A DNA stretch of 64,000 nt from Pelobacter sp. (GTDB lineage: Bacteria; Desulfobacterota; Desulfuromonadia; Geobacterales; Pseudopelobacteraceae), in assembly GCA_030824515.1 (NCBI GenBank), contig JAVBXN010000002.1:1-64000 (forward strand), given 5' to 3'. Shown one piece after another: positions 1 through 64,000 of this stretch. The notes beneath the pieces were generated by a model that searched no databases, was not told where the DNA came from, and was given only the letters and a program-made list of their open reading frames with translations. How positions within the stretch are numbered: position 1 is the first letter of the stretch; the number at the start of each line of letters is the position of its first letter. Both the position numbers and the translations under genes were made by a program.

Positions 1-357
1 CAGGAGATCACCGCTTCCAGCAAGGAGCAGGATACCGGCGCAGAACAGATCAACAAGGCCATCCAGCAACTTGACCAGGTCATCCAGCAGAACGCCAGCG
101 CCAGCGAGGAAATGGCTTCGACCTCGGAAGAGCTCTCCAGCCAGGCCGAGCAGTTGCAGGATTCGATCAGCTTCTTCGATATCGGGGATAAAGCAAGACG
201 CACTACCCCGGCCAACTTCCGAAAAACGACAAAACACACCCGGATTGCCCATACAGGGAGTATTTCAAGTCCCGCCAAACGATCATCAGGAGGTATTCAG
301 CTGGAGCTCGGACACTCCGGGCCGGACCACCTCGATAATGATTTCGAAAAATTCTAG
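1..357 (+). CDS. Methyl-accepting chemotaxis protein, C-terminal end (5' end outside window)
   Basis: An open frame enters from the window edge and stops with TAG at 355-357. The visible 118 residues begin in the Gln/Ser/Ala-rich coiled coil of a chemoreceptor signalling domain ([18 protein letters not shown]), the usual methylation-helix region close to the C-terminus. A flexible tail of about 55 residues follows and ends in DNDFEKF, an acidic-aromatic tail common on Geobacter-type receptors. Chemoreceptors pass ligand signals to the CheA-CheW kinase complex at the inner membrane. The ligand domain is outside the window, so the stimulus is unknown. A cheW gene follows on the same strand 129 bases later, which fits a small chemotaxis unit. 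Confidence 0.88.
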
Positions 358-486
358 CGGCTGGAATGGGCACACGACTAACTTCGAGTGCGCAATTACC
401 TGCCTCAGCCATAGCGAACCTAACAGTCAGGAGCCAGACGTGGATTTGGAATCAGAAATAGCCGCTGATCGATGAAAGGAACACAT

Positions 487-972
487 ATGAACGTTGCCGG
501 CATTGCAGAAACGGTTCAATATCTGACATTTAAGCTTAATGACGAAGTTTTTGCTCTGGATGTTGCCAAGGTACGTGAAATCCTGGAGGTCACCAACATA
601 ACCAAGGTGCCACAAACCCCGGATTTCATGAGGGGCGTGATAAACTTGCGCGGAAGCGTTGTCCCGGTCATCGACATGCGGCTTAAATTCGGAATGAGTC
701 GCACCGAACAGACCGTCAATACCTGCATCATCGTGGTTGAGATTGACATGGACGGCGACACGACCGTACTGGGAGCCTTGGCGGATTCGGTTCAGGAGGT
801 GGTCGAACTGGAGCCGGACCGGATTGAACCGGCGCCGCACATAGGCGCCAGACTGAACACCGAATTCATCAGGGGGATGGGTAAAATTGATGACCATTTC
901 GTGATGATTCTGGAAATTGACAAGCTTTTTTCAGCGAAGGAATTGACCGAACCGGAACCGGTGGAAATTTGA
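487..972 (+). CDS. cheW: CheW-like chemotaxis coupling protein
   Basis: 161 residues, the usual size of a single-domain CheW, which links chemoreceptors to the CheA kinase. The sequence carries the family landmarks: YLTFKLNDEVFALDVAKVREI at the N-terminus, then PDFMRGVINLRGSVVPVIDMR, a CIIVVE strand, and a C-terminal GMGKIDDHFVMILEIDKLF. The ATG at 487 is chosen because AAAGGA lies six bases upstream; an in-frame ATG at 472 lacks such a site. It sits directly behind a receptor gene on the same strand, so the two probably work together. No CheA or response regulator is visible, so the rest of the pathway must be encoded elsewhere. Confidence 0.93.
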   Translation: MNVAGIAETVQYLTFKLNDEVFALDVAKVREILEVTNITKVPQTPDFMRGVINLRGSVVPVIDMRLKFGMSRTEQTVNTCIIVVEIDMDGDTTVLGALADSVQEVVELEPDRIEPAPHIGARLNTEFIRGMGKIDDHFVMILEIDKLFSAKELTEPEPVEI

Positions 973-1091
973 CCTGATCCATTAAATTGAGGAAGTCTGT
1001 CCAGGCATTCAGAGGCCATTATCTAACATTGCAACCGCAGAGCCACCTGTATCCCGCAATCAGCCATGCGGTTTCCGCATTCAAGGCGCTC

Positions 1092-1631
1092 TCACCGTGC
1101 CGCCGTATCAACATATCCGCTCCCGATGGCCGTAAAGGGAAGTTCCAGGCCCAGCTCCGGAACCTGCCTGGATATCCAGGCAATGAAGGTGTTGCTGTTC
1201 GGGCCTGGGAAGGCTCTGTATGTATCCGGCCAGGGATAGCTTCTGGCAGCCATGTCTATCTCCGCGATCAACTTGTCCACCCCCGCCCCCCGGAATTCCT
1301 TGAGCAGACGCGGACGCTCCCCGAACCAGTAGCGGTCAGGCAGATCCTGTTCGATCCGCACGACCGGCAGACCCCGCCGCTGCCGCCAACCGATTACTTC
1401 ATAGACTGTGTAGGAAGCTTCGTTGGTCGCTTTGACCGAAATCCAGGTGTGTATCGCGAACCAGCCCCGCCACCCCCAGGCGGGAGCGCCGTATATCTGA
1501 ATCACACTCTCGCTGGTTGTCGCCGGAGACGGTGCAATTCCGGCCGGTTCACGGCTTGCGGTGCGCCAGTCCCCGGCGCTGCAACCGGCCAGGATCAGAA
1601 ACATCACGAGAAACGTTAACAGTTTGTGCAT
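1092..1631 (-). CDS. DUF3750-family lipoprotein
   Basis: 179 residues. The N-terminus is a lipoprotein signal peptide with lipobox LAGC (Cys at about residue 17), so the protein is probably anchored in the envelope. The body shows the DUF3750 pattern as I recall it: APAWGWRGWFAIHTWISVK, then YTVYEVIGWR, then RAFPGPNSNTFIAWISRQVPEL. The catalytic or binding role of this family is not known. The C-terminus ends soon after the last motif (GSGYVDTAAR), and relatives I recall run further, so this may be a short version. Neighbours (cheW on the other strand, a small secreted protein upstream) give no functional clue. Confidence 0.7.
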   Translation of the reverse strand: MHKLLTFLVMFLILAGCSAGDWRTASREPAGIAPSPATTSESVIQIYGAPAWGWRGWFAIHTWISVKATNEASYTVYEVIGWRQRRGLPVVRIEQDLPDRYWFGERPRLLKEFRGAGVDKLIAEIDMAARSYPWPDTYRAFPGPNSNTFIAWISRQVPELGLELPFTAIGSGYVDTAAR

Positions 1632-1706
1632 GGCTGAAACAGCCCCCCTGCCGGCGCCAATTCCTGCCGATGGACATCAATCCGGATACATTCCCAAGAC
1701 TGGCAA

Positions 1707-2009
1707 TCAGTTTTCATTATCGCCGCCCGCCCACAGGGCAAGCCACTGCTGTTGCGGCGTCCGGCTGTCACCATACTGCACGATCACTCCATCCTCCCTC
1801 TGGTAGGAACATGACCACCCCGGCTTGTCGGCACCGAAGAAGGTGGGATAGTCGTGTGGATAATCCAACGCTTTGTAAGGGGCGGAATAGGTGCCATCAT
1901 CCTTGGGTGGCGGACAGCGTTCGTCACCGGCATACCAGTTGTTGTCCGCACCATGGGCCTGAATTGCCGCAAACATAACGAAGAATAAAACAAACGCATA
2001 CTTTTTCAT
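1707..2009 (-). CDS. Small secreted protein of unknown function
   Basis: 100 residues with a clear Sec signal peptide (MKKYAFVLFFVMFAAIQAHG, cleavage near residue 20). The ATG at 2009 has AAGGAG seven bases upstream, a strong ribosome site. The mature part of about 80 residues is rich in Trp, Tyr and Pro and has two Cys residues (DERCPPP and GWSCSY) that could form a disulfide in the periplasm. I do not recognise a family. It reads leftward toward the DUF3750 lipoprotein with 75 bases between them, so the two may be cotranscribed. The DUF309 gene diverges from it on the other strand. Confidence 0.6.
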   Translation of the reverse strand: MKKYAFVLFFVMFAAIQAHGADNNWYAGDERCPPPKDDGTYSAPYKALDYPHDYPTFFGADKPGWSCSYQREDGVIVQYGDSRTPQQQWLALWAGGDNEN

Positions 2010-2168
2010 GTTCAGCTCCTTGTAAAAACAGTCACGTCCAAGATCAGATTACCATTTTCAGAAGTTTTTGGCAGCTCCCGAATCGCAAAATCCCGGAGTG
2101 ACGATTCGCCTTAATCTCCTCTGGTATGGTACTATTTTTATATATCGAGCCATTGTACAGTCGAAAGG

Positions 2169-2600
2169 ATGGAATTCAGTATGCGACATTGTCAAGAGTC
2201 ACCACCGGGCCAACTGCTGCTGGCAATCCGCCAGTTCAACAGCGGGCAATGGTTTGAATGCCATGAAACACTGGAAGAGTTGTGGCTCGGCGAAGAGGGT
2301 GAAGTACGCAGTTTTTTCCAGGGGGTGCTGCAGATTGCGGTGGCCCTGCATCACAGGCGCAACGGAAACTACGGCGGCGCGATCAGCCTTCTCAACGGCG
2401 GAGTAAAACTGCTGGGGCAGGTATCCGAAACCTGCATGTGGGTGGACCTGGCCCGACTGGTCCGGGAGGCGAACCGGATGCGTGAAGCGCTGGAAGAACT
2501 GGGGCCGGAGCGGATCGATGAGTTGGACCCCGCGCTTGTCCCGCGCCTGCACACGGTGTCAATCCTGCAGGATCTTCCTGGCGTAGGCCAGCAGGAATAG
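2169..2600 (+). CDS. DUF309 domain protein
   Basis: 143 residues (139 if the ATG at 2181 is used; spacing to the nearest purine-rich stretch does not settle the start). The core matches DUF309: FNSGQWFECHETLEELW, then FFQGVLQIAVALHHRRNGN and GGAISLLNGGVKLL. The paired His and Glu of the FECHE-LEELW helix and the GALHH-type second helix are conserved across the family, which folds as a small helical protein of unknown biochemical role. Its last 42 bases overlap, tail to tail, the 3' end of the ion-channel gene on the other strand, so each transcript runs antisense into the other gene. Confidence 0.8.
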   Translation: MEFSMRHCQESPPGQLLLAIRQFNSGQWFECHETLEELWLGEEGEVRSFFQGVLQIAVALHHRRNGNYGGAISLLNGGVKLLGQVSETCMWVDLARLVREANRMREALEELGPERIDELDPALVPRLHTVSILQDLPGVGQQE

Positions 2601-3827
2601 CGGCATCAACACAGTCCCCAGCAGGGCCTCCGAACAGAGCAGCAGCTTGGGCCAGGCTCCGGCCAGGTCCGGGGCGTTGCCGAAACCGAGCGTTGTGAAC
2701 GAGATCACCGAATAATAGAGGCCGTAGCCGATACTGGTGAAAAGATCGTGCAGTCCGTTAAGCCGGAAATGCAGGGCAAATCCGCCGCCCCAGACCAGTA
2801 TGATGATCAGCACGCTGATCAGCGGCCGCTTCCACTTCAGACCGTAACCGAACATCAGGTCCTTGAAAAACCACTCAAAAAACTCGCTTACCGGATTTTG
2901 ATGCAGCACATGCCGGCGGCAGACCATCTCCAGGTACTGGTATTCGTCCGCTTCCAGGTAATAACCGTGCGCCTTGAGCAGGGAGCGTATCCGCGAATTG
3001 ACCTCGGCGGCGCGCAGCCAGACCGGGAACAGTTCCACGATGTACCAGTCCTCCCCTTCGCTGCTGGTCTCCCTGCGGGCCGGCTTGCTCCGCTCGGCCT
3101 CGACCTGCTCCCCCGGCCGGCCGAAGCGGGTCAGGTGATTGATGCGCATCGCGTCCAGCGAGGCCTGCGCCATGAAGGCTCCATCGAATACAGCGGCAAA
3201 GCAGACGGCGGCGTCAAAGCGGGCATGGCGCAGACGGGCCTGATCGAAGCGCACCATGGTGCAGTCGGCGTTTTCAAACAGGGCATGGTCGCAAAGCGCC
3301 CCCTGGAAACCGGCAAAATGACATTCCGCCCCTGCAAACGAGGCCTTTTCGCATAATGCATCTTCAAAATGGGTCTCGAAACAGCGCGTGCCTTCGAAAC
3401 GGGCATTGCTCAGGTCGGCCCCCTCAAAACGGGCGTTTTCCAGAAAAGCGCCGCACAATGCCGCCCCGCGCAGATCCGCGCCGCGCAGGTCCCAGGGTTC
3501 CCTGATCTCGTAACGTGACGCCTCGATCTCAATCGTCAACGGCAGCCCCAACTGCTGCAGTTCATCCATCAGAGCGGCAAAGAGTCCTTCGCAGTCCGCA
3601 CTCCAGCGATCGTGCAAAGTGGCGCGCCACGACTCCGTACTTCCGGCCGCCCCGCCCTGGTCGCAGACCCCGGCTGCCAATGCAGAGATCTTTCCAAGCC
3701 GCAATTGCAGCAGATCGTTAAACGTGCGGCAACCGTCCCGCTCCGTTACGGCCCCGTTGCCGGGGGAGCGCAGCGGTTGGTGCCAGCGATCACGCAAAAG
3801 CTGCAACTGTTCACCGCTGTAGCGCAT
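2559..3827 (-). CDS. Pentapeptide-repeat protein fused to a two-helix (Ion_trans_2) channel domain
   Basis: 422 residues. The start at 3827 is chosen for GGAGG six bases upstream; it lies 17 bases inside the end of the phosphatase gene, so translation is probably coupled. Residues about 110-225 are pentapeptide repeats of the A(D/N)LXX kind (DLRGADLRGAALCGA, ARFEGADLSNARFEG). After a soluble linker, the C-terminal 100 residues hold a membrane helix (LISVLIIILVWGGGFAL), a pore segment with filter-like TTLGFGN, and a final helix (LLGTVLMPLFLLAYA). This is the layout of a two-helix potassium-type channel, though the filter TLGFG is not a textbook TVGYG. A cytoplasmic beta-helix may gate the pore. 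It is the last gene of the partner-switch operon. Confidence 0.8.
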   Translation of the reverse strand: MRYSGEQLQLLRDRWHQPLRSPGNGAVTERDGCRTFNDLLQLRLGKISALAAGVCDQGGAAGSTESWRATLHDRWSADCEGLFAALMDELQQLGLPLTIEIEASRYEIREPWDLRGADLRGAALCGAFLENARFEGADLSNARFEGTRCFETHFEDALCEKASFAGAECHFAGFQGALCDHALFENADCTMVRFDQARLRHARFDAAVCFAAVFDGAFMAQASLDAMRINHLTRFGRPGEQVEAERSKPARRETSSEGEDWYIVELFPVWLRAAEVNSRIRSLLKAHGYYLEADEYQYLEMVCRRHVLHQNPVSEFFEWFFKDLMFGYGLKWKRPLISVLIIILVWGGGFALHFRLNGLHDLFTSIGYGLYYSVISFTTLGFGNAPDLAGAWPKLLLCSEALLGTVLMPLFLLAYARKILQD

Positions 3828-5769
3828 CGCCAGCCTCCACACCCCTGCCGACCCGGTCGCGCCCCGTATACCTGACCGCCAGCATGGTAACATCGTCGGA
3901 CTGGGGGGCACCGTTGGCGTGCCGTTGCACCTCGTCCCGGATGAAGTGGATCATATCCGCCAGATTCCCGGACGGGCTCCGTTTCAGGGCCTCCAGCAGC
4001 CGGGCTTCACCATAAAGCTCCGCTTCGGGATTCTTGGCCTCGGTAACGCCGTCGGTGTAGAGAAACAGCGTGTCGCCCGGCTGGAGGGTCAGGCACTCGC
4101 ATTCGTAGACCGAATCCGGGACGGGGCCCAGCACGAAACCGGCCTTGGGGGTCATATAGGCTAAACCGGCCGGGCCGCAGACCAGCGGCGGATTGTGGCC
4201 GGCATTGGCGAATTGCACCTCGCCGCTGCGGGTGTCGAGGATGGCGCAGAACACCGTGACGAACATGCAGTTTTCGTTGTCCGCCGCCAGGATGTTGTTG
4301 ACGGCGCCCAGTATCAGCTCGGGAGCCCCCAGTCGCTGGGCCTCGGTCTTGAGCAGAGTCTTGGCCACCATCATGTAGAGTGCCGCCGGGACCCCCTTGT
4401 CGGCCACGTCCGCAATCAGGAAGCAGAAACGGTCGTCATCGATGAAGAAGAAATCGTAGAAATCCCCCCCGACCTCCTTGGCCGGGTCCATCGAGGCAAA
4501 GATGTCGAACTCGCCGCGGTCGGGAAAAGGGGGGAAAATCCGCGGCAAAAGGCTGGTCTGGATATCGGTAGCCAGGCGCAGTTCGCTCTGGATGCGTTCC
4601 TTGGCGGCGGTGGTCTCGGTCAGCTCGCGGATGTACTCCTTGAGGGCATCTCTCATGGAGACAAAGGCCTTGGTGAGTGTTCCCACCTCGTCCCCTGAAC
4701 AAACCGGCGGAAGCTCCGCGTCGAAATTTCCGGAGGCTATCACCTCGGTTGCCTCTGCCAGCGCATGCAGCGGTGTGGTGATGGAACGCGCAATTGCCGC
4801 CACCGCCGCCCCAAGCAGCAGGATTCCGGCGAACAGCATTAAAGCGACGGTCATGGTCAGCGAGCGTATCCCGGCAAACAGCTCCGCCTTGGGGAACACG
4901 ACCGCCAGTGTCCAGCCGGTTGAAGAGACCGGCGCGTAATACATCCAGCTGTCTACCCCCCTGGTGTCGGTGTAGGGTATGAATCCGGACTCGCCTCGGA
5001 TCATCCTGCGGCCGATGTCGCGCAGGGTCGGGTTGTTGCGGGACTCGGCCAGACTGAAGACGGTCTCGTTCATGATCATTTCCTTGTCGGGATGGGTCAG
5101 GATGGTCCCGTTCCTCGACAAAAGGAAACTGTAGCCGGTTTCAAGCACTTTGATCGAACTGACGATTTCGGTCAGCCGGTGCAGCGAGACATCGCTCACC
5201 ACAATCCCGCGAAAACGCCGTTTATCGCCGTCCCCCTCATAAATCGGAACCGAGCAGGAACTCATCAGCGCTCCGCCGCAGCTCTCGTCGATATACGGCT
5301 CACTCCACTCCTTTTTTCCCAATTCCTTCGGTATCTGATACCAGTCGGAGGTGGGGTTGTGAAATTCATCGTCGGGAGTAGAGAATATCTTCCCGTCCTT
5401 TCGGTAGAAATAAGGCTCAAGCGGTCGTGACGCAACGGCGGCATCCGGTTCAAAGGCCACGCCGGCGCCGTATATTTCCCGGTTGCTCTCCAATACATCC
5501 ATGAGCAGCCTGCTAAGCGACTTATCAGTGTATTTGCCTGTTTCCAGGGAGTGAGCCATGCCCTCGGTGGCCTTGCCGATGGATGCCAGCGCCGTTTCCA
5601 CCCTGTTTACCGATGAAAGCACAAGGTTGCGGGCATCATCCTTCAGTTCGCGCTCCAGCAACAGCCGGGAACTGTAATAAAAATACCCGATGGTTACTGT
5701 GAATATCAGGACACAGCACAGCGTGATTACAAGGATAAGTTTGTGGGCGATGCTCCTATTGGCGCACAT
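3811..5769 (-). CDS. Cache-HAMP-SpoIIE (RsbU-type) membrane serine phosphatase
   Basis: 652 residues from the ATG at 5769 (GGAG six bases upstream; overlaps the previous gene by 14 bases). Order: membrane helix about 8-30, periplasmic Cache-type sensor about 31-300 (with VSDVSLHRLTEIV and YSFLLSRNGTILTHPD), second helix about 305-330, HAMP, short coiled coil, then a PP2C/SpoIIE phosphatase from about residue 425. Metal-binding acidic motifs are visible: GGDFYDFF, LIADVADKG and QSDDVTM. Such enzymes dephosphorylate STAS anti-sigma antagonists. The STAS and RsbW-like genes of the same operon (7386-8216) are the expected partners. The Cache domain suggests a small extracellular ligand as input. 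Confidence 0.92.
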   Translation of the reverse strand: MCANRSIAHKLILVITLCCVLIFTVTIGYFYYSSRLLLERELKDDARNLVLSSVNRVETALASIGKATEGMAHSLETGKYTDKSLSRLLMDVLESNREIYGAGVAFEPDAAVASRPLEPYFYRKDGKIFSTPDDEFHNPTSDWYQIPKELGKKEWSEPYIDESCGGALMSSCSVPIYEGDGDKRRFRGIVVSDVSLHRLTEIVSSIKVLETGYSFLLSRNGTILTHPDKEMIMNETVFSLAESRNNPTLRDIGRRMIRGESGFIPYTDTRGVDSWMYYAPVSSTGWTLAVVFPKAELFAGIRSLTMTVALMLFAGILLLGAAVAAIARSITTPLHALAEATEVIASGNFDAELPPVCSGDEVGTLTKAFVSMRDALKEYIRELTETTAAKERIQSELRLATDIQTSLLPRIFPPFPDRGEFDIFASMDPAKEVGGDFYDFFFIDDDRFCFLIADVADKGVPAALYMMVAKTLLKTEAQRLGAPELILGAVNNILAADNENCMFVTVFCAILDTRSGEVQFANAGHNPPLVCGPAGLAYMTPKAGFVLGPVPDSVYECECLTLQPGDTLFLYTDGVTEAKNPEAELYGEARLLEALKRSPSGNLADMIHFIRDEVQRHANGAPQSDDVTMLAVRYTGRDRVGRGVEAGDALQR

Positions 5770-6829
5770 TTGATCTCCGGATGAAACTTTCGAACACTGG
5801 TACGGACCCGACCACTCCACTAGCGAGCAGTTCCGCGCTGACACTCTGATAGTCAGATGGTTTCAGCTGTCCCATCACTTCACCGGCATTTTTGGGCAGG
5901 ATCAGTTCCCGCATCTTCTCCAGCATCCATTTCTGGTGAGATCGGTTAGCCGGAATGCTGGCCTCCTTCATATATTTCAGGACAATCTCCAGCGCCTCAT
6001 CAGGGTGGTCAAACGCATAGCGCCACCCTTCCAGCGAAGCCTTGACAAAGGCGTCGGCCAGGGCCGGATCCTTGCGGCAGTTCTCCTCAAGCGCATAGAG
6101 GCCGTCCTCGGGGAAATTTATACCGTGATCGTGCAGGAAAAACAGATTCAACTCCTCGTGATTGATCCCGGAATTGATTATGGTGTGATACTCGTTGTAC
6201 CACATGGCGGAGGTTACATCGATCCCGCCGCGCAGAAAGAGGTTCACGGTGTAGGACTGGGGAATCTCCCGTACCTGCAAGCGATATTTCTTCAGGAAAG
6301 CCTGCAACGGCACGGCAAAATCGCCCCCCCACAACCCGACCTTCCTGCCGCGCATGTCCGCCGGCGAAGCGATTCCGCTGGATTTCCTGGCCACCAGCAT
6401 CAGGGACGATTTCTGAACGATTTGCGCAAGGTTGGTCAACCGGACACCGGTGGAGTACTGCTGAAGGGCGGTGCCAAGCCAGAGCACGGCAAAATCAGCC
6501 TTGCCGCTCTTAAGGAGCCGGGAGGGTGACTGCTCTGGCCCGCCGGTAATTATGGTCAGGTCAATGCCATGTTTGCGGTAGATGCCTTTGTCCAATGCAA
6601 CGTAGTAACCGGCAAACTGTGCCTGGGGAGACCAGAGCGGTATCAGGGAAGCCTTCTTCAGCGCGGCCGGAGCGGCATCGGCCGGAACCGGGGAAAAGGT
6701 GAAAGCCACAAGGATCAGGATCAGCAGCAAGCTGATTGAATATTTTGATGAAGTGACGATCCGCTCCGGAAGCGGACAGTCATTCGGCTTGACAGGAATT
6801 TCACGATGTACGGGAACATTTTTCAACAT
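5756..6829 (-). CDS. NMT1/THI5-like periplasmic substrate-binding protein
   Basis: 357 residues from the ATG at 6829 (GGAG nine bases upstream). A hydrophobic export signal (ISLLLILILVAFTFSPVPADAA) is preceded by an unusually long n-region of about 30 residues. The mature part resembles NMT1/SsuA-type binding proteins: LIPLWSPQAQFAGYYVALDKG, KHGIDLTII, SGKADFAVLW, GRKVGLWGGDF, and a C-terminal helical part. These proteins usually feed ABC importers of pyrimidine precursors, sulfonates or similar ligands. No ATPase or permease gene is nearby; instead the gene overlaps that of a Cache-SpoIIE phosphatase. A role as ligand-presenting partner of that sensor is an inference. Confidence 0.85.
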   Translation of the reverse strand: MLKNVPVHREIPVKPNDCPLPERIVTSSKYSISLLLILILVAFTFSPVPADAAPAALKKASLIPLWSPQAQFAGYYVALDKGIYRKHGIDLTIITGGPEQSPSRLLKSGKADFAVLWLGTALQQYSTGVRLTNLAQIVQKSSLMLVARKSSGIASPADMRGRKVGLWGGDFAVPLQAFLKKYRLQVREIPQSYTVNLFLRGGIDVTSAMWYNEYHTIINSGINHEELNLFFLHDHGINFPEDGLYALEENCRKDPALADAFVKASLEGWRYAFDHPDEALEIVLKYMKEASIPANRSHQKWMLEKMRELILPKNAGEVMGQLKPSDYQSVSAELLASGVVGSVPVFESFIRRSNVRQ

Positions 6830-6842
6830 GAGTTCATGCTCC

Positions 6843-7373
6843 TCAGGCCGGATAGCGGTTGTTCCAGTCATTCAGACAGACCCTCTCGGGGTTGAACCTT
6901 TGGGATGGAGGCGCCGGCCTGGAGTCCGCGTATCCTACGGCCACCAGGGCAAACGGGAGCACCGTCCCCGGGAGATGGAACATCCCGGCCAGAGCGTTCA
7001 TCCGCTCCCGTTCGGGATAGACTCCGCACCAGACCGCGCCCAGGCCCATGGCATGGGCCGCCAGCAGCATGTTCTGGGTGGCGTTGGAACAGTCCAGCGG
7101 CCAGTTGCCGGGCGCCTTCTCCAGGCTGGTATCCCCGCAGACCAGGATCGCCAGCGGAGCGTTGTTCAACATCGACGCATAGGGGTGCGCCCGCATGATC
7201 TCCCCGAACAGGCTCCGGTCATTAATGACGATGAAACGCCAGGGCTGCTCGTTCATTGCCGAAGGGGCATACATGGCGGCCTTGAGCAGCGAGTCGATCT
7301 TTTCCGGTTCGACCGGCTTGTCCAGGTATTTGCGGATGCTGCGACGGCTGCAGATGGTTTCCAGCATATCCAC
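6843..7373 (-). CDS. Nitroreductase-family FMN oxidoreductase
   Basis: 176 residues, a compact member of the nitroreductase fold. The N-terminal FMN-binding motif SRRSIRKYLDKPV is followed by APSAMNEQPWRFIVI and by a C-terminal GLGAVWCGVYP and ALVAVGYAD, all standard positions for flavin contacts. These enzymes use NAD(P)H to reduce nitro compounds, quinones or flavins; the true substrate here is unknown. The start is taken as GTG at 7373, with AAAGGAG seven bases before it; an in-frame ATG lies two codons later. It sits between the RsbW-like kinase (12 bases upstream) and the solute-binding protein, so it is cotranscribed with the signalling genes. Confidence 0.88.
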   Translation of the reverse strand: MDMLETICSRRSIRKYLDKPVEPEKIDSLLKAAMYAPSAMNEQPWRFIVINDRSLFGEIMRAHPYASMLNNAPLAILVCGDTSLEKAPGNWPLDCSNATQNMLLAAHAMGLGAVWCGVYPERERMNALAGMFHLPGTVLPFALVAVGYADSRPAPPSQRFNPERVCLNDWNNRYPA

Positions 7374-7385
7374 GGCATGCTCCTT

Positions 7386-7820
7386 TTATGAGTTTGCAAC
7401 AGACGGGCGCTTGGCCACCAGGGTATTGCGGTTGCGCCCCTCCGCGTACTCGTAGCTGAAATCATCCACCCCCTTCAGCACCAGGAAGATTCCCAGGCCG
7501 CCGATGGAACGCTCCTCCAGCGGCAGGCAGAGGTCGTCCTCACCCGGCGCAGCCTGGCTGCGCGGATCGAATGGAATTCCGGTATCTTCCAGCACCATGG
7601 TCAGGGAGGAATCACTCAACACTCCGCTCAGGTTGATCTCCCCGCTCCTGCCGGCCTCTTCATACCCGTGGGTGATGATATTGGTGGCGATCTCGTCCAC
7701 GGCAAGCCTCATGCCGTAGGCGGCTTTGCTATCAAGCCCGGCCTCGGTGGTCGCGGCCACCACGTATTTTCCGATCTCATCCAGTGAATCCAGTGTGGCG
7801 GGCAAGCATAATGGTTTCAT
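7386..7820 (-). CDS. RsbW-like anti-sigma / serine kinase (HATPase)
   Basis: 144 residues from the ATG at 7820 (AAGGGG upstream). The GHKL ATPase boxes are visible: N-box RLAVDEIATNIITHGY, G1-type LEDTGIPFDP, and G2-type SIGGLGIFLVLKGVDDFSY. This matches RsbW/SpoIIAB-type proteins, which hold a sigma factor or other target and phosphorylate a STAS partner on serine. The STAS gene lies just upstream (7893-8216) and the SpoIIE phosphatase downstream, giving all three classical components in one operon. No sigma factor gene is visible in the window, so the final target is unknown. Confidence 0.9.
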   Translation of the reverse strand: MKPLCLPATLDSLDEIGKYVVAATTEAGLDSKAAYGMRLAVDEIATNIITHGYEEAGRSGEINLSGVLSDSSLTMVLEDTGIPFDPRSQAAPGEDDLCLPLEERSIGGLGIFLVLKGVDDFSYEYAEGRNRNTLVAKRPSVANS

Positions 7821-7863
7821 AACAACCCCTTGCTGGAGGCGCATTTCGGTTAAAATTTCCGCT

Positions 7864-7879
7864 TCCCCGCATGCGGGGA
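7864..7879. repeat. 16-bp perfect palindrome in the STAS-kinase spacer
   Basis: TCCCCGCATGCGGGGA is its own reverse complement. It lies in the 72-base gap between the STAS gene and the RsbW-like gene. As RNA it could form a tight hairpin that protects or attenuates the transcript between the two coding regions. No T-run follows, so it is not a classic terminator. Confidence 0.5.
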
Positions 7880-7892
7880 GGGATTTTATCTG

Positions 7893-8216
7893 TCAGGCAT
7901 CGGCGTAGGTATCCTGGATATAAACGCTGTGGTGAAAGCCGCTCATCTCCAGTGTTCCCAGCACCGGCCCCTGGCTGCCGACAACGTAGATATCCACCTT
8001 GGCCCCCATCTTCTGCTTGGCGAAGATCAACACCCGCAGTCCGGCGCTGGCCAGAAACTCCAGGTCCTTCATCAGCAGCACCAGCCGTGAGGGAGACTGG
8101 ACGGCGGCCTGCTCGATGACCTCCTTGAAGCGAGGTGCCGAGCTGGCGTCCAGGGAGCCGGTCAGGGTGATTTTGGCGATACTGTCGGTCATTGCAAGTT
8201 GCGCGTCGAATGCCAT
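7893..8216 (-). CDS. STAS-domain anti-sigma factor antagonist (RsbV/SpoIIAA-like)
   Basis: 107 residues, the length of a single STAS domain. The family signature is present: ITLTGSLDASSAPRFKEVI, then LVLLMKDLEFLASAGLRVLI, with the Ser of ASAGLR in the place phosphorylated by RsbW-type kinases. The ATG at 8216 has AAAGGAG at good spacing. In the unphosphorylated state such a protein sequesters its kinase and frees the kinase's target; the SpoIIE phosphatase at 3811-5769 would regenerate it. It is the first gene of the leftward operon that ends with the ion channel. A second STAS protein is encoded at 12583-12915. Confidence 0.92.
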   Translation of the reverse strand: MAFDAQLAMTDSIAKITLTGSLDASSAPRFKEVIEQAAVQSPSRLVLLMKDLEFLASAGLRVLIFAKQKMGAKVDIYVVGSQGPVLGTLEMSGFHHSVYIQDTYADA

Positions 8217-8238
8217 GTGATTCTCCTTTAGTAAGTTA

Positions 8239-8277
8239 GAAGTTGTTTTCTGCTATTTTCAGGCAGAAAACAACTTC
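8239..8277. repeat. Perfect 15-bp inverted repeat upstream of the STAS operon
   Basis: Arms 8239-8253 and 8263-8277 are exact reverse complements with a 9-base loop. It lies 22 bases upstream of the STAS start codon and downstream of the cupin gene. No T-run follows on either strand, so a simple intrinsic terminator is not obvious. It could be a leader hairpin of the partner-switch operon or a regulator binding site. Confidence 0.55.
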
Positions 8278-8364
8278 GTTAACGCACTTATCCTGTTTAT
8301 CAGGGTTAGGTTTGATGATAGTGAGTTGTTCAACTCTGTACAGGAACCTCATAACTCCCCCTGC

Positions 8365-8460
8365 CCCCCTCTTATCTTAAGAGGGGGATGAAAACCGCGT
8401 CCCTCCTCTTCGTAACAAGCAGGAGAGGTTATCAACTCCTCCCCTTAGTTTAAGGGGAGG
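8365..8460. repeat. Pair of REP-like GC-rich palindromes
   Basis: Two palindromic hairpins, 8365-8387 (10-bp arms, CCCCCTCTTA) and 8438-8460 (10-bp arms, CCTCCCCTTA), are 50 bases apart and share the CCCCT...TTAAG pattern of dispersed repeats common in bacterial intergenic DNA. The second one runs into the cupin gene and encodes its last codons and stop. Similar elements occur at 10335-10350 and 12953-13059. Confidence 0.65.
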
Positions 8461-8945
8461 CTGGGAGGGGTTAGATTTTTCTCTTCAGTATTCTTCACCG
8501 GTTCCGGCTTGATGACATTGGGTACCCCTTCGGCCCCCAGGTAGAACACCGCCAGTTTGACCGGCTCGCTCCCGCTGTTCCTGCCGTTGTGCAGCGTGTT
8601 GACCACCTCGATGATGGCGTCCCCGGCTTTGAAAGCAAGCTGCTTGCGGTCTTCGAGTTCGACCGTCAGGTTGCCGGACACCACATAGGCATAGACCGGC
8701 ACAGGGTGTTTATGCCAGCCGGTTTCAGCGCCCGGCGCCAGCTCCACGGTCATGGCGGTAACCTCGGCCCGGTCGGTCTGCGGATAACTGATCTTCTGGC
8801 CGTTACCGGTTACGGTGGTTTTTGTCAGCACTTTTGCCGTCACACCGGAGCTGTAGTCGGCTGAAAATGCGGAAGGTACTATCAGCAGCAGTCCGATCAG
8901 CAAGAGGCTGGCAGCGTGGATTCGTGGAGTGTTGATTGAAGTCAT
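8445..8945 (-). CDS. Secreted cupin-domain protein
   Basis: 166 residues with a Sec signal peptide (HAASLLLIGLLLIVPSAFSA, cleavage near residue 29). AGGAAA lies at good spacing before the ATG at 8945. A single cupin barrel follows: motif 1 is GAETGWHKHPVPVYAYVVSG and motif 2 is FKAGDAIIEVVNTLHNGRN, with two His of motif 1 and the His of motif 2 positioned to hold a metal. Single-cupin periplasmic proteins are varied in function (dioxygenase, isomerase, binding), so none is assigned. The C-terminal residues NLTPPSLPLN and the stop codon are supplied by a REP-like repeat, so the original C-terminus may have been different. Confidence 0.85.
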   Translation of the reverse strand: MTSINTPRIHAASLLLIGLLLIVPSAFSADYSSGVTAKVLTKTTVTGNGQKISYPQTDRAEVTAMTVELAPGAETGWHKHPVPVYAYVVSGNLTVELEDRKQLAFKAGDAIIEVVNTLHNGRNSGSEPVKLAVFYLGAEGVPNVIKPEPVKNTEEKNLTPPSLPLN

Positions 8946-9061
8946 TTTGAACTTTCCTGGTTTTTTTATTTGGTTTTGCGGTGTGCAATGGTTCGTGGCG
9001 TGACTGCGTTAGCGTCTACGCCGGTGTCAGTTATTCTCCCCAAACCTAGCACCAAAGGCTC

Positions 9062-10180
9062 TCATTTGTCGTAGAAAAAGTTCAACTTGTAGCCGCTCAC
9101 GATGTTTGTTCTTATAGGCGCCGGAACTGTTTCCCTATCGGTTAGATATGCACCAATGCCATTAGATATGGTCACCGTCAACGCATCTGTAGCTGATTTC
9201 ATCGACTTCACATAAACGGGATTCTTGGGCTGTGAGACGTCAAATATCATTACCCCCGAAGATCCGGCTGCTACATAAAGTTTGTTGTTGTAGGCGGCAA
9301 AGGATTGTCCCCTTCCTCCCTGAAGAGAGATGGTCCGGACGAAAGAAGGGTTTGCTCTATCGGCTGTGTCCACAACGTTGAGCCCAGCATCGTCTAGGTA
9401 ATAGAGCGCATCTCCTAGGATTATAATCGGTGAGTATGTCTGGTTGAAAGAGATCCAGGGGCCCCCATTTTGGGTCGTGGGGTGAGCTTTGTCTGAAACA
9501 TCTATGCTTTCAATGTCCTTGTATTTGTCAGGACTTCCATTTAGTAGAATTCTTGAAAGGTAAACGATGTTATCTTTCTTGGCCAGATACCCGGCGTCTG
9601 AGACAGTGGTAGTGCTGATCACAATCGGGGCAGAAGGGGTGGTTATATCCACTATGTAAAAATGGTTGTGGTTGAAATCAGTGAAATCAGTGGAGGAAAT
9701 GTATAGGGTATTTGCATCAGCAAGAATGTGATCGGCCGGGATCCTCAAAGTAGAAAGGTAAGCCGAACTAGCAGTCGAACTGATATCGTACAGTCTTAGC
9801 TCTCTCCGATCCCCTATGCAGGAGCCGAGGCAGGCTGGGTTCACCGCAATGACAGCAACATTTCCAGCCAAAACCAAGTCATACATTGTATCGAAGCTAT
9901 ATTGGACCGATGAGGGGATTAGCGATGCCGACAACGATAGCGAACCAGGGTTCGAAGCATCAACGGCGCCGAGTCCCTGTAATCCATCAGTGTAAAAAAT
10001 TTCCGACCCGGCGACCGCGATCGCATAGAGATTGGAACCGACCTCGATGCTGCTGATCGTGCTAAGGTTGGCAAATTTGACTGCGGCAGCAGGAGGATCG
10101 GAGTGGTTCGAACTGTTACTGCTGCAGGCAGCAGTGGTCGCGCAGAGGATTGCAAGAAGCAGGTAAAACGATTTCGACAT
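9062..10180 (-). CDS. Lipoprotein with LVIVD-type beta-propeller repeats
   Basis: 372 residues. The signal peptide ends in lipobox TAAC (Cys 19), so it is a lipoprotein. The rest is a series of blade-like repeats with the pattern 'name-value ... VDIS-P-P' : LGAVDASNPGSL, LYDISSTASSAYL, FYIVDITTPSAPIVI, ESIDVSDKAHP, LNVVDTADRANPSFV and MIFDVSQPKNPVYV. This is the LVIVD-repeat propeller, found in surface proteins of unclear role, usually scaffolds for binding. A short disulfide-prone loop (NPACLGSCIGDR) is present. GAGGAG precedes the ATG at 10180. It stands alone between the cupin gene and glgX, with 226 bases upstream. Confidence 0.78.
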   Translation of the reverse strand: MSKSFYLLLAILCATTAACSSNSSNHSDPPAAAVKFANLSTISSIEVGSNLYAIAVAGSEIFYTDGLQGLGAVDASNPGSLSLSASLIPSSVQYSFDTMYDLVLAGNVAVIAVNPACLGSCIGDRRELRLYDISSTASSAYLSTLRIPADHILADANTLYISSTDFTDFNHNHFYIVDITTPSAPIVISTTTVSDAGYLAKKDNIVYLSRILLNGSPDKYKDIESIDVSDKAHPTTQNGGPWISFNQTYSPIIILGDALYYLDDAGLNVVDTADRANPSFVRTISLQGGRGQSFAAYNNKLYVAAGSSGVMIFDVSQPKNPVYVKSMKSATDALTVTISNGIGAYLTDRETVPAPIRTNIVSGYKLNFFYDK

Positions 10181-10334
10181 GTAGCACTCCTCTCAGTCAT
10201 TCTCTCTTTGTCTTTTTTTGTCTTCCATTTTGTTGCAACCACTTGTTGCCCCCTCCACGCGCACGCGCCCGTGAACCGGTGATCTTCCCAAATGGAACAT
10301 TTATCTCAAGCTGAATCCTGATGACTTAAATACG

Positions 10335-10350
10335 CCTTTAAGCTCCCCTC
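10335..10350. repeat. Small REP-like hairpin downstream of glgX
   Basis: CCCCT-N6-AGGGG inside the longer GC-rich stretch 10333-10356, in the gap between the end of glgX and the start of the lipoprotein gene. It resembles the palindromes at 8365-8460. The 226-base gap otherwise holds nothing I can identify beyond the presumed promoter of the lipoprotein gene. Confidence 0.4.
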
Positions 10351-10406
10351 CCGCAAGGGGCGGGGGAATTTTACGAGCCTCAAATCATCCATGTTCACAT
10401 TCTCAA

Positions 10407-12569
10407 TCACCTTGCCACCAGCACTACCACCGAATAGGCCTGCACCAGAAAATGCCCCTGGTCGCCCAGCTCCGGTTCGCTGCCCGGCTCGAAGATATCC
10501 TCCGGCGAAGGCATGCCGGTGTTGACCGCCACATGCCATTTGCCGCTGCCGGGCGCCGGCATCGGGATCTCGAAATATTGCGTCTCCCAGTGACTGTTCA
10601 TGGCCACGTAGATGTAGTCGTCACAGACCGTGCCGCTTTTGGCGTGCCTGCCGCAGAGCATGAAGGCCAGCATGCGGCTTTCGCCGGACCAGTCCGCGTT
10701 CCAGGCCTTTTCCCCGTGCCAGCTGATGTCCGAGTAACCGCTCCCCATGTAATCGCGGTTGCTGAGGTGATAACGGTTGCGCAGCACCGGGTGCGCCTTG
10801 CGGAAGGCGACCATGTTGCGGGCGAAACGGAGCAGACCGGCATTTTTTTCGGCCAGCCCCCAGTCCAGCCAGTTCAGGTCGTTGTCCTGGCAGTAGGTAT
10901 TGTTGTTGCCGCGCTGGGTGCGCCCCAGTTCGTCCCCCATCAGCACCATCGGAATGCCGTGGCTGACCATCAGGATCGCCCAGGCGTTTCTGACCAGACG
11001 CATCCTGAGAGCGTTAATGCCGGGGTTATCGGTCTCCCCTTCCCAACCGCAGTTCCAGCTGTCGTTGTCGTTGCCGCCGTCGTTGTTGTTCTCGCCGTTG
11101 GCCTGGTTGTGCTTTTCGTTGTAGGCGAACAGGTCGTACAGCGTGAAACCGTCGTGGCAGGTGATGAAGTTGATCGAGGCGGTCGGCCCGCGCCCGTTCC
11201 AGCCGTACAGGTCGGGCGAGCCCTGAATCCGCTGGGCCAGCGCGCCCACCTTTCCGGCATCCCCTTTCAGGAAACAGCGCAGGTCGTCGCGGTACTTGCC
11301 GTTCCACTCGGCCCAGCGCCCGAAGGCCGGGAACGATCCGACCTGGTAGAGCCCGCCGGCGTCCCAGGCTTCGGCGATCAGCTTGCATTTGCCCAGCACC
11401 GGGTCAAAGGCCAGCGACTCCAGAAGCGGCGGATTGGAGAGCGGCGCGCCCCACGGGTCGCGCCCCAGTATGGCGGCCAGATCGAAACGGAAACCGTCGA
11501 TGTGGTATTCGGCTGCCCAGTAGCGCAGGCAGTCCAGCACGATGCTGCGCACGATCGGGTTGTTGCAGTTGAGGGTGTTGCCGCAACCGGAGAAGTTGTA
11601 GTAATACCCTTCCGGGGTCAGCATGTAATAGGTCTTGTTGTCGATGCCGCGGAAGGAGAAGGTCGGGCCGCGCTCGTCCCCCTCGGCGGTGTGGTTGAAG
11701 ACCACATCCAGGATCACCTCGATCCCGTTTTTATGCAGCTCCTTGACCAGGGTCTTGAGCTCGTCCACCTGCATGCCGAGCCGCCCGGTGGCGGCGAAAC
11801 CGGCCTTGGGGGCGAAGAAGTTGACCGTGCTGTAGCCCCAGTAGTTGTAGAGCATCTCGCCACTGTCGGGATGGCGGCGGCTGTTCTCGAATTCGTCGAA
11901 TTCATAGACCGGCATCAGCTCGACGCAGTTGACACCCAGTTCCCTGATGTAGGGGATCTTGTCGCGCAGCGCGGCAAAGGTGCCGGGGTGTTTCACGCCG
12001 GCCGAGGCGTGGCGGGTGAAGCTGCGCACATGCATCTCGTAGATGATCAGGTCCTCGATCGGTATCTCCAGCGGCCGGTCGTCCTCCCAGTCAAAGTCCT
12101 CGAAGACCAGCCGGCCACGGTAGGGGAAGAGATTGTCCCAATCGGGCGGAGTTCCCCACACATCCCGGCCGCCGACCGCCTTGGCATAGGGGTCGAGCAG
12201 GATCTTGTCCTGGTTGAAGCGCTGGCCGTCGGCCGGATCAAAGGGACCGTCCATGCGGTAGCCGTATTCGATGGTTTCGCAATCCAGGTCGAAGACCATC
12301 ATGCTCCAGACATGGCCGATCCGGAAGGAATCGGGAAAGGGAATCTCCACCAGCGGTTCCTGCTCCCCTTTTTCGAACAGCACCAGCGTGCAGGAGATGG
12401 CATGACTGGAGAAGATCGAGAAGTTGACGCCGCCCGGCACCAGCGTGGCCCCGAAGGGGAACGGCTTGCCGGGACGCAGTCTGAAACCGGCGATTTCGTG
12501 GGTCGGGTAGTAGTCGATCCGGACGTCCAAAGCATCGATCCGCCCCGCCGCGGCATTGGCAGTAGACAT
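10407..12569 (-). CDS. glgX: Glycogen debranching enzyme GlgX (isoamylase type, GH13)
   Basis: 720 residues, normal for GlgX. The start at 12569 has GGAG eight bases upstream and lies 13 bases after the STAS gene. An N-terminal CBM48 region (GKPFPFGATLVPGGVNFSIF) precedes the TIM barrel. GH13 regions are all visible: VVFNHTAEG, DGFRFDLAAILG with the nucleophile Asp, LIAEAWDAGG with the acid/base Glu, and FITCHDGFTLYDL with the third acid residue. The enzyme hydrolyses alpha-1,6 branches of glycogen or limit dextrins in the cytoplasm. Its link to a STAS gene immediately upstream suggests control of, or coupling to, stress signalling. Confidence 0.95.
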   Translation of the reverse strand: MSTANAAAGRIDALDVRIDYYPTHEIAGFRLRPGKPFPFGATLVPGGVNFSIFSSHAISCTLVLFEKGEQEPLVEIPFPDSFRIGHVWSMMVFDLDCETIEYGYRMDGPFDPADGQRFNQDKILLDPYAKAVGGRDVWGTPPDWDNLFPYRGRLVFEDFDWEDDRPLEIPIEDLIIYEMHVRSFTRHASAGVKHPGTFAALRDKIPYIRELGVNCVELMPVYEFDEFENSRRHPDSGEMLYNYWGYSTVNFFAPKAGFAATGRLGMQVDELKTLVKELHKNGIEVILDVVFNHTAEGDERGPTFSFRGIDNKTYYMLTPEGYYYNFSGCGNTLNCNNPIVRSIVLDCLRYWAAEYHIDGFRFDLAAILGRDPWGAPLSNPPLLESLAFDPVLGKCKLIAEAWDAGGLYQVGSFPAFGRWAEWNGKYRDDLRCFLKGDAGKVGALAQRIQGSPDLYGWNGRGPTASINFITCHDGFTLYDLFAYNEKHNQANGENNNDGGNDNDSWNCGWEGETDNPGINALRMRLVRNAWAILMVSHGIPMVLMGDELGRTQRGNNNTYCQDNDLNWLDWGLAEKNAGLLRFARNMVAFRKAHPVLRNRYHLSNRDYMGSGYSDISWHGEKAWNADWSGESRMLAFMLCGRHAKSGTVCDDYIYVAMNSHWETQYFEIPMPAPGSGKWHVAVNTGMPSPEDIFEPGSEPELGDQGHFLVQAYSVVVLVAR

Positions 12570-12582
12570 GTTAATGCTCCAA

Positions 12583-12915
12583 TCAGGCCAGGGCCGAAAG
12601 GCCGGCTTCCTGTGAATCGGCAAGGGTGAAGAAATTGATGAATCCGGTCATGGACATGGTGTCCCTGATCTCTTCCGAAACGCCCACCAGCACGACCTTG
12701 CCCTTCCTGGCAGCCACCTGCCGGTACAGAAGCAGCAGCATCCGCAGGCCGGCGCTGGAGAGGTAACCGACCCCGCGCATATCCACCAGAAGCCGGTTCC
12801 CGGTCTGCAAGGCGGCCAACAGTTCCGACTGCACCTGGGGCGCGCTCTTGCCGTCAATATCTCCGCTTACAGTGGCGATCAGATTCGCTCCATCCAGCTT
12901 TGTTTCTATGGTCAT
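12583..12915 (-). CDS. STAS-domain anti-sigma factor antagonist, second copy
   Basis: 110 residues from the ATG at 12915 (AGGGAG upstream). STAS signatures: ATVSGDIDGKSAPQVQSEL, LLVDMRGVGYLSSAGLRMLL with phosphorylatable Ser-Ser before AGLR, and GVSEEIRDTMSMTGF. It resembles classic RsbV/SpoIIAA more closely than the copy at 7893-8216. No kinase or phosphatase gene adjoins it, so it may use the RsbW-like kinase and SpoIIE phosphatase encoded 5-9 kb away; that pairing is an inference. It reads directly into glgX with a 13-base gap, which implies one transcript. Confidence 0.9.
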   Translation of the reverse strand: MTIETKLDGANLIATVSGDIDGKSAPQVQSELLAALQTGNRLLVDMRGVGYLSSAGLRMLLLLYRQVAARKGKVVLVGVSEEIRDTMSMTGFINFFTLADSQEAGLSALA

Positions 12916-12952
12916 GAATAGCTCCCTTGTTTTCTGCTTTGTTACATTCAAA

Positions 12953-13059
12953 GCAAATCCCCCTCAATCCCCCTTTCGTAAAGGGGGAGGTTTTAAAATC
13001 CCCCCCTTTACGAAAGGGGGGCTAGGGGGGATTTGCCGTTAAGTGGGGATTTGCCGTTA
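12953..13059. repeat. Long inverted repeat plus 18-bp tandem repeat between the AGE-like and STAS genes
   Basis: Arms 12953-12991 and 12999-13036 are nearly exact reverse complements (outer GCAAATCCCCC, inner CCCCCTTTCGTAAAGGGGG), and each arm is itself palindromic. Next to it GGGGATTTGCCGTTA occurs twice (13027-13041 and 13045-13059); the second copy includes the stop codon of the AGE-like gene. The structure resembles a REP/MITE-type dispersed element. In RNA it would form a very stable cruciform between the two leftward genes and could cut the operon in two. Confidence 0.75.
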
Positions 13060-14880
13060 CGGCGTAATCGTCACTTTAACCTTCAGATCCCTGTCAGCTG
13101 CCGGAAGCTTCACGTACAACTCCTCGGCGTTGAAATTGTCATAGGACTGGCCGTCGATCTCCACCGCGGTCAGCCGGACGCTCCCCTTCGGCAGGATATC
13201 GGGCGAAACCCTGAGTATATTGTCCTTGAAACCGCCCGGCTTGGGCTTGAAATAGAAATTCATCGGCACCTTGTTGATCAGCAGGTTGGTGTAGACCGCC
13301 GACAGGTAGCAGAGTTCGGTGGAGTGGTAGCCGCTCATGGAGTGACTCCCCTTGAAGCGCTCATTACCCAACAGATAGGGGAGACCATTGGCCATCACGT
13401 TGAAATAGACCGCACCGTCATCCCGGTCCAGGAAATGGGCGTTGTAGAAAGCGGCCGCTTCGCGTGCATGGAGCAGATATTCATCATCCTTGAGGACACC
13501 CTTCAGGATCATGTAGGCCAGGATGGCCTGCTCCTGCTGCCACCAGGCCTTGCGGTCGTGCCAGGTGAAGCGGTAATATTCCTCGCCCGGCGCCAGCGTG
13601 CGGGCCACCACATCGTACCAGCCGCCGCGCTGCCGGTCGCTGCCTGCCTCGGGCATCAGCCCGGCGATCTTGCGTGCAAAGGCCACGTACTCATCCTTTG
13701 GGCGCAGGCTGTTCATGCGCATCAGGTTCCAGGCAATCTTCAGGTTGTGCCCGACCACCGCGTTGTCCTGCTGCCAACCCCAGCTCTTGTCGTGGCTCCA
13801 ATCCTCGAAGAAACGTTCCTGCACGAAGGGGCTGTTGTCGTAATCCTGGAAATGCTGTTCGATCGTGTCGAAGGTGTACTCCAGGAAATCGGCATATTTT
13901 TCCTCGCCGGTGGCCAGCCAGAGGTTGATCAGGTAGGCCGGGGCATGGTCGCCGACCGAGTTCCAGTTCTTCTTGGCGCGGTTGTTTCCCTTGTCCAGCG
14001 TGCTGGAACGGGGGTCGAGCGTGATCGGGTCGATATGGGAGAAGTAGCCCCCCTTTTCATCGTCCTTGTAGTATTTCTCGAACAGGTCGATGGTCTTTTC
14101 GATGTCGAACATGATGGCTGGATCGCCGGTGATACGGTAGGTCTGGGTCGGCCCGGCCAGGGCGTAGATCTGTTCGTACATCGGCAGAGAATCATAGTCG
14201 TCGCCGAACTCGGAGGTCAGCAGTTTCTGTTCCCGCTCGCCGGACACCTGCAGGCCGTGGTACCAGTAGACCAAGTCCTCGTCGTTATCGTAGAAACGGA
14301 CGTGTTCACGCAGGTATTCGGTGCCGATCTCGGCCCCTTCCAGGAAGCGTTCCTCGCCGGTCATCAGGTAGGCCGATGCAAAACCGTACACCAGCCGCGA
14401 TATGGTGTCGGTCTCCTGGAGATAATCGCCCTTCTTGCCCCCTCCCAGGTGCAGGAAGGTGCGGTAGTTTTTGTAGTCGATCTCTTTTTCGGGATAATCG
14501 AACTGCCATTTCAAATAGCTGTCGGCGATGGATTTGACCTGCTTGACCCACCACTCCGGCTCTTCGTGACGGTAGCTGCCGGCCTTGTCGCCGGGGAAGA
14601 TCATCGACTTGACCTCTATGCGGTAGTCATCCCCCTTGGGATAGAAGATGCAATAGGCGTAGACGAAGTTGCCTTCGTCCAGCAGTTCGGCCAGCCTGCC
14701 GGTGGCGTCGATGTAGCCTTCGTCCAGGTTCTGGGTGATGCGGGCATAGGTCATCGGAGTGATAAAAAGCGTGTATTCGCGCCCATCCGAAGTCTTCAGC
14801 GTGAATGACCGTTCGGTGCGGTTGAAGCCGGTAACGTAGCCGGCAATCGTGTCGGAAAAGGTGAATTTCAATTGTCCCAT
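13057..14880 (-). CDS. AGE/GH-like (alpha/alpha)6-barrel protein, possible sugar epimerase
   Basis: 607 residues. GGGAGG precedes the ATG at 14880. Residues 1-110 form a beta-rich N-terminal part (GYVTGFNRTERSFTLKTSDGREY). From about residue 120 to 520 there are repeated helical hairpins with aromatic and acidic loops (EQIYALAGPTQTYRITGDP, KNWNSVGDHAPAYLINLWLATGE, WGWQQDNAVVGHNLKIAWNLMR, HDRKAWWQQEQAILAYMILKG). This is the pattern of N-acylglucosamine 2-epimerase and cellobiose-epimerase relatives, including the conserved His and Trp-Gln-Glu residues. A short beta domain closes the protein. No signal peptide is seen. Substrate is unknown; closeness to glgX hints at a glucan or oligosaccharide. 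Confidence 0.72.
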   Translation of the reverse strand: MGQLKFTFSDTIAGYVTGFNRTERSFTLKTSDGREYTLFITPMTYARITQNLDEGYIDATGRLAELLDEGNFVYAYCIFYPKGDDYRIEVKSMIFPGDKAGSYRHEEPEWWVKQVKSIADSYLKWQFDYPEKEIDYKNYRTFLHLGGGKKGDYLQETDTISRLVYGFASAYLMTGEERFLEGAEIGTEYLREHVRFYDNDEDLVYWYHGLQVSGEREQKLLTSEFGDDYDSLPMYEQIYALAGPTQTYRITGDPAIMFDIEKTIDLFEKYYKDDEKGGYFSHIDPITLDPRSSTLDKGNNRAKKNWNSVGDHAPAYLINLWLATGEEKYADFLEYTFDTIEQHFQDYDNSPFVQERFFEDWSHDKSWGWQQDNAVVGHNLKIAWNLMRMNSLRPKDEYVAFARKIAGLMPEAGSDRQRGGWYDVVARTLAPGEEYYRFTWHDRKAWWQQEQAILAYMILKGVLKDDEYLLHAREAAAFYNAHFLDRDDGAVYFNVMANGLPYLLGNERFKGSHSMSGYHSTELCYLSAVYTNLLINKVPMNFYFKPKPGGFKDNILRVSPDILPKGSVRLTAVEIDGQSYDNFNAEELYVKLPAADRDLKVKVTITP

Positions 14881-14975
14881 GCGTTCCTCCCTGATTTATT
14901 TTTTTGGGTTTATTGGATATTTGCGAGTGCGTCGGAAGCGATCCTGTTTTCGGGAGCAGCTCAGCCTGCCCGATG

Positions 14976-15998
14976 TCATTCCCCGGGAGCCTCTGACACC
15001 TGCACCACCAGCTTGCCGTTGTTCGTTCCGTCGAACAGCCGGTTGACGGCGCCGGGCGCGGCTTCCAGTCCCTTTACCAGGTCAATCCGGTATTTGAGTT
15101 TTCCCTGCTTGTACCAGCGGGTGAAATCCTCCAGCATCTCCCGGTCGCGCGCGATGAAGTCCGAAGCGACCAGCCCCTGGATCCTGAGCCTCTTGGAGGT
15201 CACCATCGAAAAATTGTACGGTCCCGGCACCGGCGCGGTGGCGTTGTATTTGGCTATCGAGCCGCAGACCACCACCCGGCCGAAGTTGTTCATCTCCGCC
15301 AGCGCGATATCGAGAATTTCGCCGCCGACGTTGTCGAAGTAGACATCCACACCACCGGGACAGGCGGACTTCACCAGTTCGCGCAGGTTGCTGTTGCGGT
15401 AGTTTACGGCGGCGTCAAAGCCCAGTTCCCTGACGAGGTATTCGCACTTGTCATCGGAGCCGGCGATACCGGTCACGTGGAGCCCCCTGATCTTGCCGAT
15501 CTGCCCAACCAGTGAACCGACCGATCCGGCCGCGGACGACACAAGCAGGGTTTCCCGCTCCTTCGGCTGCCCCACGTCCAGCAGGCCGAAATAGGAGGTC
15601 CGGCCGGCCAGGCCGAACAGCCCCAGGTGCGCCGACAGCGGCAGTTCGCTCGCCGGAAGGACGGAGATTCCCTCGCCGCCGGAAAGCGCGTATTCCTGCC
15701 ACCCCAAAAGGCCCTGCACCCGATCCCCCACGGCAAACCCGGGATGCCTGGATTGCTCGACGATTCCTACCCCCAGACAGCGGACGACCTCGCCGATCTG
15801 CACCGGGGGGAGATAACTCTTGCCATCATACAGCCAGCCGCGAATCGCCGGATCCAGCGACAGGTAGACATTGCGGATCAGTATCCGCTGATCATCCGGT
15901 TCCCGGAGCGGCTCGGCCAGAAATTCAAAATCCGTCGGCTTGATCATGCCGTAGGGACGGGCTGCAAGCCTCCATACATGGTTTACGGTTGCGGCCAT
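14976..15998 (-). CDS. NADP-dependent MDR oxidoreductase (alkenal/one reductase, CurA type)
   Basis: 340 residues from the ATG at 15998 (GAGGAG upstream). This is a zinc-free medium-chain dehydrogenase of the leukotriene B4 dehydrogenase / curcumin reductase branch: YLSLDPAIRGWL near the N-terminus, GVGIVEQSRHPGFAVGDRV, LGLFGLAGRTSYFGLLDVG, the nucleotide-binding SSAAGSVGSLVGQIGKI, VDVYFDNVGGEILDIAL, and RLRIQGLVASDF. Such enzymes reduce the C=C bond of reactive enals and enones with NADPH. It lies 29 bases after the outer-membrane protein gene and 95 bases before the AGE-like gene, all leftward, but the functions do not obviously connect. Confidence 0.9.
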   Translation of the reverse strand: MAATVNHVWRLAARPYGMIKPTDFEFLAEPLREPDDQRILIRNVYLSLDPAIRGWLYDGKSYLPPVQIGEVVRCLGVGIVEQSRHPGFAVGDRVQGLLGWQEYALSGGEGISVLPASELPLSAHLGLFGLAGRTSYFGLLDVGQPKERETLLVSSAAGSVGSLVGQIGKIRGLHVTGIAGSDDKCEYLVRELGFDAAVNYRNSNLRELVKSACPGGVDVYFDNVGGEILDIALAEMNNFGRVVVCGSIAKYNATAPVPGPYNFSMVTSKRLRIQGLVASDFIARDREMLEDFTRWYKQGKLKYRIDLVKGLEAAPGAVNRLFDGTNNGKLVVQVSEAPGE

Positions 15999-16026
15999 GC
16001 TCTGTCTCCTCTGTCCGTGGTGCGGG

Positions 16027-17058
16027 TTAGAATCGCACATCGAATAAAATGCTCGGGATCACGCGTGAAATGTTGAAGGCGGCCACATTCGAGATGTTCC
16101 TGCTGTAGAGCGCCCGCAGGGAGATGCCGTACCTGTCCTCGAAATAGGTGGTGGCGGTAACGACCGCGGACCAGGCCTGGTCTGTGCGCGTCCCCTTGAT
16201 GGAGTTGTAGATTCCGTCATAATCCTTGCGGTAATACTCGCCGTAGATATCCAGCAGCGAGTCGCTGGGCAGGATGAAGCTTCCCTGCAGGCTGACCTTG
16301 TGCCCCACTCCATCCCAGAGCGGAGAACGGGTGCTGTCCACGTCCCCGGCATAACCGACCCGCACCAGCAGCGCCGGAGAAAAAGCAAACAACTGGCTTA
16401 TGGCCCCCGAATAGTTGGAACCGGACCTGAGCGAGTTGCTCTTGAAGATCGATACGTTCTCGTATTCGCTGGAGCGATAGCGCAAATCGATCACAGTGCT
16501 GCGTCCCGCTCCTTCGGCGATGATCAGGGAGGGGCCGGTCATCACCGCGTAGTCGAACAGTTTCGAGCCGAGCAACATGTGATGTAACACGGTCGAGTAG
16601 CGCAGCGTAACCTGTTTGGCGATTTTATGCCTGATGGCAATTTCCGCCAGGTTCTGGGTCAGGTTGAATTCATCCAGATCGGCGTGTTGACTCTGGAAAA
16701 AGGCGTAATTAAGCGTCAGATCGCCCTGCGTCCACTTGAACGGCAGATAGCTGCCGGACAGGTTCAGCACGAAGCGCGAATCGTCTTTTTTGCCGATGTC
16801 GTCCGGGATCGGCGTGCCCTGGGCGTTCATGATCGCATTGGTGTCATACTGATAGCCGGTGGTTATCTTCAGGAACAGCTTCTTGTCGGGAGGCGGCTGC
16901 TTCACCAGTTCCGGCATGGTCAGCATGCCGAACGGCTGGGCACTGAATAACCAGGGCTGCTCTGAGGAGTCGGCGGCCAGGACGGCACTATTGCCGCTAA
17001 AAAGCAGGCCGACAAGCAGCGCAAGGCAGAGCAGATGTCTGGTCATGAATAGATTCAT
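16027..17058 (-). CDS. Putative outer-membrane beta-barrel protein
   Basis: 343 residues with a Sec signal peptide (LLCLALLVGLLFSGNSAVLAA, cleavage near residue 29) and AAGGGG before the ATG at 17058. The mature chain is made of alternating polar/hydrophobic stretches (FLKITTGYQYDTNAIM, GDLTLNYAFFQSQHADL, QVTLRYSTVLHHMLL, GISLRALYSRNISNV) and ends in Phe (ILFDVRF), as expected for a barrel folded by the BAM machine. The YQYDTN motif occurs in several barrel families whose first strand begins the pore. Substrate and partner are unknown. It follows the VOC-protein gene after eight bases and is probably on the same transcript. Confidence 0.78.
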   Translation of the reverse strand: MNLFMTRHLLCLALLVGLLFSGNSAVLAADSSEQPWLFSAQPFGMLTMPELVKQPPPDKKLFLKITTGYQYDTNAIMNAQGTPIPDDIGKKDDSRFVLNLSGSYLPFKWTQGDLTLNYAFFQSQHADLDEFNLTQNLAEIAIRHKIAKQVTLRYSTVLHHMLLGSKLFDYAVMTGPSLIIAEGAGRSTVIDLRYRSSEYENVSIFKSNSLRSGSNYSGAISQLFAFSPALLVRVGYAGDVDSTRSPLWDGVGHKVSLQGSFILPSDSLLDIYGEYYRKDYDGIYNSIKGTRTDQAWSAVVTATTYFEDRYGISLRALYSRNISNVAAFNISRVIPSILFDVRF

Positions 17059-17066
17059 AATGCCCC

Positions 17067-17465
17067 TTACTGATAGATCTCCAGAATTCTTCCGTCCGGG
17101 TCCCGCAACCAGGCGATAGCGTCGCTGAGTCCATATCCGGAAAGATCCAGCGGACCCTGCGTGATTTCCGCCTCTCCACCCAGGGCGGCCAGTACGGCTG
17201 CAACATCGTCCACATGGAGGGCCAGGTGGCGAAAACCGGGCTCCGTCGGCCCGGTGGCATCCCCGTTATCCGCTGGAAACCCTTTTGCCTCGAAAAGTTC
17301 AAAGACCACATCACCGGACGAGATGAAGACCAGCCGGTTGTCGCCCAGCAGGATCTCGTTGTCCCGCCTGAACCCGAAAAAATCGGAGTAGAAGCGCTCG
17401 GTGGCCTCGACATCGACGCAGTTGAGCCCGATGTGGCCGAACCTGATGCTGCACGCGGCCGTCAT
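17067..17465 (-). CDS. VOC-superfamily (glyoxalase/dioxygenase fold) protein
   Basis: 132 residues from the ATG at 17465, which overlaps the stop of the DJ-1-like gene by four bases (ATGA), so translation is coupled. The two beta-alpha-beta modules of the VOC fold are visible: FGHIGLNCVDVEATERFYSDFFGF, and FRHLALHVDDVAAVLAAL ending in WLRDPDGRILEIYQ. The His of FGHIGLN, the His of HLALHV and the Glu of ILEIYQ are at metal-ligand positions. The family includes glyoxalase I, fosfomycin-type transferases and dioxygenases; no substrate can be named from sequence. Confidence 0.88.
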   Translation of the reverse strand: MTAACSIRFGHIGLNCVDVEATERFYSDFFGFRRDNEILLGDNRLVFISSGDVVFELFEAKGFPADNGDATGPTEPGFRHLALHVDDVAAVLAALGGEAEITQGPLDLSGYGLSDAIAWLRDPDGRILEIYQ

Positions 17466-18025
17466 GAGAGCAACTCGATGATCCGGCGGGCGAACAGGTG
17501 GCAATGGCCGCCGCTGCGGCCCGTGACAAGGTCATCGTCCACCACCACGTCTTCGTCCACGTACACGGCCCCCATGTTGCGGGCGTCTCCCAGCAGGTTG
17601 TTGTGAACCACCAGTCGCCGTCCCCGGACCAGTTCCGGCGCCGGCGCCGCCAGCCACAGGCCGTGACAGATGATCCCCTTGATGATCGATCTCTCGGCAA
17701 AGGCCCGCTTCAGGAACTCCACCGCCGGCGGGAGCCGGTTGATATCCTCGGTGTAACGCAGGCGGTCGGCCACCATACCGGCCGGGACTATCAGGGCGGA
17801 ATAGCTTCTCAGGGTGTCGTCATCCATCCCCTCGAAAGATTGATTAATCTCGATCTGGGCCTGATATTCATGACCTTTGAAGACAAGGGAACTCTGTCCC
17901 CAGAGCCGGGTCAACAGATGGACTTCGGCCCCCTCTTCGGCAAAACGGAGGCGGTAGTACCAGATTTCCGGTTCATACCAGTCCGTTTCCATCAGAATAG
18001 CGATCTTTTTCCCTTGCAGCTTCAT
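17462..18025 (-). CDS. DJ-1/PfpI-family protein
   Basis: 187 residues with AAGGAG before the ATG at 18025. It has the DJ-1/PfpI fold: KIAILMETDWYEPEIWYYRLRFAEEGAEV at the N-terminus with the acidic residue that sits near the catalytic Cys, SALIVPAG in the middle, and the nucleophile elbow IKGIICHGLWLAAPAPELV with its Cys-His pair. Members act as deglycases, glyoxalases or stress chaperones, and the exact activity is not predictable. It lies 23 bases behind a cupin gene and is translationally coupled to a VOC gene. A related cupin plus DJ-1 pair occurs at 21807-22967. Confidence 0.88.
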   Translation of the reverse strand: MKLQGKKIAILMETDWYEPEIWYYRLRFAEEGAEVHLLTRLWGQSSLVFKGHEYQAQIEINQSFEGMDDDTLRSYSALIVPAGMVADRLRYTEDINRLPPAVEFLKRAFAERSIIKGIICHGLWLAAPAPELVRGRRLVVHNNLLGDARNMGAVYVDEDVVVDDDLVTGRSGGHCHLFARRIIELLS

Positions 18026-18048
18026 CGGAAACTCCTTGAATTTGGCGT

Positions 18049-18378
18049 CTACCCCATCAGCTCCGGCACCGGGCGCTTCGGACTGAAAACGTCTATCGCC
18101 ACCGAATCCTCGATCATGTGGAACTGGTGCGGCACACCGCCGGGAATGAAATAGCAGTCGCCCGCCTTCAGCAGCTCTTTTCTGTCGCCGATGGTGACCT
18201 CGAACGAGCCTTTGAGGATATAGCCGAACTGCTCCTCGGGATGGTCATGCACCGGAGAAACCGTACCGGCCGGGGTTTGCCAGTGCAGGGCATTCATGTT
18301 GGCCGCGCCCTGCAGGTCGGTCAGGCGGATGCCATAGCCGAAGGCGGTCTCTTTCAGTTTGTCGTGAAAAACGAACAT
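18049..18378 (-). CDS. Small single-domain cupin, copy A
   Basis: 109 residues, one cupin barrel, with AAGGAG before the ATG at 18378. Motif 1 is VSPVHDHPEEQFGYILKGSFEV and motif 2 is KAGDCYFIPGGVPHQF, with three His and one Glu/Gln placed as metal ligands. The C-terminus ends VAIDVFSPKRPVPELMG. It is clearly paralogous to the cupin at 22632-22967, sharing the pattern HPxEQFGYxxxG, the GDCYFIP block and AIDVFSP. Both copies precede a DJ-1/PfpI gene, so the pair seems to be a repeated functional unit. Role unknown; such cupins may be metal-dependent isomerases or dioxygenases. Confidence 0.88.
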   Translation of the reverse strand: MFVFHDKLKETAFGYGIRLTDLQGAANMNALHWQTPAGTVSPVHDHPEEQFGYILKGSFEVTIGDRKELLKAGDCYFIPGGVPHQFHMIEDSVAIDVFSPKRPVPELMG

Positions 18379-18403
18379 GCAAAAACTCCTTCCACTCCCG
18401 ACG

Positions 18404-19516
18404 CTACTGGATTTTCACGACACGGAAGCTGAAATCGCAATAATAGGTGTAGGCCCAGTTGGTGTTGGTGTGATAGGTCGTCCAGGGGAAGTTGTTGCTG
18501 TAAACCAGCCATGAGCCGCCGCGTCTCTGGCGGTAGACCCCGGAACCGTCATTGACCGGATTGGTGCGTTTGTCGTAACTGGTGTAGTTCTTGAAATAGG
18601 TGTAGGAGGAGTAATAATCCTGGATCCAGTCGGAAGCATTGCCACCGAAATCATAGAAACCAAGAAGACTCTTGCCCTGTTCATAGCTGCCCACATCCTT
18701 TGTTCCCAGCCCGCTCTTGTAGTTCATATACTGGCTCAACAGGGGATCGGCGTTGTATTGCTGGATGGCTGTAATCATACTGCTTACCCAGGGGAGAGCG
18801 CGGCGGTATGCGCTCATGTTGTCCGCATCGTACCTGGCGGTGTACTCCCATTCGGCCTCGGTCGGCAGACGATAGCCGGGAAAGCCGTAGAATCTTTTCA
18901 CCCCGTTGAAGGTGCAGCTCCAGTCCTGCAGATTGTACAGCTTGTTCAGCCCCTGCCATTCGCTGAGGATGTTGCAGTAGAAGGCGGCGCCATACCAGGA
19001 GACGTACACGACCGGGCGGTTCTCGAATCCCGCCTTAACCACGAACCGGCTGCCCTGGTACTGGATTTCGCACGGTTTGCCCTCATAGTTGGCTTCCAGG
19101 ATCAGCAGGTGCTGTGAATCCCCTTCTTTGTTCTTGACGGATACGTTGTTTACGAAGTCACCGGCCAGATACCCCTTGTACAGGGCATAGTTGAGCATGT
19201 CGCAGTACTGGGCGTTGGTTATCTGGTACTTGCCCATCTGGAAGTCGTTGGTCAAGGTGATCTTATGGATCGGGCCGGCCTGTGCCGGGACATAGTTGGC
19301 GGGCGCGGCTTCTCCGGGATAGGGTGGCAGCCCGGTGTAGTTGTCGTAACCGATCTTGGCACTGCCGGCCGGAACGGTTATCAATTCCGGAACTTTGGTG
19401 ATGCTGCTGCTCCCCACTGCCGGAGTGTCGGGATCGTCCCCGCAGCCCCACAACAGGCAGGCAATGCTGATGACTGCAAGCGATTTTAGCGGTATTTCAA
19501 AGAATTTCAGAAACAT
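18404..19516 (-). CDS. FGE/SUMF1-like (C-type lectin fold) lipoprotein
   Basis: 370 residues from the ATG at 19516 (GGAGG six bases upstream, overlapping the previous gene by 20 bases). The signal peptide ends in lipobox LWGC, so this is a lipoprotein. The rest is a formylglycine-generating-enzyme-type domain: FQMGKYQITNAQYCDML, GAAFYCNILSEWQGLNKLY, GYRLPTEAEWEYTARYDA, FYDFGGNASDWIQDYY, RQRRGGSWLVYSNNF and C-terminal CDFSFRVVK. Genuine FGE activates sulfatases by oxidising a Cys; no sulfatase gene is near and most bacterial homologues have other or unknown roles. It may bind or modify a periplasmic partner. Confidence 0.85.
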   Translation of the reverse strand: MFLKFFEIPLKSLAVISIACLLWGCGDDPDTPAVGSSSITKVPELITVPAGSAKIGYDNYTGLPPYPGEAAPANYVPAQAGPIHKITLTNDFQMGKYQITNAQYCDMLNYALYKGYLAGDFVNNVSVKNKEGDSQHLLILEANYEGKPCEIQYQGSRFVVKAGFENRPVVYVSWYGAAFYCNILSEWQGLNKLYNLQDWSCTFNGVKRFYGFPGYRLPTEAEWEYTARYDADNMSAYRRALPWVSSMITAIQQYNADPLLSQYMNYKSGLGTKDVGSYEQGKSLLGFYDFGGNASDWIQDYYSSYTYFKNYTSYDKRTNPVNDGSGVYRQRRGGSWLVYSNNFPWTTYHTNTNWAYTYYCDFSFRVVKIQ

Positions 19517-20051
19517 GCTGACCTCCGCAGATTTTATTGGCAATCCGGGTGCAGATCGGTATGAAAACGGCAAAGCTGGCGGCGATTATGCTGAGCGGAA
19601 TAATCCTGGGCGACTGGAGAGTCAAAAGCCCCATCCGGCTGGCATTGGTGTAGATCATCATAGCAAACACGATCCCCACGATCACAGGAACCATACTGTT
19701 ACGGGAAAGAAACAGTTTGAAGACAAAGAGGGCAAAGCCGAAATTGAGCCAGAGTGTCAGAATCCATTCCGGACAGAGCGGGTGCGGGATCAGCCAGCGG
19801 GCGTTTTCGCCGGCATGGTAGACCCCGGCCGTTATCAGCGCCGAATCGATCAGAAAGCCGCCGAAGCCGACTATCAACGCCAGTTGGATGCGTTCCTTCC
19901 TGAGAGGTGAAAAGGGGAGGAAAACCAGGAGCGTGGCCGCGAAAAATATCAGACCAAGCCAGGGCATCCCGTTGCGAGCCCCCTGGTAAGTGGCAAACAC
20001 GGTAACGAAAAAGCCGACCGGGCTGTATTTGAGCATGTTGATTGCCGGCAT
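19497..20051 (-). CDS. DUF2878-like integral membrane protein
   Basis: 184 residues from the ATG at 20051 (GGAGGAGGGGAA just upstream). Six or so hydrophobic segments are visible: YSPVGFFVTVFATYQGA, MPWLGLIFFAATLLVFL, LALIVGFGGFLIDSALI, ILTLWLNFGFALFVFKLFL, MVPVIVGIVFAMMIYTNA and IIPLSIIAASFAVFIPICT. The conserved pattern FGGFLIDSAL followed by HPLCPEWILTLWLNF resembles DUF2878 (YfcA-independent inner membrane proteins of unknown role), from memory. It lies between the ThDP enzyme and the FGE-like lipoprotein and overlaps the latter. Function not assigned. Confidence 0.62.
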   Translation of the reverse strand: MPAINMLKYSPVGFFVTVFATYQGARNGMPWLGLIFFAATLLVFLPFSPLRKERIQLALIVGFGGFLIDSALITAGVYHAGENARWLIPHPLCPEWILTLWLNFGFALFVFKLFLSRNSMVPVIVGIVFAMMIYTNASRMGLLTLQSPRIIPLSIIAASFAVFIPICTRIANKICGGQHVSEIL

Positions 20052-20122
20052 TTCCCCTCCTCCGCAGGAATCGGAAAACATGCGGCCCGCTCACTGGAAC
20101 GGGCCGCAAAAATGGAGACGTG

Positions 20123-21778
20123 TCACTCCTGATCGTAGAACTTGAACGGCATCACGCACTGCTCGTCGGTACGTACATCGATCACCGTCGGCATATCCGA
20201 GGCCAGCGCCGCCTTGAAAGCCGGCTCGAATTGTTCCAGCCGGTCGACCCGGAAGCCGTTGGCTCCGCAGAGCTTGGCATACTCGGAGAAGTCGGGGCCG
20301 AGCAGGTGGTTGAAGACCTCCTTGCCGTGGGCCACCAGGTTGAAGAGCTTGATGATGTTGAATTCGCTGTTGTTGTAGATGATCCAGATGATCGGGATGC
20401 GGTTCTGGACAGCGGTCATCAGTTCGAAACCGGCCATCTGGTAGCAACCGTCGCCGCAGCCGACGATCACCCGCCGGCCGGGCGCGGCCATCTGGGCTCC
20501 GATGGAGGCATTGGTGTGCGAGGCCATTGGCCCGAAGCTGCCGGGGTTCTTGAAGGTCTGGCCGCCATTAAGCTGCATGTAGGCCGCCATCCAGATCATA
20601 TGCGCGCCGGCGTCTCCCAGCACGAGAGCGTTGTCAGGCAGGAGCTGTCCCAGCTGCTGCGAAAGCTGTCCGGGATGCACCTTGGCGCCGTCGTAGGCGA
20701 TGGTCTGGAAGCAGTGGCGGTCGATCACCGGACTGGCCTTTTCGGTAACACTGATGCGGGAGGCAAGGGCATCGGTCAACTTCCGCATGGCCGGCCTGGC
20801 ATCGGAGACCATTGAAAAATCGGCCTTGAAAACCTTGCCGATCTCATGGGCATCGAGATTGATGTGCATCAGCACCTTGTTGTCGAAGATGTCTTCCTGG
20901 AAGCGCCAGCTCTGCCACTTGGCAAAGGAGCAACCCACCGCCAGCACCACTTCGGCGTCTTTCAGCGCCTGGCGTGCCCCCATGTCGCCGCAGGTGCCGC
21001 CCATCCCGATGGAAAGCGGATGATTGTCGGCGATGACCCCCTTGGCGTCCATGGTCGTAATGAACGGCAACTGGAACCGTTCCACGAACTCCAGCAGTTC
21101 CGCTCCCGCGCCGCTATGAACGCAACCGTAGCCGAAGTAGGCGATGACGCGCTTCTTGGCGCTGATCGCCTGGTCAAGATATTCGGCAAAGATGCGGACG
21201 TCCTTTTCCTGCGGCAGCACCGGTTTCACATTGACCTGGATGTCCCGGTGATATTTGGTCTCCGTGGCCGCCACATCATAGGGGAGATCGATATGGACCG
21301 GGCCGGGGCGCCCCTCGTAGGCCAGGTTGACGGCTTCTTCGAACAGGTCGCTGGCTTGCTCCGGCCGTTCGATCAGGAAGGTCTTCTTGGTGGTTCCGCT
21401 AAACATGGCCTGGGAATTGGGGGTGCGGTTCTGGCCGGTAACCTCTCCCAGGTCGCCCATGCCCCGCCACTTTCTGGGCGAGTAGGAGGCGATGGACATG
21501 ACCGGAAAGGAGCCGGTGTAGGCCATGCCCAGGCCGGAAAAGAAGTTGTAGGAACCGGGGCCGCCCTGGGCGTTGCAGACCCCCAGCTTTCCGGAGGTCA
21601 TGGCATAGCCGTAGGCCATGAAAGAAGCGGCCTGTTCGTGGCGGGTCATGATGGTCCTGATCTTCTCCGACTCGGCAAAGGCAAACAAAATATCTCCCGA
21701 ACCCTGCCCCGATCCGGTAAAAATGGCGTCAACTCCCAGGGATTCGAGCATCTTGACGATGGACTGAGCTACATTCAT
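20123..21778 (-). CDS. ThDP-dependent enzyme (acetolactate synthase / decarboxylase family)
   Basis: 551 residues from the ATG at 21778 (GGAGGGGAAAAT upstream). It has the three-domain ThDP layout: N-terminal PYR domain with the catalytic Glu in TRHEQAASFMAYGYA, a central domain (KKRVIAYFGYGCVHSGAG, DAEVVLAVGCSFAKW), and a C-terminal PP domain with the metal-binding GCGDGCYQMAGFELMTAVQ and IYNNSEFN. Relatives are acetolactate synthase, benzoylformate and oxalyl-CoA decarboxylase and sulfoacetaldehyde acetyltransferase. Substrate-defining residues cannot be assigned by eye. It is flanked by DJ-1-like and cupin genes, so a catabolic carbonyl substrate is plausible but unproven. No small regulatory ilvN-like subunit is present. 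Confidence 0.9.
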   Translation of the reverse strand: MNVAQSIVKMLESLGVDAIFTGSGQGSGDILFAFAESEKIRTIMTRHEQAASFMAYGYAMTSGKLGVCNAQGGPGSYNFFSGLGMAYTGSFPVMSIASYSPRKWRGMGDLGEVTGQNRTPNSQAMFSGTTKKTFLIERPEQASDLFEEAVNLAYEGRPGPVHIDLPYDVAATETKYHRDIQVNVKPVLPQEKDVRIFAEYLDQAISAKKRVIAYFGYGCVHSGAGAELLEFVERFQLPFITTMDAKGVIADNHPLSIGMGGTCGDMGARQALKDAEVVLAVGCSFAKWQSWRFQEDIFDNKVLMHINLDAHEIGKVFKADFSMVSDARPAMRKLTDALASRISVTEKASPVIDRHCFQTIAYDGAKVHPGQLSQQLGQLLPDNALVLGDAGAHMIWMAAYMQLNGGQTFKNPGSFGPMASHTNASIGAQMAAPGRRVIVGCGDGCYQMAGFELMTAVQNRIPIIWIIYNNSEFNIIKLFNLVAHGKEVFNHLLGPDFSEYAKLCGANGFRVDRLEQFEPAFKAALASDMPTVIDVRTDEQCVMPFKFYDQE

Positions 21779-21806
21779 ATTTTCCCCTCCGCTCCTGAGC
21801 TGACAA

Positions 21807-22568
21807 CTATTTGCTGTTAAGCACTTCAACCAGCTTCCGGCCGTAGGCGATCGACGATTCCACCGAAAGCGCGGTGATGAAGGGCCAGTCGTACACGACA
21901 CAGGGATTCACGCGGTTGGCCTGCTCGTCGGCGATACAGGCGCCGTTCGGAGCGACCGCATCGGTGACCACGTCCTGGAGCGGCAGCAGGAAGCCGGGGG
22001 TGACGACATCGGTGCCCTTGTTGTCAGGAGTTGTGCCGGCCAGGGTATAGCTCAGCTCGAAGTCGAAATCCCAGGCCCTGGGGTGGGCGGTTGATTTCTT
22101 GCCGCTGATGATACTCCTGAAACTGTTGGCCGGATTGCGGGTAAAGGCCAGCGCGCCGACGGAATAGCAGATGGCGCCGATCAGTTTATCGGAGTTGAGG
22201 GCGTCCAGCAGCAGCGTGTGGACCTTGGGGTTATTGGTGATATCAAGGCAGACGCCGGGACCGCCGGTCAGCACAATGGCTTCGTAATCGGCCATTTTGG
22301 CTTCTTCAATCTTGATCGGATTGTTCCATTCGTTGCCGGCCAGGATCTCTTTCACGCGGGTGCAGACCTCGGGAGGGTTGACCTTGTAATGCTGCAGGGG
22401 ATCGTCAAAATCCGGATCGACGCTGAGCGCGAACGGAAGCGGCTTCTTGCCCTGCGGCGTTGCCATCGTGACGTCGAACCCGGCCTTTTTCAGCGCATCC
22501 CACGGCGCCTGAAGTTCTTCCGCCCATGCTCCATAATTGGTTGCCAGCAACAGTACCTTTTTAGCCAT
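21807..22568 (-). CDS. DJ-1/PfpI-family protein, larger copy
   Basis: 253 residues with AAAAGGAG before the ATG at 22568. The DJ-1/PfpI layout is clear: KVLLLATNYGAWAEELQAPWDALKKAGFDVTMATPQG, YEAIVLTGGPGVCLDI, and the nucleophile elbow LIGAICYSVGALAF with its Cys. Length and the GPG-VCLD insert place it closer to the chaperone/glyoxalase III (HchA-like) branch than the 187-residue copy at 17462-18025. It is 28 bases upstream of the ThDP gene and 63 bases downstream of a cupin gene. A role in handling reactive carbonyl compounds is a family-based inference. Confidence 0.88.
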   Translation of the reverse strand: MAKKVLLLATNYGAWAEELQAPWDALKKAGFDVTMATPQGKKPLPFALSVDPDFDDPLQHYKVNPPEVCTRVKEILAGNEWNNPIKIEEAKMADYEAIVLTGGPGVCLDITNNPKVHTLLLDALNSDKLIGAICYSVGALAFTRNPANSFRSIISGKKSTAHPRAWDFDFELSYTLAGTTPDNKGTDVVTPGFLLPLQDVVTDAVAPNGACIADEQANRVNPCVVYDWPFITALSVESSIAYGRKLVEVLNSK

Positions 22569-22631
22569 GACATTCTCCTTTTATTCCGGTTAGGTTACGC
22601 ACATCATGAAACTCGCCATTACGTAATCACA

Positions 22632-22967
22632 CTATTCTTTTTTGTCGCCCGGCAACCCCTCTCGCACCGGGCTGAAGACATCGATCGCCTCGGTCTCTCC
22701 CAGCGCCGTAAAGCCGTGCGGCAGATCGGAGGGGATGAAGTAGCAGTCGCCGGCCTTGAGGGTGGCGCGCTCATCGCCTATGACCATGTCGAAGCCGCCA
22801 CTGATCACATAGCCGAACTGCTCATGGGGGTGCTGGTGCAATGGGACCACGCTCCCGTCCGCCATATTCCAGTGGAGAACGCTCATGTTGCTTCCCGCGC
22901 CGAGTCTTTTGAGCAGCACACCGTTACCCATGTCCTGCAGCGCCAGTTCATCCTGAAAACAAAACAT
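22632..22967 (-). CDS. Small single-domain cupin, copy B
   Basis: 111 residues, with CAGGAGG before the ATG at 22967. One cupin barrel: motif 1 VVPLHQHPHEQFGYVISGGFDMV, motif 2 KAGDCYFIPSDLPHGF, then AIDVFSPVREG. It is a paralogue of the cupin at 18049-18378. It is the first gene of the leftward run that continues through DJ-1, ThDP enzyme, DUF2878, FGE-like, cupin A, DJ-1 and VOC to about 17067. The divergent DUF1499 gene starts 186 bases away, so the promoter of the whole run is likely in 22968-23153. Confidence 0.88.
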   Translation of the reverse strand: MFCFQDELALQDMGNGVLLKRLGAGSNMSVLHWNMADGSVVPLHQHPHEQFGYVISGGFDMVIGDERATLKAGDCYFIPSDLPHGFTALGETEAIDVFSPVREGLPGDKKE

Positions 22968-23153
22968 TTTTCCCTCCTGTTTGTCGATTGTTCAACAAAT
23001 GGGCTGCTATTTATTAAAGTAAATCCAAATATTACCCGAAGATTTCCACATTGCAACCCGGGCCAAATAAATTTGCTCAAAATATGCGTAACAGTTTATG
23101 ATGCCGGGATGAAAAAGCAGAACAGCCCCTTCTTCCACTGGCAGAGGAACAAT

Positions 23154-23603
23154 ATGCGCCTCAACTCTTTCAGCAATTTTGTTACAACGGTGTCTCTTCC
23201 GGTAATGCTAATGGTGATACTGATGACGACAAACATGCGAACCGCCAATGCGGAACCCCTTCCGCCCTGCCCCGCAAAGCCCAATTGTGTTTCCAGCCAG
23301 GCCACGGACAGCCACCACATCGAGCCGCTCAGGATTTCCGGAGAAGCGAAGGCTTCGTTCGGGAAGCTCCGCAACATTCTCACCCAGCGTACCGACACCA
23401 GGCTGATATCGACGGACGACACAACCATCCGGGTGGAGTTCAGGACTTTTCTCGGCTTTGTTGACGACGGCCTGTTTTTGCTGGATGCCGCCAACAACCT
23501 GATCCACGTCCGTTCAGCCGCCCGCAGCGGCTATTGGGACCTGGGCAAGAACCGCGGGCGGATGGAGGAAATACGGCGCGACTTTGCAGGAACCGGCCCA
23601 TGA
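23154..23603 (+). CDS. DUF1499 secreted protein
   Basis: 149 residues. The ATG at 23154 is chosen because GAGGAAC lies just before it; an in-frame ATG at 23109 has no ribosome site. The N-terminus is a signal peptide (SNFVTTVSLPVMLMVILMTT). The DUF1499 pattern follows: PPCPAKPNCVSSQATDSHHIEPL, FRTFLGFVDDGLFLLD, then LIHVRSAARSGYWDLGKNRGRMEEIRRDF. This family is widespread but uncharacterised; the conserved Cys pair and the RSASR-G-D-G-NR block suggest a small-ligand-binding periplasmic protein. Its stop overlaps the start of the radical SAM gene by four bases (ATGA). Confidence 0.88.
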   Translation: MRLNSFSNFVTTVSLPVMLMVILMTTNMRTANAEPLPPCPAKPNCVSSQATDSHHIEPLRISGEAKASFGKLRNILTQRTDTRLISTDDTTIRVEFRTFLGFVDDGLFLLDAANNLIHVRSAARSGYWDLGKNRGRMEEIRRDFAGTGP

Positions 23604-24484
23604 TGCCGCGCTATGTCGAACCGCTGTTCCGCCCCCCCAGCGAGGCCAGAAGCCTGATTTTCCAGATCACGCTGGGATGTTCCCAGAACAGCTGCACCTT
23701 CTGCGGCATGTACAAGGGAAAGAGTTTCCATGTGAGGCAGGCGCCGGAAATCATCGCTGAGATTGCCGGGATTCCGGAAATCTATCGGCCGCGCATCGAC
23801 CGCGTTTTCCTTGCGGACGGAGACGCGCTGGTCTACCCCTTTGAGGGTCTGGTGGAGATACTCGATGCCCTGGCCGACGCATTTCCGCAGCTTGCCAGGG
23901 TGGCCTGCTACGCCTCCCCCGCCAGCCTGACGACAAAAAGCCCGGAGCAACTGGCGCTGCTGCGCGAAAAAAAGCTGCGCATACTCTATTTCGGCCTGGA
24001 ATCGGGAGACGACGAGACGCTCTCCAAGATCAACAAGGGCTACACATCCGACGAGATGGCACAACAGGCGCTGAAGGCGAGAGCGGCCGGCATGAAACTG
24101 TCGGTGACCGCCATTCTGGGGCTGGCCGGACGCCAGCGGAGCCTGGCGCACGCCCGCAGCAGCGCCGAATGGGTCAACCGGGTCAATCCGGAATACTTTT
24201 CGCTGCTGACCCTGTTCAAACGCCACAACGACGGGTTTGTCCGCTCCCTTGAGCAGTGCACCCGGCGCGAACTGATGCTTGAGGCGCGCGAAATGCTGAC
24301 GCATCTGCAGCCACGCTTTACGATCCTGCGCTCCAACCATGTCTCCAATTTCCTGAACCTGGCCGGCAGCTATCCCAAGGACCGGGAACGGCTGATCAGG
24401 GATGTGGATACGGCCATCGAAAGGGGCGGCTTGTACCCCGGTTTTCTGGACCAGGTGCCGGAGTATGAGGAAGAGTATTACTGA
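23600..24484 (+). CDS. Radical SAM protein with C-x4-C-x2-C cluster motif
   Basis: 294 residues from the ATG at 23600, four bases inside the DUF1499 gene (a second ATG follows directly). The iron-sulfur motif is CSQNSCTFCGMYKGKSF: three Cys spaced C-x4-C-x2-C instead of C-x3-C-x2-C, which I recall as normal for this branch (CSxNxCTFC-MYK). Further radical SAM features are FLADGDALVYPFE, RILYFGLESGDDETL and KLSVTAILGL. Reaction unknown; no partner gene for cofactor or RiPP modification is near. The coupling to DUF1499 may be fortuitous. The next gene, lexA, begins 114 bases later with its own promoter. Confidence 0.85.
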   Translation: MMPRYVEPLFRPPSEARSLIFQITLGCSQNSCTFCGMYKGKSFHVRQAPEIIAEIAGIPEIYRPRIDRVFLADGDALVYPFEGLVEILDALADAFPQLARVACYASPASLTTKSPEQLALLREKKLRILYFGLESGDDETLSKINKGYTSDEMAQQALKARAAGMKLSVTAILGLAGRQRSLAHARSSAEWVNRVNPEYFSLLTLFKRHNDGFVRSLEQCTRRELMLEAREMLTHLQPRFTILRSNHVSNFLNLAGSYPKDRERLIRDVDTAIERGGLYPGFLDQVPEYEEEYY

Positions 24485-24539
24485 AAATCCATCGCGAGTC
24501 GCTAAGTCATCCCCACCCTGTGCTTTTCCAAGTATCAGC

Positions 24540-24583
24540 TTGACAATGCCCATGCCCCGGTGATAGTTATTTTATAGTAACTA
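24540..24583 (+). promoter_or_regulatory. lexA promoter with candidate SOS operator
   Basis: A TTGACA box lies at 24540-24545. TAGTTA (24564-24569) and its exact reverse complement TAACTA (24578-24583), eight bases apart, overlap where the -10 box and transcription start are expected and end 15 bases before the lexA start codon. A palindrome at this place is what autorepression by LexA would need. It is neither the E. coli CTGT-N8-ACAG nor the Gram-positive GAAC-N4-GTTC box. Confidence 0.55.
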
Positions 24584-24598
24584 CCATCGAGGCATCAC

Positions 24599-25252
24599 AT
24601 GCACGAACTCACCGAACGCCAGAAATCCGTCTACGACTTCATCACAGCCTACCAGAGTCAGAATGGCTATGCTCCCAGCATGCAGGAGATTGCAGGCCAC
24701 CTGAAGATTGCCGGCAACCTGGGGGTGATCCGCCACCTGACCGCGCTGGAGAAGAAGGGCTACCTGACCCGCACCCCTGGCAACTCCCGCAGCATCAGGC
24801 TGACGGATCCGGTTGCCTCCCATCCGCAAATGGCAGAGCATATGCCGCACGGCGAGGAACGGCTCTCGGTCTTTCTGCCGGTGGTCGGCGCGGTGCGGGC
24901 CGGCCTGCCCCAGCCGCCGCTGGAGGATATCCGCGAGTACTGCTCCATCGACCGCAACGTGGCCCGCTCCGGCGGCACCTTTTTCCTGAAGGTCAAGGGG
25001 GACTCGATGATCGACGCCGCCATACGCGAAGGGGACCTGGCGCTGATCCGCCCCCAGGAGACAGCCCAGCACCGGGACATCGTCGTGGCCCTGGTGGATG
25101 GCGAGGCGACCCTGAAACGTTTCTGCCGCGAAGCCGACCATATCCGCCTGCAGCCGGAAAACCCCGCCTATGAACCGATCATCGTCCGCGAGGGCGAAAG
25201 GGAAATCTCCATCGTCGGCAAGGTCGTCAGCATCTACCGTTCGCTGGAGTGA
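24599..25252 (+). CDS. lexA: LexA repressor / SOS autoprotease
   Basis: 217 residues. The N-terminal winged helix-turn-helix reads LTERQKSVYDFITAYQSQNGYAPSMQEIAGHL. The C-terminal peptidase has the self-cleavage site Ala101-Gly102 (VGAVRAGLPQ), the nucleophile Ser136 in KVKGDSMIDA, and the Lys173 general base in EATLKRF. RecA-DNA filaments trigger cleavage and derepression of SOS genes. The recognition region (HLKIAGNLGVIRHLTALEKKG) differs from the E. coli form, in line with the unusual operator upstream. It heads an operon with a small unknown gene and a Y-family polymerase, so this lexA probably controls damage-induced mutagenesis. Geobacter species can carry more than one lexA. Confidence 0.94.
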   Translation: MHELTERQKSVYDFITAYQSQNGYAPSMQEIAGHLKIAGNLGVIRHLTALEKKGYLTRTPGNSRSIRLTDPVASHPQMAEHMPHGEERLSVFLPVVGAVRAGLPQPPLEDIREYCSIDRNVARSGGTFFLKVKGDSMIDAAIREGDLALIRPQETAQHRDIVVALVDGEATLKRFCREADHIRLQPENPAYEPIIVREGEREISIVGKVVSIYRSLE

Positions 25253-25256
25253 AACC

Positions 25257-25502
25257 ATGCCGCCCCGCACCAGCGACATACGGGTAGCCGTGGTATTCGG
25301 TCCCGGCATGAAAATCAGGCCGGTCTGGTTCGATCTGAACCGCAAGCAGCACACCATCCTGCAAATCACCAATACCTGGCGGGACAAGAAAGGCGAGACG
25401 GCCTTCATGCACTTCCACGTCACCGATGAAGGGGCGTTGTACGAACTGGTCTACAACATGAGCGATGCCAGCTGGAAGCTGGAGCAGATCGAGGTGTTAT
25501 AA
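25257..25502 (+). CDS. Small conserved-looking protein between lexA and dinB
   Basis: 81 residues from the ATG at 25257, four bases after the lexA stop, with GGAG eight bases before it. The stop codon TAA shares its last base with the ATG of dinB (TAATG), so all three genes are tightly coupled. The sequence is beta-rich: DIRVAVVFGPGMKIRPVWFDLN, QHTILQITNTWRDKKG, TAFMHFHVTDEGALYELVYNM and SWKLEQIEVL. I do not recognise a family. Its position resembles that of accessory genes such as imuA or umuD in other mutagenesis cassettes, but the sequence is not like either. No membrane segment or Cys is present. Confidence 0.75.
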   Translation: MPPRTSDIRVAVVFGPGMKIRPVWFDLNRKQHTILQITNTWRDKKGETAFMHFHVTDEGALYELVYNMSDASWKLEQIEVL

Positions 25503-26737
25503 TGGAACGGGTCATCATGCATATCGACATGAACGCCTTCTTCGCCTCGGTCGAACAGCAGTCCAACCCGGCCCTGCGCGGGAAGCCGATCGCCGTCACC
25601 GGCAGCAACCAGCGCACCGTGATCCTGACCGCCTCCTACGAGGCCCGCGCCTTCGGCATCAAGACCGGGCTGACCACCTGGGAGGCGAGGCAGAAATGCC
25701 CCGGGCTGATTCTGGTGCCGACCAACAACCGTCTCTACACCCATGTCTCGTCACAGATCATGAAGATCCTGCTCGACTACACCCCGCTGGTGGAAGTGTT
25801 CTCGATCGACGAGGCCTTTCTGGATATCAGCGGCTCAGTCACGCTGTTCGGAGGCCTGGAGCGGATCTGTTACCTGATCAAATCCAGGATCAGGGCGCGC
25901 TTCGGAATCACCTGTTCCATCGGCATCGCCCCCAACAAGCTGCTGGCAAAGCTGGCCAGCGAAATGATAAAACCGGACGGTTTGACCATCATCCGCGAGG
26001 AGGATATCCCCCGGACACTGGAACATATGCCGATCGGCGAGCTGTGCGGCATCGGCAGGAAGCTGGCTGCCAGGCTGGCGCTGTACAGCATCAGGACCTG
26101 CGGCGAGCTGGGACGTTACCCGCTCGAGCGGCTTAAAAAGCGCTTCGGGATAGTCGGCGAAAAGCTGCACCTCATGGGTCTGGGTATCGATGACAGCCCG
26201 GTAATTCCGGCCGAAGAGGCCGAAGAGGCCGAAGAGGTCAAGAGCGTCGGGCACAGCATGACCCTGAAACAGGACATTCGCGAAAGGGTCGAGATACTGA
26301 AGTTTCTGCTGCAGCTCTCGGAAATGGTGGGGCGGCGCGCCAGACGCTATGGGGTGTGGGGCAAAACCGTCCACCTGACGATCCGCTATGCCGACTTCAC
26401 CACCATCGGCAAACAGGAGAGCCAGCCAACGCACATCAACCTGAGTGACTATATCTACCGGGCCGCCGTCAGGGTTCTGGACAGCCTGGAGCTGCAGCAG
26501 CCGGTCCGGCTGCTGGGAATCAGGCTGACCACTCTGCAATACCAGGCCAGCCAGTTGCCGCTATTCCCCGAAGAGCAGGCCCGGCTGAAGCTCACCGAAG
26601 CGATGGATCGGGTCAACAACCGCCACGGCGACTTCACGGTCATGTTTGCCAGCCTGCTGGACCAGGAAGCCATGGGAAGCCACGTAATCTCCCCGGCCTG
26701 GAGACCGGAAGGCATCAGAAACGTCGCGGTCACTTGA
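25502..26737 (+). CDS. dinB: Y-family DNA polymerase (DinB / Pol IV)
   Basis: 411 residues. The catalytic acids are Asp9 (IMHIDMNAFFASVE) and Asp103-Glu104 (EVFSIDEAFLDISG). The palm/finger signatures YEARAFGIK and SIGIAPNKLLAKLASEMIKP, the helix-hairpin-helix (ELCGIGRKLAARL) and the little-finger domain are all present. The C-terminal part carries a beta-clamp binding motif QLPLF near residue 354. The enzyme bypasses lesions with low fidelity. It is translationally coupled to the 81-residue gene and lexA, which strongly suggests SOS control. A 9-bp tandem repeat in the middle encodes EEAEEAEEV in the linker before the little finger. Confidence 0.94.
   Translation: MERVIMHIDMNAFFASVEQQSNPALRGKPIAVTGSNQRTVILTASYEARAFGIKTGLTTWEARQKCPGLILVPTNNRLYTHVSSQIMKILLDYTPLVEVFSIDEAFLDISGSVTLFGGLERICYLIKSRIRARFGITCSIGIAPNKLLAKLASEMIKPDGLTIIREEDIPRTLEHMPIGELCGIGRKLAARLALYSIRTCGELGRYPLERLKKRFGIVGEKLHLMGLGIDDSPVIPAEEAEEAEEVKSVGHSMTLKQDIRERVEILKFLLQLSEMVGRRARRYGVWGKTVHLTIRYADFTTIGKQESQPTHINLSDYIYRAAVRVLDSLELQQPVRLLGIRLTTLQYQASQLPLFPEEQARLKLTEAMDRVNNRHGDFTVMFASLLDQEAMGSHVISPAWRPEGIRNVAVT
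26210..26236 (+). repeat. Three tandem copies of GCCGAAGAG inside dinB
   Basis: Exact 9-base units coding Ala-Glu-Glu three times, in the linker between the thumb and little-finger domains of the polymerase. In-frame copy-number changes here would lengthen or shorten the acidic linker without a frameshift. Confidence 0.85.
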
Positions 26738-27055
26738 CCGGCAACAATTGACAAACGACCATATTCTTACTCATTGAAAACCCGCCATTTATTACCCAGC
26801 TCCGATTAAAGTTTTTTCAACAACTGTATAACCATTTTGTACATGACAAACACCATGTCCACACCCGGTAAAACGCAGTAATATCGGGCACTAAAGGTGG
26901 TAATGCTTTTGAGCGGCCGGTCACGGACTGTATATGATTCCAATACTGTATTCTCCGGATACTTGCCTTGGCGGACGCCGACCGACTCACTGCAAACAGC
27001 CATTAAACACGTATTATCGGCAACTTACACACAACGTACATCAATACAGTGTTTT
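26738..27055. other. Gene-free stretch between dinB and the small membrane protein gene
   Basis: About 320 bases of AT-richer DNA without a credible gene, hairpin terminator or recognised riboswitch. Open frames here are short and without ribosome sites. It leads into the candidate sigma-54 promoter at 27056-27071, so any activator site for that promoter would lie here. One CTTACAC (27024-27030) resembles the TTTACAC boxes found upstream of the PEP-CTERM gene. Confidence 0.5.
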
Positions 27056-27071
27056 TGGCACGGTCGATGCT
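27056..27071 (+). promoter_or_regulatory. Candidate sigma-54 (RpoN) promoter upstream of the small membrane protein
   Basis: TGGCAC-GGTCG-ATGCT fits the -24/-12 consensus TGGCAC-N5-TTGCW with one mismatch. The GG and GC doublets have the required spacing (27057-27058 and 27069-27070). The start codon of the next gene is at 27126, leaving a leader of about 45 bases. PrsR, a sigma-54 activator, is encoded 4 kb downstream. Confidence 0.6.
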
Positions 27072-27125
27072 ATATAAATTAACAAGAGATAAGAATGGTA
27101 ATTGGAACACAGAAAGGAGATTGTC

Positions 27126-27362
27126 ATGAGAACCATATCAGCAATGTTAACCGCACTTATGATCACCACCACCCAGGCGCTGGCATCCGGCGCGGCACCA
27201 GAGGGTGAAGGACTTGGATTCCTGGCGGCATGTTTCATCGGATTCGGCGTAATGATAGTCATGTTCCAGTTCATACCTGGAATCATGCTGATGGTAGGCA
27301 TGCTGAAAGGGATTTTCTCGCTGGGCCGGAAAGACGTCCATGAGACACCTGCCGGTGAATAG
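27126..27362 (+). CDS. Small membrane protein of unknown function
   Basis: 78 residues from the ATG at 27126, behind an ideal ribosome site (AAGGAG, six-base spacing). An N-terminal signal-like segment (ISAMLTALMITTTQALASG) is followed by a hydrophobic hairpin (GFLAACFIGFGVMIVMFQFIPGIMLMVGMLKGIF) and a polar tail. I recall similar small proteins in Geobacter genomes but no function. It is followed 56 bases later by a receiver-like gene and is preceded by a candidate sigma-54 promoter, so it may belong to the same regulon as the PEP-CTERM gene. Confidence 0.75.
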   Translation: MRTISAMLTALMITTTQALASGAAPEGEGLGFLAACFIGFGVMIVMFQFIPGIMLMVGMLKGIFSLGRKDVHETPAGE

Positions 27363-27418
27363 CATTCGAAGCAATCATTTGATCTGCTTGTAAGCAAGGT
27401 ATTCGGGAGGTGACAATC

Positions 27419-27817
27419 ATGCAAGAAAACCTGCTCATATTAGACGAAGACAAAGAATGCCGCAAACAGATGGCCCAGATGTTCACAAAGGCCGGCTACC
27501 ATGTAAAAGCCACCAACTCAGTGACAAGCGCCATGTATGACGTCCTCAAGAAAACCGTTCAGGTGGTGTTGTTGGGCGGCACATTCGATGATCTGTCGGC
27601 AGCCGATCTGGTGCCGCTCCTCAAACAGTGCAACAACAGGCTGCGCATCATACTGGTGGCCGCCGAGTCGTCACTGCCACTGATCCGCAAACTGAGGAAA
27701 GACGGAATTTTCTATCACGCGCTCAAACCGCATACCTCCGAAGACCGGGCGGAAATCGTACAGGCCGTGGCATGTGCCTTCAGGAACATGGATCATATGC
27801 AGGCTGCATATAAGTGA
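27419..27817 (+). CDS. Degenerate receiver-domain protein lacking the phosphoacceptor Asp
   Basis: 132 residues from the ATG at 27419 (GGGAGG eight bases upstream). The fold reads as a stand-alone response-regulator receiver: acidic pocket in LLILDEDKECRKQ, then VKATNSVTSAMYDVLKK, VQVVLLGGTFDDL, LRIILVAAESSLPLI, and a Lys in FYHALKPHTSED at the place of the conserved beta-5 Lys. At the beta-3 end, where a normal receiver has VVLLD, this one has VVLLGG, so residue 53 is Gly and canonical phosphorylation is not possible. It probably works as a pseudo-receiver that binds a partner. It lies 56 bases after the small membrane protein gene. Confidence 0.82.
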   Translation: MQENLLILDEDKECRKQMAQMFTKAGYHVKATNSVTSAMYDVLKKTVQVVLLGGTFDDLSAADLVPLLKQCNNRLRIILVAAESSLPLIRKLRKDGIFYHALKPHTSEDRAEIVQAVACAFRNMDHMQAAYK

Positions 27818-27863
27818 AGTGAATTGACAGACCATCCGGAAATCGGTTTTTGAAAAAAATGTG

Positions 27864-27900
27864 ACCGGCCGCCCTCAACAGGGCGTGCCGGTTGTTTTTT
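27864..27900 (+). terminator. Intrinsic terminator after the pseudo-receiver gene
   Basis: ACCGGC-CGCCCT-CAAC-AGGGCG-T-GCCGGT forms a 12-bp hairpin with one bulged T, followed by TGTTTTTT. It lies 47 bases after the stop codon and closes the two-gene unit 27126-27817. Confidence 0.85.
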
Positions 27901-27930
27901 GCCTTTTGTCAGGTAATATCGGTTCCAGAT

Positions 27931-28030
27931 CAAAGATGATGTCAAGGCGGCGAGGTTTGAGGCTTCGAGGCGTACATTTCAGCAAGATGTCGAGCCGAAG
28001 ACGAGCCAACTAAGATAGGGCTTTGATATG
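27931..28030. repeat. Possible dispersed repeat with imperfect inverted symmetry
   Basis: A 100-base block in the 375-base gap between the terminator and the next gene starts with CAAAG and ends with CTTTG. It has a core in which GAGGCTTCGAGGCGTACAT is loosely mirrored by ATGTCGAGCCGAAGACGAGC. Its GC content and lack of codon structure differ from the flanks. The look is that of a small non-autonomous mobile or REP-type element; only a genome-wide search could show copies. The remaining bases up to 28192 hold nothing recognisable. Confidence 0.4.
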
Positions 28031-28192
28031 GAATTGGAATAATACCGGAAGCTTGGACAAGTTGCCTCAATTACCTCAATCCCTACACTATTGACTACCG
28101 GCGACAAAACAGATATAGCAGGAAAGTCTATAGATTCGCACTTTTAATACAGTACTACCATTCAACACTACTTTAAATACAGGAGGCAGTCC

Positions 28193-28411
28193 ATGCCAGG
28201 CTCTTACCCGGCCCCCGAAACACTTGCAAACAATGCGCTTGACACCCTTAAGCAGGCCTACGAGGAGAGACAGACACCCAACGTGGGATCCCTGATCCTT
28301 ACGGCATACGACACCATAGCGCGATTGAAACAGGAAATCGCCACACGTCGCAATGACGACGACCTGCTACTGGATCGTTATGAGTTGAATGAGTTTAATT
28401 CCGCTGTCTGA
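28193..28411 (+). CDS. Small helical hypothetical protein upstream of the CPBP protease
   Basis: 72 residues with a strong ribosome site (AGGAGGCAGTCC before the ATG). The sequence is soluble, helical and charged: ETLANNALDTLKQAYEERQ, SLILTAYDTIARLKQEIATRRNDDDLLLDRYELNEF. No Cys, membrane segment or known motif is seen. Its last 23 bases overlap the start of the CPBP protease gene in another frame, which suggests translational coupling. No family recognised; the strong ribosome site supports it as a real gene. Confidence 0.65.
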   Translation: MPGSYPAPETLANNALDTLKQAYEERQTPNVGSLILTAYDTIARLKQEIATRRNDDDLLLDRYELNEFNSAV

Positions 28412-29105
28412 CACAACCGGCATGAGACCAGCCACCTGCCGTTTTCTTCCATTTGCAGTCTTCATGGCATTTATCGGCCTTGACGAGCTGTTGCGCATGC
28501 TGATGACGCACGGTTTCCTCAAGCTCGAGCCGACTGCGCTCTATTACCTGTATCCGCTGAAGGCTCTGGTAGTCGCCTGGCTCCTGTTCCATTTCAGAAA
28601 AAGCTATACGGAACTGGAGTTCAAGGAGCTGCTATCGTTTCCGACAACCCTGGCCATATCCGGAGTGGGGTTGCTGGTATTCGTGCTCTGGATCAACATG
28701 GAATGGACAATCGGCTCGTCCTCGACACCGCAAGGCTTTAATCCGATGACCTTTCCGGAGGGTGCGATCCGAAACAGCATGATCTTCTTCAGAATAGCCG
28801 GCGCCGTACTGGTTGTGCCGCTGATGGAGGAGCTTTTCTGGCGTTCTTTCCTGATCCGCTACATCACTGACAGCAACTTTGAAAGTGTCCCGATTGGAAC
28901 ATTCACCTGGGCCTCTTTCCTGCTCACGGTCGTACTGTTCGGTGCGGAGCATAACTTCATCTATGCCGGCATGATGGCCGGCGCAGCCTACAACCTGATC
29001 CTCTACAAGACCCGCAGCCTGGCCCAGTGCGTGCTGGCCCACGCCGTGACTAATCTGGCGCTGGCGATCTATGTGATTGCCACCGGGAAATGGCAATTCT
29101 GGTAG
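28389..29105 (+). CDS. CPBP (CAAX-like) intramembrane protease, exosortase-associated type
   Basis: 238 residues; a second possible start is the ATG at 28422, and neither has a clear ribosome site, so coupling to the upstream gene is likely. Multiple membrane helices surround the three CPBP motifs: EELFWRSFLIR (Glu-Glu and Arg), FGAEHNFIYAGMMAGAAYNLIL (His), and HAVTNLALAIYV (His, Asn). These residues form the glutamate-type intramembrane protease site. A CAAX-protease-related subgroup is a known companion of exosortases in PEP-CTERM systems, and the PEP-CTERM, PrsR/PrsK and XrtA genes follow within 8 kb. A role in further processing of sorted proteins is inferred. Confidence 0.88.
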   Translation: MSLIPLSDTTGMRPATCRFLPFAVFMAFIGLDELLRMLMTHGFLKLEPTALYYLYPLKALVVAWLLFHFRKSYTELEFKELLSFPTTLAISGVGLLVFVLWINMEWTIGSSSTPQGFNPMTFPEGAIRNSMIFFRIAGAVLVVPLMEELFWRSFLIRYITDSNFESVPIGTFTWASFLLTVVLFGAEHNFIYAGMMAGAAYNLILYKTRSLAQCVLAHAVTNLALAIYVIATGKWQFW

Positions 29106-29132
29106 ACATTAGATTCAGTTCAATTTTAAACG

Positions 29133-29576
29133 TTTACACCCCACCCCACACATCTCTTCAGCACCCGTCGAAATTCTTTACACAACCCTAAGCTTCAGCA
29201 AATATCTCCAGTGATATAAGCAAGTTAATACTTCGCATACCGTCGGCGGCTGATGGATATTTCACAACCGTTCATGAATCCATTTTGCAAGACTGGTTCA
29301 GTCCTATTGACATTACCGAAACTGGCTATTTGGAGCAACCACTGCTTAAATGCAGTAAAAGACGACTCAAAACCGGATATGTTTTCAAAAAAGTGGCACT
29401 ACGTCAGCGATGTCTTTTCTTTTAACTATTTTATGCAGTAACAGGCCGCTTTAACCGAAGCCCTCGTCCCCCCTGCAGCACGACAATCAGTCCAAATTTA
29501 ATGTTGAAATACTTTACACTCCACAGGCCAAACAACTCCTATTTACACATATCGCTGTTATTACGGTGCTTTACAA
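29133..29576 (+). promoter_or_regulatory. Repeated TTTACAC boxes upstream of the PEP-CTERM gene
   Basis: TTTACAC occurs at 29133-29139, 29177-29183, 29513-29519 and 29542-29548, and TTTACAA at 29570-29576, all in the same orientation. The last three are 28-29 bases apart and end at the sigma-54 promoter. The remainder of the 557-base gap 29106-29662 has no credible gene. The boxes are candidates for activator (PrsR) binding, but that link is not established from sequence. Confidence 0.5.
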
Positions 29577-29578
29577 TA

Positions 29579-29594
29579 TGGCACCACATTTGCT
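29579..29594 (+). promoter_or_regulatory. Sigma-54 (RpoN) promoter of the PEP-CTERM gene
   Basis: TGGCAC-CACAT-TTGCT is a full match to the -24/-12 consensus TGGCAC-N5-TTGCW. It lies 69 bases before the ATG at 29663. The sigma-54-dependent regulator PrsR is encoded directly downstream on the opposite strand, which fits the PrsK-PrsR-RpoN control of PEP-CTERM genes described in other bacteria. Confidence 0.88.
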
Positions 29595-29662
29595 TATACA
29601 ATACTAACATAAGCAAATTCTTAATTGCGTGAACCGCAATACTTTAAAAGGAGGAAATAATA

Positions 29663-30346
29663 ATGAAAAAGCTAGCGACATTACTGGCAGGGGCAGCATT
29701 GATATTGGCAGCAGGTAGCGCATGGGCAATCCCAACATTGAGGCTAAGTGATGGATTTACCACCATAATGATAGCTGATGGGTCAGCCCTTGATGCTAAC
29801 ACAGAGGTAGGGGCCGTTACATATGTTGGAGCTGTTGGCCAAAACTGGACGTTGAATGTCGCAACAGGTATAACCATGCCATTTCAAGGGACAGCTCTTG
29901 TTCCATATATGGATTTAAACTCGGTAAACTCCTCAAGCGGTGCAGGCTCACTTGAAATACTGTTTAGTGAAACTGGTTTTATCAGCAACCCTCTTGTTAA
30001 TGGTTTTAGAACGGATGTTGGCGGCACCACCCAAGGAACCTTTGAAGTGCGATCGTTCTTTGATGTCAATAATGCTCTGTTCGGCACTACCGGCGCTCTT
30101 GCTGATCTCGGTCCTTATTCTGCGGGTTCGTTTTCTGGATCAGAGACTAACATTGCTGATACAGGTAATGATGGCGACCTTTACTCTTTGACACTTGACG
30201 CAATTATTACTCACACAGGTCGAGGAACAACTAGTTTTGACGCTCAACTTACCCCAGTTCCCGAGCCAGGCACAATGGTTCTGCTCGGCGCCGGCCTGCT
30301 TGGTCTGGCCATATTCGGCAAACGCCGCATGAACAAGGAAGCCTGA
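29663..30346 (+). CDS. PEP-CTERM sorting-domain protein
   Basis: 227 residues with AAGGAGG before the ATG. A Sec signal peptide (LATLLAGAALILAAGSAWA) exports it. The mature part is low in Cys, rich in Ser, Thr, Gly and Asn, typical of extracellular matrix-type proteins (SVNSSSGAGSLEILF, YSAGSFSGSETNIAD). The C-terminal 29 residues are a textbook PEP-CTERM signal: VPEPGTMVLLGAGLLGL, then IFGKRR. Exosortase XrtA (35587-37179) should cleave here. It is expressed from a sigma-54 promoter, followed by a strong terminator, and faces prsR convergently. Confidence 0.95.
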   Translation: MKKLATLLAGAALILAAGSAWAIPTLRLSDGFTTIMIADGSALDANTEVGAVTYVGAVGQNWTLNVATGITMPFQGTALVPYMDLNSVNSSSGAGSLEILFSETGFISNPLVNGFRTDVGGTTQGTFEVRSFFDVNNALFGTTGALADLGPYSAGSFSGSETNIADTGNDGDLYSLTLDAIITHTGRGTTSFDAQLTPVPEPGTMVLLGAGLLGLAIFGKRRMNKEA

Positions 30347-30372
30347 TAGTCATCTATAACAACTGTTTGACA

Positions 30373-30408
30373 AAAGAAGGCGTTGCAGTCGCAACGCCTT
30401 CTTTTTGT
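30373..30408. terminator. Bidirectional terminator between the PEP-CTERM gene and prsR
   Basis: AAAGAAGGCGTTGC / AGTC / GCAACGCCTTCTTT, a perfect 14-bp stem (30373-30386 and 30391-30404) followed by T's on the plus strand; the A's on the left arm act as T's for the opposite strand. It can stop both convergent transcripts. Confidence 0.9.
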
Positions 30409-30455
30409 TTGTTGAAATATTTATACTTCTAACCAGCGCCAATCGTTACCGATTG

Positions 30456-31868
30456 TCACGGTAACATGTCAGGTGCTTTTTCTGTCGAAGTAAGCGGGGT
30501 TAGATTGTGCTTTTTTAATAGATCATAAAGAGTAGGGCGGCTGACTCCCAACTCCTCAGCCGCTTTGACTATGTTGCCATTGTGGCGGTCTATCGCAACC
30601 GAAATCAGGTTTCGCTCAACAGTATCCCTTGCTTCACGCAGGGTTACGATCGGCCTTTCTTCAGTGTCCACATCCGGTCCATTAGGCATTTCCGTTTCAT
30701 GACCCAGGTCTACTGGTTCAATAACCGCGGCGTCACTCATGATAATCGCCCGTTGGATGCGGTTCTGCAACTCTCGCACATTGCCAGGCCACTCATAGCT
30801 TTTCAGATAATTCACCGCAGCGGTACTGAATCTACGCACTTTCTTTTTATATTCATCATTGAATTTTCGCAGGAAAAAGTTGGCCAGCAGCAGGATATCG
30901 TCGCCCCTTTCCCGAAGCGGCGGCAGTGCGATGGTAATAACGCTGATCCGGTAATAAAGATCCTCCCGAAAACGTCCCTCGCTGATTGCCTTGACTATAT
31001 CCACATTTGTGGCACACACGGTACGCGTATCAATGGAGATATTCTCCCGGCCGCCAACCCGCTGAATGACTCCTTCCTGCAGGAAGCGAAGCAGTTTCAC
31101 CTGCAAATTGAAGGGGAGTTCGCCAATTTCATCCAGAAACAATGTACCTTTGTTGGCATACTGCAGCTTTCCCTGCACCATGGCATGCGCGCCAGTAAAA
31201 GAGCCCTTTTCATGACCGAACAACTCCGACTCCAGCAAGTTTTCCGGTATGGCACCGCAGTTGATCGGAATGAAGGGGCCCTTTCTGCGGATGCCGGCCT
31301 CATGGATTGCCTGGGCAACCAGTTCCTTCCCAGTGCCACTCTCACCTGTAATAAAAATCGACACGTCGGAAGAGGCTACTTTCTTGATCGTGGCAAAAAC
31401 AGTCTGCATAGCCTGGCATTGACCGATGATGCCGCTGGCGTTTGCGGATTGAAGACCGATCGAGCTTTGAAGCTGCCGATTCTGTCCCTCTATGTTGGCC
31501 AGGTGGAAAGCACGATTGATGATCACCTTCAGTTCACTCAGAACCGGGGGTTTCGGGTAGAAGTCATAGGCGCCCATCTGCATTGCTTTAAGTGCATTTT
31601 CGCGTTCACTGTTACCGGTCAGCATTATGATCTTGGCATGCGGATTAATTTCCAGCATCTCGGCCAGGGCCCGGAAACCTTCTACCGAAGTATGTTCATG
31701 GGGAGGCAGTCCCAAATCCAGCAACACCACTCCAGGCATGAATTTCCTGTACAGATTGAGAGCATCATTGACGCTGCCGGCCAACAGCACGGCATACTCT
31801 TCTCCCAACCCCCACTTTAATTGCTGACGAATATCCTGATTATCATCGACTATCAGAATTTTTTCCAC
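30456..31868 (-). CDS. prsR: PrsR: sigma-54-dependent response regulator of PEP-CTERM genes
   Basis: 470 residues from a GTG start at 31868 (AAGGAG upstream), 10 bases after the prsK stop. Receiver domain 1-120 with Asp8-Asp9 pocket and phosphoacceptor Asp51 (VVLLDLGLPP). AAA+ domain with Walker A GESGTGKE, the sigma-54 contact loop ESELFGHEKGSFTGAH (GSFTGA where most have GAFTGA), and LFLDEIGELP. A Fis-type helix-turn-helix (IVKAAEELGVSRPTLYDLLKKH) closes the protein. It should activate sigma-54 promoters such as 29579-29594. PrsK directly upstream is the cognate kinase. PrsR lies between the PEP-CTERM gene it likely controls and the rest of the locus. Confidence 0.94.
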   Translation of the reverse strand: MEKILIVDDNQDIRQQLKWGLGEEYAVLLAGSVNDALNLYRKFMPGVVLLDLGLPPHEHTSVEGFRALAEMLEINPHAKIIMLTGNSERENALKAMQMGAYDFYPKPPVLSELKVIINRAFHLANIEGQNRQLQSSIGLQSANASGIIGQCQAMQTVFATIKKVASSDVSIFITGESGTGKELVAQAIHEAGIRRKGPFIPINCGAIPENLLESELFGHEKGSFTGAHAMVQGKLQYANKGTLFLDEIGELPFNLQVKLLRFLQEGVIQRVGGRENISIDTRTVCATNVDIVKAISEGRFREDLYYRISVITIALPPLRERGDDILLLANFFLRKFNDEYKKKVRRFSTAAVNYLKSYEWPGNVRELQNRIQRAIIMSDAAVIEPVDLGHETEMPNGPDVDTEERPIVTLREARDTVERNLISVAIDRHNGNIVKAAEELGVSRPTLYDLLKKHNLTPLTSTEKAPDMLP

Positions 31869-31878
31869 GGTCTTCTCC

Positions 31879-33957
31879 TTATGCGGATTCGGATAATGCA
31901 GCTGTTCCGTGATCTTCCATATTGCTGAACCAGACGGTAAAAACCGTCCCCCTGCCGGCGACACTGGCCACCTCGATCCGACCTCCATGAGCTTCAACAA
32001 TCTTGCGACACTGATACAGCCCTATACCAAGTCCATGGCTCTTTGATGTCCTGAATGGCTTGAACAGCTCGTTGCGGATATAATTGGAAGTCATACCGCA
32101 CCCCCAATCCGTAACCCGGATATATGGAGCCGAACCGGAACCGACTTCTATGACAACCGGCTCATGCGACTCTGACGCCTCAATGCCGTTCATCAACAGG
32201 TTCATGACAACATTTCGGATCTGCTCCTCTTCAACACTCACCATGACCGGCTTTCCCGAAACAATGATTTTGAAGCCGGTTACCGATTCAGCGGTATTTT
32301 TGACCAACTCCAGCAGGTCAATCAGCTGTGGATTATGGACTTCCTTCTCACCCAGGTTTTTCAATCGGGCAATCAGCTTCTGCATCCTGAAAACGGTGTT
32401 GCCCAACGACTCAAGCATGTCCTGCTGAAATTCGGGATTTTGAATATGCCGGGCGGCATTTTCAACAATCAGGGAAAGATTTGAAACCTGGTTTTTAAGA
32501 TCATGCGCAACAAATGTGGCCACATTTCCAATCGCTTCTATTTCACGGGTATGGGAGATCTGCTCCGAAAGTTTCTGGTGCAGAATGGCGAGCGAAGCCT
32601 GCCTGGCAATCGTTTTCATCAAATCGTAATCTTCATAGATATAGGTTTCATCATCCTTTATTATACGCCCCAGGGCGATAAACCCTTCCAGATGCGTACC
32701 GTCAAAGAGTGGAACAATGAATGATATCTCGTTATTCCTGAAGAAATGACTGTTTTCAGACATGATTTCAGGGTTTTCATCCTTGATGCAGACTACCCAA
32801 TCATTCTTTTCCATAAAGCCAACCAGAGAATTTTCCCGCGCAATGCTGCCGCTGATCGATTCCATGCGATAGTTGGCCGTCACACCGTATTCGCCGCAAC
32901 TGTCCTCGTACAGAAACAGGGCAGCTCCGTCGATTCCGAAAATATCGCAATAGGCGGCAAGAATCCGTTCCAGCAGTTCATCTGAAGTGAGTGATGTGGA
33001 AAGTTCCCGGGTGAAACTCAGCCACTGGGTCCGGTAATCGTGCTTATGCTGGTAGAAATTTTTGTGCAGTGCAACCTTAACTTCGCGCCGGACTCGCCCG
33101 GACAGCATCAGGATCAAAAGCGCAATACCAAGCAGGAATACAAATGATACGGTTACTGTGCGGGGAAAAGAAACGCCAAAATGCTGCATCCCTTCCCCGA
33201 GAAAACCGATCAGCAACAGATAAATACCGACTGCGACAAGAACAACCGATTTGAATGCCGCCTGACGTGAAACCTGAATCCGGACCTTCCCGCGCACTCT
33301 TAACATGGAATAAGCCATCATCGCTGCAGCCACCAGATACATCAGGGAGCGAACCGGAAGATAGCTCATATTAAGAGTGCGGTACAGCAAGGCCTGACTG
33401 TAGTAGAAAATCAGTACCGCAAGTATGGTTCCAATACCTATAACGTCGAACTTGATCTTGAACTGGGCGCTGGGTGAAGCATTGGCAAAGGTTTTCTCAA
33501 AGTTCACCAAACCGCACACAAGCCACACCATGATCCCAAGATAATAGAAATAGCCGATGTTATTAAGAAAGAGAATCCGCTCTGCAGGAAAATCAGGTGC
33601 ATAGAAAAATATGTCGAGCGGCTCGATGAACGGTAACAGCACGGGCAAAAATGACAGGGCTATTACCGCTTGCAGTGGACGGCCGATTTTCCATGGACCG
33701 GCCTGTCGCGCGAATGTCAGACTGCTGATAAGCCATAAGGGGGGGAGGAGGGACTCGGTAATCAACGCGCACCGCTTCCAAAATATGGCATCCACGCCAG
33801 CAGTGAGTGCCATCAGATCAAACAGCTCCAGCAGTGCGGTTACAACAAGCGCCGCACAGAAATACAGCCCGGAGCGTGAGCGGTCCCTGGCAAGGGACAA
33901 ACCGGTCAGCGCCAGCAAAGCAACCACCGCAGTTATGGATATAACCGTATTGTTCAT
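31879..33957 (-). CDS. prsK: PrsK: membrane histidine kinase of the PEP-CTERM system
   Basis: 692 residues from the ATG at 33957 (weak ribosome site; a TTG at 33999 is possible). About nine N-terminal membrane helices (TAVVALLALTGLSLA, GIGTILAVLIFYYSQ, AFKSVVLVAVGIYLLLIGFLGE, TVSFVFLLGIALLILML) are followed by a GAF domain (ELLERILAAYCDIFGIDGAALFLYED) and a kinase core with phospho-acceptor His in ATFVAHDLKNQVSNL. ATP-binding boxes are VMNLLMNGIEA, RVTDWGCGMT and GLGIGLYQCRKIVEAHGG. This is the PrsK architecture of exosortase loci. It pairs with PrsR ten bases downstream. The membrane domain may sense envelope state; the signal is not known. Confidence 0.93.
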   Translation of the reverse strand: MNNTVISITAVVALLALTGLSLARDRSRSGLYFCAALVVTALLELFDLMALTAGVDAIFWKRCALITESLLPPLWLISSLTFARQAGPWKIGRPLQAVIALSFLPVLLPFIEPLDIFFYAPDFPAERILFLNNIGYFYYLGIMVWLVCGLVNFEKTFANASPSAQFKIKFDVIGIGTILAVLIFYYSQALLYRTLNMSYLPVRSLMYLVAAAMMAYSMLRVRGKVRIQVSRQAAFKSVVLVAVGIYLLLIGFLGEGMQHFGVSFPRTVTVSFVFLLGIALLILMLSGRVRREVKVALHKNFYQHKHDYRTQWLSFTRELSTSLTSDELLERILAAYCDIFGIDGAALFLYEDSCGEYGVTANYRMESISGSIARENSLVGFMEKNDWVVCIKDENPEIMSENSHFFRNNEISFIVPLFDGTHLEGFIALGRIIKDDETYIYEDYDLMKTIARQASLAILHQKLSEQISHTREIEAIGNVATFVAHDLKNQVSNLSLIVENAARHIQNPEFQQDMLESLGNTVFRMQKLIARLKNLGEKEVHNPQLIDLLELVKNTAESVTGFKIIVSGKPVMVSVEEEQIRNVVMNLLMNGIEASESHEPVVIEVGSGSAPYIRVTDWGCGMTSNYIRNELFKPFRTSKSHGLGIGLYQCRKIVEAHGGRIEVASVAGRGTVFTVWFSNMEDHGTAALSESA

Positions 33958-34032
33958 ATTCGCTTTCAGGCTACTTTCGCGTACCGCGTTCCAGCCCAAT
34001 AATCTTTAAACCTTAAACTTAACAATGCAGTT

Positions 34033-34153
34033 AAGCGCCGATAAACGCAGATACACGCAGATAAAAACTTGAAAACAGATAATCTAAGGCTCTTGGATTA
34101 TATAAAAGGCTTTTGACTTACTCGGCGTGCATCCGTCTTTATCGGCGCGGTTA
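34033..34153. repeat. Inverted repeat pair between the nucleotide-sugar dehydrogenase and prsK
   Basis: AAGCGCCGATAAACGCAGATACACGCAGA at 34033-34061 and an imperfect reverse complement at 34122-34153 (read on the minus strand as CGCGCCGATAAAGACGGATGCACGCCGA) bound 60 bases of AT-rich DNA. CGCCGATAAA-type elements of this kind are dispersed through many proteobacterial genomes. It fills most of the gap downstream of the dehydrogenase gene and could form a long hairpin. Confidence 0.65.
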
Positions 34154-34162
34154 TACTTCGTT

Positions 34163-35449
34163 TTACAGCCTCCAGACCCTTATGCCGGCGGCCTTTAACT
34201 CTTGCTTGTCAAAGATCCCTTTGACGTCAACCAATACCGGATTATCAGGCATCAATCGCATCAGATCAGCGACACCCCAGGCTCGGAATAACTCATGAGA
34301 CACCGCCGCCACTACGGCCGCAGAAGGTTTGAGGTCTGCTTCGGGACAAAGCGTGACGCCGTACTCATGAATAGCCTCGTCAGGATCCGCACACGGGTCG
34401 CACACCTGAACATCGACACCGTAATCCTCCAGCTCGCGTATTATATCGATTACCTTGGAGTTACGCAGATCAGGGCAATCCTCCTTAAAGGTCAAACCAA
34501 GAACAGTGACCCTGTTTCCGAGGATATTATGGCCGGAGTGGATCATCTCCTTTACGGTTCGCTGGGCAATGAATTTGCCCATGCCGTCATTGATACGACG
34601 GCCGGCCAGGATTACCTGTGGGATGTAACCTACCTTTTCGGCCTTGTGGGTCAAGTAGTACGGGTCGACACCGATACAGTGCCCACCCACCAGTCCCGGC
34701 TTGAATTTGAGAAAATTCCACTTGGTACCGGCCGCCTCCAAAACCTCGTTGGTATCGACCCCCAGGCGGTCAAAGATCAGCGCCAGTTCATTCATCAGAG
34801 CAATATTCAGGTCTCGTTGGGTATTTTCGATAACCTTGGCGGCCTCGGCCACCTTGATCGATGTTGCCCGGTGAACTCCGGCGGTCACAACCGATTCATA
34901 GACTCCGGCAACAATCTCCAGGGTCGCTGCATCCTGACCGGACACCACCTTTTTGATCCTGGTAAAAGTGTGCTCCTTATCACCTGGATTGATACGCTCG
35001 GGGCTGTAGCCAACCGTGAAGTCAGTCCCGCATTTTAGCCCTGAAAACCGTTCCAGAACTGGTACGCACTCATCCTCGGTCACGCCCGGATAAACGGTTG
35101 ACTCATAGACAACGATATCACCCTTTTTCAGCGCCTTGCCGACCGTCTCCGAAGCCCTGAGCATAAGAGTCAGATCTGGCTGATGCGCCTCATCCACCGG
35201 AGTAGGCACTGCCACGATGTGAAAATTGGCCAGGGCAAGTTCCTCAGTCTTTTCGGTAAATAGAATATCAGCGCTCAGCAGCTCCTCGCTGGCCACTTCG
35301 CCGGTCCGATCATGCCCCGCCTTGAGTTCACTGATCCTGACTGGATTGATATCGAAACCGACCGTCCGGCGCACCTTGCCAAAAGCGACAGCAACCGGCA
35401 GTCCAACATAACCGAGACCAACAACAGAAATAATTTGTTCAGAACTCAC
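34163..35449 (-). CDS. UDP-sugar dehydrogenase (TviB/WbpO type)
   Basis: 428 residues. Rossmann motif SVVGLGYVGLPVAVAFG with NAD-binding glycines, VAVPTPVDEAHQPDL, then YSPERINPGDKEHTF, the catalytic Cys in PGLVGGHCIGVDPYYL, and C-terminal VTVLGLTFKEDCPDLRNSKV. It oxidises a UDP-hexose or UDP-N-acetylhexosamine to the uronate by a four-electron, two-NAD reaction. Motif order fits the TviB/WbpO/WbpA subgroup (UDP-GalNAc or UDP-GlcNAc dehydrogenase) more than plain UDP-glucose dehydrogenase; substrate choice is not certain. It lies between xrtA and prsK and probably supplies acidic sugars to the linked polysaccharide. Confidence 0.9.
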   Translation of the reverse strand: MSSEQIISVVGLGYVGLPVAVAFGKVRRTVGFDINPVRISELKAGHDRTGEVASEELLSADILFTEKTEELALANFHIVAVPTPVDEAHQPDLTLMLRASETVGKALKKGDIVVYESTVYPGVTEDECVPVLERFSGLKCGTDFTVGYSPERINPGDKEHTFTRIKKVVSGQDAATLEIVAGVYESVVTAGVHRATSIKVAEAAKVIENTQRDLNIALMNELALIFDRLGVDTNEVLEAAGTKWNFLKFKPGLVGGHCIGVDPYYLTHKAEKVGYIPQVILAGRRINDGMGKFIAQRTVKEMIHSGHNILGNRVTVLGLTFKEDCPDLRNSKVIDIIRELEDYGVDVQVCDPCADPDEAIHEYGVTLCPEADLKPSAAVVAAVSHELFRAWGVADLMRLMPDNPVLVDVKGIFDKQELKAAGIRVWRL

Positions 35450-35586
35450 GTTTCATCCTTTTCAAAACTAAAATTAGAATATTACTTTCCAATCGGCACA
35501 GAAAGGTAACAATAATTATGCAGGTAACGGCCCTACCGTTTACGGCAATCCAATCAAATCCGGCCGATCACGGTAGACTCGGGCAT

Positions 35587-37179
35587 TTAACCAGGCAGAA
35601 ATCCTTGTATAGTAGGGAAGACATCCCTTAAAAAACGTTCTCCAATAGCTATGGCAGCCTGTTGGTCTGTTTCAAATGGCACCGAAATGCGGATAAAAGC
35701 GGTGTCCCGGCGCCTGTACAATAAGGAATTGGTTATCTCTGCAAGTTTGAGGGAATATTCGTCATTAATGGTCTTACTCCGTGCCTGGAACCAATAAATG
35801 AAGACTTCTTTGTCTGATCCTTTCTGATAAACTGACTGCACCAAATTTATCTCAGTTCCGCTTAGATTCATCACTTTTTTTCCCGTCGAAACTTCATACC
35901 AGCCGCTTCCAGGCAGGCAATGTTTAGGAGAATGGATACCTCCACTGTCCTTGCCGCCGCCATGATAACCGATGTACAGACTCACCTTCTTTCCATCTGT
36001 ACTCACATACTGGCGAGCGAGAGTATCGGTTGCCTTCAGCACCTTCTGAACATTGGCCGACAGGTAGGATTCGCCAACCATGCGCCAGCTGGAAATTGTA
36101 GTTGGAAATTGATCAAACGACTTCTTGATCGGAACCTGCAGATCCTGATGAATATTTATGTACAAGCCGGCTGCGCCAAACATGATCAAAACAGCGACAA
36201 AAATGGGTATGGAGACACAGCAGTTTTCGCTCACGTCCTTTTTTTTCAGCTCCTTCACTTCTAATACTTCAAGGCTTTCCTTCTGTTCCCTGTCCTCTGT
36301 TCTCTGTACACTGTCCTCTGCCAACTGCCTTTTGTCCTCTGTCTTCTTCCCCAATCGCATCAAAACAGCTCCGAAAGAGACCAACATCACCATTGCCAAT
36401 CCGAAAACAGCGAGGCCTGCAAATTCATGAAAGAAACCTTGAGCTGCCTTCTCTCCCCAGTGTTGTGCAAGCAGGCCGGTTATAATAACCCGCATGGCAT
36501 TGGTGAAAATCGCAATGGGAATCGCAGAACAGATCAGTAGCCATCGTTTCCATGGAGCAATCTTTATAAAGAACGCAAATGCGACTGCAAGTGCAAGCAG
36601 AGATATCAGCGAGCGGATACCGCTGCAGGCGTCCGCAACTTCAAGCGTTGTAGCCGGGAACATGATGATATTGCCTTCACGCACAACCACGACACCGATA
36701 ACTTTCAGTGAGAGGACAGAAACCTTGGTAACAAACAATTTCAGCGGAAATGCAACCGCATCGTAGATTATATAGGGAATCGGAACCATGAAGAACAGGT
36801 AGCCAATCGGCAAGGTAATCGCACGGAATACAGCGGGACCGAAAAAGGAGAGAACCAGCCCGGCCAGCAGAACTATCAACGATGAACGCATCGTGAAATA
36901 CTCTGTTCCAAGCCAACCGATCAACAGCTGAAAAAGGCCGAAGATAATTACCAGTAAACCTGGTTTCCAGGTTACTACCCTGGTGTCCTTAATCTCTGGC
37001 CATCTGGTGTAAAAGAAATAGCCGGCAATTAGCGGGACGAGAAAACCATGCGAGTAGTTTTCGTCCTGAGACCATTGCTGCACCATCTCCGGAACAATTT
37101 TGGCATAAATAGCAATCAGAAGGAGTAGCAGAACCATCAGGTGCCAGCGACACGTTTTCAGCGACTCGTAAAAAGTCAT
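35587..37179 (-). CDS. xrtA: Exosortase A fused to an EpsI-type domain
   Basis: 530 residues. The first 270 are an exosortase: about eight membrane helices with catalytic Cys185 (EVADACSGIRSL), Arg230 (IFTNAMRVIITG) and His251 (GFFHEFAGLAVFG), the three residues that define the family. Residues about 275-315 are a charged linker encoded by a low-complexity repeat (36281-36350). Residues about 325-525 form a membrane-anchored EpsI/DUF3485-like domain (SFDQFPTTISSWRMVGESYL, GIHSPKHCLPGSGWYEV). XrtA cuts PEP-CTERM tails; EpsI has an unclear role in the linked polysaccharide. The fusion is known in other exosortase A loci. It is followed 32 bases upstream by the phosphatase-like gene. Confidence 0.94.
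   Translation of the reverse strand: MTFYESLKTCRWHLMVLLLLLIAIYAKIVPEMVQQWSQDENYSHGFLVPLIAGYFFYTRWPEIKDTRVVTWKPGLLVIIFGLFQLLIGWLGTEYFTMRSSLIVLLAGLVLSFFGPAVFRAITLPIGYLFFMVPIPYIIYDAVAFPLKLFVTKVSVLSLKVIGVVVVREGNIIMFPATTLEVADACSGIRSLISLLALAVAFAFFIKIAPWKRWLLICSAIPIAIFTNAMRVIITGLLAQHWGEKAAQGFFHEFAGLAVFGLAMVMLVSFGAVLMRLGKKTEDKRQLAEDSVQRTEDREQKESLEVLEVKELKKKDVSENCCVSIPIFVAVLIMFGAAGLYINIHQDLQVPIKKSFDQFPTTISSWRMVGESYLSANVQKVLKATDTLARQYVSTDGKKVSLYIGYHGGGKDSGGIHSPKHCLPGSGWYEVSTGKKVMNLSGTEINLVQSVYQKGSDKEVFIYWFQARSKTINDEYSLKLAEITNSLLYRRRDTAFIRISVPFETDQQAAIAIGERFLRDVFPTIQGFLPG
36281..36350. repeat. Low-complexity TCCTCTG/TTCTCTG repeat inside xrtA
   Basis: On the plus strand the stretch is built of degenerate heptamers such as TGTCCTC, TGTTCTC, TGTACAC and TGTCCTC, with six CTCTG or CCTCTG units. 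Read as protein on the minus strand it gives a Glu/Asp/Lys/Arg/Gln-rich linker (TEDKRQLAEDSVQRTEDREQ). Heptamer tracts like this are usually intergenic; here one joins the exosortase and EpsI domains in frame. Confidence 0.75.
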
Positions 37180-37211
37180 TTATGCCCCCGATAACTTAAA
37201 AAGTTGCAACC

Positions 37212-38225
37212 TTATAGCACAGTCCTGATAACATCTGCAATCACTGGGAGGTGGTCTGAGCCGACATCCGGCCCAACCTGGCACATTTTCGGGATAAGAC
37301 CTTCATCGGTGAGGATATGATCGATACGGACCGCTAGAGGCACACCACGAAAACTGGCATGCTCTGTCCAGCCAAAACCTAGACCCACACTTGAAAAAGC
37401 ATTGTTGTAACCGCTCCATATCTTTCGGTAAATGGCACTTTCCACCGGCATGTTGAAGTCACCGGCAATGACTACCGACATATTCAATAATTTAATGGAA
37501 CGCTGCACTTCACTGGCAGTTTTCAGGCGATGTTCCGTTTCACGTTTCAGCAAATCCGAGCGGGTAAAACTTACTATAGTTTTCCGGTCCAGAACGTTTT
37601 GCATTCCATATCGTGGACTTGGCAGGTGAACATTACAGAATGTAACATCTCCACCAGGCACAGAAACCTTACATTGCAGCAATGAAGTACGTGGCCACAC
37701 ATGGGGCGGGTGCAGAGTCAGCAGCGGACTTCCAGAGTGCAATGGATAACGAGACATAATTGCCAATCCGCCATCCTGAAAAATCTGCCACCCTTTCGGC
37801 AATAGCAATTTAATATCTCGCGGGCACTCCTGCAAAGCGACAATATCCGCCGACACTTCATTTATAAGTGCGTTCAAACGAGACCGATTGAATTGTCCTG
37901 ATTGAATATTGCAGGTAAGCACCCGAATAGCAGGCTTTTCAGGAAGAACGGACATTGAGATGATTTTGCGAAAAGGCAGGTTGAATCCCATGAAAGAAAA
38001 AATGGTTATCAAGAATATAATTATCAGTGGACTAATTTGTTGGCGGTTATAGCGTAGAATTAATGGGAGAAGTATGAAAAGCGGCAGCAAGAGCATCCAT
38101 CGTGGTCCAAAAAGCAGAAGCGTTGCCGGCCACCAATGGTCGCCGGCAACGCGCATGAAAACAACTAGACAAACAGTAAGCAATAACCAGCTAAATACTA
38201 TTCTGGAAAAGCATCTGCGAGTCAC
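37212..38225 (-). CDS. Membrane-anchored endonuclease/exonuclease/phosphatase-family protein
   Basis: 337 residues; the GTG at 38225 shares its last bases with the stop of the upstream gene (GTGA overlap). Three N-terminal membrane helices (IVFSWLLLTVCLVVFM, MLLLPLFILLPLIL, PLIIIFLITIFSFMGF) precede an EEP fold: RVLTCNIQSGQFN, DIVALQECPRD, GLAIMSRYPLHSGS, TFCNVHLPSP, VIAGDFNMPVESA, IDHILTDEG and GSDHLPVIADV, with the Asn, Glu, Asp, Asn and His of the metal site. Family members cleave phosphodiesters in DNA, lipids or inositols. The membrane anchor and location between xrtA and a secreted protein argue for a lipid- or glycan-linked phosphate as substrate; this is an inference. Confidence 0.85.
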   Translation of the reverse strand: MTRRCFSRIVFSWLLLTVCLVVFMRVAGDHWWPATLLLFGPRWMLLLPLFILLPLILRYNRQQISPLIIIFLITIFSFMGFNLPFRKIISMSVLPEKPAIRVLTCNIQSGQFNRSRLNALINEVSADIVALQECPRDIKLLLPKGWQIFQDGGLAIMSRYPLHSGSPLLTLHPPHVWPRTSLLQCKVSVPGGDVTFCNVHLPSPRYGMQNVLDRKTIVSFTRSDLLKRETEHRLKTASEVQRSIKLLNMSVVIAGDFNMPVESAIYRKIWSGYNNAFSSVGLGFGWTEHASFRGVPLAVRIDHILTDEGLIPKMCQVGPDVGSDHLPVIADVIRTVL

Positions 38226-40681
38226 GGTTCCACTTTGGGTAAAGGAGGAGCTACCTTGATTACATTTTGTACCTGAGCCGGAGCATCAATAAACCTGGTT
38301 TCATTTCCTTGAAAATCAACAGCTGTCACAACGTACTTTGTTGAGCCATCAACGGCCCCTAACCAGTCGATATAACGAAATGTACCGGTACTGTTATAAT
38401 CAGATGACGCTGGTATCGAGGCGATTCTGCTTTTTTGCCGATCGGCCATTGGAGTGGAATTAGTGAGTGGTGCCCCGCCATCTTTTGCATAAATATTATA
38501 GAAGCGAATCATTGATGCATCCGTGGGAGCATTCCATTTCAGCAAATACTGCCCATCTGCTGTAGCCGGAGCTTCCTTATGGTTGGACTGCACCACTATG
38601 GACGGAGGAGCAGTTGTATAAAAAGAACTTTTGCCCCCTGGGTCAGCCGGATATCCGCTCTCTTGAAGTTGCTGGGTGATATTACCATCTGCATCAAGGG
38701 TAACTTTCCAGACATTGCTCAAGGTACGACTTTCCAATCCGCTGTGTTCAAGAGAGGTTACAGCATAATACCGCGTACTGTTGACGGACTGGGTAGCATC
38801 ATAAGTCCATGAAATATCAGTCCACTTACCCCCTCTGTTATTGTATGGAATCGATCCCAATGGTGTCCATGTTGAGTTGTTATCAGAACTCCACACCCTG
38901 AACTGCTTGATTTCACGCGGAGAAGGTGGAAGATCTGTAGATTCGTTAGGCCATCCTCTTTTGGTGTATGTGCGAGTAGTAGTATAGTTGGGAGCTGATA
39001 TCGTGCCTTGATTAAAATCCCAGGCCAAACGAACACTGGCGCCACTTTTAGTTGCTGTCTTTATTTCAGGCGGATATGGATAGTAGGCAACTACATATGC
39101 CAGAGATACTTTATCATCATCAGTTACTGCCCCGGAATATGGGGAGTTAAACATTATCGATGCGAATGCGACCTTTGTCCCGTCAGGCGATTGGGACGGG
39201 CGCGGATAGCTATTATAGTTATCTTTGTATGTTTCTTCTGTTGTTACCAAAGGGGTGGCAAGCCTAGTATTAGTTTTCCCAAGCTGGTTCGTACTTTTGT
39301 AATGATTTTGCCATATTACAGCAGCCATCAATTTAGAGTCAAAAGTCTTGAAGTTTTCTATTGTTGGCCCAACTAATACGTTATAATCACTCCACGCTGT
39401 CCAGCTGGCATGCTGCCCCCCGAGATAAGTACCTGAGTCTCCCGATCCAAGCATATAATTTGAATTATTAACATCATACCAGGGAGGATTAGCAAAATTA
39501 TTTTGCACGTCAAGTACAAGCCTGCCAGGACAGCCTCCATTCCCCCACCTTAGTTTCATGGCAGGGATTGAGCCATATACATAACTATTGCAATCATGTG
39601 AAGAGCCAATACTTGCATAATGACCCCACCTATCAAACGACTCATGTCCAGCATATCCATTACCATAAGGGTTATGGGGAAGATTTGAAGATGAGGCTGC
39701 ATTATCCGTTGCTACTTTTATTTCTTCATTCACTCCAAATTTACCAGTTGCCGGATTCCAGGCTTCCCACGCTGGCCCGCCATCTGATGCGCTACCACTA
39801 TGTTTCAGCAACCAGTGCGGGCCAACATTATAATAATTTCCGTACAGATCTGCATTCGGACTGATAATAAATGAGGAACTGCCCCTAAAAAATACTTCCT
39901 GCAGAGCCGTCATACCTCCCCATGCCAAAGGGATGTTCATTCCACGTGCAGCCCCCCAGGAACTTACAACTGTATTACTATTTAAATCTATAGTTGTTAT
40001 TTTGTATGAATTTATCGGGTTTGGTGTTGGCAGAGCTTGCGCCGATCTATCTTGTACTACCAGGTATTTGTCGTTTGATGTTATTGAATCCTTGAATGCA
40101 AACTCTTTTGCACTTCCATCATTTATGTGAAGCAATAATGATCTTGACATTGCATTATTTGAATCCAGTGTTACTTTATACAATTTATCAGATTCAGCAC
40201 CGATGAAGTCTGCAGTGCTATACGGGAATATTAGATACCCTAATTCATTATGGAGCCAGTTGTAGCCGTTATTCTCAACCGATCCGCCACCACCAGTTCC
40301 TGCTCTCATCTTTGAACCGTCAGAGTTAACTATCCACCGTTTACCCTTGTCCCAATACGGGTCACTAGTTGCCCTTATAGATGTGAAATCGAAAAAGCCT
40401 ATTCTTGAACCGTCAAAGGACCAAGCTTCATTTGAATACTCTTTAGAAAAAATATCTGAACCTTTTGGCCCCCATGCAACTCTCCACACTTCAGTTAGAT
40501 AGTTAGTATCTTGCCATGTCAAGGTTTCAGGTTGCCAGAAATAATTAGGTGGGGCCTGTCCAGAATAAAAAGTTGCAGTAGAATGCCTTGATTTTCTAGA
40601 CATCACTTCGTCAAGATTTTGCTGAGAGGCAAAGGCGACCGATGTGACAAACAAAACCATCATTAGTATTATAGTTCGCAT
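38222..40681 (-). CDS. Large secreted protein with propeller-like and fibronectin-III-like regions
   Basis: 819 residues from the ATG at 40681 (GGAGG upstream). Signal peptide TIILMMVLFVTSVAFASQQ. About the first 550 residues have repeated Trp- and Asp-rich blocks resembling TolB/WD-type blades (GSDIFSKEYSNEAWSFDGSRIGFF, DKGKRWIVNSDGSKM, YPRPSQSPDGTKVAFASI). The last 270 residues show Fn3-type strands (SGASVRLAWDFNQGT, QFRVWSSDNNSTWTPLG, QYLLKWNAPTDASMIRFYNIYA). No PEP-CTERM tail or known catalytic motif is seen, though a Trp-rich carbohydrate-binding surface is possible. It is coupled to the membrane phosphodiesterase-like gene and sits in a low-GC zone. A weak -10 box (TATAAT, minus strand 40740-40745) lies in the 273-base upstream gap, which is otherwise blank. 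Confidence 0.72.
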   Translation of the reverse strand: MRTIILMMVLFVTSVAFASQQNLDEVMSRKSRHSTATFYSGQAPPNYFWQPETLTWQDTNYLTEVWRVAWGPKGSDIFSKEYSNEAWSFDGSRIGFFDFTSIRATSDPYWDKGKRWIVNSDGSKMRAGTGGGGSVENNGYNWLHNELGYLIFPYSTADFIGAESDKLYKVTLDSNNAMSRSLLLHINDGSAKEFAFKDSITSNDKYLVVQDRSAQALPTPNPINSYKITTIDLNSNTVVSSWGAARGMNIPLAWGGMTALQEVFFRGSSSFIISPNADLYGNYYNVGPHWLLKHSGSASDGGPAWEAWNPATGKFGVNEEIKVATDNAASSSNLPHNPYGNGYAGHESFDRWGHYASIGSSHDCNSYVYGSIPAMKLRWGNGGCPGRLVLDVQNNFANPPWYDVNNSNYMLGSGDSGTYLGGQHASWTAWSDYNVLVGPTIENFKTFDSKLMAAVIWQNHYKSTNQLGKTNTRLATPLVTTEETYKDNYNSYPRPSQSPDGTKVAFASIMFNSPYSGAVTDDDKVSLAYVVAYYPYPPEIKTATKSGASVRLAWDFNQGTISAPNYTTTRTYTKRGWPNESTDLPPSPREIKQFRVWSSDNNSTWTPLGSIPYNNRGGKWTDISWTYDATQSVNSTRYYAVTSLEHSGLESRTLSNVWKVTLDADGNITQQLQESGYPADPGGKSSFYTTAPPSIVVQSNHKEAPATADGQYLLKWNAPTDASMIRFYNIYAKDGGAPLTNSTPMADRQKSRIASIPASSDYNSTGTFRYIDWLGAVDGSTKYVVTAVDFQGNETRFIDAPAQVQNVIKVAPPLPKVEP

Positions 40682-40954
40682 ATGGCACCTCCAGAGATAA
40701 TATTTCTGTGAAATCATGACTTATTATGTTTAAGTTTAAATTATACTATTTTTCTACAAAAAAAACACAGTTCTCAAGCATTTATTTGTAATTGCTCAAG
40801 ATACTGTCTCTAACCATCCAGGCAGCTTACTTGGGTTTAGCGCTGAAAGCAGTTATATCAACTTTTATTGTATTCTACGCAAGGAATCACACATTGAATG
40901 TGACATATATCACGAGATCTAAACTAACTAAGGGGTTTTTAGATATTGGCATGA

Positions 40955-41956
40955 TTATCTATATTTTGCTCTAATTACATCAATTAATGCATTGAGAACA
41001 AGTCGGATAATGTTATTAAAACGAGAAAGTGAGGGCAAAGTGATTACTGATTGAAGTGCGGGCATAATTCCATTTATGTTCCAACTCTGTTTTTCAAATT
41101 CCACCGAATAATTATACAAAGTATCTCTATCTATTTTATTACACCTTTGTATCAATTCAGGAGACATGCAATTTGCCCTGACATGATGACTCACAGTCAA
41201 CCAGAGAATAATCTTGTCAAATCTAGAAAGAGGGGGAACTATACCCTGCCTTGCCAACCTGTCAGGGATATTATGAACAGATACAGTAATATCTCTATAA
41301 AATATAAATCTCACACTATCAAGCACTCTAAGATAGAAATCCAGATCCTCCATAAAACGTAATTGTGTCCAAAAACCACAAACATCATCAACAATTTTTT
41401 TTGAAACAAATAACATGTTCATATGGGCAAAAGTCTCAAGCCTTGCCAAATCTTTGCGATGTAAAATATATATATTATTTGCAGAATCAAAGACTGCTGA
41501 TTTTGTTAGCAACGGATCAATATCATGAAGCCATTTGTCTCTATAAACCGAATTATTCTGAACAGCACTTTGATTTGCAATGTACAAATCACACTTTTCA
41601 GTATTTAAAGCGTTGGCTGCTATTTCAAGATGATTGGGATCGCACCAATAATCATCATCATCACAAAATCCAATATATTGACCTTTGGCTACACTAATTC
41701 CGTAATTGCGAACAATAGAGGCACCTGAGCCAGCTATTGAAACCTTAGAACATATTTTGAGTTTAAACCTATCATCAAGTTCGTTCCATAATTTAGAATA
41801 AGACTCCATAACTTCGGTACTTGAGCCATCATCAACAACTATTACTTCATAATTATTATAAGTTTGTTCTTTTATCTTTATCAGTGCTAACTGTAAACAA
41901 TCAATCCTGTTTCTTGTCGGCACTATAATAGAGAACAGAGGTTTTTCAAAATCCAT
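40955..41956 (-). CDS. Family 2 glycosyltransferase
   Basis: 333 residues from the ATG at 41956 (GAAGAG upstream; an earlier ATG at 41986 has no ribosome site). GT-A fold signatures: PLFSIIVPTRNRIDCLQLALIKIKEQTYNNYEVIVVDDGS, RNYGISVAKGQYIGFCDDDDYW with the DXD-type acid triad, and FMEDLDFYLRVL. These enzymes move a sugar from a nucleotide donor to a lipid-linked acceptor at the cytoplasmic membrane. The gene is very AT-rich compared with the left half of the window. It follows the second PEP-CTERM gene by 33 bases and ends near a 273-base gap. Confidence 0.85.
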   Translation of the reverse strand: MDFEKPLFSIIVPTRNRIDCLQLALIKIKEQTYNNYEVIVVDDGSSTEVMESYSKLWNELDDRFKLKICSKVSIAGSGASIVRNYGISVAKGQYIGFCDDDDYWCDPNHLEIAANALNTEKCDLYIANQSAVQNNSVYRDKWLHDIDPLLTKSAVFDSANNIYILHRKDLARLETFAHMNMLFVSKKIVDDVCGFWTQLRFMEDLDFYLRVLDSVRFIFYRDITVSVHNIPDRLARQGIVPPLSRFDKIILWLTVSHHVRANCMSPELIQRCNKIDRDTLYNYSVEFEKQSWNINGIMPALQSVITLPSLSRFNNIIRLVLNALIDVIRAKYR

Positions 41957-41989
41957 ATTATTACTCTTCACATATTTTAATTCCATATT

Positions 41990-42766
41990 TTAAATTTCAT
42001 TTGGCACCACATCACTACAATTTTTATTCTTCATTCTCTTTATCAGCATGCCTATACCAGCAAGACCGGCGAAGAGCAATGAGAACGAGGATGGTTCGGG
42101 AGTAGGAATTGGCTTTTCAGACACTGAAGCGTAAAGTTCTCCTCCTGCCATAGAGCTATAATACTCATAGGCATAAGCCATGGTATAAACAGAGTAGTCT
42201 AAAGAAAACGACTCGCCCGGGGCAAGGACACCAAGAAATATATTATGTGAAGCGACCACTTGATCAGGGCCAGAAAACTCAACATAAGGTGTGTTAAAAA
42301 GCGCGGAATCAATTACTGTTGCTTGATTATAATAGCCGTAGTTTGCTACCTGCACATTGTTTACCATAACATTAACAACACCTGTTGAGTTGCCTCCTTC
42401 TAAATGATCCAAGGAATATCCAGGGTTTAAATTGAATATATAATTTAGATCGAGATAGTATTGATTTTGAAAAGTGCTGGTATTTACGATATCCAGATTT
42501 AGCCAGGATCTGGAATAGACTGAACCATCCGCCAGGCTTAGCATATCGGAACGTGTTGTCAGGTGTCCCGCTGTTGATGCTGTTGCTCTCGCCACGCCCC
42601 AGGGTCTTTCAGAAAAGGTTTCAAGGTAGCCGGAGTTGCTTGTTACATATGTGTCTGGCATACAAAAGCCATGAGTTTCAACACCGATCAACGTTGCATT
42701 TGAAACGCCTGTAATCACACATGAAAACAATATCGAAATGAAACAAAGAGAGATTTTTTTTAGCAT
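41990..42766 (-). CDS. Second PEP-CTERM sorting-domain protein
   Basis: 258 residues from the ATG at 42766 (AGGGAAG upstream). Signal peptide KISLCFISILFSCVITGVSNA. The mature part is Tyr-, Ser- and Asn-rich (YYLDLNYIFNLNPGYSLDHLEGG) without a known enzyme motif. The tail is a PEP-CTERM signal: PTPEPSSFSLLFAGLAGIGM followed by LIKRMKNKN, with nine extra residues after the basic cluster (CSDVVPNEI), more than usual. No sigma-54 box lies within the 59-base gap before it, unlike the copy at 29663-30346, so it is probably carried on the polysaccharide transcript. Confidence 0.92.
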   Translation of the reverse strand: MLKKISLCFISILFSCVITGVSNATLIGVETHGFCMPDTYVTSNSGYLETFSERPWGVARATASTAGHLTTRSDMLSLADGSVYSRSWLNLDIVNTSTFQNQYYLDLNYIFNLNPGYSLDHLEGGNSTGVVNVMVNNVQVANYGYYNQATVIDSALFNTPYVEFSGPDQVVASHNIFLGVLAPGESFSLDYSVYTMAYAYEYYSSMAGGELYASVSEKPIPTPEPSSFSLLFAGLAGIGMLIKRMKNKNCSDVVPNEI

Positions 42767-42825
42767 TGGCTTCCCTTCCTGCTTCCTGGTCAGCATTTTA
42801 TGCGAATCATCTATGACTACACAAG

Positions 42826-43644
42826 CTATCGGGCTGATTTTATTACAGAAACAATACGTCTACTAAATCTAATCACATAATTACGCACTGACTCCGGCAT
42901 TGCTCTCAGAAAAGAATTCCACGACAAATATGCGAATCTATATAGAAGCACTGTCAACGTATTAGCAAATAAGGACTTATTATGACTGGGAATATTCACC
43001 CTGGATGCATGATTCGTATATCTTCCTGCATGTAACGATTTAAGAATTTCGGTTTCTGAAATACTGTCAACATCACACTCAGTCCAGACAGATCTCGGTT
43101 CCTCCAGATTGTGTAAATCAGCACCAAACATCTGGTGTATCTTTTTGCCATCACATTGTAATCTTCTTATATGAAAAAATAAATAAAAATTGGGGGCAAC
43201 ACTGCCGTCCATTTTTCCATTAAGAACCTCGATTGCATCGCAATCATACCTATCAAGATTGGCACGTTCCCTTTTATGGGGATGCACCCATATTGAATAC
43301 CCACCCTGTTGCAGAATTTGCTCTAACACATCCCGTGCGGATGTTGAGGAAATATACTCATGAATCCCTACTGCTGCGATTTCATCACCGTTATCCAGTA
43401 AGACTTCTAATCCGGGGATAACAACAAATGAATCGGAAGACATCTTGTGGCATAAATCAACAAAGCTTCGATACTGATCTGCAGTTACTCCCTTTGCATG
43501 GTCAGTCACCGCAACAAATGAAAATCCTTCTTCCTTGAGAATTTGGCAAAGCAAATCCAATGGGATCGAACCGTCATATGACATCGCCGTATGGCAATGC
43601 ACAATCCCTTTGATGCGACGTTTTGAAATATCCCGGCAGGTCAC
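42826..43644 (-). CDS. PHP-domain metal-dependent phosphoesterase-like protein
   Basis: 272 residues; GTG start at 43644 overlaps the stop of the ATP-grasp gene (GTGA). PHP motifs are visible: KGIVHCHTAMSYDG (HxH-type metal ligands), FVAVTDHAKG, VIPGLEVLL, GGYSIWVHPHKRE, and GADLHNLEE near the middle. PHP proteins hydrolyse phosphoesters (histidinol phosphate, polyphosphate-like or sugar phosphates) or act as tyrosine-phosphatase relatives of CpsB type. Here it is tied to an ATP-grasp gene, so the substrate may be a phosphorylated sugar-related intermediate. The last 60 residues are basic and aromatic (FAYLSWNSFLRAMPESVRNYVIRFSRR), perhaps membrane-associated. Confidence 0.82.
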   Translation of the reverse strand: MTCRDISKRRIKGIVHCHTAMSYDGSIPLDLLCQILKEEGFSFVAVTDHAKGVTADQYRSFVDLCHKMSSDSFVVIPGLEVLLDNGDEIAAVGIHEYISSTSARDVLEQILQQGGYSIWVHPHKRERANLDRYDCDAIEVLNGKMDGSVAPNFYLFFHIRRLQCDGKKIHQMFGADLHNLEEPRSVWTECDVDSISETEILKSLHAGRYTNHASRVNIPSHNKSLFANTLTVLLYRFAYLSWNSFLRAMPESVRNYVIRFSRRIVSVIKSAR

Positions 43645-44840
43645 CGCTTATTACTTCCAAAACGGCTATTGAACCATTTTTTCAGATCAGCAATGCCAGG
43701 GTTTGGATCATCAATTGAAAGGTGGTCGTAACGCAGACCAGGATACCAAGGCAGTAATACTTTAAGCAGGTTAACAAAGAAATCAGGATAAGCTTCAGGC
43801 CAACCGTCCGGCCTGCCTTCCCAAAGGTTTTCAAGGTGAATAAAATCTGCCGTAAGCCAGCGACAGGTAATTTTTTCCTTATACGATAATGTTTCAGGCG
43901 GCAAGATTCCATCAAGGCACCATCTGACCAAATACTGCGGATAATCAATTCCGGCATGTATTGGCAACTGCATTGAGCCCCATGGTCTGCCATTGATCTC
44001 CATCAGTGTCAATGCACCATTGTGCCGATTCCTCTTGTATTCAACCATGGCAATACCCTGAAAGCCGGCATTCAAGATAAGAGTGCGGCTGTGCTGCTCA
44101 ATGTCTTCATCCAAAGGGACTGACATCCTGGCGCTACTTCCAGAACCTCTGGGATCCTTTTCACGAAGTCTTCTCCACTGAAAAGGTAAAAAAATCTTTC
44201 CACCTGATGCAAAACATGAAAAACCAACGCCCTCTCCAGGGGAAAAACTCTGAAGAAGAACCTCATCAACCGTTAACAGTCTTGCCTTAACTTTGGAGTA
44301 TAGATCCTCAGAATCATAGGCAAACACAACTCCACCAGAAACACCTTTTCCCTGTTGCCAATTAATAGAATATCTATCTTTTATAACAATAGGATAATTC
44401 CAATCTGAAATCCCGCCAATTTCGTCAACTGATTTGACAAGCAAGGTCTTTGGTATTGGAACCCCTAAACTTTCAGCAAGACATACAGTCCGATATTTAT
44501 CAGAGACCAGCTCTACAATTGCCCTTGATGGAACAGCAATCCTGACAAGACCTGCCAATTCCTCAGCTTGGGAAAGCGGCCAGACGGTCGAGTCAGTGAT
44601 CGGTATAACCAGGTCAATTTCATGTTTATTTACAATATCACGAACTGAATCAACAAAAGGCTCCACACCTTCCACAGGGTTTGGGTAGACCTCAGCAGCT
44701 TTGCAGTAGCGAGACTTGACTGCTGCTGCAAATGTACCATTGGCTACCGCTACCGCAACCCAATACCCGGCCTTTCCCAAGGATCGCACAAAGGCTAAAG
44801 CTGCAGAGCTGTGACCGTCTAGAACAAGAATTCGTGGCAC
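43641..44840 (-). CDS. ATP-grasp ligase-type protein
   Basis: 399 residues from a GTG at 44840 (GGGGAG upstream). An N-terminal Rossmann-like half (RILVLDGHSSAALAFVRSLGKAGYWVAVAV) is followed by the ATP-grasp core: SDKYRTVCLAESLGVPIPKTLLV, YPIVIKDRYS, the Gly-rich-loop-like GKGVSGGVVFAY, EVLLQSF, and the Mg-binding block LTLMEINGRPWGSMQLP. These enzymes join a carboxylate to an amine or thiol using ATP. The amide-forming partner is unknown; in polysaccharide loci such ligases can add amino acids to uronic acids, and the uronate-forming dehydrogenase is encoded in this locus. It is coupled to the PHP gene. Confidence 0.85.
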   Translation of the reverse strand: MPRILVLDGHSSAALAFVRSLGKAGYWVAVAVANGTFAAAVKSRYCKAAEVYPNPVEGVEPFVDSVRDIVNKHEIDLVIPITDSTVWPLSQAEELAGLVRIAVPSRAIVELVSDKYRTVCLAESLGVPIPKTLLVKSVDEIGGISDWNYPIVIKDRYSINWQQGKGVSGGVVFAYDSEDLYSKVKARLLTVDEVLLQSFSPGEGVGFSCFASGGKIFLPFQWRRLREKDPRGSGSSARMSVPLDEDIEQHSRTLILNAGFQGIAMVEYKRNRHNGALTLMEINGRPWGSMQLPIHAGIDYPQYLVRWCLDGILPPETLSYKEKITCRWLTADFIHLENLWEGRPDGWPEAYPDFFVNLLKVLLPWYPGLRYDHLSIDDPNPGIADLKKWFNSRFGSNKR

Positions 44841-44874
44841 ATCAACTCCCCTCAATATGTACAGGTATGATCGG

Positions 44875-45876
44875 CTACAGCGTACGCCCCAATAAAGTCC
44901 AGCTTAAACACCATTCAAATTCTTGCAATGTATCTGGTACCCACATTCTTTTTATTGCTAAAGGATTATCGCCTTGTACAACTTTGCCGGATGTACATGT
45001 AGTTGCTGTACGATAACCAGCCATTCTGCATACATCAATTGTGTGGTCAGACCAATGGGGCTCAAGCATTGGAGAGGGATATGAGAAATGAATGACAGGA
45101 ACACCAATATGCCGCTCTATTTGTTCCTTTGAAGAGATCATTTCATGTTTGAGAATGTCCAAATCGGCCACATAAGCCATATTGGGATGAGTAAGAGTGT
45201 GGGATCCAATGATATGACCAGCAGACTGTATACGCCTAATTTGGTCCCATGTGAGCATAAGACCCGGATCAGGCTTGTATGCTTCTACCTGTAGCTGCGT
45301 TTCTAACTCGGCAACAGCCAGATCCTGCGCTCTACCTGCAAGAGGCGCGCATTGTTGACAAGCCCTTACCAGCGCGTCGTTCCTGGTAAAAACATCTGTC
45401 AATAAATATTTTTTTTTACAAACTTGATCTAACCATGAACTTTCTGTTGATGTATAAAAAGCATGTCGGAGTCTTATGTACCAGGGAGGAAACGGAGACT
45501 CTATTGAAGAAACGGCAATGTAAAAAGCTGCAGGGATGCCATAATGATCCAGAATCGGTTTTGCAATCTCATAATTATCAACAAAACCATCATCGAATGT
45601 AACGGCAACAGCACGTGGTGGCAACTTCCTGCCACCCTCAAGAAAAGATAAAACATCATCAAGTGACACTGGGTTATATTTCCTTGCCAGCAACTCCATC
45701 TGCGCTTTAAATTGACCAGAGGAGTGAATGATGCCAGTTCCGATAGTTTTTTCGAAGTCTGTCGGACGGTCAAGTACTGAGTGATACCTAAGGACAGCGA
45801 CACATGGAGGTACAAAACGAAGAACATGTTTGAATATTCCGCATTCGATTATTCCTTTCTTGACCAGTTGCTTCAT
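44875..45876 (-). CDS. Polysaccharide deacetylase (NodB/CE4 family)
   Basis: 333 residues from the ATG at 45876 (AGAGGAT upstream). CE4 motifs: AVLRYHSVLD, RAVAVTFDDGFVDNY (catalytic-base Asp and metal-binding Asp), IIGSHTLTHPNMAY (two metal-binding His), and HFSYPSPMLEP. These enzymes remove N-acetyl groups from amino-sugar polymers such as the exopolysaccharide made here. There is no obvious signal peptide, so it may act on lipid-linked intermediates. The gene follows the glycosyltransferase gene at 45878-46867 by one base. A second deacetylase is encoded at 56945-57730. Confidence 0.88.
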   Translation of the reverse strand: MKQLVKKGIIECGIFKHVLRFVPPCVAVLRYHSVLDRPTDFEKTIGTGIIHSSGQFKAQMELLARKYNPVSLDDVLSFLEGGRKLPPRAVAVTFDDGFVDNYEIAKPILDHYGIPAAFYIAVSSIESPFPPWYIRLRHAFYTSTESSWLDQVCKKKYLLTDVFTRNDALVRACQQCAPLAGRAQDLAVAELETQLQVEAYKPDPGLMLTWDQIRRIQSAGHIIGSHTLTHPNMAYVADLDILKHEMISSKEQIERHIGVPVIHFSYPSPMLEPHWSDHTIDVCRMAGYRTATTCTSGKVVQGDNPLAIKRMWVPDTLQEFEWCLSWTLLGRTL

Positions 45877-45877
45877 T

Positions 45878-46867
45878 TTAATCCTCTTTTTCAACGGTAC
45901 AAAGATCAAGAATATTTTCCATGCTTTTTGGTGTTGAGTACGATTGTCCTGTAACACATCCTTTTTCACTCAATGATTTTGCAAAAGATGGATCATTGAT
46001 TACCCTACAAATTGCATTTCTCAATAAATTGACATCTGAAGTCGGTACTATCAAACCGTCAACACCATCAGAAATATAATCTTTAGCACCGCGATCATCC
46101 GCTACTACCACAGGCTTGCCCATTGCCATGGCATTAAGGAAGGTCTGCTGGCCACCCGAGTGCAGATGCCCCCCCTCCATTGGGACTACCACCATTCTTG
46201 AATTGGCCATCAGTTTTCTAAAACCTTCAGGACTGGTTGGCACAATTTTAACGTTAGGGGGTAAAAGCATATCTTCCAAATCTCTCCGCCTTGAAGCTAT
46301 TATTACAGGCACATTGAGATCACGTACCGCTTCTATAAATGTAGAGTAATCACGGTCACCGTCTCCGCCACTAAATATATAATCGCCAGTCTCAATATCA
46401 AATTCAAATCCTTCCAGGGTATGATGAAAAGGAATATAAATGAATTTTCCCAAAGGTATGGAGAAAGCCTTTGAATAGTCAGTGACTTCATGTGACGCCC
46501 AAACAATGAATTTTGAAACCGAGAATGAAACCAACCTGAGTTGAAGTGATTTGATCAACCAGGCAATTCTGCCTTTAGGCACATACCATAGGCAATCGCT
46601 CATTATCACTCGTCTTTTAAACCACGGCAAGATTGTAGTAAGCAAACAATACAAGTTTCCTTTGCGACTGGAACTTGTCAAGACGACATCGTATTGTTGA
46701 CTTATTTTCACCAGCCTTATCGCCGCGACGACGTCCGACAGCAATGACTTCCCACCAACTATTTCCGGAACAAAATCTGCCTTACCAAACCAATTCGCAG
46801 AAACCCTGGTCTCTTTGAGATCGGTAATAATTCTAACACTGTCAGCAAAGTTCTTCTGCCCAGTCAT
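45878..46867 (-). CDS. Glycosyltransferase (GT-B fold, group 1-like)
   Basis: 329 residues from the ATG at 46867 (AAGGTG upstream), touching the stop of the kinase gene (TGATG). The C-terminal half has the GT-B nucleotide-binding features: YIFSGGDGDRDYSTFIEAVRDL, VPVIIASRRRDLEDMLL, NSRMVVVPMEGGHLHSGGQQTFLNAMAMGKPVVVADDRGAKDYI and GVDGLIVPTSDVNLL. The His and Gly-Gly-Gln loop replaces the more common E-x7-E, so it is a divergent member. It acts on the cytoplasmic face of the membrane; donor and acceptor are unknown. The N-terminal half lacks a clear signature. Confidence 0.8.
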   Translation of the reverse strand: MTGQKNFADSVRIITDLKETRVSANWFGKADFVPEIVGGKSLLSDVVAAIRLVKISQQYDVVLTSSSRKGNLYCLLTTILPWFKRRVIMSDCLWYVPKGRIAWLIKSLQLRLVSFSVSKFIVWASHEVTDYSKAFSIPLGKFIYIPFHHTLEGFEFDIETGDYIFSGGDGDRDYSTFIEAVRDLNVPVIIASRRRDLEDMLLPPNVKIVPTSPEGFRKLMANSRMVVVPMEGGHLHSGGQQTFLNAMAMGKPVVVADDRGAKDYISDGVDGLIVPTSDVNLLRNAICRVINDPSFAKSLSEKGCVTGQSYSTPKSMENILDLCTVEKED

Positions 46868-47946
46868 CAGGAACACCTTACGTTCGAATTGAGTAGATAT
46901 TTCCTGTTAATCTCATCATTAAGCCAATTGATATTAGCCTTTATGCATCGGTATCGTTCAATTTTTTTGAGAGCTCCAACTGGTCTGTTCAGAACCCGTC
47001 CACATAAATTACATACTCGCTGGTGGATTTCGCACAGTGCTATTACTTCTTGTGTGGCATGTACACTCTGTCCGTATCCATTTACTAAGCTGGCTATCAG
47101 TCTATTTATAGTTGAAGAGCTATATAACAAGCTGAATTTGTATTCATCGAGACTTGCAAGTATCTTTATCAGATCCACACACAATGGCTCTTTGCCATAT
47201 CCCATAAAGTCAATGACACAAATGTTGTTGCCATCAGCAAGAATGTTCCAAGGCCCAAAGTCACTGTGTCTGCCGCTAATCGGAATCTTGGTCAACTTAA
47301 TGCCATCAATTAACCTTGTTATCTGTCTCATTATATTGCTTCTAAACTTGATGGGTATAAATCCAGCATCACTTTCTTCGATGATTCTTAACCTGTCATC
47401 GCATCTTGCAACCATGTTTTCGAATATTTTATAATCCGTCTCCTCAGGAACCGTAAATTTTTGAAAACAACTCAACCACTGACCGGACAGATTGAATAAG
47501 TGCTCAAGCTTGTTAACATTCTGTGTACTGCTGAAATAACGTGCGTGTTTAAGTAAATCAGACAGGAGTGGAGCATCAACATATTCCATTACAAAGGAAT
47601 TAACCTCAGGAGCAACAACAATAGGGACAGGGACAGAACATCCACTGACTCCGGAAAACAATGGTGACAGGTATTCCATTATCTGAAATTCGACTAAAGC
47701 CTGTAATTGCCCTTCATTACCTATCTCAACTAGTGGATGGCTACAGGACCATTTCATAACGTATCTAAATGACTGGTTATTTGAAATTGCTTCAAAAAAA
47801 ACCAGGCTCGTGTAGGCTTTTTCAATAATTTGAAAGATTTTAAAATCAACAATAGGCAGATTAATACGTTGAAAGTGGTCTTTCAGTTTTATTTTTACAT
47901 TCAAATAAGACTCTTCCACCTCTTTGTTAAGAATAGTTTTTTCCAC
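46867..47946 (-). CDS. APH/choline-kinase-like phosphotransferase
   Basis: 359 residues from a GTG at 47946 (GGAGAAC upstream). The aminoglycoside-phosphotransferase kinase fold is visible: an N-lobe Lys-type strand (FRYVMKWSCSH), hinge EYLSPL/VMEYVDAPLLSDLL, catalytic loop GRHSDFGPWNIL (HxD-x4-N pattern) and metal loop ICVIDFMGYG in place of DFG. Such enzymes phosphorylate small molecules, often sugars, amino alcohols or antibiotics. In a polysaccharide locus it probably phosphorylates a sugar or phospholipid-like head group. It lies between the SPASM gene and a glycosyltransferase. Confidence 0.82.
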   Translation of the reverse strand: MEKTILNKEVEESYLNVKIKLKDHFQRINLPIVDFKIFQIIEKAYTSLVFFEAISNNQSFRYVMKWSCSHPLVEIGNEGQLQALVEFQIMEYLSPLFSGVSGCSVPVPIVVAPEVNSFVMEYVDAPLLSDLLKHARYFSSTQNVNKLEHLFNLSGQWLSCFQKFTVPEETDYKIFENMVARCDDRLRIIEESDAGFIPIKFRSNIMRQITRLIDGIKLTKIPISGRHSDFGPWNILADGNNICVIDFMGYGKEPLCVDLIKILASLDEYKFSLLYSSSTINRLIASLVNGYGQSVHATQEVIALCEIHQRVCNLCGRVLNRPVGALKKIERYRCIKANINWLNDEINRKYLLNSNVRCS

Positions 47947-47990
47947 ACGTTCTCCAGGCTGCTCTACAAATTCAATTCACAAACTTATAT

Positions 47991-49172
47991 TTACGGACCG
48001 ACACAAGGAATGTAGTCCCACACTTTTTTTTCAGGCGTTAGCGTGCAGCACTTGGCGCATCGCGGAAAAAGTTTTATTTTTTTAAGTGTTTTCCTAAATT
48101 TTAAATACCTGGGACCGTTCCATATTTCGCCAAAGTCAGTTTCAAGTACATTCCCGCATTTCATATTCACAGAGCAGGGATAGACATTCCCGTACGGATC
48201 AATTCTGCTTCCAAGCCATGGCCCCAGGCATTTGTTGAGTATACTGTGATCTGGTTTATAAAAGCGGGATTCAATGTCTTCTTTACTTTCCAATGGCAAG
48301 TATATTGATTGATTAAGTCTATCTGCTTCTTTTCGAACCAGGTTCAGCTCATTTGTCAATATTTCTACATTTACAAGACGATGAGTATCCAGAACATTTT
48401 GATCTTCATCTTTTGTGGCGTCATCACCGCCGGCCAATTTAAAACTTCTATTTTCGTTCTCATGGCTTGTATAAAATAATGGAGAAAAAGACAGATGTAC
48501 TTGTAGAGAATTAGCAATTGCCACAAGTTCATGCAGATGATTTTCGTTAAGTTTTTGTATAGTACAAGCAATTGATATGCTTGGTTTCTCCGTATTATAC
48601 CTTTTCTTTTCATTCTGAATGTATTGAATACCTTTAACAGCAGCATCGAATACACTGGTTCGTCTTATTATATTGTGTATTTCTTTTGGGCCATCGATTG
48701 ATATACTGATATCGTCTACACCTATTTCAACTATTTTCTTTGATATCTCTTGTGATAAAAGACCGCCTGAAGTAAGTATGTTAATCGAAATGTTTTTATT
48801 TATTGCATATTCTATAATGTCCAATAAATCTTTCCGAATCATTGGTTCACCACCAGTAAAACAGATGCTGTTAATACCGGCATATTTCAGCTGATCAATT
48901 ACGTCTTTCCACTGTTGTGTTGTCAACTCCTTATCAACTGAACTTTCACACCAGGATTCACGATGATCACCATATAGCGCACACATTATGCATCGACAGT
49001 TACACTTGAAAGTTATATCTATTGTTACACTTTCAGGCGGAGGAGCCTTCCCGCTTCCTGAAACATAATATGGTAATATTTTAGCAGCTTCAATTGCACA
49101 TCTTCCTTGATTAATAAGTGATTGAGGAACAATCTGTTTGACTGCTTTCTTAAATTTATTATTAACTGACAT
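47991..49172 (-). CDS. Radical SAM protein with SPASM-type C-terminal domain
   Basis: 393 residues from the ATG at 49172 (AGGGAAT upstream). The cluster motif is ITFKCNCRCIMCALYGDHRESW (C-x3-C-x2-C). SAM-site features are ICFTGGEPMIRKDLLDIIEYA and ISISIDGPKEIHN. The C-terminal part has a SPASM-like set of Cys: KCLGPWLGSRIDPYGNVYPCSVNMKCGNV, FGEIWNG, then FPRCAKCCTL, enough for one or two extra iron-sulfur clusters. SPASM enzymes modify peptides, sugars (for example dehydrogenation or epimerisation) or cofactors. No precursor peptide gene is seen close by, so a sugar substrate in the polysaccharide pathway is more likely. It ends 44 bases before the kinase gene. Confidence 0.86.
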   Translation of the reverse strand: MSVNNKFKKAVKQIVPQSLINQGRCAIEAAKILPYYVSGSGKAPPPESVTIDITFKCNCRCIMCALYGDHRESWCESSVDKELTTQQWKDVIDQLKYAGINSICFTGGEPMIRKDLLDIIEYAINKNISINILTSGGLLSQEISKKIVEIGVDDISISIDGPKEIHNIIRRTSVFDAAVKGIQYIQNEKKRYNTEKPSISIACTIQKLNENHLHELVAIANSLQVHLSFSPLFYTSHENENRSFKLAGGDDATKDEDQNVLDTHRLVNVEILTNELNLVRKEADRLNQSIYLPLESKEDIESRFYKPDHSILNKCLGPWLGSRIDPYGNVYPCSVNMKCGNVLETDFGEIWNGPRYLKFRKTLKKIKLFPRCAKCCTLTPEKKVWDYIPCVGP

Positions 49173-49218
49173 AATATTCCCTTGGACCTTTAGTAACAAA
49201 CAATGATCACTTAACGAC

Positions 49219-50694
49219 TTATATAGATTCAACAAACCCTTTCCAGCCGGAAGGCGGCTGAAAATCAAATTCATGACATGGCATTCCCACTTTCAACCCT
49301 GCCCATTTTGCAGTCAAACTACTTACTATGATATCCTCAGGCTCAAAACTTGTAAGCGCCCATTTATCAAAATTATATCCGTTAGATATTATGGGGATTT
49401 TCCGATAGTCGAAACCAATCATAGTAGCGAGAACAGAATCAACGGCAACGGCATTAATACCCGCAACAAGTGCTCCACAATTACGGGCAGTTGGTTCCAT
49501 GGGCCCCTCTCCTTCACCGGCAATAACTCCGTCCACAATAGTGAAACATATCCTTTGTGGAGTGTCTGCCATTTTCCCTTCCCTATCCGCATATATCAAG
49601 ACCCGGTTCAGGTCTAAAACTGTTCGCCATATGGTGTCATTGCCATACCAGCTGCCCTCTTCATAGGGATCTTTGCGGTTGATCATGGATAGACGTCTGG
49701 CGACACGGACACCCAAGCTGCTTAGTTGCTTAGACCTGGCAGTTGTAACTGCCATTTTACATTCTAGATTTGATGTTACCTCTTTCAACGTAGACTTGTG
49801 CAGATATTCGTCCCCGCCTTCTTCAACAGACCCACAGCGATGATGTGGAAGCCAGTCCTTATGCCCGTTGATCCCAACAAGATTTTTTAAAGCCGCTGTC
49901 ATTCCTACCTTGCGGTGTGTCTTCAATTTAGGGAGATTTATTACGACATCGGCATCAAGGACAGTTTTAGGTATAAGATATTCATTGACCGTGTGATTGT
50001 GATGCTTGATCATTTCACGACAATCATAGCTAGTAACCCGGAAGCGTTCATAACCGTCGGCAAGTGGAGCAAGCAGACTCTGGCGGCCAAGATCCACAGG
50101 CCGGTAACCGGCAATATCTCCAGCCAATGCCATCCCATCAACTACACATTTGTTTTCATCCATCTCTATTGCCCAAAGCCGAAAATCAACAAGACGGACA
50201 GGCATATTCCAAATGTTTGAAACGTCATCACACACCTGTTGAAGTCCAGTTCGATTGAGAATCTTCCCGAAATCGGCACTTTGAATTGGAGCGTCGCCAA
50301 CGATGATTTCGCCTTGACCACCAAGTGCCAGGGCTACGTAATCAAGTACTGCTCGAACTACAGAGGCATGGGTGACAACCGCATAATACGGACCATTGCT
50401 CATATGCAGATGGCGTACAAGGTTTGGTTTGATGAGAACCTTGTCTCCGGGCTTGATTATACTTCCCAGAGGATTCCAGCGCAGCGTGTCTGCATTATCT
50501 TCATCCAACCCAAGGTCTATAAAAAGTTTCCGCACAAGGGGATAGACCAGATTAGGTTTATCACACCCAGGAACTTTGCCGGCAAATTCCGGATAGCAAT
50601 ATGAGGGAAGAAACGGAGCCAATAGCGGATAAGTTGCTTCACTATCCTCGGCTATGGCAACCAATCTGGGATCATTTAATAGTTCCAGTCTCAT
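49219..50694 (-). CDS. DUF362-family protein
   Basis: 491 residues from the ATG at 50694, overlapping the ATP-grasp stop by four bases (ATGA). DUF362 motifs: GDKVLIKPNLVRHLHMS, HASVVRAVLDYVALALGGQGEIIVGDAPI, TVLDADVVINLPKLKTHRKVGMTAALKNLVGING, and ICFTIVDGVIAGEGEGPME. DUF362 proteins often carry ferredoxin clusters and act with radical or redox chemistry; no CxxCxxC is seen here. Function is not established. Gene order (ATP-grasp, DUF362, SPASM) suggests that the three act on the same substrate. Confidence 0.85.
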   Translation of the reverse strand: MRLELLNDPRLVAIAEDSEATYPLLAPFLPSYCYPEFAGKVPGCDKPNLVYPLVRKLFIDLGLDEDNADTLRWNPLGSIIKPGDKVLIKPNLVRHLHMSNGPYYAVVTHASVVRAVLDYVALALGGQGEIIVGDAPIQSADFGKILNRTGLQQVCDDVSNIWNMPVRLVDFRLWAIEMDENKCVVDGMALAGDIAGYRPVDLGRQSLLAPLADGYERFRVTSYDCREMIKHHNHTVNEYLIPKTVLDADVVINLPKLKTHRKVGMTAALKNLVGINGHKDWLPHHRCGSVEEGGDEYLHKSTLKEVTSNLECKMAVTTARSKQLSSLGVRVARRLSMINRKDPYEEGSWYGNDTIWRTVLDLNRVLIYADREGKMADTPQRICFTIVDGVIAGEGEGPMEPTARNCGALVAGINAVAVDSVLATMIGFDYRKIPIISNGYNFDKWALTSFEPEDIIVSSLTAKWAGLKVGMPCHEFDFQPPSGWKGFVESI

Positions 50695-51773
50695 GAACAA
50701 CTCCCATCGGGTTGTGGCAAACTATGCTGCACAGCAGCTAACTCTCCTGGTATTCCGGCTGTTATGGCCTCTATCCGCTGTAACCCCCATTTGATCCAGA
50801 TTTCTTGAGGCCAGTAGTTGCCTGCACGAAACACCAGTACGTCGCCGACAAGCTCATAATAACCCGGTGCCCTATATATTGCTGAATCTACATAACCATA
50901 TGACATTTCAACCACTTTGAATTCATCACCTGCAAACAACAGATCATATGCCATGGAGTCAAAATCAAGTCGGTCATTGATACTGATACAGTATTTGATC
51001 GCTGACACGGGAATGGGAGTATCATAGTCGATACGGCCGCTACCACTGGCTCTGAAGTCATTGGGACGGTTCTTTCTCCAGAATCCGAACGCAAATCGGT
51101 TACCTATCACCGTAATTCTCAGGTCTCCAGGATTGTTTGGCATAAACTCCTGCCAGTATACAACCGGTTGATTCGGTCCAGAGAGTTGCCTATCGAACCA
51201 AGACCGGAGATTAATCATACTGATTAGTCCGAGAAAACGACCTTTCTCCTTCTTCACCTGGTTGGCGGCCTGTTTGCAAAATATGTTTTTAATAATGGAT
51301 AAGGCAATGTCATAAGAGCGTATCAATTTAACATTAGTCGAAGCTGCACCAGTTGATTTCTTGAAAACCACTGGCATAGAAAACTCCTGCAATCTCTTAA
51401 GAGCGTCCTGATAGTCAAACGTAGCAACTGAACGTGGTGTTGGGATACCAAATATTTCCATCAGGTATTTCTGGGCTACTTTGCTTTCAAAATGCCAGAC
51501 AGTATTGAAATTGGGAATAACTGTCTTTCCTAAATATTTTTCAATGATATAAATCTTTTCCTTGAAATAGGAAGCTGATTCAATCCCCATATGGTTAGGC
51601 TTCCAGATAACAACATCAAAATCAGCCAATTGTGCGATCCAGTTATCTGCGTCAATGTTAACCAAGTGGCATGTCAAATTGCTGTTCTCCGTGACTAGAG
51701 CGCTGAGAGAATCCATAAAGCGCTCATGCCAGCCATTAACATTTTTACAGACAGCAATTCTGGCATTTTTCAT
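50691..51773 (-). CDS. Second ATP-grasp-like protein
   Basis: 360 residues from the ATG at 51773 (AGGAGA about ten bases upstream). Features: IAVCKNVNGWHERFMD at the N-terminus, then VVFKKSTGAASTNVKLI as a probable ATP-binding Lys strand, the acidic loop YWQEFMPNNPGDLRITVIGNRFAFGFWRKN, and VVEMSYGYVDSAIY at the end. The pattern resembles RimK/YheC-type and tubulin-ligase-like ATP-grasp folds; the metal-binding acids are less complete than in 43641-44840. It may ligate a small acid to the glycan, or only bind nucleotide. It is followed by the DUF362 gene with a four-base overlap. Confidence 0.72.
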   Translation of the reverse strand: MKNARIAVCKNVNGWHERFMDSLSALVTENSNLTCHLVNIDADNWIAQLADFDVVIWKPNHMGIESASYFKEKIYIIEKYLGKTVIPNFNTVWHFESKVAQKYLMEIFGIPTPRSVATFDYQDALKRLQEFSMPVVFKKSTGAASTNVKLIRSYDIALSIIKNIFCKQAANQVKKEKGRFLGLISMINLRSWFDRQLSGPNQPVVYWQEFMPNNPGDLRITVIGNRFAFGFWRKNRPNDFRASGSGRIDYDTPIPVSAIKYCISINDRLDFDSMAYDLLFAGDEFKVVEMSYGYVDSAIYRAPGYYELVGDVLVFRAGNYWPQEIWIKWGLQRIEAITAGIPGELAAVQHSLPQPDGSCS

Positions 51774-51810
51774 GTCCGTGGCTCTCCTATGGGCATTAAT
51801 ATATACCTCA

Positions 51811-53217
51811 TCAGACTTTAACCACGTAATCCGGTTGTGGCTGAAGCCCGGTTGGACTGGCAGCAAGCCGCTTCTGCAACATCTGCCAGGCAAGAACAGC
51901 GAAGGCGGCAAGCCAGAGCCAATTATACCGGTACAGATTATGGCCGAATGTTCCCAGAAAGATTAATAACCACAATGTTTGACTGATCGCCTTTGCCAGG
52001 TCCGGAAATATCAAGGCATGCACACCTTCACTCTGTGCAGAATATCGCCTGATTTTTCTGCAATTCTGAAATGCAGCACCGATCATCAACAGAAATGCGA
52101 CTCCCCCTATCAGGCCCAACTCTCCCAAAAGTTGTCCTTCAAGATTGTGAGATTCAAGATAAACCCCATCTACTTTCTGTTGGCGATAAATCAAAAAGTT
52201 GCCAAAACCGACGCCGGACAAGGGATGCCTTGCAAACATCTCCATTCCGACTTTAAATCCTTCGAGCCTACCCTCTGCAGATATTTGCGCGTTATCGGGC
52301 CCTGATTCGGGCGACCAGATAGTCTGGAAACGCTCCTTGTTTTCTTCCGGGACAAATATCCAGAGCAGCAGCAACAGCAGAATCCCTGAGACCAGGTACT
52401 TCATTTTCCTGAAAAAGCCTTGGCCGCCGAAAATCAGCATTGCCACAAAGAAAAGCATACCGAGCAGACCACTCCTGCTGTTAGTCAGAATTACAGATGA
52501 TACGGCCAAGGCAGCATAAATAATAAGTCCGATTCTAAATCTTTTTTTCCATACATTTGGCCATGACGCTGTAATTCCCGGCAAATTGCGCCATAAAAAC
52601 ATTGCAAGCGGCATTGAAGCAACAACCGACATGGCCAATGCATTAGGACCGCCATAGGTGGATTCAATCCCACAAAGCCGATGTACTCCCATATCGAAAA
52701 CATTCTGTCCATTAACAAAGAATTCCCATTGTGATTTAGCCAGATACACACCCATGGTAGTTACAAAACTTATTATTATGAACATTAATTCGTACGGCGT
52801 TCTGATAACAACAAGCAAGATAAAATAAAAGACCAGTAATGACAGATACCTGTCATAGAACCCATCCCACGCTGTAGCAGTTGAGAAAGCAAGCACAACG
52901 GAAAGAAGGATTGCAAATATGAAAAATATTACCGTAGCAGTCTGCCAGGTAATCGCAAATCTGGCTCTTTTTGAAGACAGGAAAACAGTAAGAATCATTA
53001 CTATGGCATAAGTTCTTTCAAAACGTATTGCCGACAAAAACGGGAATAATTGTTCCCAGGGGCGAACAATGAAAAGTGCCACATAAAAGGCACTCATCAG
53101 CAACGGGATCGAACGTGGAAAAATCCCATAATAGAGTGATTCACCTTTATCAAGAAGAATCGCAGTGCTACTGCCTGCCATATCATCAAAGTTATTACTT
53201 TTTTCTAGCGATTGCAT
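51811..53217 (-). CDS. O-antigen ligase / Wzy-like polymerase family protein
   Basis: 468 residues and about 11-12 membrane helices. The O-antigen ligase (Wzy_C) region is recognisable: LILTNSRSGLLGMLFFVAMLIF, then a long periplasmic loop (ISAEGRLEGFKVGMEMFARHPLSGVGFGNF) and SHNLEGQLLGELGLIGGVAFLLMIG with the conserved His. These proteins either join polysaccharide to an acceptor or polymerise repeats in the periplasm. Exosortase A loci usually include such a protein. The ATG at 53217 has only a weak ribosome site; ATG at residue 13 is possible. It precedes the flippase gene by 30 bases in reading order. Confidence 0.88.
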   Translation of the reverse strand: MQSLEKSNNFDDMAGSSTAILLDKGESLYYGIFPRSIPLLMSAFYVALFIVRPWEQLFPFLSAIRFERTYAIVMILTVFLSSKRARFAITWQTATVIFFIFAILLSVVLAFSTATAWDGFYDRYLSLLVFYFILLVVIRTPYELMFIIISFVTTMGVYLAKSQWEFFVNGQNVFDMGVHRLCGIESTYGGPNALAMSVVASMPLAMFLWRNLPGITASWPNVWKKRFRIGLIIYAALAVSSVILTNSRSGLLGMLFFVAMLIFGGQGFFRKMKYLVSGILLLLLLWIFVPEENKERFQTIWSPESGPDNAQISAEGRLEGFKVGMEMFARHPLSGVGFGNFLIYRQQKVDGVYLESHNLEGQLLGELGLIGGVAFLLMIGAAFQNCRKIRRYSAQSEGVHALIFPDLAKAISQTLWLLIFLGTFGHNLYRYNWLWLAAFAVLAWQMLQKRLAASPTGLQPQPDYVVKV

Positions 53218-53246
53218 AAAAGCCCATTCTCAAGACGATAGCACAG

Positions 53247-54767
53247 CTATATTTTTACGATCTTCCCACCCATACGAATAGTTTCGAGAATCATCTGTCG
53301 TTCGCCCTTGTGAAAAAACCCAAACAAAAAAAGTACCACTGGAAATGTCATAACAATCAAAGACCTGCCAATAAGGTTCAGATAAGGTGAAGAGGCATCA
53401 AACGTCTGAGATATTAGATAGATAATTATTGCGGTTGTGAACATGGTGGCCAGCCTTTTGAGTTCATATGGTATCGGATATAGCCGTTGGCTGATATAGT
53501 ATATAAGGATTAATCTAACAAAATAACCAGCAAGATTCGAAGTAGCTGCACCGATCAGTCCATATCTGGGAATAAAATAGATATTCCAGGCTACAATCAC
53601 GATTAAAGACAGAAAGGTTATATACGCGGTTATTTTTGTTTTTTTGCAACAAATGATCCCGGTGGAAAAATGACTTTCAAGTCCCAGAGCGATATATGAA
53701 AGCGCCACGAATGGGACTACCGCATGGGCTCCCTTATAAGCGGGATCCGCCATTATCTCGATGATGCTTTCAATCGACGATGAAAGAAAAAGCCCGGCAA
53801 AGATCGAGCAGAATGTTGCATAAGTACATACACGCGCAACAGTACTTTTTGAATCCACCATGCCGTCAAGCAACAACTCCATTCGCCTCGGCCCCCAGAA
53901 CGAATTGAATGGTGAATTCACAAAACGATTTACTATAACTCCAAATTTATGCCCAAGTGAGAACAACCCAATTTGAGCCAGGGCCATGGCAGGATCTGCC
54001 GGTCCGAGCCAACGCAAAAAAAACCGGTTTGACACAAACCCCAGCATGAGCCCAATACGCGATGGTACCAATGGAATACCAAAACTAATCATATCCTTCA
54101 GCATTGGAAATGAGCATCTGGTGCCAACCCTACTCAATATTCCAACAACAAGAATTACACCAATTAGCCCCTGCGAAATCAGAGTCGAATAAAATATCCC
54201 CAGGATGTTAAGCTTTAGATAAACTACAAACCAGATATTTAGAGATAATGCGATAACCAGTTGCAGGGTTGTTATAATGACGAAAAGTTTTGCCCTGTAC
54301 ACCATGCGAAGATAGGAATAGCCCACGTCACAGAGCATGCCAAACCATGTGGAAAGAAAGGATATCTGGAGTATATAGCGGTATGTTTCATCATCAAGGA
54401 CAATATCTGATAAAAACCTGGCTCCAAACCAGAAAACAGCCAAAATGGGTAGGGCAACGGCTGAAAACCCCAAGATAACGGTGCTGACCACTTCTTTTCG
54501 ATGCTCTTCATCCCTGTTGGTATAATAGTAACGCGACATGACGTCAGCAGCGCCGATTGATATTGTAAACATTAATATGCTTGAGAGTATTTCGATTATC
54601 TCCATGGCGCCATAGTTGGCCGGGGCAATGAACCTCGTATAGACAGGGATCATAAAGAACCCCACTGCACGGGAGAGAGCCTGCCCGATCATGTAAATCA
54701 TCGAGTTTTTCCCTATAGACAATACCTCTTTTTTGAGTGCTGAATCGGATGAACCTTTATTATTCAT
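53247..54767 (-). CDS. Wzx-like polysaccharide flippase (MATE/MVF-type exporter)
   Basis: 506 residues and about 12-14 membrane helices, typical of oligosaccharide translocases. The N-terminus fits the family: GKNSMIYMIGQALSRAVGFFMIPVYTRFIAPANYGAMEI, and the middle has SIGLFSLGHKFGVIVNRFVNSPFNSFWGPRRMELL. It moves lipid-linked glycan units from the cytoplasmic to the periplasmic face of the inner membrane. The ATG at 54767 overlaps the preceding glycosyltransferase gene by 8 bases. Together with the Wzy-like gene it gives the assembly route of this polysaccharide. Confidence 0.9.
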   Translation of the reverse strand: MNNKGSSDSALKKEVLSIGKNSMIYMIGQALSRAVGFFMIPVYTRFIAPANYGAMEIIEILSSILMFTISIGAADVMSRYYYTNRDEEHRKEVVSTVILGFSAVALPILAVFWFGARFLSDIVLDDETYRYILQISFLSTWFGMLCDVGYSYLRMVYRAKLFVIITTLQLVIALSLNIWFVVYLKLNILGIFYSTLISQGLIGVILVVGILSRVGTRCSFPMLKDMISFGIPLVPSRIGLMLGFVSNRFFLRWLGPADPAMALAQIGLFSLGHKFGVIVNRFVNSPFNSFWGPRRMELLLDGMVDSKSTVARVCTYATFCSIFAGLFLSSSIESIIEIMADPAYKGAHAVVPFVALSYIALGLESHFSTGIICCKKTKITAYITFLSLIVIVAWNIYFIPRYGLIGAATSNLAGYFVRLILIYYISQRLYPIPYELKRLATMFTTAIIIYLISQTFDASSPYLNLIGRSLIVMTFPVVLFLFGFFHKGERQMILETIRMGGKIVKI

Positions 54768-55947
54768 GAAACCCCTGTTTAGAATAGCCGCTATAATACC
54801 GCTCGTAGAAACTAACATACTGACTTACAACAATTTCAGTAGTCCACATCTGCATGGCCCTTGTTTTTGCCCGTTGCGCCATACAAGACGCATAATCCAT
54901 ATCACCGCAAAGGGAGATGACTTCCTTAGCAAGCTCTTCAGGATCCTCTGGTGCCACCAATTTACCGCATTGCCCGTCATCCAGTATAAACGCAGCATCT
55001 CCCACTCTGGTAGCTACTATCGGCTTTGCGGCCGCCATATATTCCACCAATACGTTGGAAAAGCTTTCAGATCGTGAGGGCTGAACAGCAATGTCGAATG
55101 CAGCAATCAATGTATTGGCATCCTGGGTACTGCCCCAGAAGACAACACAGTCAGCAATTCCCATATCGGCAGTGAGCTTGCGCAACTCGCTTTCTTCAGG
55201 TCCACTTCCCACGAGCATGAACCTTGCTTTAGGAATTACTTCATGCACCTTGACAGCTGCCTTCAAAAACACATCCGCGCCCTTGACGTGGCGCAAGTTT
55301 CCAACCACTCCGATGATCAGATCATCTTGACCAATGTCGCATTTGCATCGAGCCATCTGGCGCGATAGCGAGTCAAACAAATCAGGATCAACACCATTGG
55401 GTATTACTGAAATTTTTTCTGTCGGGACATTTTCCAGTTCCATGCAAACATCTCTGGCACAGTAGGAATTTGCCAGAACAGCCTGTGCAGAATGCACAAG
55501 CCGCTTCCCTATTTTAAATCGTAATGGATCCTCTTTTATCCAATGGTAGAGGTTTCTCCGTGTTGCAATTAATACAGGTCGTTTAGCGGAGAAAAGTGCC
55601 GCCAGAGATCCATAGATTTCCGACTCTACGAACTGGGTTTGCAAAACATCAATATTACTGTTTTCCAAGTAGTTCTTTATTCTGCGAACGAGACTGATAT
55701 TCTTCAGCAACGGGAAGCCAGACCAGTTAAAATTAATGATTGGCGTCTCGAGTCGTAACCCTCGACTGAATTCAGTTTCGCGCAGGACTCCAATTACCGG
55801 TTCAAACCGTTCCCGAGGCAATGATTCCGCCAGGAAAATGAGCTGTTTTTCGGTCCCCCCTACCTGAAGTTCATCGATCAGAAACATGATGCGAATCTTT
55901 TTGTTCGCTAACTCACCGACTTCATCGTTAAAGGCACATAAGCTCAT
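54760..55947 (-). CDS. Family 4 glycosyltransferase
   Basis: 395 residues from the ATG at 55947 (ATGA overlap with the preceding gene). GT-B signatures: IMFLIDELQVGGTEKQLIFLAESL at the N-terminus and VIPNGVDPDLF, IGVVGNLRHVKGADVFLKAA, ARFMLVGSGPEESEL, ADCVVFWGSTQDANTLIAAFDIAVQPSRSESFSNVLVEYMAAAKPIVATRVGD at the C-terminus, with the E-x7-E pair (SESFSNVLVE). It retains the NDP-sugar donor site. Acceptor unknown. It sits between the GT2 and flippase genes in the core of the export unit. Confidence 0.92.
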   Translation of the reverse strand: MSLCAFNDEVGELANKKIRIMFLIDELQVGGTEKQLIFLAESLPRERFEPVIGVLRETEFSRGLRLETPIINFNWSGFPLLKNISLVRRIKNYLENSNIDVLQTQFVESEIYGSLAALFSAKRPVLIATRRNLYHWIKEDPLRFKIGKRLVHSAQAVLANSYCARDVCMELENVPTEKISVIPNGVDPDLFDSLSRQMARCKCDIGQDDLIIGVVGNLRHVKGADVFLKAAVKVHEVIPKARFMLVGSGPEESELRKLTADMGIADCVVFWGSTQDANTLIAAFDIAVQPSRSESFSNVLVEYMAAAKPIVATRVGDAAFILDDGQCGKLVAPEDPEELAKEVISLCGDMDYASCMAQRAKTRAMQMWTTEIVVSQYVSFYERYYSGYSKQGFHE

Positions 55948-56945
55948 TTGCTGACCCAAGTTTTGCTAAACCCCCACCCCAAACCAAAATGAGTAGTCCA
56001 TATTGCCAATGCGACATAAAATGCCTGGATAAAATGTCCACGTTTAAGCGATTCGAATAGCCCAGTAGCAAACAGTATTGCCACATAAAAGAGAAAGATG
56101 GATATAACAGCAATGGATAATAATGGCATGGCCGGCAAAGTAAGCAGTGCCAGTGGCGTCAACACGGTTAAACCAAAAATCCCAACAGGAACAAGAGTTT
56201 CTTTGGTAAAAGCCTCGGGATGCTTTTTCACCAACCGGGCTCTTCCTTCTCCATAGCGAGTCTGTTGCCGGAAAAGCGAACCAAGAGATTCACGAGGATA
56301 GGAATAGATGAGCAGCGAGGAGGCCGTATAGGCCAGAATGCCAGCCTTTTTTATACGGTAATGGAACTCTACATCCTCAGCAGCATCAAACGACTCGTCG
56401 AAATAGCCGACTTTTTCAAAGACAGTTCTGTCGTAAGCAAAACCGGCGCTCATGGGATCAACAAATCCTTCGAAGCCGCTATAGATAAATGATTTGGTGC
56501 TGTGACCAAGCCAGCATTTTCGTGCAACAGCAATCCAATATGGTGCCCCTCCGGTAAGTCCGGGGACATCCAGCGGCGCAGGTCTGGAAAGACACAAGGC
56601 GTTGTTGCTTTCCCTCAATCGTTCCATGTTCTGGAAAAGGTATCTATCCGGAATATGCACATGACCGTCGATAACCGCTATAAGTTTGCCCTCTGCCGCC
56701 CTGATGCCCACATTCCGGGCTCTGCTGGATAAAAGGCCTGGATTATCCAGCAATTTTATGACGGTATCCGGATTATCCTTTATTACCCTCTCGACTACCG
56801 ACCTAGTATTGTCAGTTGATCTGCCATCAACTACCAGCAGCTCAAACATGTCTCTGGGATAATCCTGCTCGATCATGCTTTTCAGAGTCTTGGCAATGAA
56901 TTTTTCTTCATTGCGAATGGGAATCACTACACTTAAATATCTCAT
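55944..56945 (-). CDS. Family 2 glycosyltransferase, membrane-associated
   Basis: 333 residues; its start shares one base with the stop of the deacetylase gene (TGATG). GT-A signatures: YLSVVIPIRNEEKFIAKTLKSMIEQDYP, ELLVVDGRSTDNT, LIAVIDGHVHIPD (DXD-like), and FDAAEDVEFHYRIKKAG with the EDVEF motif. C-terminal hydrophobic segments (FGLTVLTPLALLTLPAMPLLSIAVISIFLFYVAIL) anchor it in the inner membrane, as in succinoglycan ExoA-type enzymes. Position and coupling suggest it acts on the same lipid-linked oligosaccharide as the neighbouring GT4. Confidence 0.9.
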   Translation of the reverse strand: MRYLSVVIPIRNEEKFIAKTLKSMIEQDYPRDMFELLVVDGRSTDNTRSVVERVIKDNPDTVIKLLDNPGLLSSRARNVGIRAAEGKLIAVIDGHVHIPDRYLFQNMERLRESNNALCLSRPAPLDVPGLTGGAPYWIAVARKCWLGHSTKSFIYSGFEGFVDPMSAGFAYDRTVFEKVGYFDESFDAAEDVEFHYRIKKAGILAYTASSLLIYSYPRESLGSLFRQQTRYGEGRARLVKKHPEAFTKETLVPVGIFGLTVLTPLALLTLPAMPLLSIAVISIFLFYVAILFATGLFESLKRGHFIQAFYVALAIWTTHFGLGWGFSKTWVSK

Positions 56946-57730
56946 CAGTGCGGCTCGCTTCCTGTCAATATCCGCTTTAAGCGATCATATGAATCCAACC
57001 CCAGTATGCGTTTGGGAACAGAGAGCAGTGAATATCTGATTTGATTTCTAGCTAGCAAAAAACTATCGCCCGCTGCCAGGGAAGATATATATGGGGACCG
57101 ATGGTGCGACTGGATGTGATTTCTTCTTACAACAAGAAGATCATCGGAGCGACTATTGAAAGTACGCCCAGGGATCATCGTGGCAAATGCTCTGTAACCA
57201 ACGTCGCGGGAGAAACCAATCATCCAAGACATATAATGCCCCCCTACCGGTGCAAACGACGTAACAGGCTTTCCCAGTAATTGCTGTAAAGTTTCTTTTG
57301 AATCCTGAATTTCCCTACGAGCATCGGATTCAGACAGATTTACAAGGTAGCGATGTTGCAACCCGTGACTGGCTATTTCCATACCGTAACGAGCCAATTC
57401 GATGATTTGACTCTGATTCATATATCCAGGCTTGCCAACATTTTCAGTAGTTATAAAAAATGTCGCTTTGATCCCTTTATCTTGGAGAACTGGAAATGCT
57501 TCTGAGTAATCAGAGATAAGCCCATCATCAAAAGTGAGAATTGTATTTCCATCGAAGGTGTCATCAACAAATGCTTCAAGAGGACAGCTTTTGCGAGCCT
57601 TTAAAAGGTTGGCAATTTCAATCAAAGTTGAACGAGTGATTGTGTATTTGGCGGCACTGACATCTTGACCAGCTATGGTTTTATTATCTGGTGCTACTCC
57701 ATGCAATGTAAGAACTACAGCAGTTGTCAT
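56945..57730 (-). CDS. Polysaccharide deacetylase (NodB/CE4 family), second copy
   Basis: 261 residues without signal peptide. CE4 landmarks: VVLTLHGVAP, NTILTFDDGLISDYSEAF (base and metal Asp), MEIASHGLQHRYLVNL (metal His pair) and FAPVGGHYM. It probably removes N-acetyl groups from the growing glycan, as in PgaB- or XrtA-associated deacetylases. The start ATG at 57730 has no strong ribosome site; the upstream MBOAT stop is 8 bases away, so coupling is likely. Having two deacetylases (also 44875-45876) suggests two different acetylated residues. Confidence 0.88.
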   Translation of the reverse strand: MTTAVVLTLHGVAPDNKTIAGQDVSAAKYTITRSTLIEIANLLKARKSCPLEAFVDDTFDGNTILTFDDGLISDYSEAFPVLQDKGIKATFFITTENVGKPGYMNQSQIIELARYGMEIASHGLQHRYLVNLSESDARREIQDSKETLQQLLGKPVTSFAPVGGHYMSWMIGFSRDVGYRAFATMIPGRTFNSRSDDLLVVRRNHIQSHHRSPYISSLAAGDSFLLARNQIRYSLLSVPKRILGLDSYDRLKRILTGSEPH

Positions 57731-57737
57731 AAAAAGC

Positions 57738-59219
57738 CTAGAATTGGAAATAGATAAAACTTTGTGTACTCACTCCATAAAAAAGAGAAAAGTATAAAAT
57801 GAGTCCGTATGCTGTTCCTTGCATCCAGCAAGGCATTTTAGCAAGCCAGGACAAACCAATTCTTCTACTGTTATCTTCTACAGGATGTCTTAGTGACTCG
57901 ATAAGCAATGTTAATGCAGTCAATAAAAGAATGATTACAATTTCGAACTTCTGTTTACCCAACAGTTGCAGTATATGTTCGGAATCGCCGATTAATTTGG
58001 GGACAGTAATATCAATAAATACTGTCATTATCTTCGAAACTATATATACCGAATCAGCTAATGTCTTTGAACGAAAGAATATCCACGCAAAACAAACCAT
58101 GTGGAAGGTAATGACTGTGTTTATAATTTTAAATGTTTGGCTTTTATCAATTCTAAATCGCTTATAAACTCTAGATAGTGGCTTGCTGAGCATGGCTGAT
58201 CCAGCTAGATACAATCCATGGATACCCCCCCAAACAATAAAACACCAACTCGCACCATGCCAAACACCTGAAACTAAAAATGTTATTATTAGCGCAAGCG
58301 GTGTACCCCACCGTACCCATTTTCGAAATTCAAATTGTAACGGTTTAAAAATATAGTCCAATATCCATGTTGAAAATGAGATGTGCCATCTACGCCAGAA
58401 ATCGGCTATTGAGGTTGACAGATATGGATTATTAAAATTCTGTGTCAGCCGTATATTAAACACTCTTGCTATTCCTAAAGCCATATCGGTGTAGCCAGAG
58501 AAATCAAAGTAAATCTGTAGCGCATAACAATAAGTTGCTAAGACAAGTGAAATTCCAGAATGGTCGTGGACATTCTGGTAGACAGCATCAACTGCCAATG
58601 CTAGCCGATCAGCAATAACCACTTTCTTAAACAAACCCCATAAGAATAGGTTTATCCCGGTTTTAAGATCATCAGCATCAAAATGATAATCACTTCTTAA
58701 TTGCGGCAAAAGAGCAGAAGCACGTTCGATCGGTCCCTGGAGAAGTTTTGGAAAAAAACTCAAATAGAGTGAAAAACGCCCTAAATGCTTCTCAGGTTCC
58801 TGAATTTCAAGGTATATGTCTGTAAGATATGAAATTGCTTGAAATGTATAAAAAGAAACACCAATTGATACTATCTGCCGACCAAAAGCATATTCTACAT
58901 CGGTAAAATACGATACATTGTCCAATATGAATGGAATGTATTTCAAACTGACGAGAATACCGACATTCACAGTAATTCCAAACCACAACCAAGCCAGTTT
59001 AGCTTGTGGGGTTATTGATTTGCTGATTTGAATACCACCCACAAATGTAGCTGCTGTGATGAAGATTATAGCCAATATCAGATATGGAACATTCAGTGTC
59101 GAATAGAATACATAGCTTGCAATGAGTAAGACGCCCCATCGGTATTTTTGGGGAGAGACTCTGAAAATGAGGTAGACACCCAATAAAAACACTATGAAGA
59201 ATATCGAAGTAAAAGTCAT
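57738..59219 (-). CDS. MBOAT-family membrane-bound O-acyltransferase (AlgI/DltB-like)
   Basis: 493 residues and about 11 membrane helices. MBOAT landmarks: VSIGVSFYTFQAISYLTDIY, FFPKLLQGPIERASALLPQL, LQIYFDFSGYTDMALGIARVF, FWRRWHISFSTWILDYIFKPL and the catalytic His in FLVSGVWHGASWCFIVWGG. AlgI- and DltB-type proteins carry acyl groups across the membrane and put them on polysaccharides outside. The SGNH gene upstream, an acyl carrier protein and an AMP-forming ligase form an acylation set. Acyl identity is not predictable from sequence. Confidence 0.93.
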   Translation of the reverse strand: MTFTSIFFIVFLLGVYLIFRVSPQKYRWGVLLIASYVFYSTLNVPYLILAIIFITAATFVGGIQISKSITPQAKLAWLWFGITVNVGILVSLKYIPFILDNVSYFTDVEYAFGRQIVSIGVSFYTFQAISYLTDIYLEIQEPEKHLGRFSLYLSFFPKLLQGPIERASALLPQLRSDYHFDADDLKTGINLFLWGLFKKVVIADRLALAVDAVYQNVHDHSGISLVLATYCYALQIYFDFSGYTDMALGIARVFNIRLTQNFNNPYLSTSIADFWRRWHISFSTWILDYIFKPLQFEFRKWVRWGTPLALIITFLVSGVWHGASWCFIVWGGIHGLYLAGSAMLSKPLSRVYKRFRIDKSQTFKIINTVITFHMVCFAWIFFRSKTLADSVYIVSKIMTVFIDITVPKLIGDSEHILQLLGKQKFEIVIILLLTALTLLIESLRHPVEDNSRRIGLSWLAKMPCWMQGTAYGLILYFSLFYGVSTQSFIYFQF

Positions 59220-59259
59220 ATCCTACCAATTTACAAGAATAGTGCAGATCAATTTCAAG

Positions 59260-60399
59260 CTATTTTGCCGGATTTGTCTCGACAATATAGTTCTTTATAG
59301 CAAGTGCTACTTTATGAGCGCCATCATCAGTGTAGTGCACATGATCAGCAAAATACTGAAGATTTTTGGGGACCATGGAATCAATATCAACATATCCTAC
59401 ACCTGATTTTTGGGCAGCATCTTTGATTTTCAGATTAATTTTCTCAGAAATATCAATAAGCCCATTGAAAGAATACTCAACAAGACCGACACGACTTTCG
59501 ATAAAAATATCGTTATATGCTTCAAGTGTCCCAGGCTGCAGCAAAACAGGGTAACTGCTGAGCACTACCTGAATATTTTGTTGCTTTAAATATTTTATTA
59601 ATTCGTTTAATTCGTATCCAAAAGCATCGACGTGACTTTGAGACACGGTCTCCATTGGCAATTTGTTTTTCAAACGTCGCATTTCAGTTTCATTAACTAT
59701 TTTTGAGTATTGCCAAACCCGATATTTCTTAAGTAAATCGGCCGGCAACTCCTGCTTCACCTCAGCCTTAAATTTCAGCTTAAGCTTTTCAAAAGCGCGG
59801 AACGAAAAGTATTTTTTCTTTTCTTCAATATGTTGTCTCTTATAACGGTCTTCACTATGCTTGTTTGCTTTTTCACTCCCCATAACGTAAGCATATGGGT
59901 TAATGAACAAAATTATTATGTCCGGCTTAATTTTAACAACATATTTTTCGATATACGCCCTGTACTTATTTAAAGGCATTCCTACCACTGAAGCGTTGAT
60001 TACTTGATACCTGGCACTATTTGGTAACAACGACTGAAGTTGAGCAGGCCACTCCATGTTTGCACTTTCATATAGCCCATAGGTCTCCGAAGTTCCCATA
60101 CAGACAACACGGACCAACCCAGTAGGTTTTTCAAGTAAAACTTCTTCGCCTCTAAAACCCAAGCTGTTGTTTTTCCATTTTTCGAAACTACTATTAGGGA
60201 CATTTCTGTTTATCCCACTTTCATCAATAGTTCTTAGGCTCTTGTCCGTATATGTCCCCCAAAAAGGGGCGTCAAAACGCAATACATCGTCGAAACGTGC
60301 ACACGTTTCAATTGTAAAGGCAAATGCCAGCACAGTTATTAGAATTTTAAACAATTGCTTTATAAAAATTAGTCGTTTGTTTTCAGAAGTATTCAGCAC
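59260..60399 (-). CDS. SGNH-hydrolase-like acyltransferase partner (membrane-anchored)
   Basis: 379 residues; GTG start at 60399 with AGGTG six bases upstream. An N-terminal anchor (KQLFKILITVLAFAFTIETCA) places the domain in the periplasm. SGNH features: nucleophile Ser in VVCMGTSETYGLYES, the Gly/Asn region around INASVVGMPLNKYRAYIEKY and IILFINPYAY, and the Asp-x-x-His end block FADHVHYTDDGAHKVA. With an MBOAT protein (57738-59219) this resembles AlgI-AlgX/AlgJ pairs, in which the SGNH protein finishes O-acetyl transfer. It ends 40 bases before the MBOAT gene. Confidence 0.84.
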   Translation of the reverse strand: MLNTSENKRLIFIKQLFKILITVLAFAFTIETCARFDDVLRFDAPFWGTYTDKSLRTIDESGINRNVPNSSFEKWKNNSLGFRGEEVLLEKPTGLVRVVCMGTSETYGLYESANMEWPAQLQSLLPNSARYQVINASVVGMPLNKYRAYIEKYVVKIKPDIIILFINPYAYVMGSEKANKHSEDRYKRQHIEEKKKYFSFRAFEKLKLKFKAEVKQELPADLLKKYRVWQYSKIVNETEMRRLKNKLPMETVSQSHVDAFGYELNELIKYLKQQNIQVVLSSYPVLLQPGTLEAYNDIFIESRVGLVEYSFNGLIDISEKINLKIKDAAQKSGVGYVDIDSMVPKNLQYFADHVHYTDDGAHKVALAIKNYIVETNPAK

Positions 60400-60407
60400 T
60401 AATGCAC

Positions 60408-60638
60408 CTACAGTTTAGATTCAAGACACTTGTACAGATCCCCGATATTTTTGAAGGAGAGCACATCTTTTCTGGAAAATTTAATCCCATATGCACTCTC
60501 AACCGCTACTATCAAGTTTATATGCGAGAGTGAATCCCAACCATCAATGTCGTTTGCCGTCATTTCCGGTTTAATCGTTATTTCATTGTCATCAAACACC
60601 ATACGAAATATTTGATTAAGTTTTTCAAAATTGTCCAA
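60408..60638 (-). CDS. Stand-alone acyl carrier protein
   Basis: 76 residues from a TTG start at 60638 (GGAGGCATTACC upstream). The carrier motif GWDSLSHINLIVAVE has the Ser that receives the phosphopantetheine arm, and acidic helices surround it (FDDNEITIKPEMTANDIDGWDSL, KNIGDLYKCLESKL). It is not a housekeeping AcpP by context: an AMP-forming ligase gene lies 12 bases upstream and an SGNH gene 8 bases downstream. It probably carries the acyl group that the MBOAT protein places on the glycan. Confidence 0.9.
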   Translation of the reverse strand: MDNFEKLNQIFRMVFDDNEITIKPEMTANDIDGWDSLSHINLIVAVESAYGIKFSRKDVLSFKNIGDLYKCLESKL

Positions 60639-60650
60639 GGTAATGCCTCC

Positions 60651-62273
60651 TTAAATGTCAAGTGTTGAAATATCGCCAAGATCAGCGCCCATATATTTTG
60701 CTTTCAAGACCCTTCGCATAATCTTGCCGCTTTTGTTCTTAGGTATAGAATCAATCACAAAAATTTCTTGGGGTGTTGCTATTGAGGAGGCTTTGTTTGA
60801 CACATGCAGCCTGACCTTCAGCTCCAGATCTCTAGTCCATTCCACGTTTTTATTTATGGAAATAAAAGCAACGACTTTCTCGAACAATATTTCATCCGGA
60901 ACGCCTATAACCCCTGATTCTGCTATTTCACTAATTTCCAGAAGGGCACTTTCCACTTCAAAAGGACTGACCAAATGCCCGGCGGTATTGATGACATCGT
61001 CACTTCTTCCCATAAACCAGAAATAACCATCTTCATCTATTTTTGCTGTATCGCCTGTCCAGTACCATCCATATTTAAATTTTGATCTATAAATTTCTTC
61101 ATTGTTGAAATATGTGATAAACATAGAATCCCAACCGGGCCTAACACATAAATTGCCTTGCACACCGCTTGGCAATAACGTTCCATCATCATCAACAATT
61201 GCGGCTTGGATGCCATGTAGTGGAATGCCCATAGAGCCTGGTTTTATCTCAAGCCCAGGCCTGTTGGAGATCATTATTGAGCCTGTTTCTGTCTGAAACC
61301 ATGTGTCATATATATCCTTACCCAAAACACGCCTTGCCCATAAAATCACCTCTGGATTCAATGGTTCCCCCACACTGAAAATGCAGCGCAAATTTGAAAG
61401 ATCCCAGTTTTCAAAGAACGAGTCATCTTCTCTCATAAGCATGCGGAGAGCTGTAGGAGCCGTATACCAAACTGTTACCCGCTGTTCTGCCAGCATCTTG
61501 AACCATGCCTCAGCGTCATATCCACCAGCATAATGAATCTGGGAGATGCCTAGGCTCCAAGGCCCAATAATGCCGTATGACGTTCCGGTAACCCAACCCT
61601 GATCCGCCGTACACCAGAAAACATCATCAGGCAAAAGCTGCAGAATATCTTCGGTGGTTTTTGATTGCATCAATATGCTTTTATGAGCATGAAGTGCACC
61701 TTTCGGCTTTCCTGTTGATCCGGAGGTATAATGTAATATCGATGGAGTATCCGGACGTGTCATTTCAACTTTGAAAGTTATATCAGCAGCATTCATAAGC
61801 TTGGAATAACTCATAACAGACTCGGAAAGGTGATCATCTATATCAACAAGAATAATATGTTCCAACCTTGGCAATTTTTCTTTTATCTTAATAATTTTTT
61901 TTAGAAATGATTTTTTGGTAATAATCACTTTTGCTTCAGCATTGCCAAGCCGGTCAAGCAGCGCATCTTCCCCAAAATTAGAAAAAAGCGTTCCTGTTAC
62001 CAACTGCAATTTAAGAGAGCCCAAAAATGAGATTATTTGCTCTGTTGATTTGGGAAGAAACGTAAAAAAGACATCTCCAATTTTATACCCCAGATTTTTC
62101 AATACATTTGCAAAACGCGAACTTTCAGTATGTAATTCAGTAAACGTATAGTCTTTTACCAAGCCATTAAGATCAATCCATCTAAAAGCGATCTTATTAC
62201 CATTTCCAATATAACATTGCTTTTCTGTACACAGATATCCGATGTTACAATTATCAGTTATATCAATAGGCAT
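60651..62273 (-). CDS. AMP-forming acyl-CoA/acyl-ACP ligase (acetyl-CoA synthetase-like)
   Basis: 540 residues with AAGGAGGAGT before the ATG at 62273. ANL-superfamily motifs: P-loop LHYTSGSTGKPKGALHAH, WCTADQGWVTG, DTWFQTETGS, GYFWFMGRSDDVINTAGHLVSPFEVE, and the catalytic Lys in PKNKSGKIMRRVLKAKYMG. The sequence around TADQGWVTGTSYGI resembles acetyl-/propionyl-CoA synthetases, so a short-chain acid is likely. Adjacent ACP suggests it loads acyl groups onto that carrier instead of, or as well as, CoA. This would feed the MBOAT/SGNH acylation step. It is about 100 residues shorter than AcsA, lacking much of the N-terminal extension. Confidence 0.88.
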   Translation of the reverse strand: MPIDITDNCNIGYLCTEKQCYIGNGNKIAFRWIDLNGLVKDYTFTELHTESSRFANVLKNLGYKIGDVFFTFLPKSTEQIISFLGSLKLQLVTGTLFSNFGEDALLDRLGNAEAKVIITKKSFLKKIIKIKEKLPRLEHIILVDIDDHLSESVMSYSKLMNAADITFKVEMTRPDTPSILHYTSGSTGKPKGALHAHKSILMQSKTTEDILQLLPDDVFWCTADQGWVTGTSYGIIGPWSLGISQIHYAGGYDAEAWFKMLAEQRVTVWYTAPTALRMLMREDDSFFENWDLSNLRCIFSVGEPLNPEVILWARRVLGKDIYDTWFQTETGSIMISNRPGLEIKPGSMGIPLHGIQAAIVDDDGTLLPSGVQGNLCVRPGWDSMFITYFNNEEIYRSKFKYGWYWTGDTAKIDEDGYFWFMGRSDDVINTAGHLVSPFEVESALLEISEIAESGVIGVPDEILFEKVVAFISINKNVEWTRDLELKVRLHVSNKASSIATPQEIFVIDSIPKNKSGKIMRRVLKAKYMGADLGDISTLDI

Positions 62274-62311
62274 AAGACTCCTCCTTGCAAAGTATCAGTG
62301 CGATGTAGGAT

Positions 62312-63436
62312 TTATGACAAGATTTTGTTATATAGATTTCCATACTTGTTTGTCTGTTCTGTATAACTGAAATGCTCGGCGACATGCCTGCTACCAGCCT
62401 CACCCATTTTTTTACGTTGATCAGCATCAGAAATAAGTTCAAGCAGATATCCTGTCATCCCTTCAATATCCTCCGGGGAAGTCAGGAAACCTGAAACACC
62501 ATGCTGAACAACTTCCGGCGTTCCACCAACCGCTGTGGCAACTATAGGTTTTTTTGCCGCAAAAGCCTCCAGGGCAACATTGGGGAGACCTTCCGTAAAG
62601 GAGGGGAGCATGAATACGTCAATTTCCCTGTATACTTGCTGCATGTTCTTACTGAAACCCGGAAGATAGAATCGTCTTTCCAGCCCAAGTTTTTTTATCT
62701 TAATTTCCAGGTCAGTTCTTAAAAAACCCTCTCCGAATACCGCAAAAAAAACATTATCTCTTTGAGAGCAGACCTGACTCGCAACCTCAATCATTGCGGC
62801 ATAATTTTTTTCGGGCGAAAGCCTGCCGGCCGATGCAACAAACAGTGCGTCATCGGGTATGCCCAAATCAGCTCTTGCCTTTGTTACGCCGTCTGTACCG
62901 GAATCGCATAAAGCAAGATCAATCGCATTGTGAATGACTGAAACAGACTTTGGGTTGATTCCCAGCTTCAGGATTTTCTCCTTCTGGCCATGGGAGACAG
63001 CTACAACATGGTTATTCAATCGTAGAAAGAACTTGTCCAAGGCTTCGTAAATTTTTATCTTACGGTTTTCACCAGTCCAGCCCCTTGATATGGCTATTTG
63101 AGGAATTCCTTTAATCCAGGTTGCCAAACGTCCGAGAACATTGGCCTTGTAGCCATGGGAACAGAGCAGGTCGATTTTTTTGTCCTGCAAGAGATTCTTC
63201 AACCTGACAATCGCACGAGGATCAAAGGCATGGCCAACATGGAGTTCAACCAGGTCAATGCCAAGTTGTGAAGCCTTTTCAATAATCTCGTTCGGTTGAC
63301 CATTTTCAACGAACGAGATCAGCACAAACCTGAACCGGGAGGAATTAAGGTGCCGGGCATGGCTTAATATCTGCTTTTCCGGACCGCCATAGAAATTAGT
63401 TGCTATAAGATGGGCTATATTGATTGGACTTGTCAT
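62312..63436 (-). CDS. Family 4 glycosyltransferase
   Basis: 374 residues from the ATG at 63436 (ATGA overlap with the upstream GT2 gene). GT-B landmarks: AHLIATNFYGGPEKQILSHARHL, LCSHGYKANVLGRLATWIKG, VSVIHNAIDLALCD, LFVASAGRLSPEKNYAAMIEVA, FFAVFGEGFLRTDLE, and DVFMLPSFTEGLPNVALEAFAAKKPIVATAVGGTPEV with the E-x7-E pair. It adds a sugar to a lipid-linked acceptor. The 39-base gap to the ligase gene suggests one long transcript covering 64000 to about 40955. Confidence 0.92.
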   Translation of the reverse strand: MTSPINIAHLIATNFYGGPEKQILSHARHLNSSRFRFVLISFVENGQPNEIIEKASQLGIDLVELHVGHAFDPRAIVRLKNLLQDKKIDLLCSHGYKANVLGRLATWIKGIPQIAISRGWTGENRKIKIYEALDKFFLRLNNHVVAVSHGQKEKILKLGINPKSVSVIHNAIDLALCDSGTDGVTKARADLGIPDDALFVASAGRLSPEKNYAAMIEVASQVCSQRDNVFFAVFGEGFLRTDLEIKIKKLGLERRFYLPGFSKNMQQVYREIDVFMLPSFTEGLPNVALEAFAAKKPIVATAVGGTPEVVQHGVSGFLTSPEDIEGMTGYLLELISDADQRKKMGEAGSRHVAEHFSYTEQTNKYGNLYNKILS

Positions 63437-64000
63437 GACCGGGTCGTCCTGACCCATTGGTTTTTACGGAACCCGACCAAACCAAGTAACGAAACCAGAC
63501 AAAGCCAGGCAAGATAGATCGGTGATAAAAACAGATGCAACATTTTTTGTTGCGAAATGCCATTCAATGCTATTCCAAGACCTATATAGAGTATTTGGGC
63601 CAGAAGCAGCAAACCAGCCCAGTACATAATTCCGGGTGTGCTAAAAAATGCAGAAACCAATAACATAATATTCACAACCAGCAGCAATGGTCTGCTGCCT
63701 ACTATGAGACTGAGTCCGAGGTCAATCAATTTTAAACTGCGCAGTATGACACCCGATGAAATCAGCTTGATTGCACGTCCCTTGGTCAGAGTCGAGTTGC
63801 CGGATGCCCAGCGCACCCTTTGGGCAAAAGCCTGTTGAATGGTCTCCGGTTGATGGGCGTAGACACCAATTTCAGATGCAAAATGGACTCTAATACCATT
63901 GGTTACCAGCATCAAGCCGTATTCGGTATCTTCTGTTATGGAAAAAGCGTTCCAGGAATACTTCTCAAGAATTTCTCGGGAAAAGCACATGCCGTTGCCT
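63433..64000 (-). CDS. Family 2 glycosyltransferase, C-terminal part (5' end outside window)
   Basis: The frame stays open to the window edge (codons Gly-Asn-Gly precede the Met at 63990), so this is not the start. The 188 visible residues begin in the middle of a GT-A enzyme: GMCFSREILEKYSWNAFSITEDTEYGLML holds the TED motif of the base/metal region, and QQAFAQRVRWASGNST is the QxxRW acceptor/processivity motif. Four membrane helices follow (LIVGSRPLLLVVNIMLLVSAFF, GIMYWAGLLLLAQILYIGLGIAL, LFLSPIYLAWLCLVSLLGLVGF). The layout fits BcsA/IcaA-like or dolichol-phosphate-type GT2 enzymes that start or extend chains. It is coupled to the GT4 downstream. Confidence 0.88.
   Translation of the reverse strand, partial: GNGMCFSREILEKYSWNAFSITEDTEYGLMLVTNGIRVHFASEIGVYAHQPETIQQAFAQRVRWASGNSTLTKGRAIKLISSGVILRSLKLIDLGLSLIVGSRPLLLVVNIMLLVSAFFSTPGIMYWAGLLLLAQILYIGLGIALNGISQQKMLHLFLSPIYLAWLCLVSLLGLVGFRKNQWVRTTRS

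Follow-up and report, generated by a model that had tools for sequence, protein, structure and literature searches.

Upstream of proteobacterial PEP-CTERM genes, Haft et al (2006; BMC Biol 4:29, PMC1569441) described a 17-nt motif that carries TTTACA at its 3′ end, is sometimes repeated and is followed, after a mean of 62.8 nt (SD 10.6, range 32–92), by a sigma-54 motif. The motifs were found before 99 of 167 such genes, and PrsR was inferred to be the activator that reads them (PMC1569441). The core idea, a 17-nt TTTACA motif combined with a sigma-54 promoter and read by PrsR, has therefore been known since 2006. For DVUA0057, a predicted PEP-CTERM regulator of Desulfovibrio vulgaris, DAP-chip enriched the five predicted targets, and the part of that study considered here states that no binding motif was validated (Rajeev et al, 2011; PMC3333781). 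The pepA gene of Aquincola tertiaricarbonis is an RpoN-dependent PEP-CTERM gene with a mapped start (PMC9850573).

We analysed a 64-kb stretch of DNA (hereafter the window) in which a PEP-CTERM gene is preceded by a predicted promoter of this kind (P1). As in the site of Haft et al (2006), 17-nt motifs with a 3′ TTTACA are present (29502–29518 and 29166–29182), the spacer of P1 lies within the published range (60 nt), the start codon follows the sigma-54 motif at a similar distance (68 nt here, published mean 71 nt), the gene downstream encodes a PEP-CTERM protein, and both PrsR and PrsK are encoded in the genome. Unlike the present locus, that site was described without two-peak phasing, an IHF-like element or a degenerate second promoter. 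The pepA promoter is comparable in its TGGCAC and CTGCTT elements, its RpoN dependence and a previously predicted enhancer upstream, but belongs to another organism, and its spacing and PrsR binding are not dissected in the part of that paper considered here (PMC9850573); DVUA0057 likewise differs in organism and in a motif that its study, as far as considered, had not validated. Searches of one open-licence library returned no footprint of a PEP-CTERM response regulator on DNA and no report of either two-gap phasing or an IHF-like element at PEP-CTERM promoters. In IHF-assisted sigma-54 promoters of the NtrC/NifA type, activator site, bend and −24/−12 element are arranged in one face-sensitive loop. 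Promoters of the type considered here differ from these in having their activator site near the promoter and gaps that belong for the most part to two classes.

Main promoter and neighbouring genes

Table 1. Features of the P1/P2 region and of the genes around it (positions in the window; scores are those of the 17-mer box model or of protein profiles).
Feature	Position	Strand	Basis
CAAX-protease-related PEP-CTERM system gene, upstream	28389–29105	+	TIGR03008 263.7 bits (cut-off 81)
Bare TTTACAC, probably incidental	29133–29139	+	Box score 0.3
PrsR box of the degenerate second promoter P2, CGTCGAAATTCTTTACA (hexamer 29177)	29166–29182	+	Score 20.6, top of window
IHF-like element of P2, TATAAGCAAGTTA	29215–29227	+	8/9 consensus letters; usual place, −18 from P2 −24 element
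Degenerate sigma-54-like element of P2, TCGCATACCGTCGGCG, gap 50	29233–29248	+	One G of −24 GG is C
PrsR box of P1, TGTTGAAATACTTTACA, 60 nt to −24 element	29502–29518	+	Score 19.4, second best in window
Bare TTTACAC, probably incidental	29542–29548	+	Box score −7.8; place not kept in relatives
IHF-like element of P1, weak, overlaps hexamer 29570	29561–29573	+	6/9 consensus letters; matches conserved element −18 to −6 before TGGC
TTTACAA, not a PrsR 17-mer; promoter-proximal TTACA position, gap 3	29570–29576	+	Box score 1.3
Sigma-54 −24/−12 promoter P1, TGGCACCACATTTGCT	29579–29594	+	Exact match
PEP-CTERM protein gene (227 aa), predicted target of P1	29663–30346	+	TIGR02595 22.2 bits (cut-off 16); AGGAGG precedes start
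prsR, NtrC-type response regulator	30456–32000	−	TIGR02915 637.3 bits (cut-off 502.6)
prsK, cognate histidine kinase	31879–33999	−	TIGR02916 567.9 bits (cut-off 300)
Exosortase with C-terminal EpsI domain	35587–37179	−	TIGR03109 219.7 (cut-off 208), TIGR02914 133.6 (cut-off 42.8)

The first-pass annotation had proposed TGGCAC-N5-TTGCT as a perfect promoter of the PEP-CTERM gene, and by sequence this holds: the P1 element is the sole exact TGGCACN5TTGCW of the window, with a TGG-N10-GC core and TTGC at −12. When the window was scored with box, spacer and promoter models, built from 133 strict-pattern matches before PEP-CTERM ORFs in other genomes, P1 reached the highest composite score on either strand (49.8). 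Its box and −24/−12 element can be aligned in four relatives, in which the box is largely invariant. Given the box, its spacing, the sigma-54 motif, this conservation and the neighbouring genes, all of which can be read directly from the DNA, we are fairly confident of the overall explanation that 29502–29594 is a PrsR-dependent sigma-54 promoter of the gene at 29663–30346 and that P2, 336 bp upstream, is a weak or decayed duplicate.

The PEP-CTERM gene is convergent with prsR and prsK (Table 1). Because the TIGR02915 match begins at residue 48, prsR probably starts near 31859 rather than at the start of its ORF. Profile searches of the genome found one rpoN, one protein above the PrsR cut-off and 15 PEP-CTERM matches. 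A weaker second match in the window (42035–42103, reverse strand; 20.6 bits, cut-off 16) lies in a 289-codon open frame, and no PrsR-type promoter was found upstream of it in the window. The closest named relatives of PrsR (69–96% identity, 11 of 16 loci) come from metagenome bins labelled Geobacter sp., Geobacteraceae, Desulfuromonadales, Desulfuromonadaceae or Deltaproteobacteria. One PrsR relative with 72% identity (L335; G231:C3:127515–128918, forward strand) lies in a 1,185-residue open frame with one in-frame TGA. A scan of 20 prsR neighbourhoods from relatives gave a PEP-CTERM promoter in three (L314, L317, L319), a box and sigma-54 pair before another ORF in two (L316, L318) and no pair in 15; the gene adjoining prsR is therefore often not a PEP-CTERM gene of this type.

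Spacing and the element beside −24

To describe the spacing, 277 genomes of the class were searched with a strict pattern (TGTCG-N6-TTTACA, a gap of 31–92, TGGC-N9-GC). This returned 219 pairs (130 and 89) in 116 genomes, compared with eight (4 and 4) for the reversed pattern. The gaps of 120 pairs, the class to which P1 belongs, measured 59–64 and those of 55 pairs 47–53, giving 175 in-peak pairs; four gaps fell at 54–58, two at 65–69 and 38 elsewhere. Clustering the 197 readable pairs by similarity left 172 clusters with the same distribution (105 at 59–64, 46 at 47–53, one each at 54–58 and 65–69, and 19 elsewhere), and in the PEP-CTERM subset the peaks were centred at 49.9 (n = 36) and 61.3 (n = 98). 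A PEP-CTERM ORF lay downstream of 134 of the 175 in-peak pairs but of only six of the 22 other readable pairs (P = 8e-6); among the 41 in-peak pairs that had none by the rule used, eight ORFs ran off the stretch and 10 pairs had no ORF. A looser pattern applied to 39 genomes, including the one studied here, matched 88 times (11 times when reversed). In the 22 PrsR-positive genomes it showed the same two peaks and a further group at 70–72, and 47 of 64 matches there were in-peak compared with 12 of 24 in the 17 PrsR-negative genomes (P = 0.045).

A 10.5-bp periodicity over all gaps was not borne out, the best of nine single periods tried being 11.5. Since the two peaks are 11.4 apart, we claim no more than about one turn: in most pairs the gap is close to either 50 or 61 bp, values that differ by roughly one turn of the helix.

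A second regularity lies next to the promoter. IHF has the consensus WATCARNNNNTTR, and the columns before TGGC resemble it at a fixed place, starting at −18 or −19. Within the 50-bp class, the most frequent letter agrees with this consensus at eight of nine positions (at −17, T 0.47 and A 0.44); within the 61-bp class, starts −18 and −19 share the signal. The mean best score (of 9) was 7.42 (n = 36) and 7.52 (n = 98), compared with 6.66 and 6.82 for shuffles. Profile searches found eight proteins of the HU/IHF family in the genome; the best of them scored 111.3 and so fell short of the himA cut-off of 120.25, which, like the weak IHF-like match at P1, counts against the explanation proposed below.

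We propose that phosphorylated PrsR would bind the 17-bp imperfect dyad TGTTGAAATACTTTACA and that IHF or another HU-family protein would bend the IHF-like element just upstream of −24. The bend would bring PrsR onto the sigma-54 RNA polymerase, and the AAA+ ATPase of PrsR would open the promoter. Gaps of about 50 or 61 bp would follow because a loop this short is expected to need the box on the correct helix face. On balance we lean, by a little, towards seeing these promoters as tripartite short-loop switches, composed of a PrsR box at ~50 or 61 bp, an IHF/HU bend beside −24 and a sigma-54 core, with the window holding a second unit that is damaged at −24.

Somewhat less probable, yet to be taken seriously, is that the promoter-proximal element is not an IHF site and instead either belongs to a sigma-54 promoter of extended form or is an A/T-rich bend that the polymerase contacts. 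The element is fixed relative to TGGC, not to the box, in both gap classes, A/T-rich columns return at intervals of about 10 bp (near −29, −19 and −8), and P1 matches only six of the nine consensus letters (Table 1). The close fit of the 50-bp class to WATCARNNNNTTR speaks against this, as does a comparison among sigma-54 sites, in which those with a box scored a mean of 5.95 (n = 87) and those without 3.88 in a small control (n = 16); a small A/T-rich box-less control scored 4.45 (n = 11, P = 0.005).

A second unit upstream

The segment 29166–29248 follows the same plan as P1. This candidate, P2, was spotted by eye and scored only afterwards; its composite score of 33.3 is the second best in the window, the next unrelated place reaching 18.2, the reversed sequence 19.1 and none of 100 block shuffles more than 24.6. 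It carries TCGCATACCGTCGGC, with the −12 GC in register. Because one G of the −24 GG is a C, P2 may be weak or dead, and despite its 50-nt gap it falls outside the −24 GG/−12 GC spacer rule of Haft et al (2006). We read it as a duplicate that has weakened or decayed, its −24 element being damaged. When 29106–29660 was compared with other loci by blastn, it matched, in relatives, the P1 region and the sequence that follows, and it also matched short stretches at the box of P2; no trace of a lost PEP-CTERM gene was found between the two promoters.

That P2 is instead an active second promoter of the same gene seems to us unlikely, if by no means far-fetched. The best box score of the window, the well-matched IHF-like element, a gap within the second peak and the −12 GC all speak for activity, and another predicted promoter of the genome (L020) has TAGC, a variant that affects this same G. 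However, the sigma-54 part of P2 scores 2.2 compared with 19.5 for P1, and the leader of such a transcript would be ~400 nt long.

At one locus of a relative (L319 of G012, positions 189 and 1753), two tandem PEP-CTERM genes stand beside prsR, each with a promoter of its own (gaps 72 and 59). This layout is a possible ancestral arrangement for the P2–P1 pair.

Activator, hexamers and regulon

PrsR (Table 1) is the best candidate activator of P1. Of 22 genomes with PrsR, the present one included, 15 have strict in-peak pairs and seven have none; of 17 genomes without PrsR, four have such pairs (P = 0.0095). The four genomes without PrsR above the cut-off (G009, G010, G021, G032) carry six in-peak pairs (L242, L246, L247, L252, L253, L212), of which three precede PEP-CTERM ORFs, one precedes another ORF and two have no ORF by the rule used. 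Protein searches found no close PrsR in these four genomes, the best PrsR-like proteins being about 43% identical in two and absent at E 1e-100 in the other two. Another activator may act there, the assemblies may lack a PrsR that the organisms have, or these pairs may be relics.

We consider it improbable that another NtrC-type activator reads the box in the present genome. Many NtrC-like proteins are encoded in it, and boxes persist in the few PrsR-negative relatives just named; against this stand the higher frequency of in-peak pairs in genomes with PrsR, the position of prsR next to the PEP-CTERM gene, and the backing of PrsR by a published profile (PMC1569441) and, in the part of that study considered here, by the D. 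vulgaris DAP-chip data (PMC3333781).

The working unit that emerged for PrsR is a 17-mer near TGTYGRAWWWCTTTACA together with a spaced sigma-54 element. It is present at 11 of the 15 PEP-CTERM genes of the genome with scores of 23.6–42.9, compared with at most 17.1 in 450 shuffles, and at none of the eight exact sigma-54-like sites not adjacent to any of these 15 genes (maximum 17.3). The lowest-scoring positive (L023, 23.6) has a weak sigma-54 part (4.2), and another (L019, 28.7) has an unusual gap of 69. The unit is absent from the remaining four PEP-CTERM genes (L011, L018, L022, L025), which score at most 10.4. One of these, L011 (C49:156349–156417, reverse strand), has a full PrsR box, TGTCGGCATTCTTTACA, before its PEP-CTERM gene; the sole sigma-54-like element found, CGGCACACTTCATGCT, is 105 nt off, beyond the usual gaps.

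Simpler predictors performed poorly. TTTACAC alone was rejected, as it occurs 316 times in the genome, below the 380 of the reversed pattern. The exact sigma-54 pattern alone gave 10 sites (three when reversed), two of which have a box and a PEP-CTERM gene. A relaxed pair pattern (24 matches compared with 12 reversed, overlapping matches counted) was dropped for the 17-mer composite model because it was too noisy. A different sigma-54-like repeat family was also seen, in which TGGCACATTCGTTGCT occurs in three places (L003, L004, L006; C19 and C42) that resemble one another upstream (TTGTCAAAACAAGAA); two of the three are at the ends of contigs.

The first-pass annotation had taken five TTTACA(C/A) hexamers upstream of P1 as candidate PrsR recognition elements. 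Their positions on the forward strand (TTTACAC at 29133, 29177, 29513 and 29542, TTTACAA at 29570) and the 28–29-bp steps between the last three were correct, the successive steps being 44, 336, 29 and 28. TTTACAM is at chance level across the window (16 compared with 13.9 expected), but the local cluster is not, with five on the forward strand of 29106–29662 compared with 0.18 expected and none of 5,000 shuffles reaching five. On their 17-mer scores (Table 1), 29177 and 29513 are boxes and the other three are not: these two are the top box scores of the window on either strand, the third best being 17.1. Isolated box-like 17-mers at 31347–31363 (reverse strand, 17.1) and 55420–55436 (forward strand, 15.8) overlap long open frames and have no high composite score. 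The claim thus stands for 29177 and 29513, which carry the full 17-mer, and falls for the bare hexamer and for a site of three or five regularly spaced boxes.

The related promoters agree. TTTACA occurs at gap 31, the position of 29542, in none of 134 and at gap 32 in one, and eight box-bearing promoters of named relatives have no second TTTACA within 140 bp. At gap 3, the position of 29570, TTACA occurs in 19 of 134 (0.3 expected) and TTTACA in three (0.1 expected). Neither 29542 nor 29570 is preserved as TTTACA in the four aligned relatives, and the regular 28–29-bp tandem array is not conserved. The five hexamers would therefore not form one array: 29513 belongs to the P1 box, 29177 to the P2 box, and 29570 coincides with the IHF-like element. 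In the 200 bp that precede the main box, 51 of 130 related promoters do have additional 17-mers that resemble the box in at least 10 of 12 letters on either strand (seven matches expected from shuffles); these lie on both strands and with many offsets near 21–24 and 31–34, about one turn apart. Despite these and the dense local cluster, it is very improbable that the array running up to the promoter is the PrsR site on which several dimers load, since the rest of the 17-mer is missing at 29133, 29542 and 29570, gap 31 is empty, only the 29513 box is kept in the aligned relatives, and 29570, at 3 nt from the −24 element, falls where one would expect the polymerase itself. As far as sequence can tell, the array gives way to an intact promoter and a damaged one, whose geometry is phased and probably includes a site of bending.

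PEP-CTERM proteins and exosortases have their place in the formation of exopolysaccharide, flocs and biofilms, and the region described here would be the on-switch of the gene for a biofilm-associated surface protein and, in all likelihood, a genuine member of a published promoter kind. The binding site of PrsR was predicted in 2006 and has stayed a prediction; the bare TTTACAC hexamer calls for caution as a predictor, and regulon calling from it, as first suggested, does not work, whereas the full 17-mer with its spacing and sigma-54 element succeeds at most PEP-CTERM genes of the genome. With a precise rule for box and spacing, the regulon becomes callable, and phasing, box and bend become open to sharp tests. 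If the tripartite geometry is true, the regulon could be called by geometry, not by hexamer.
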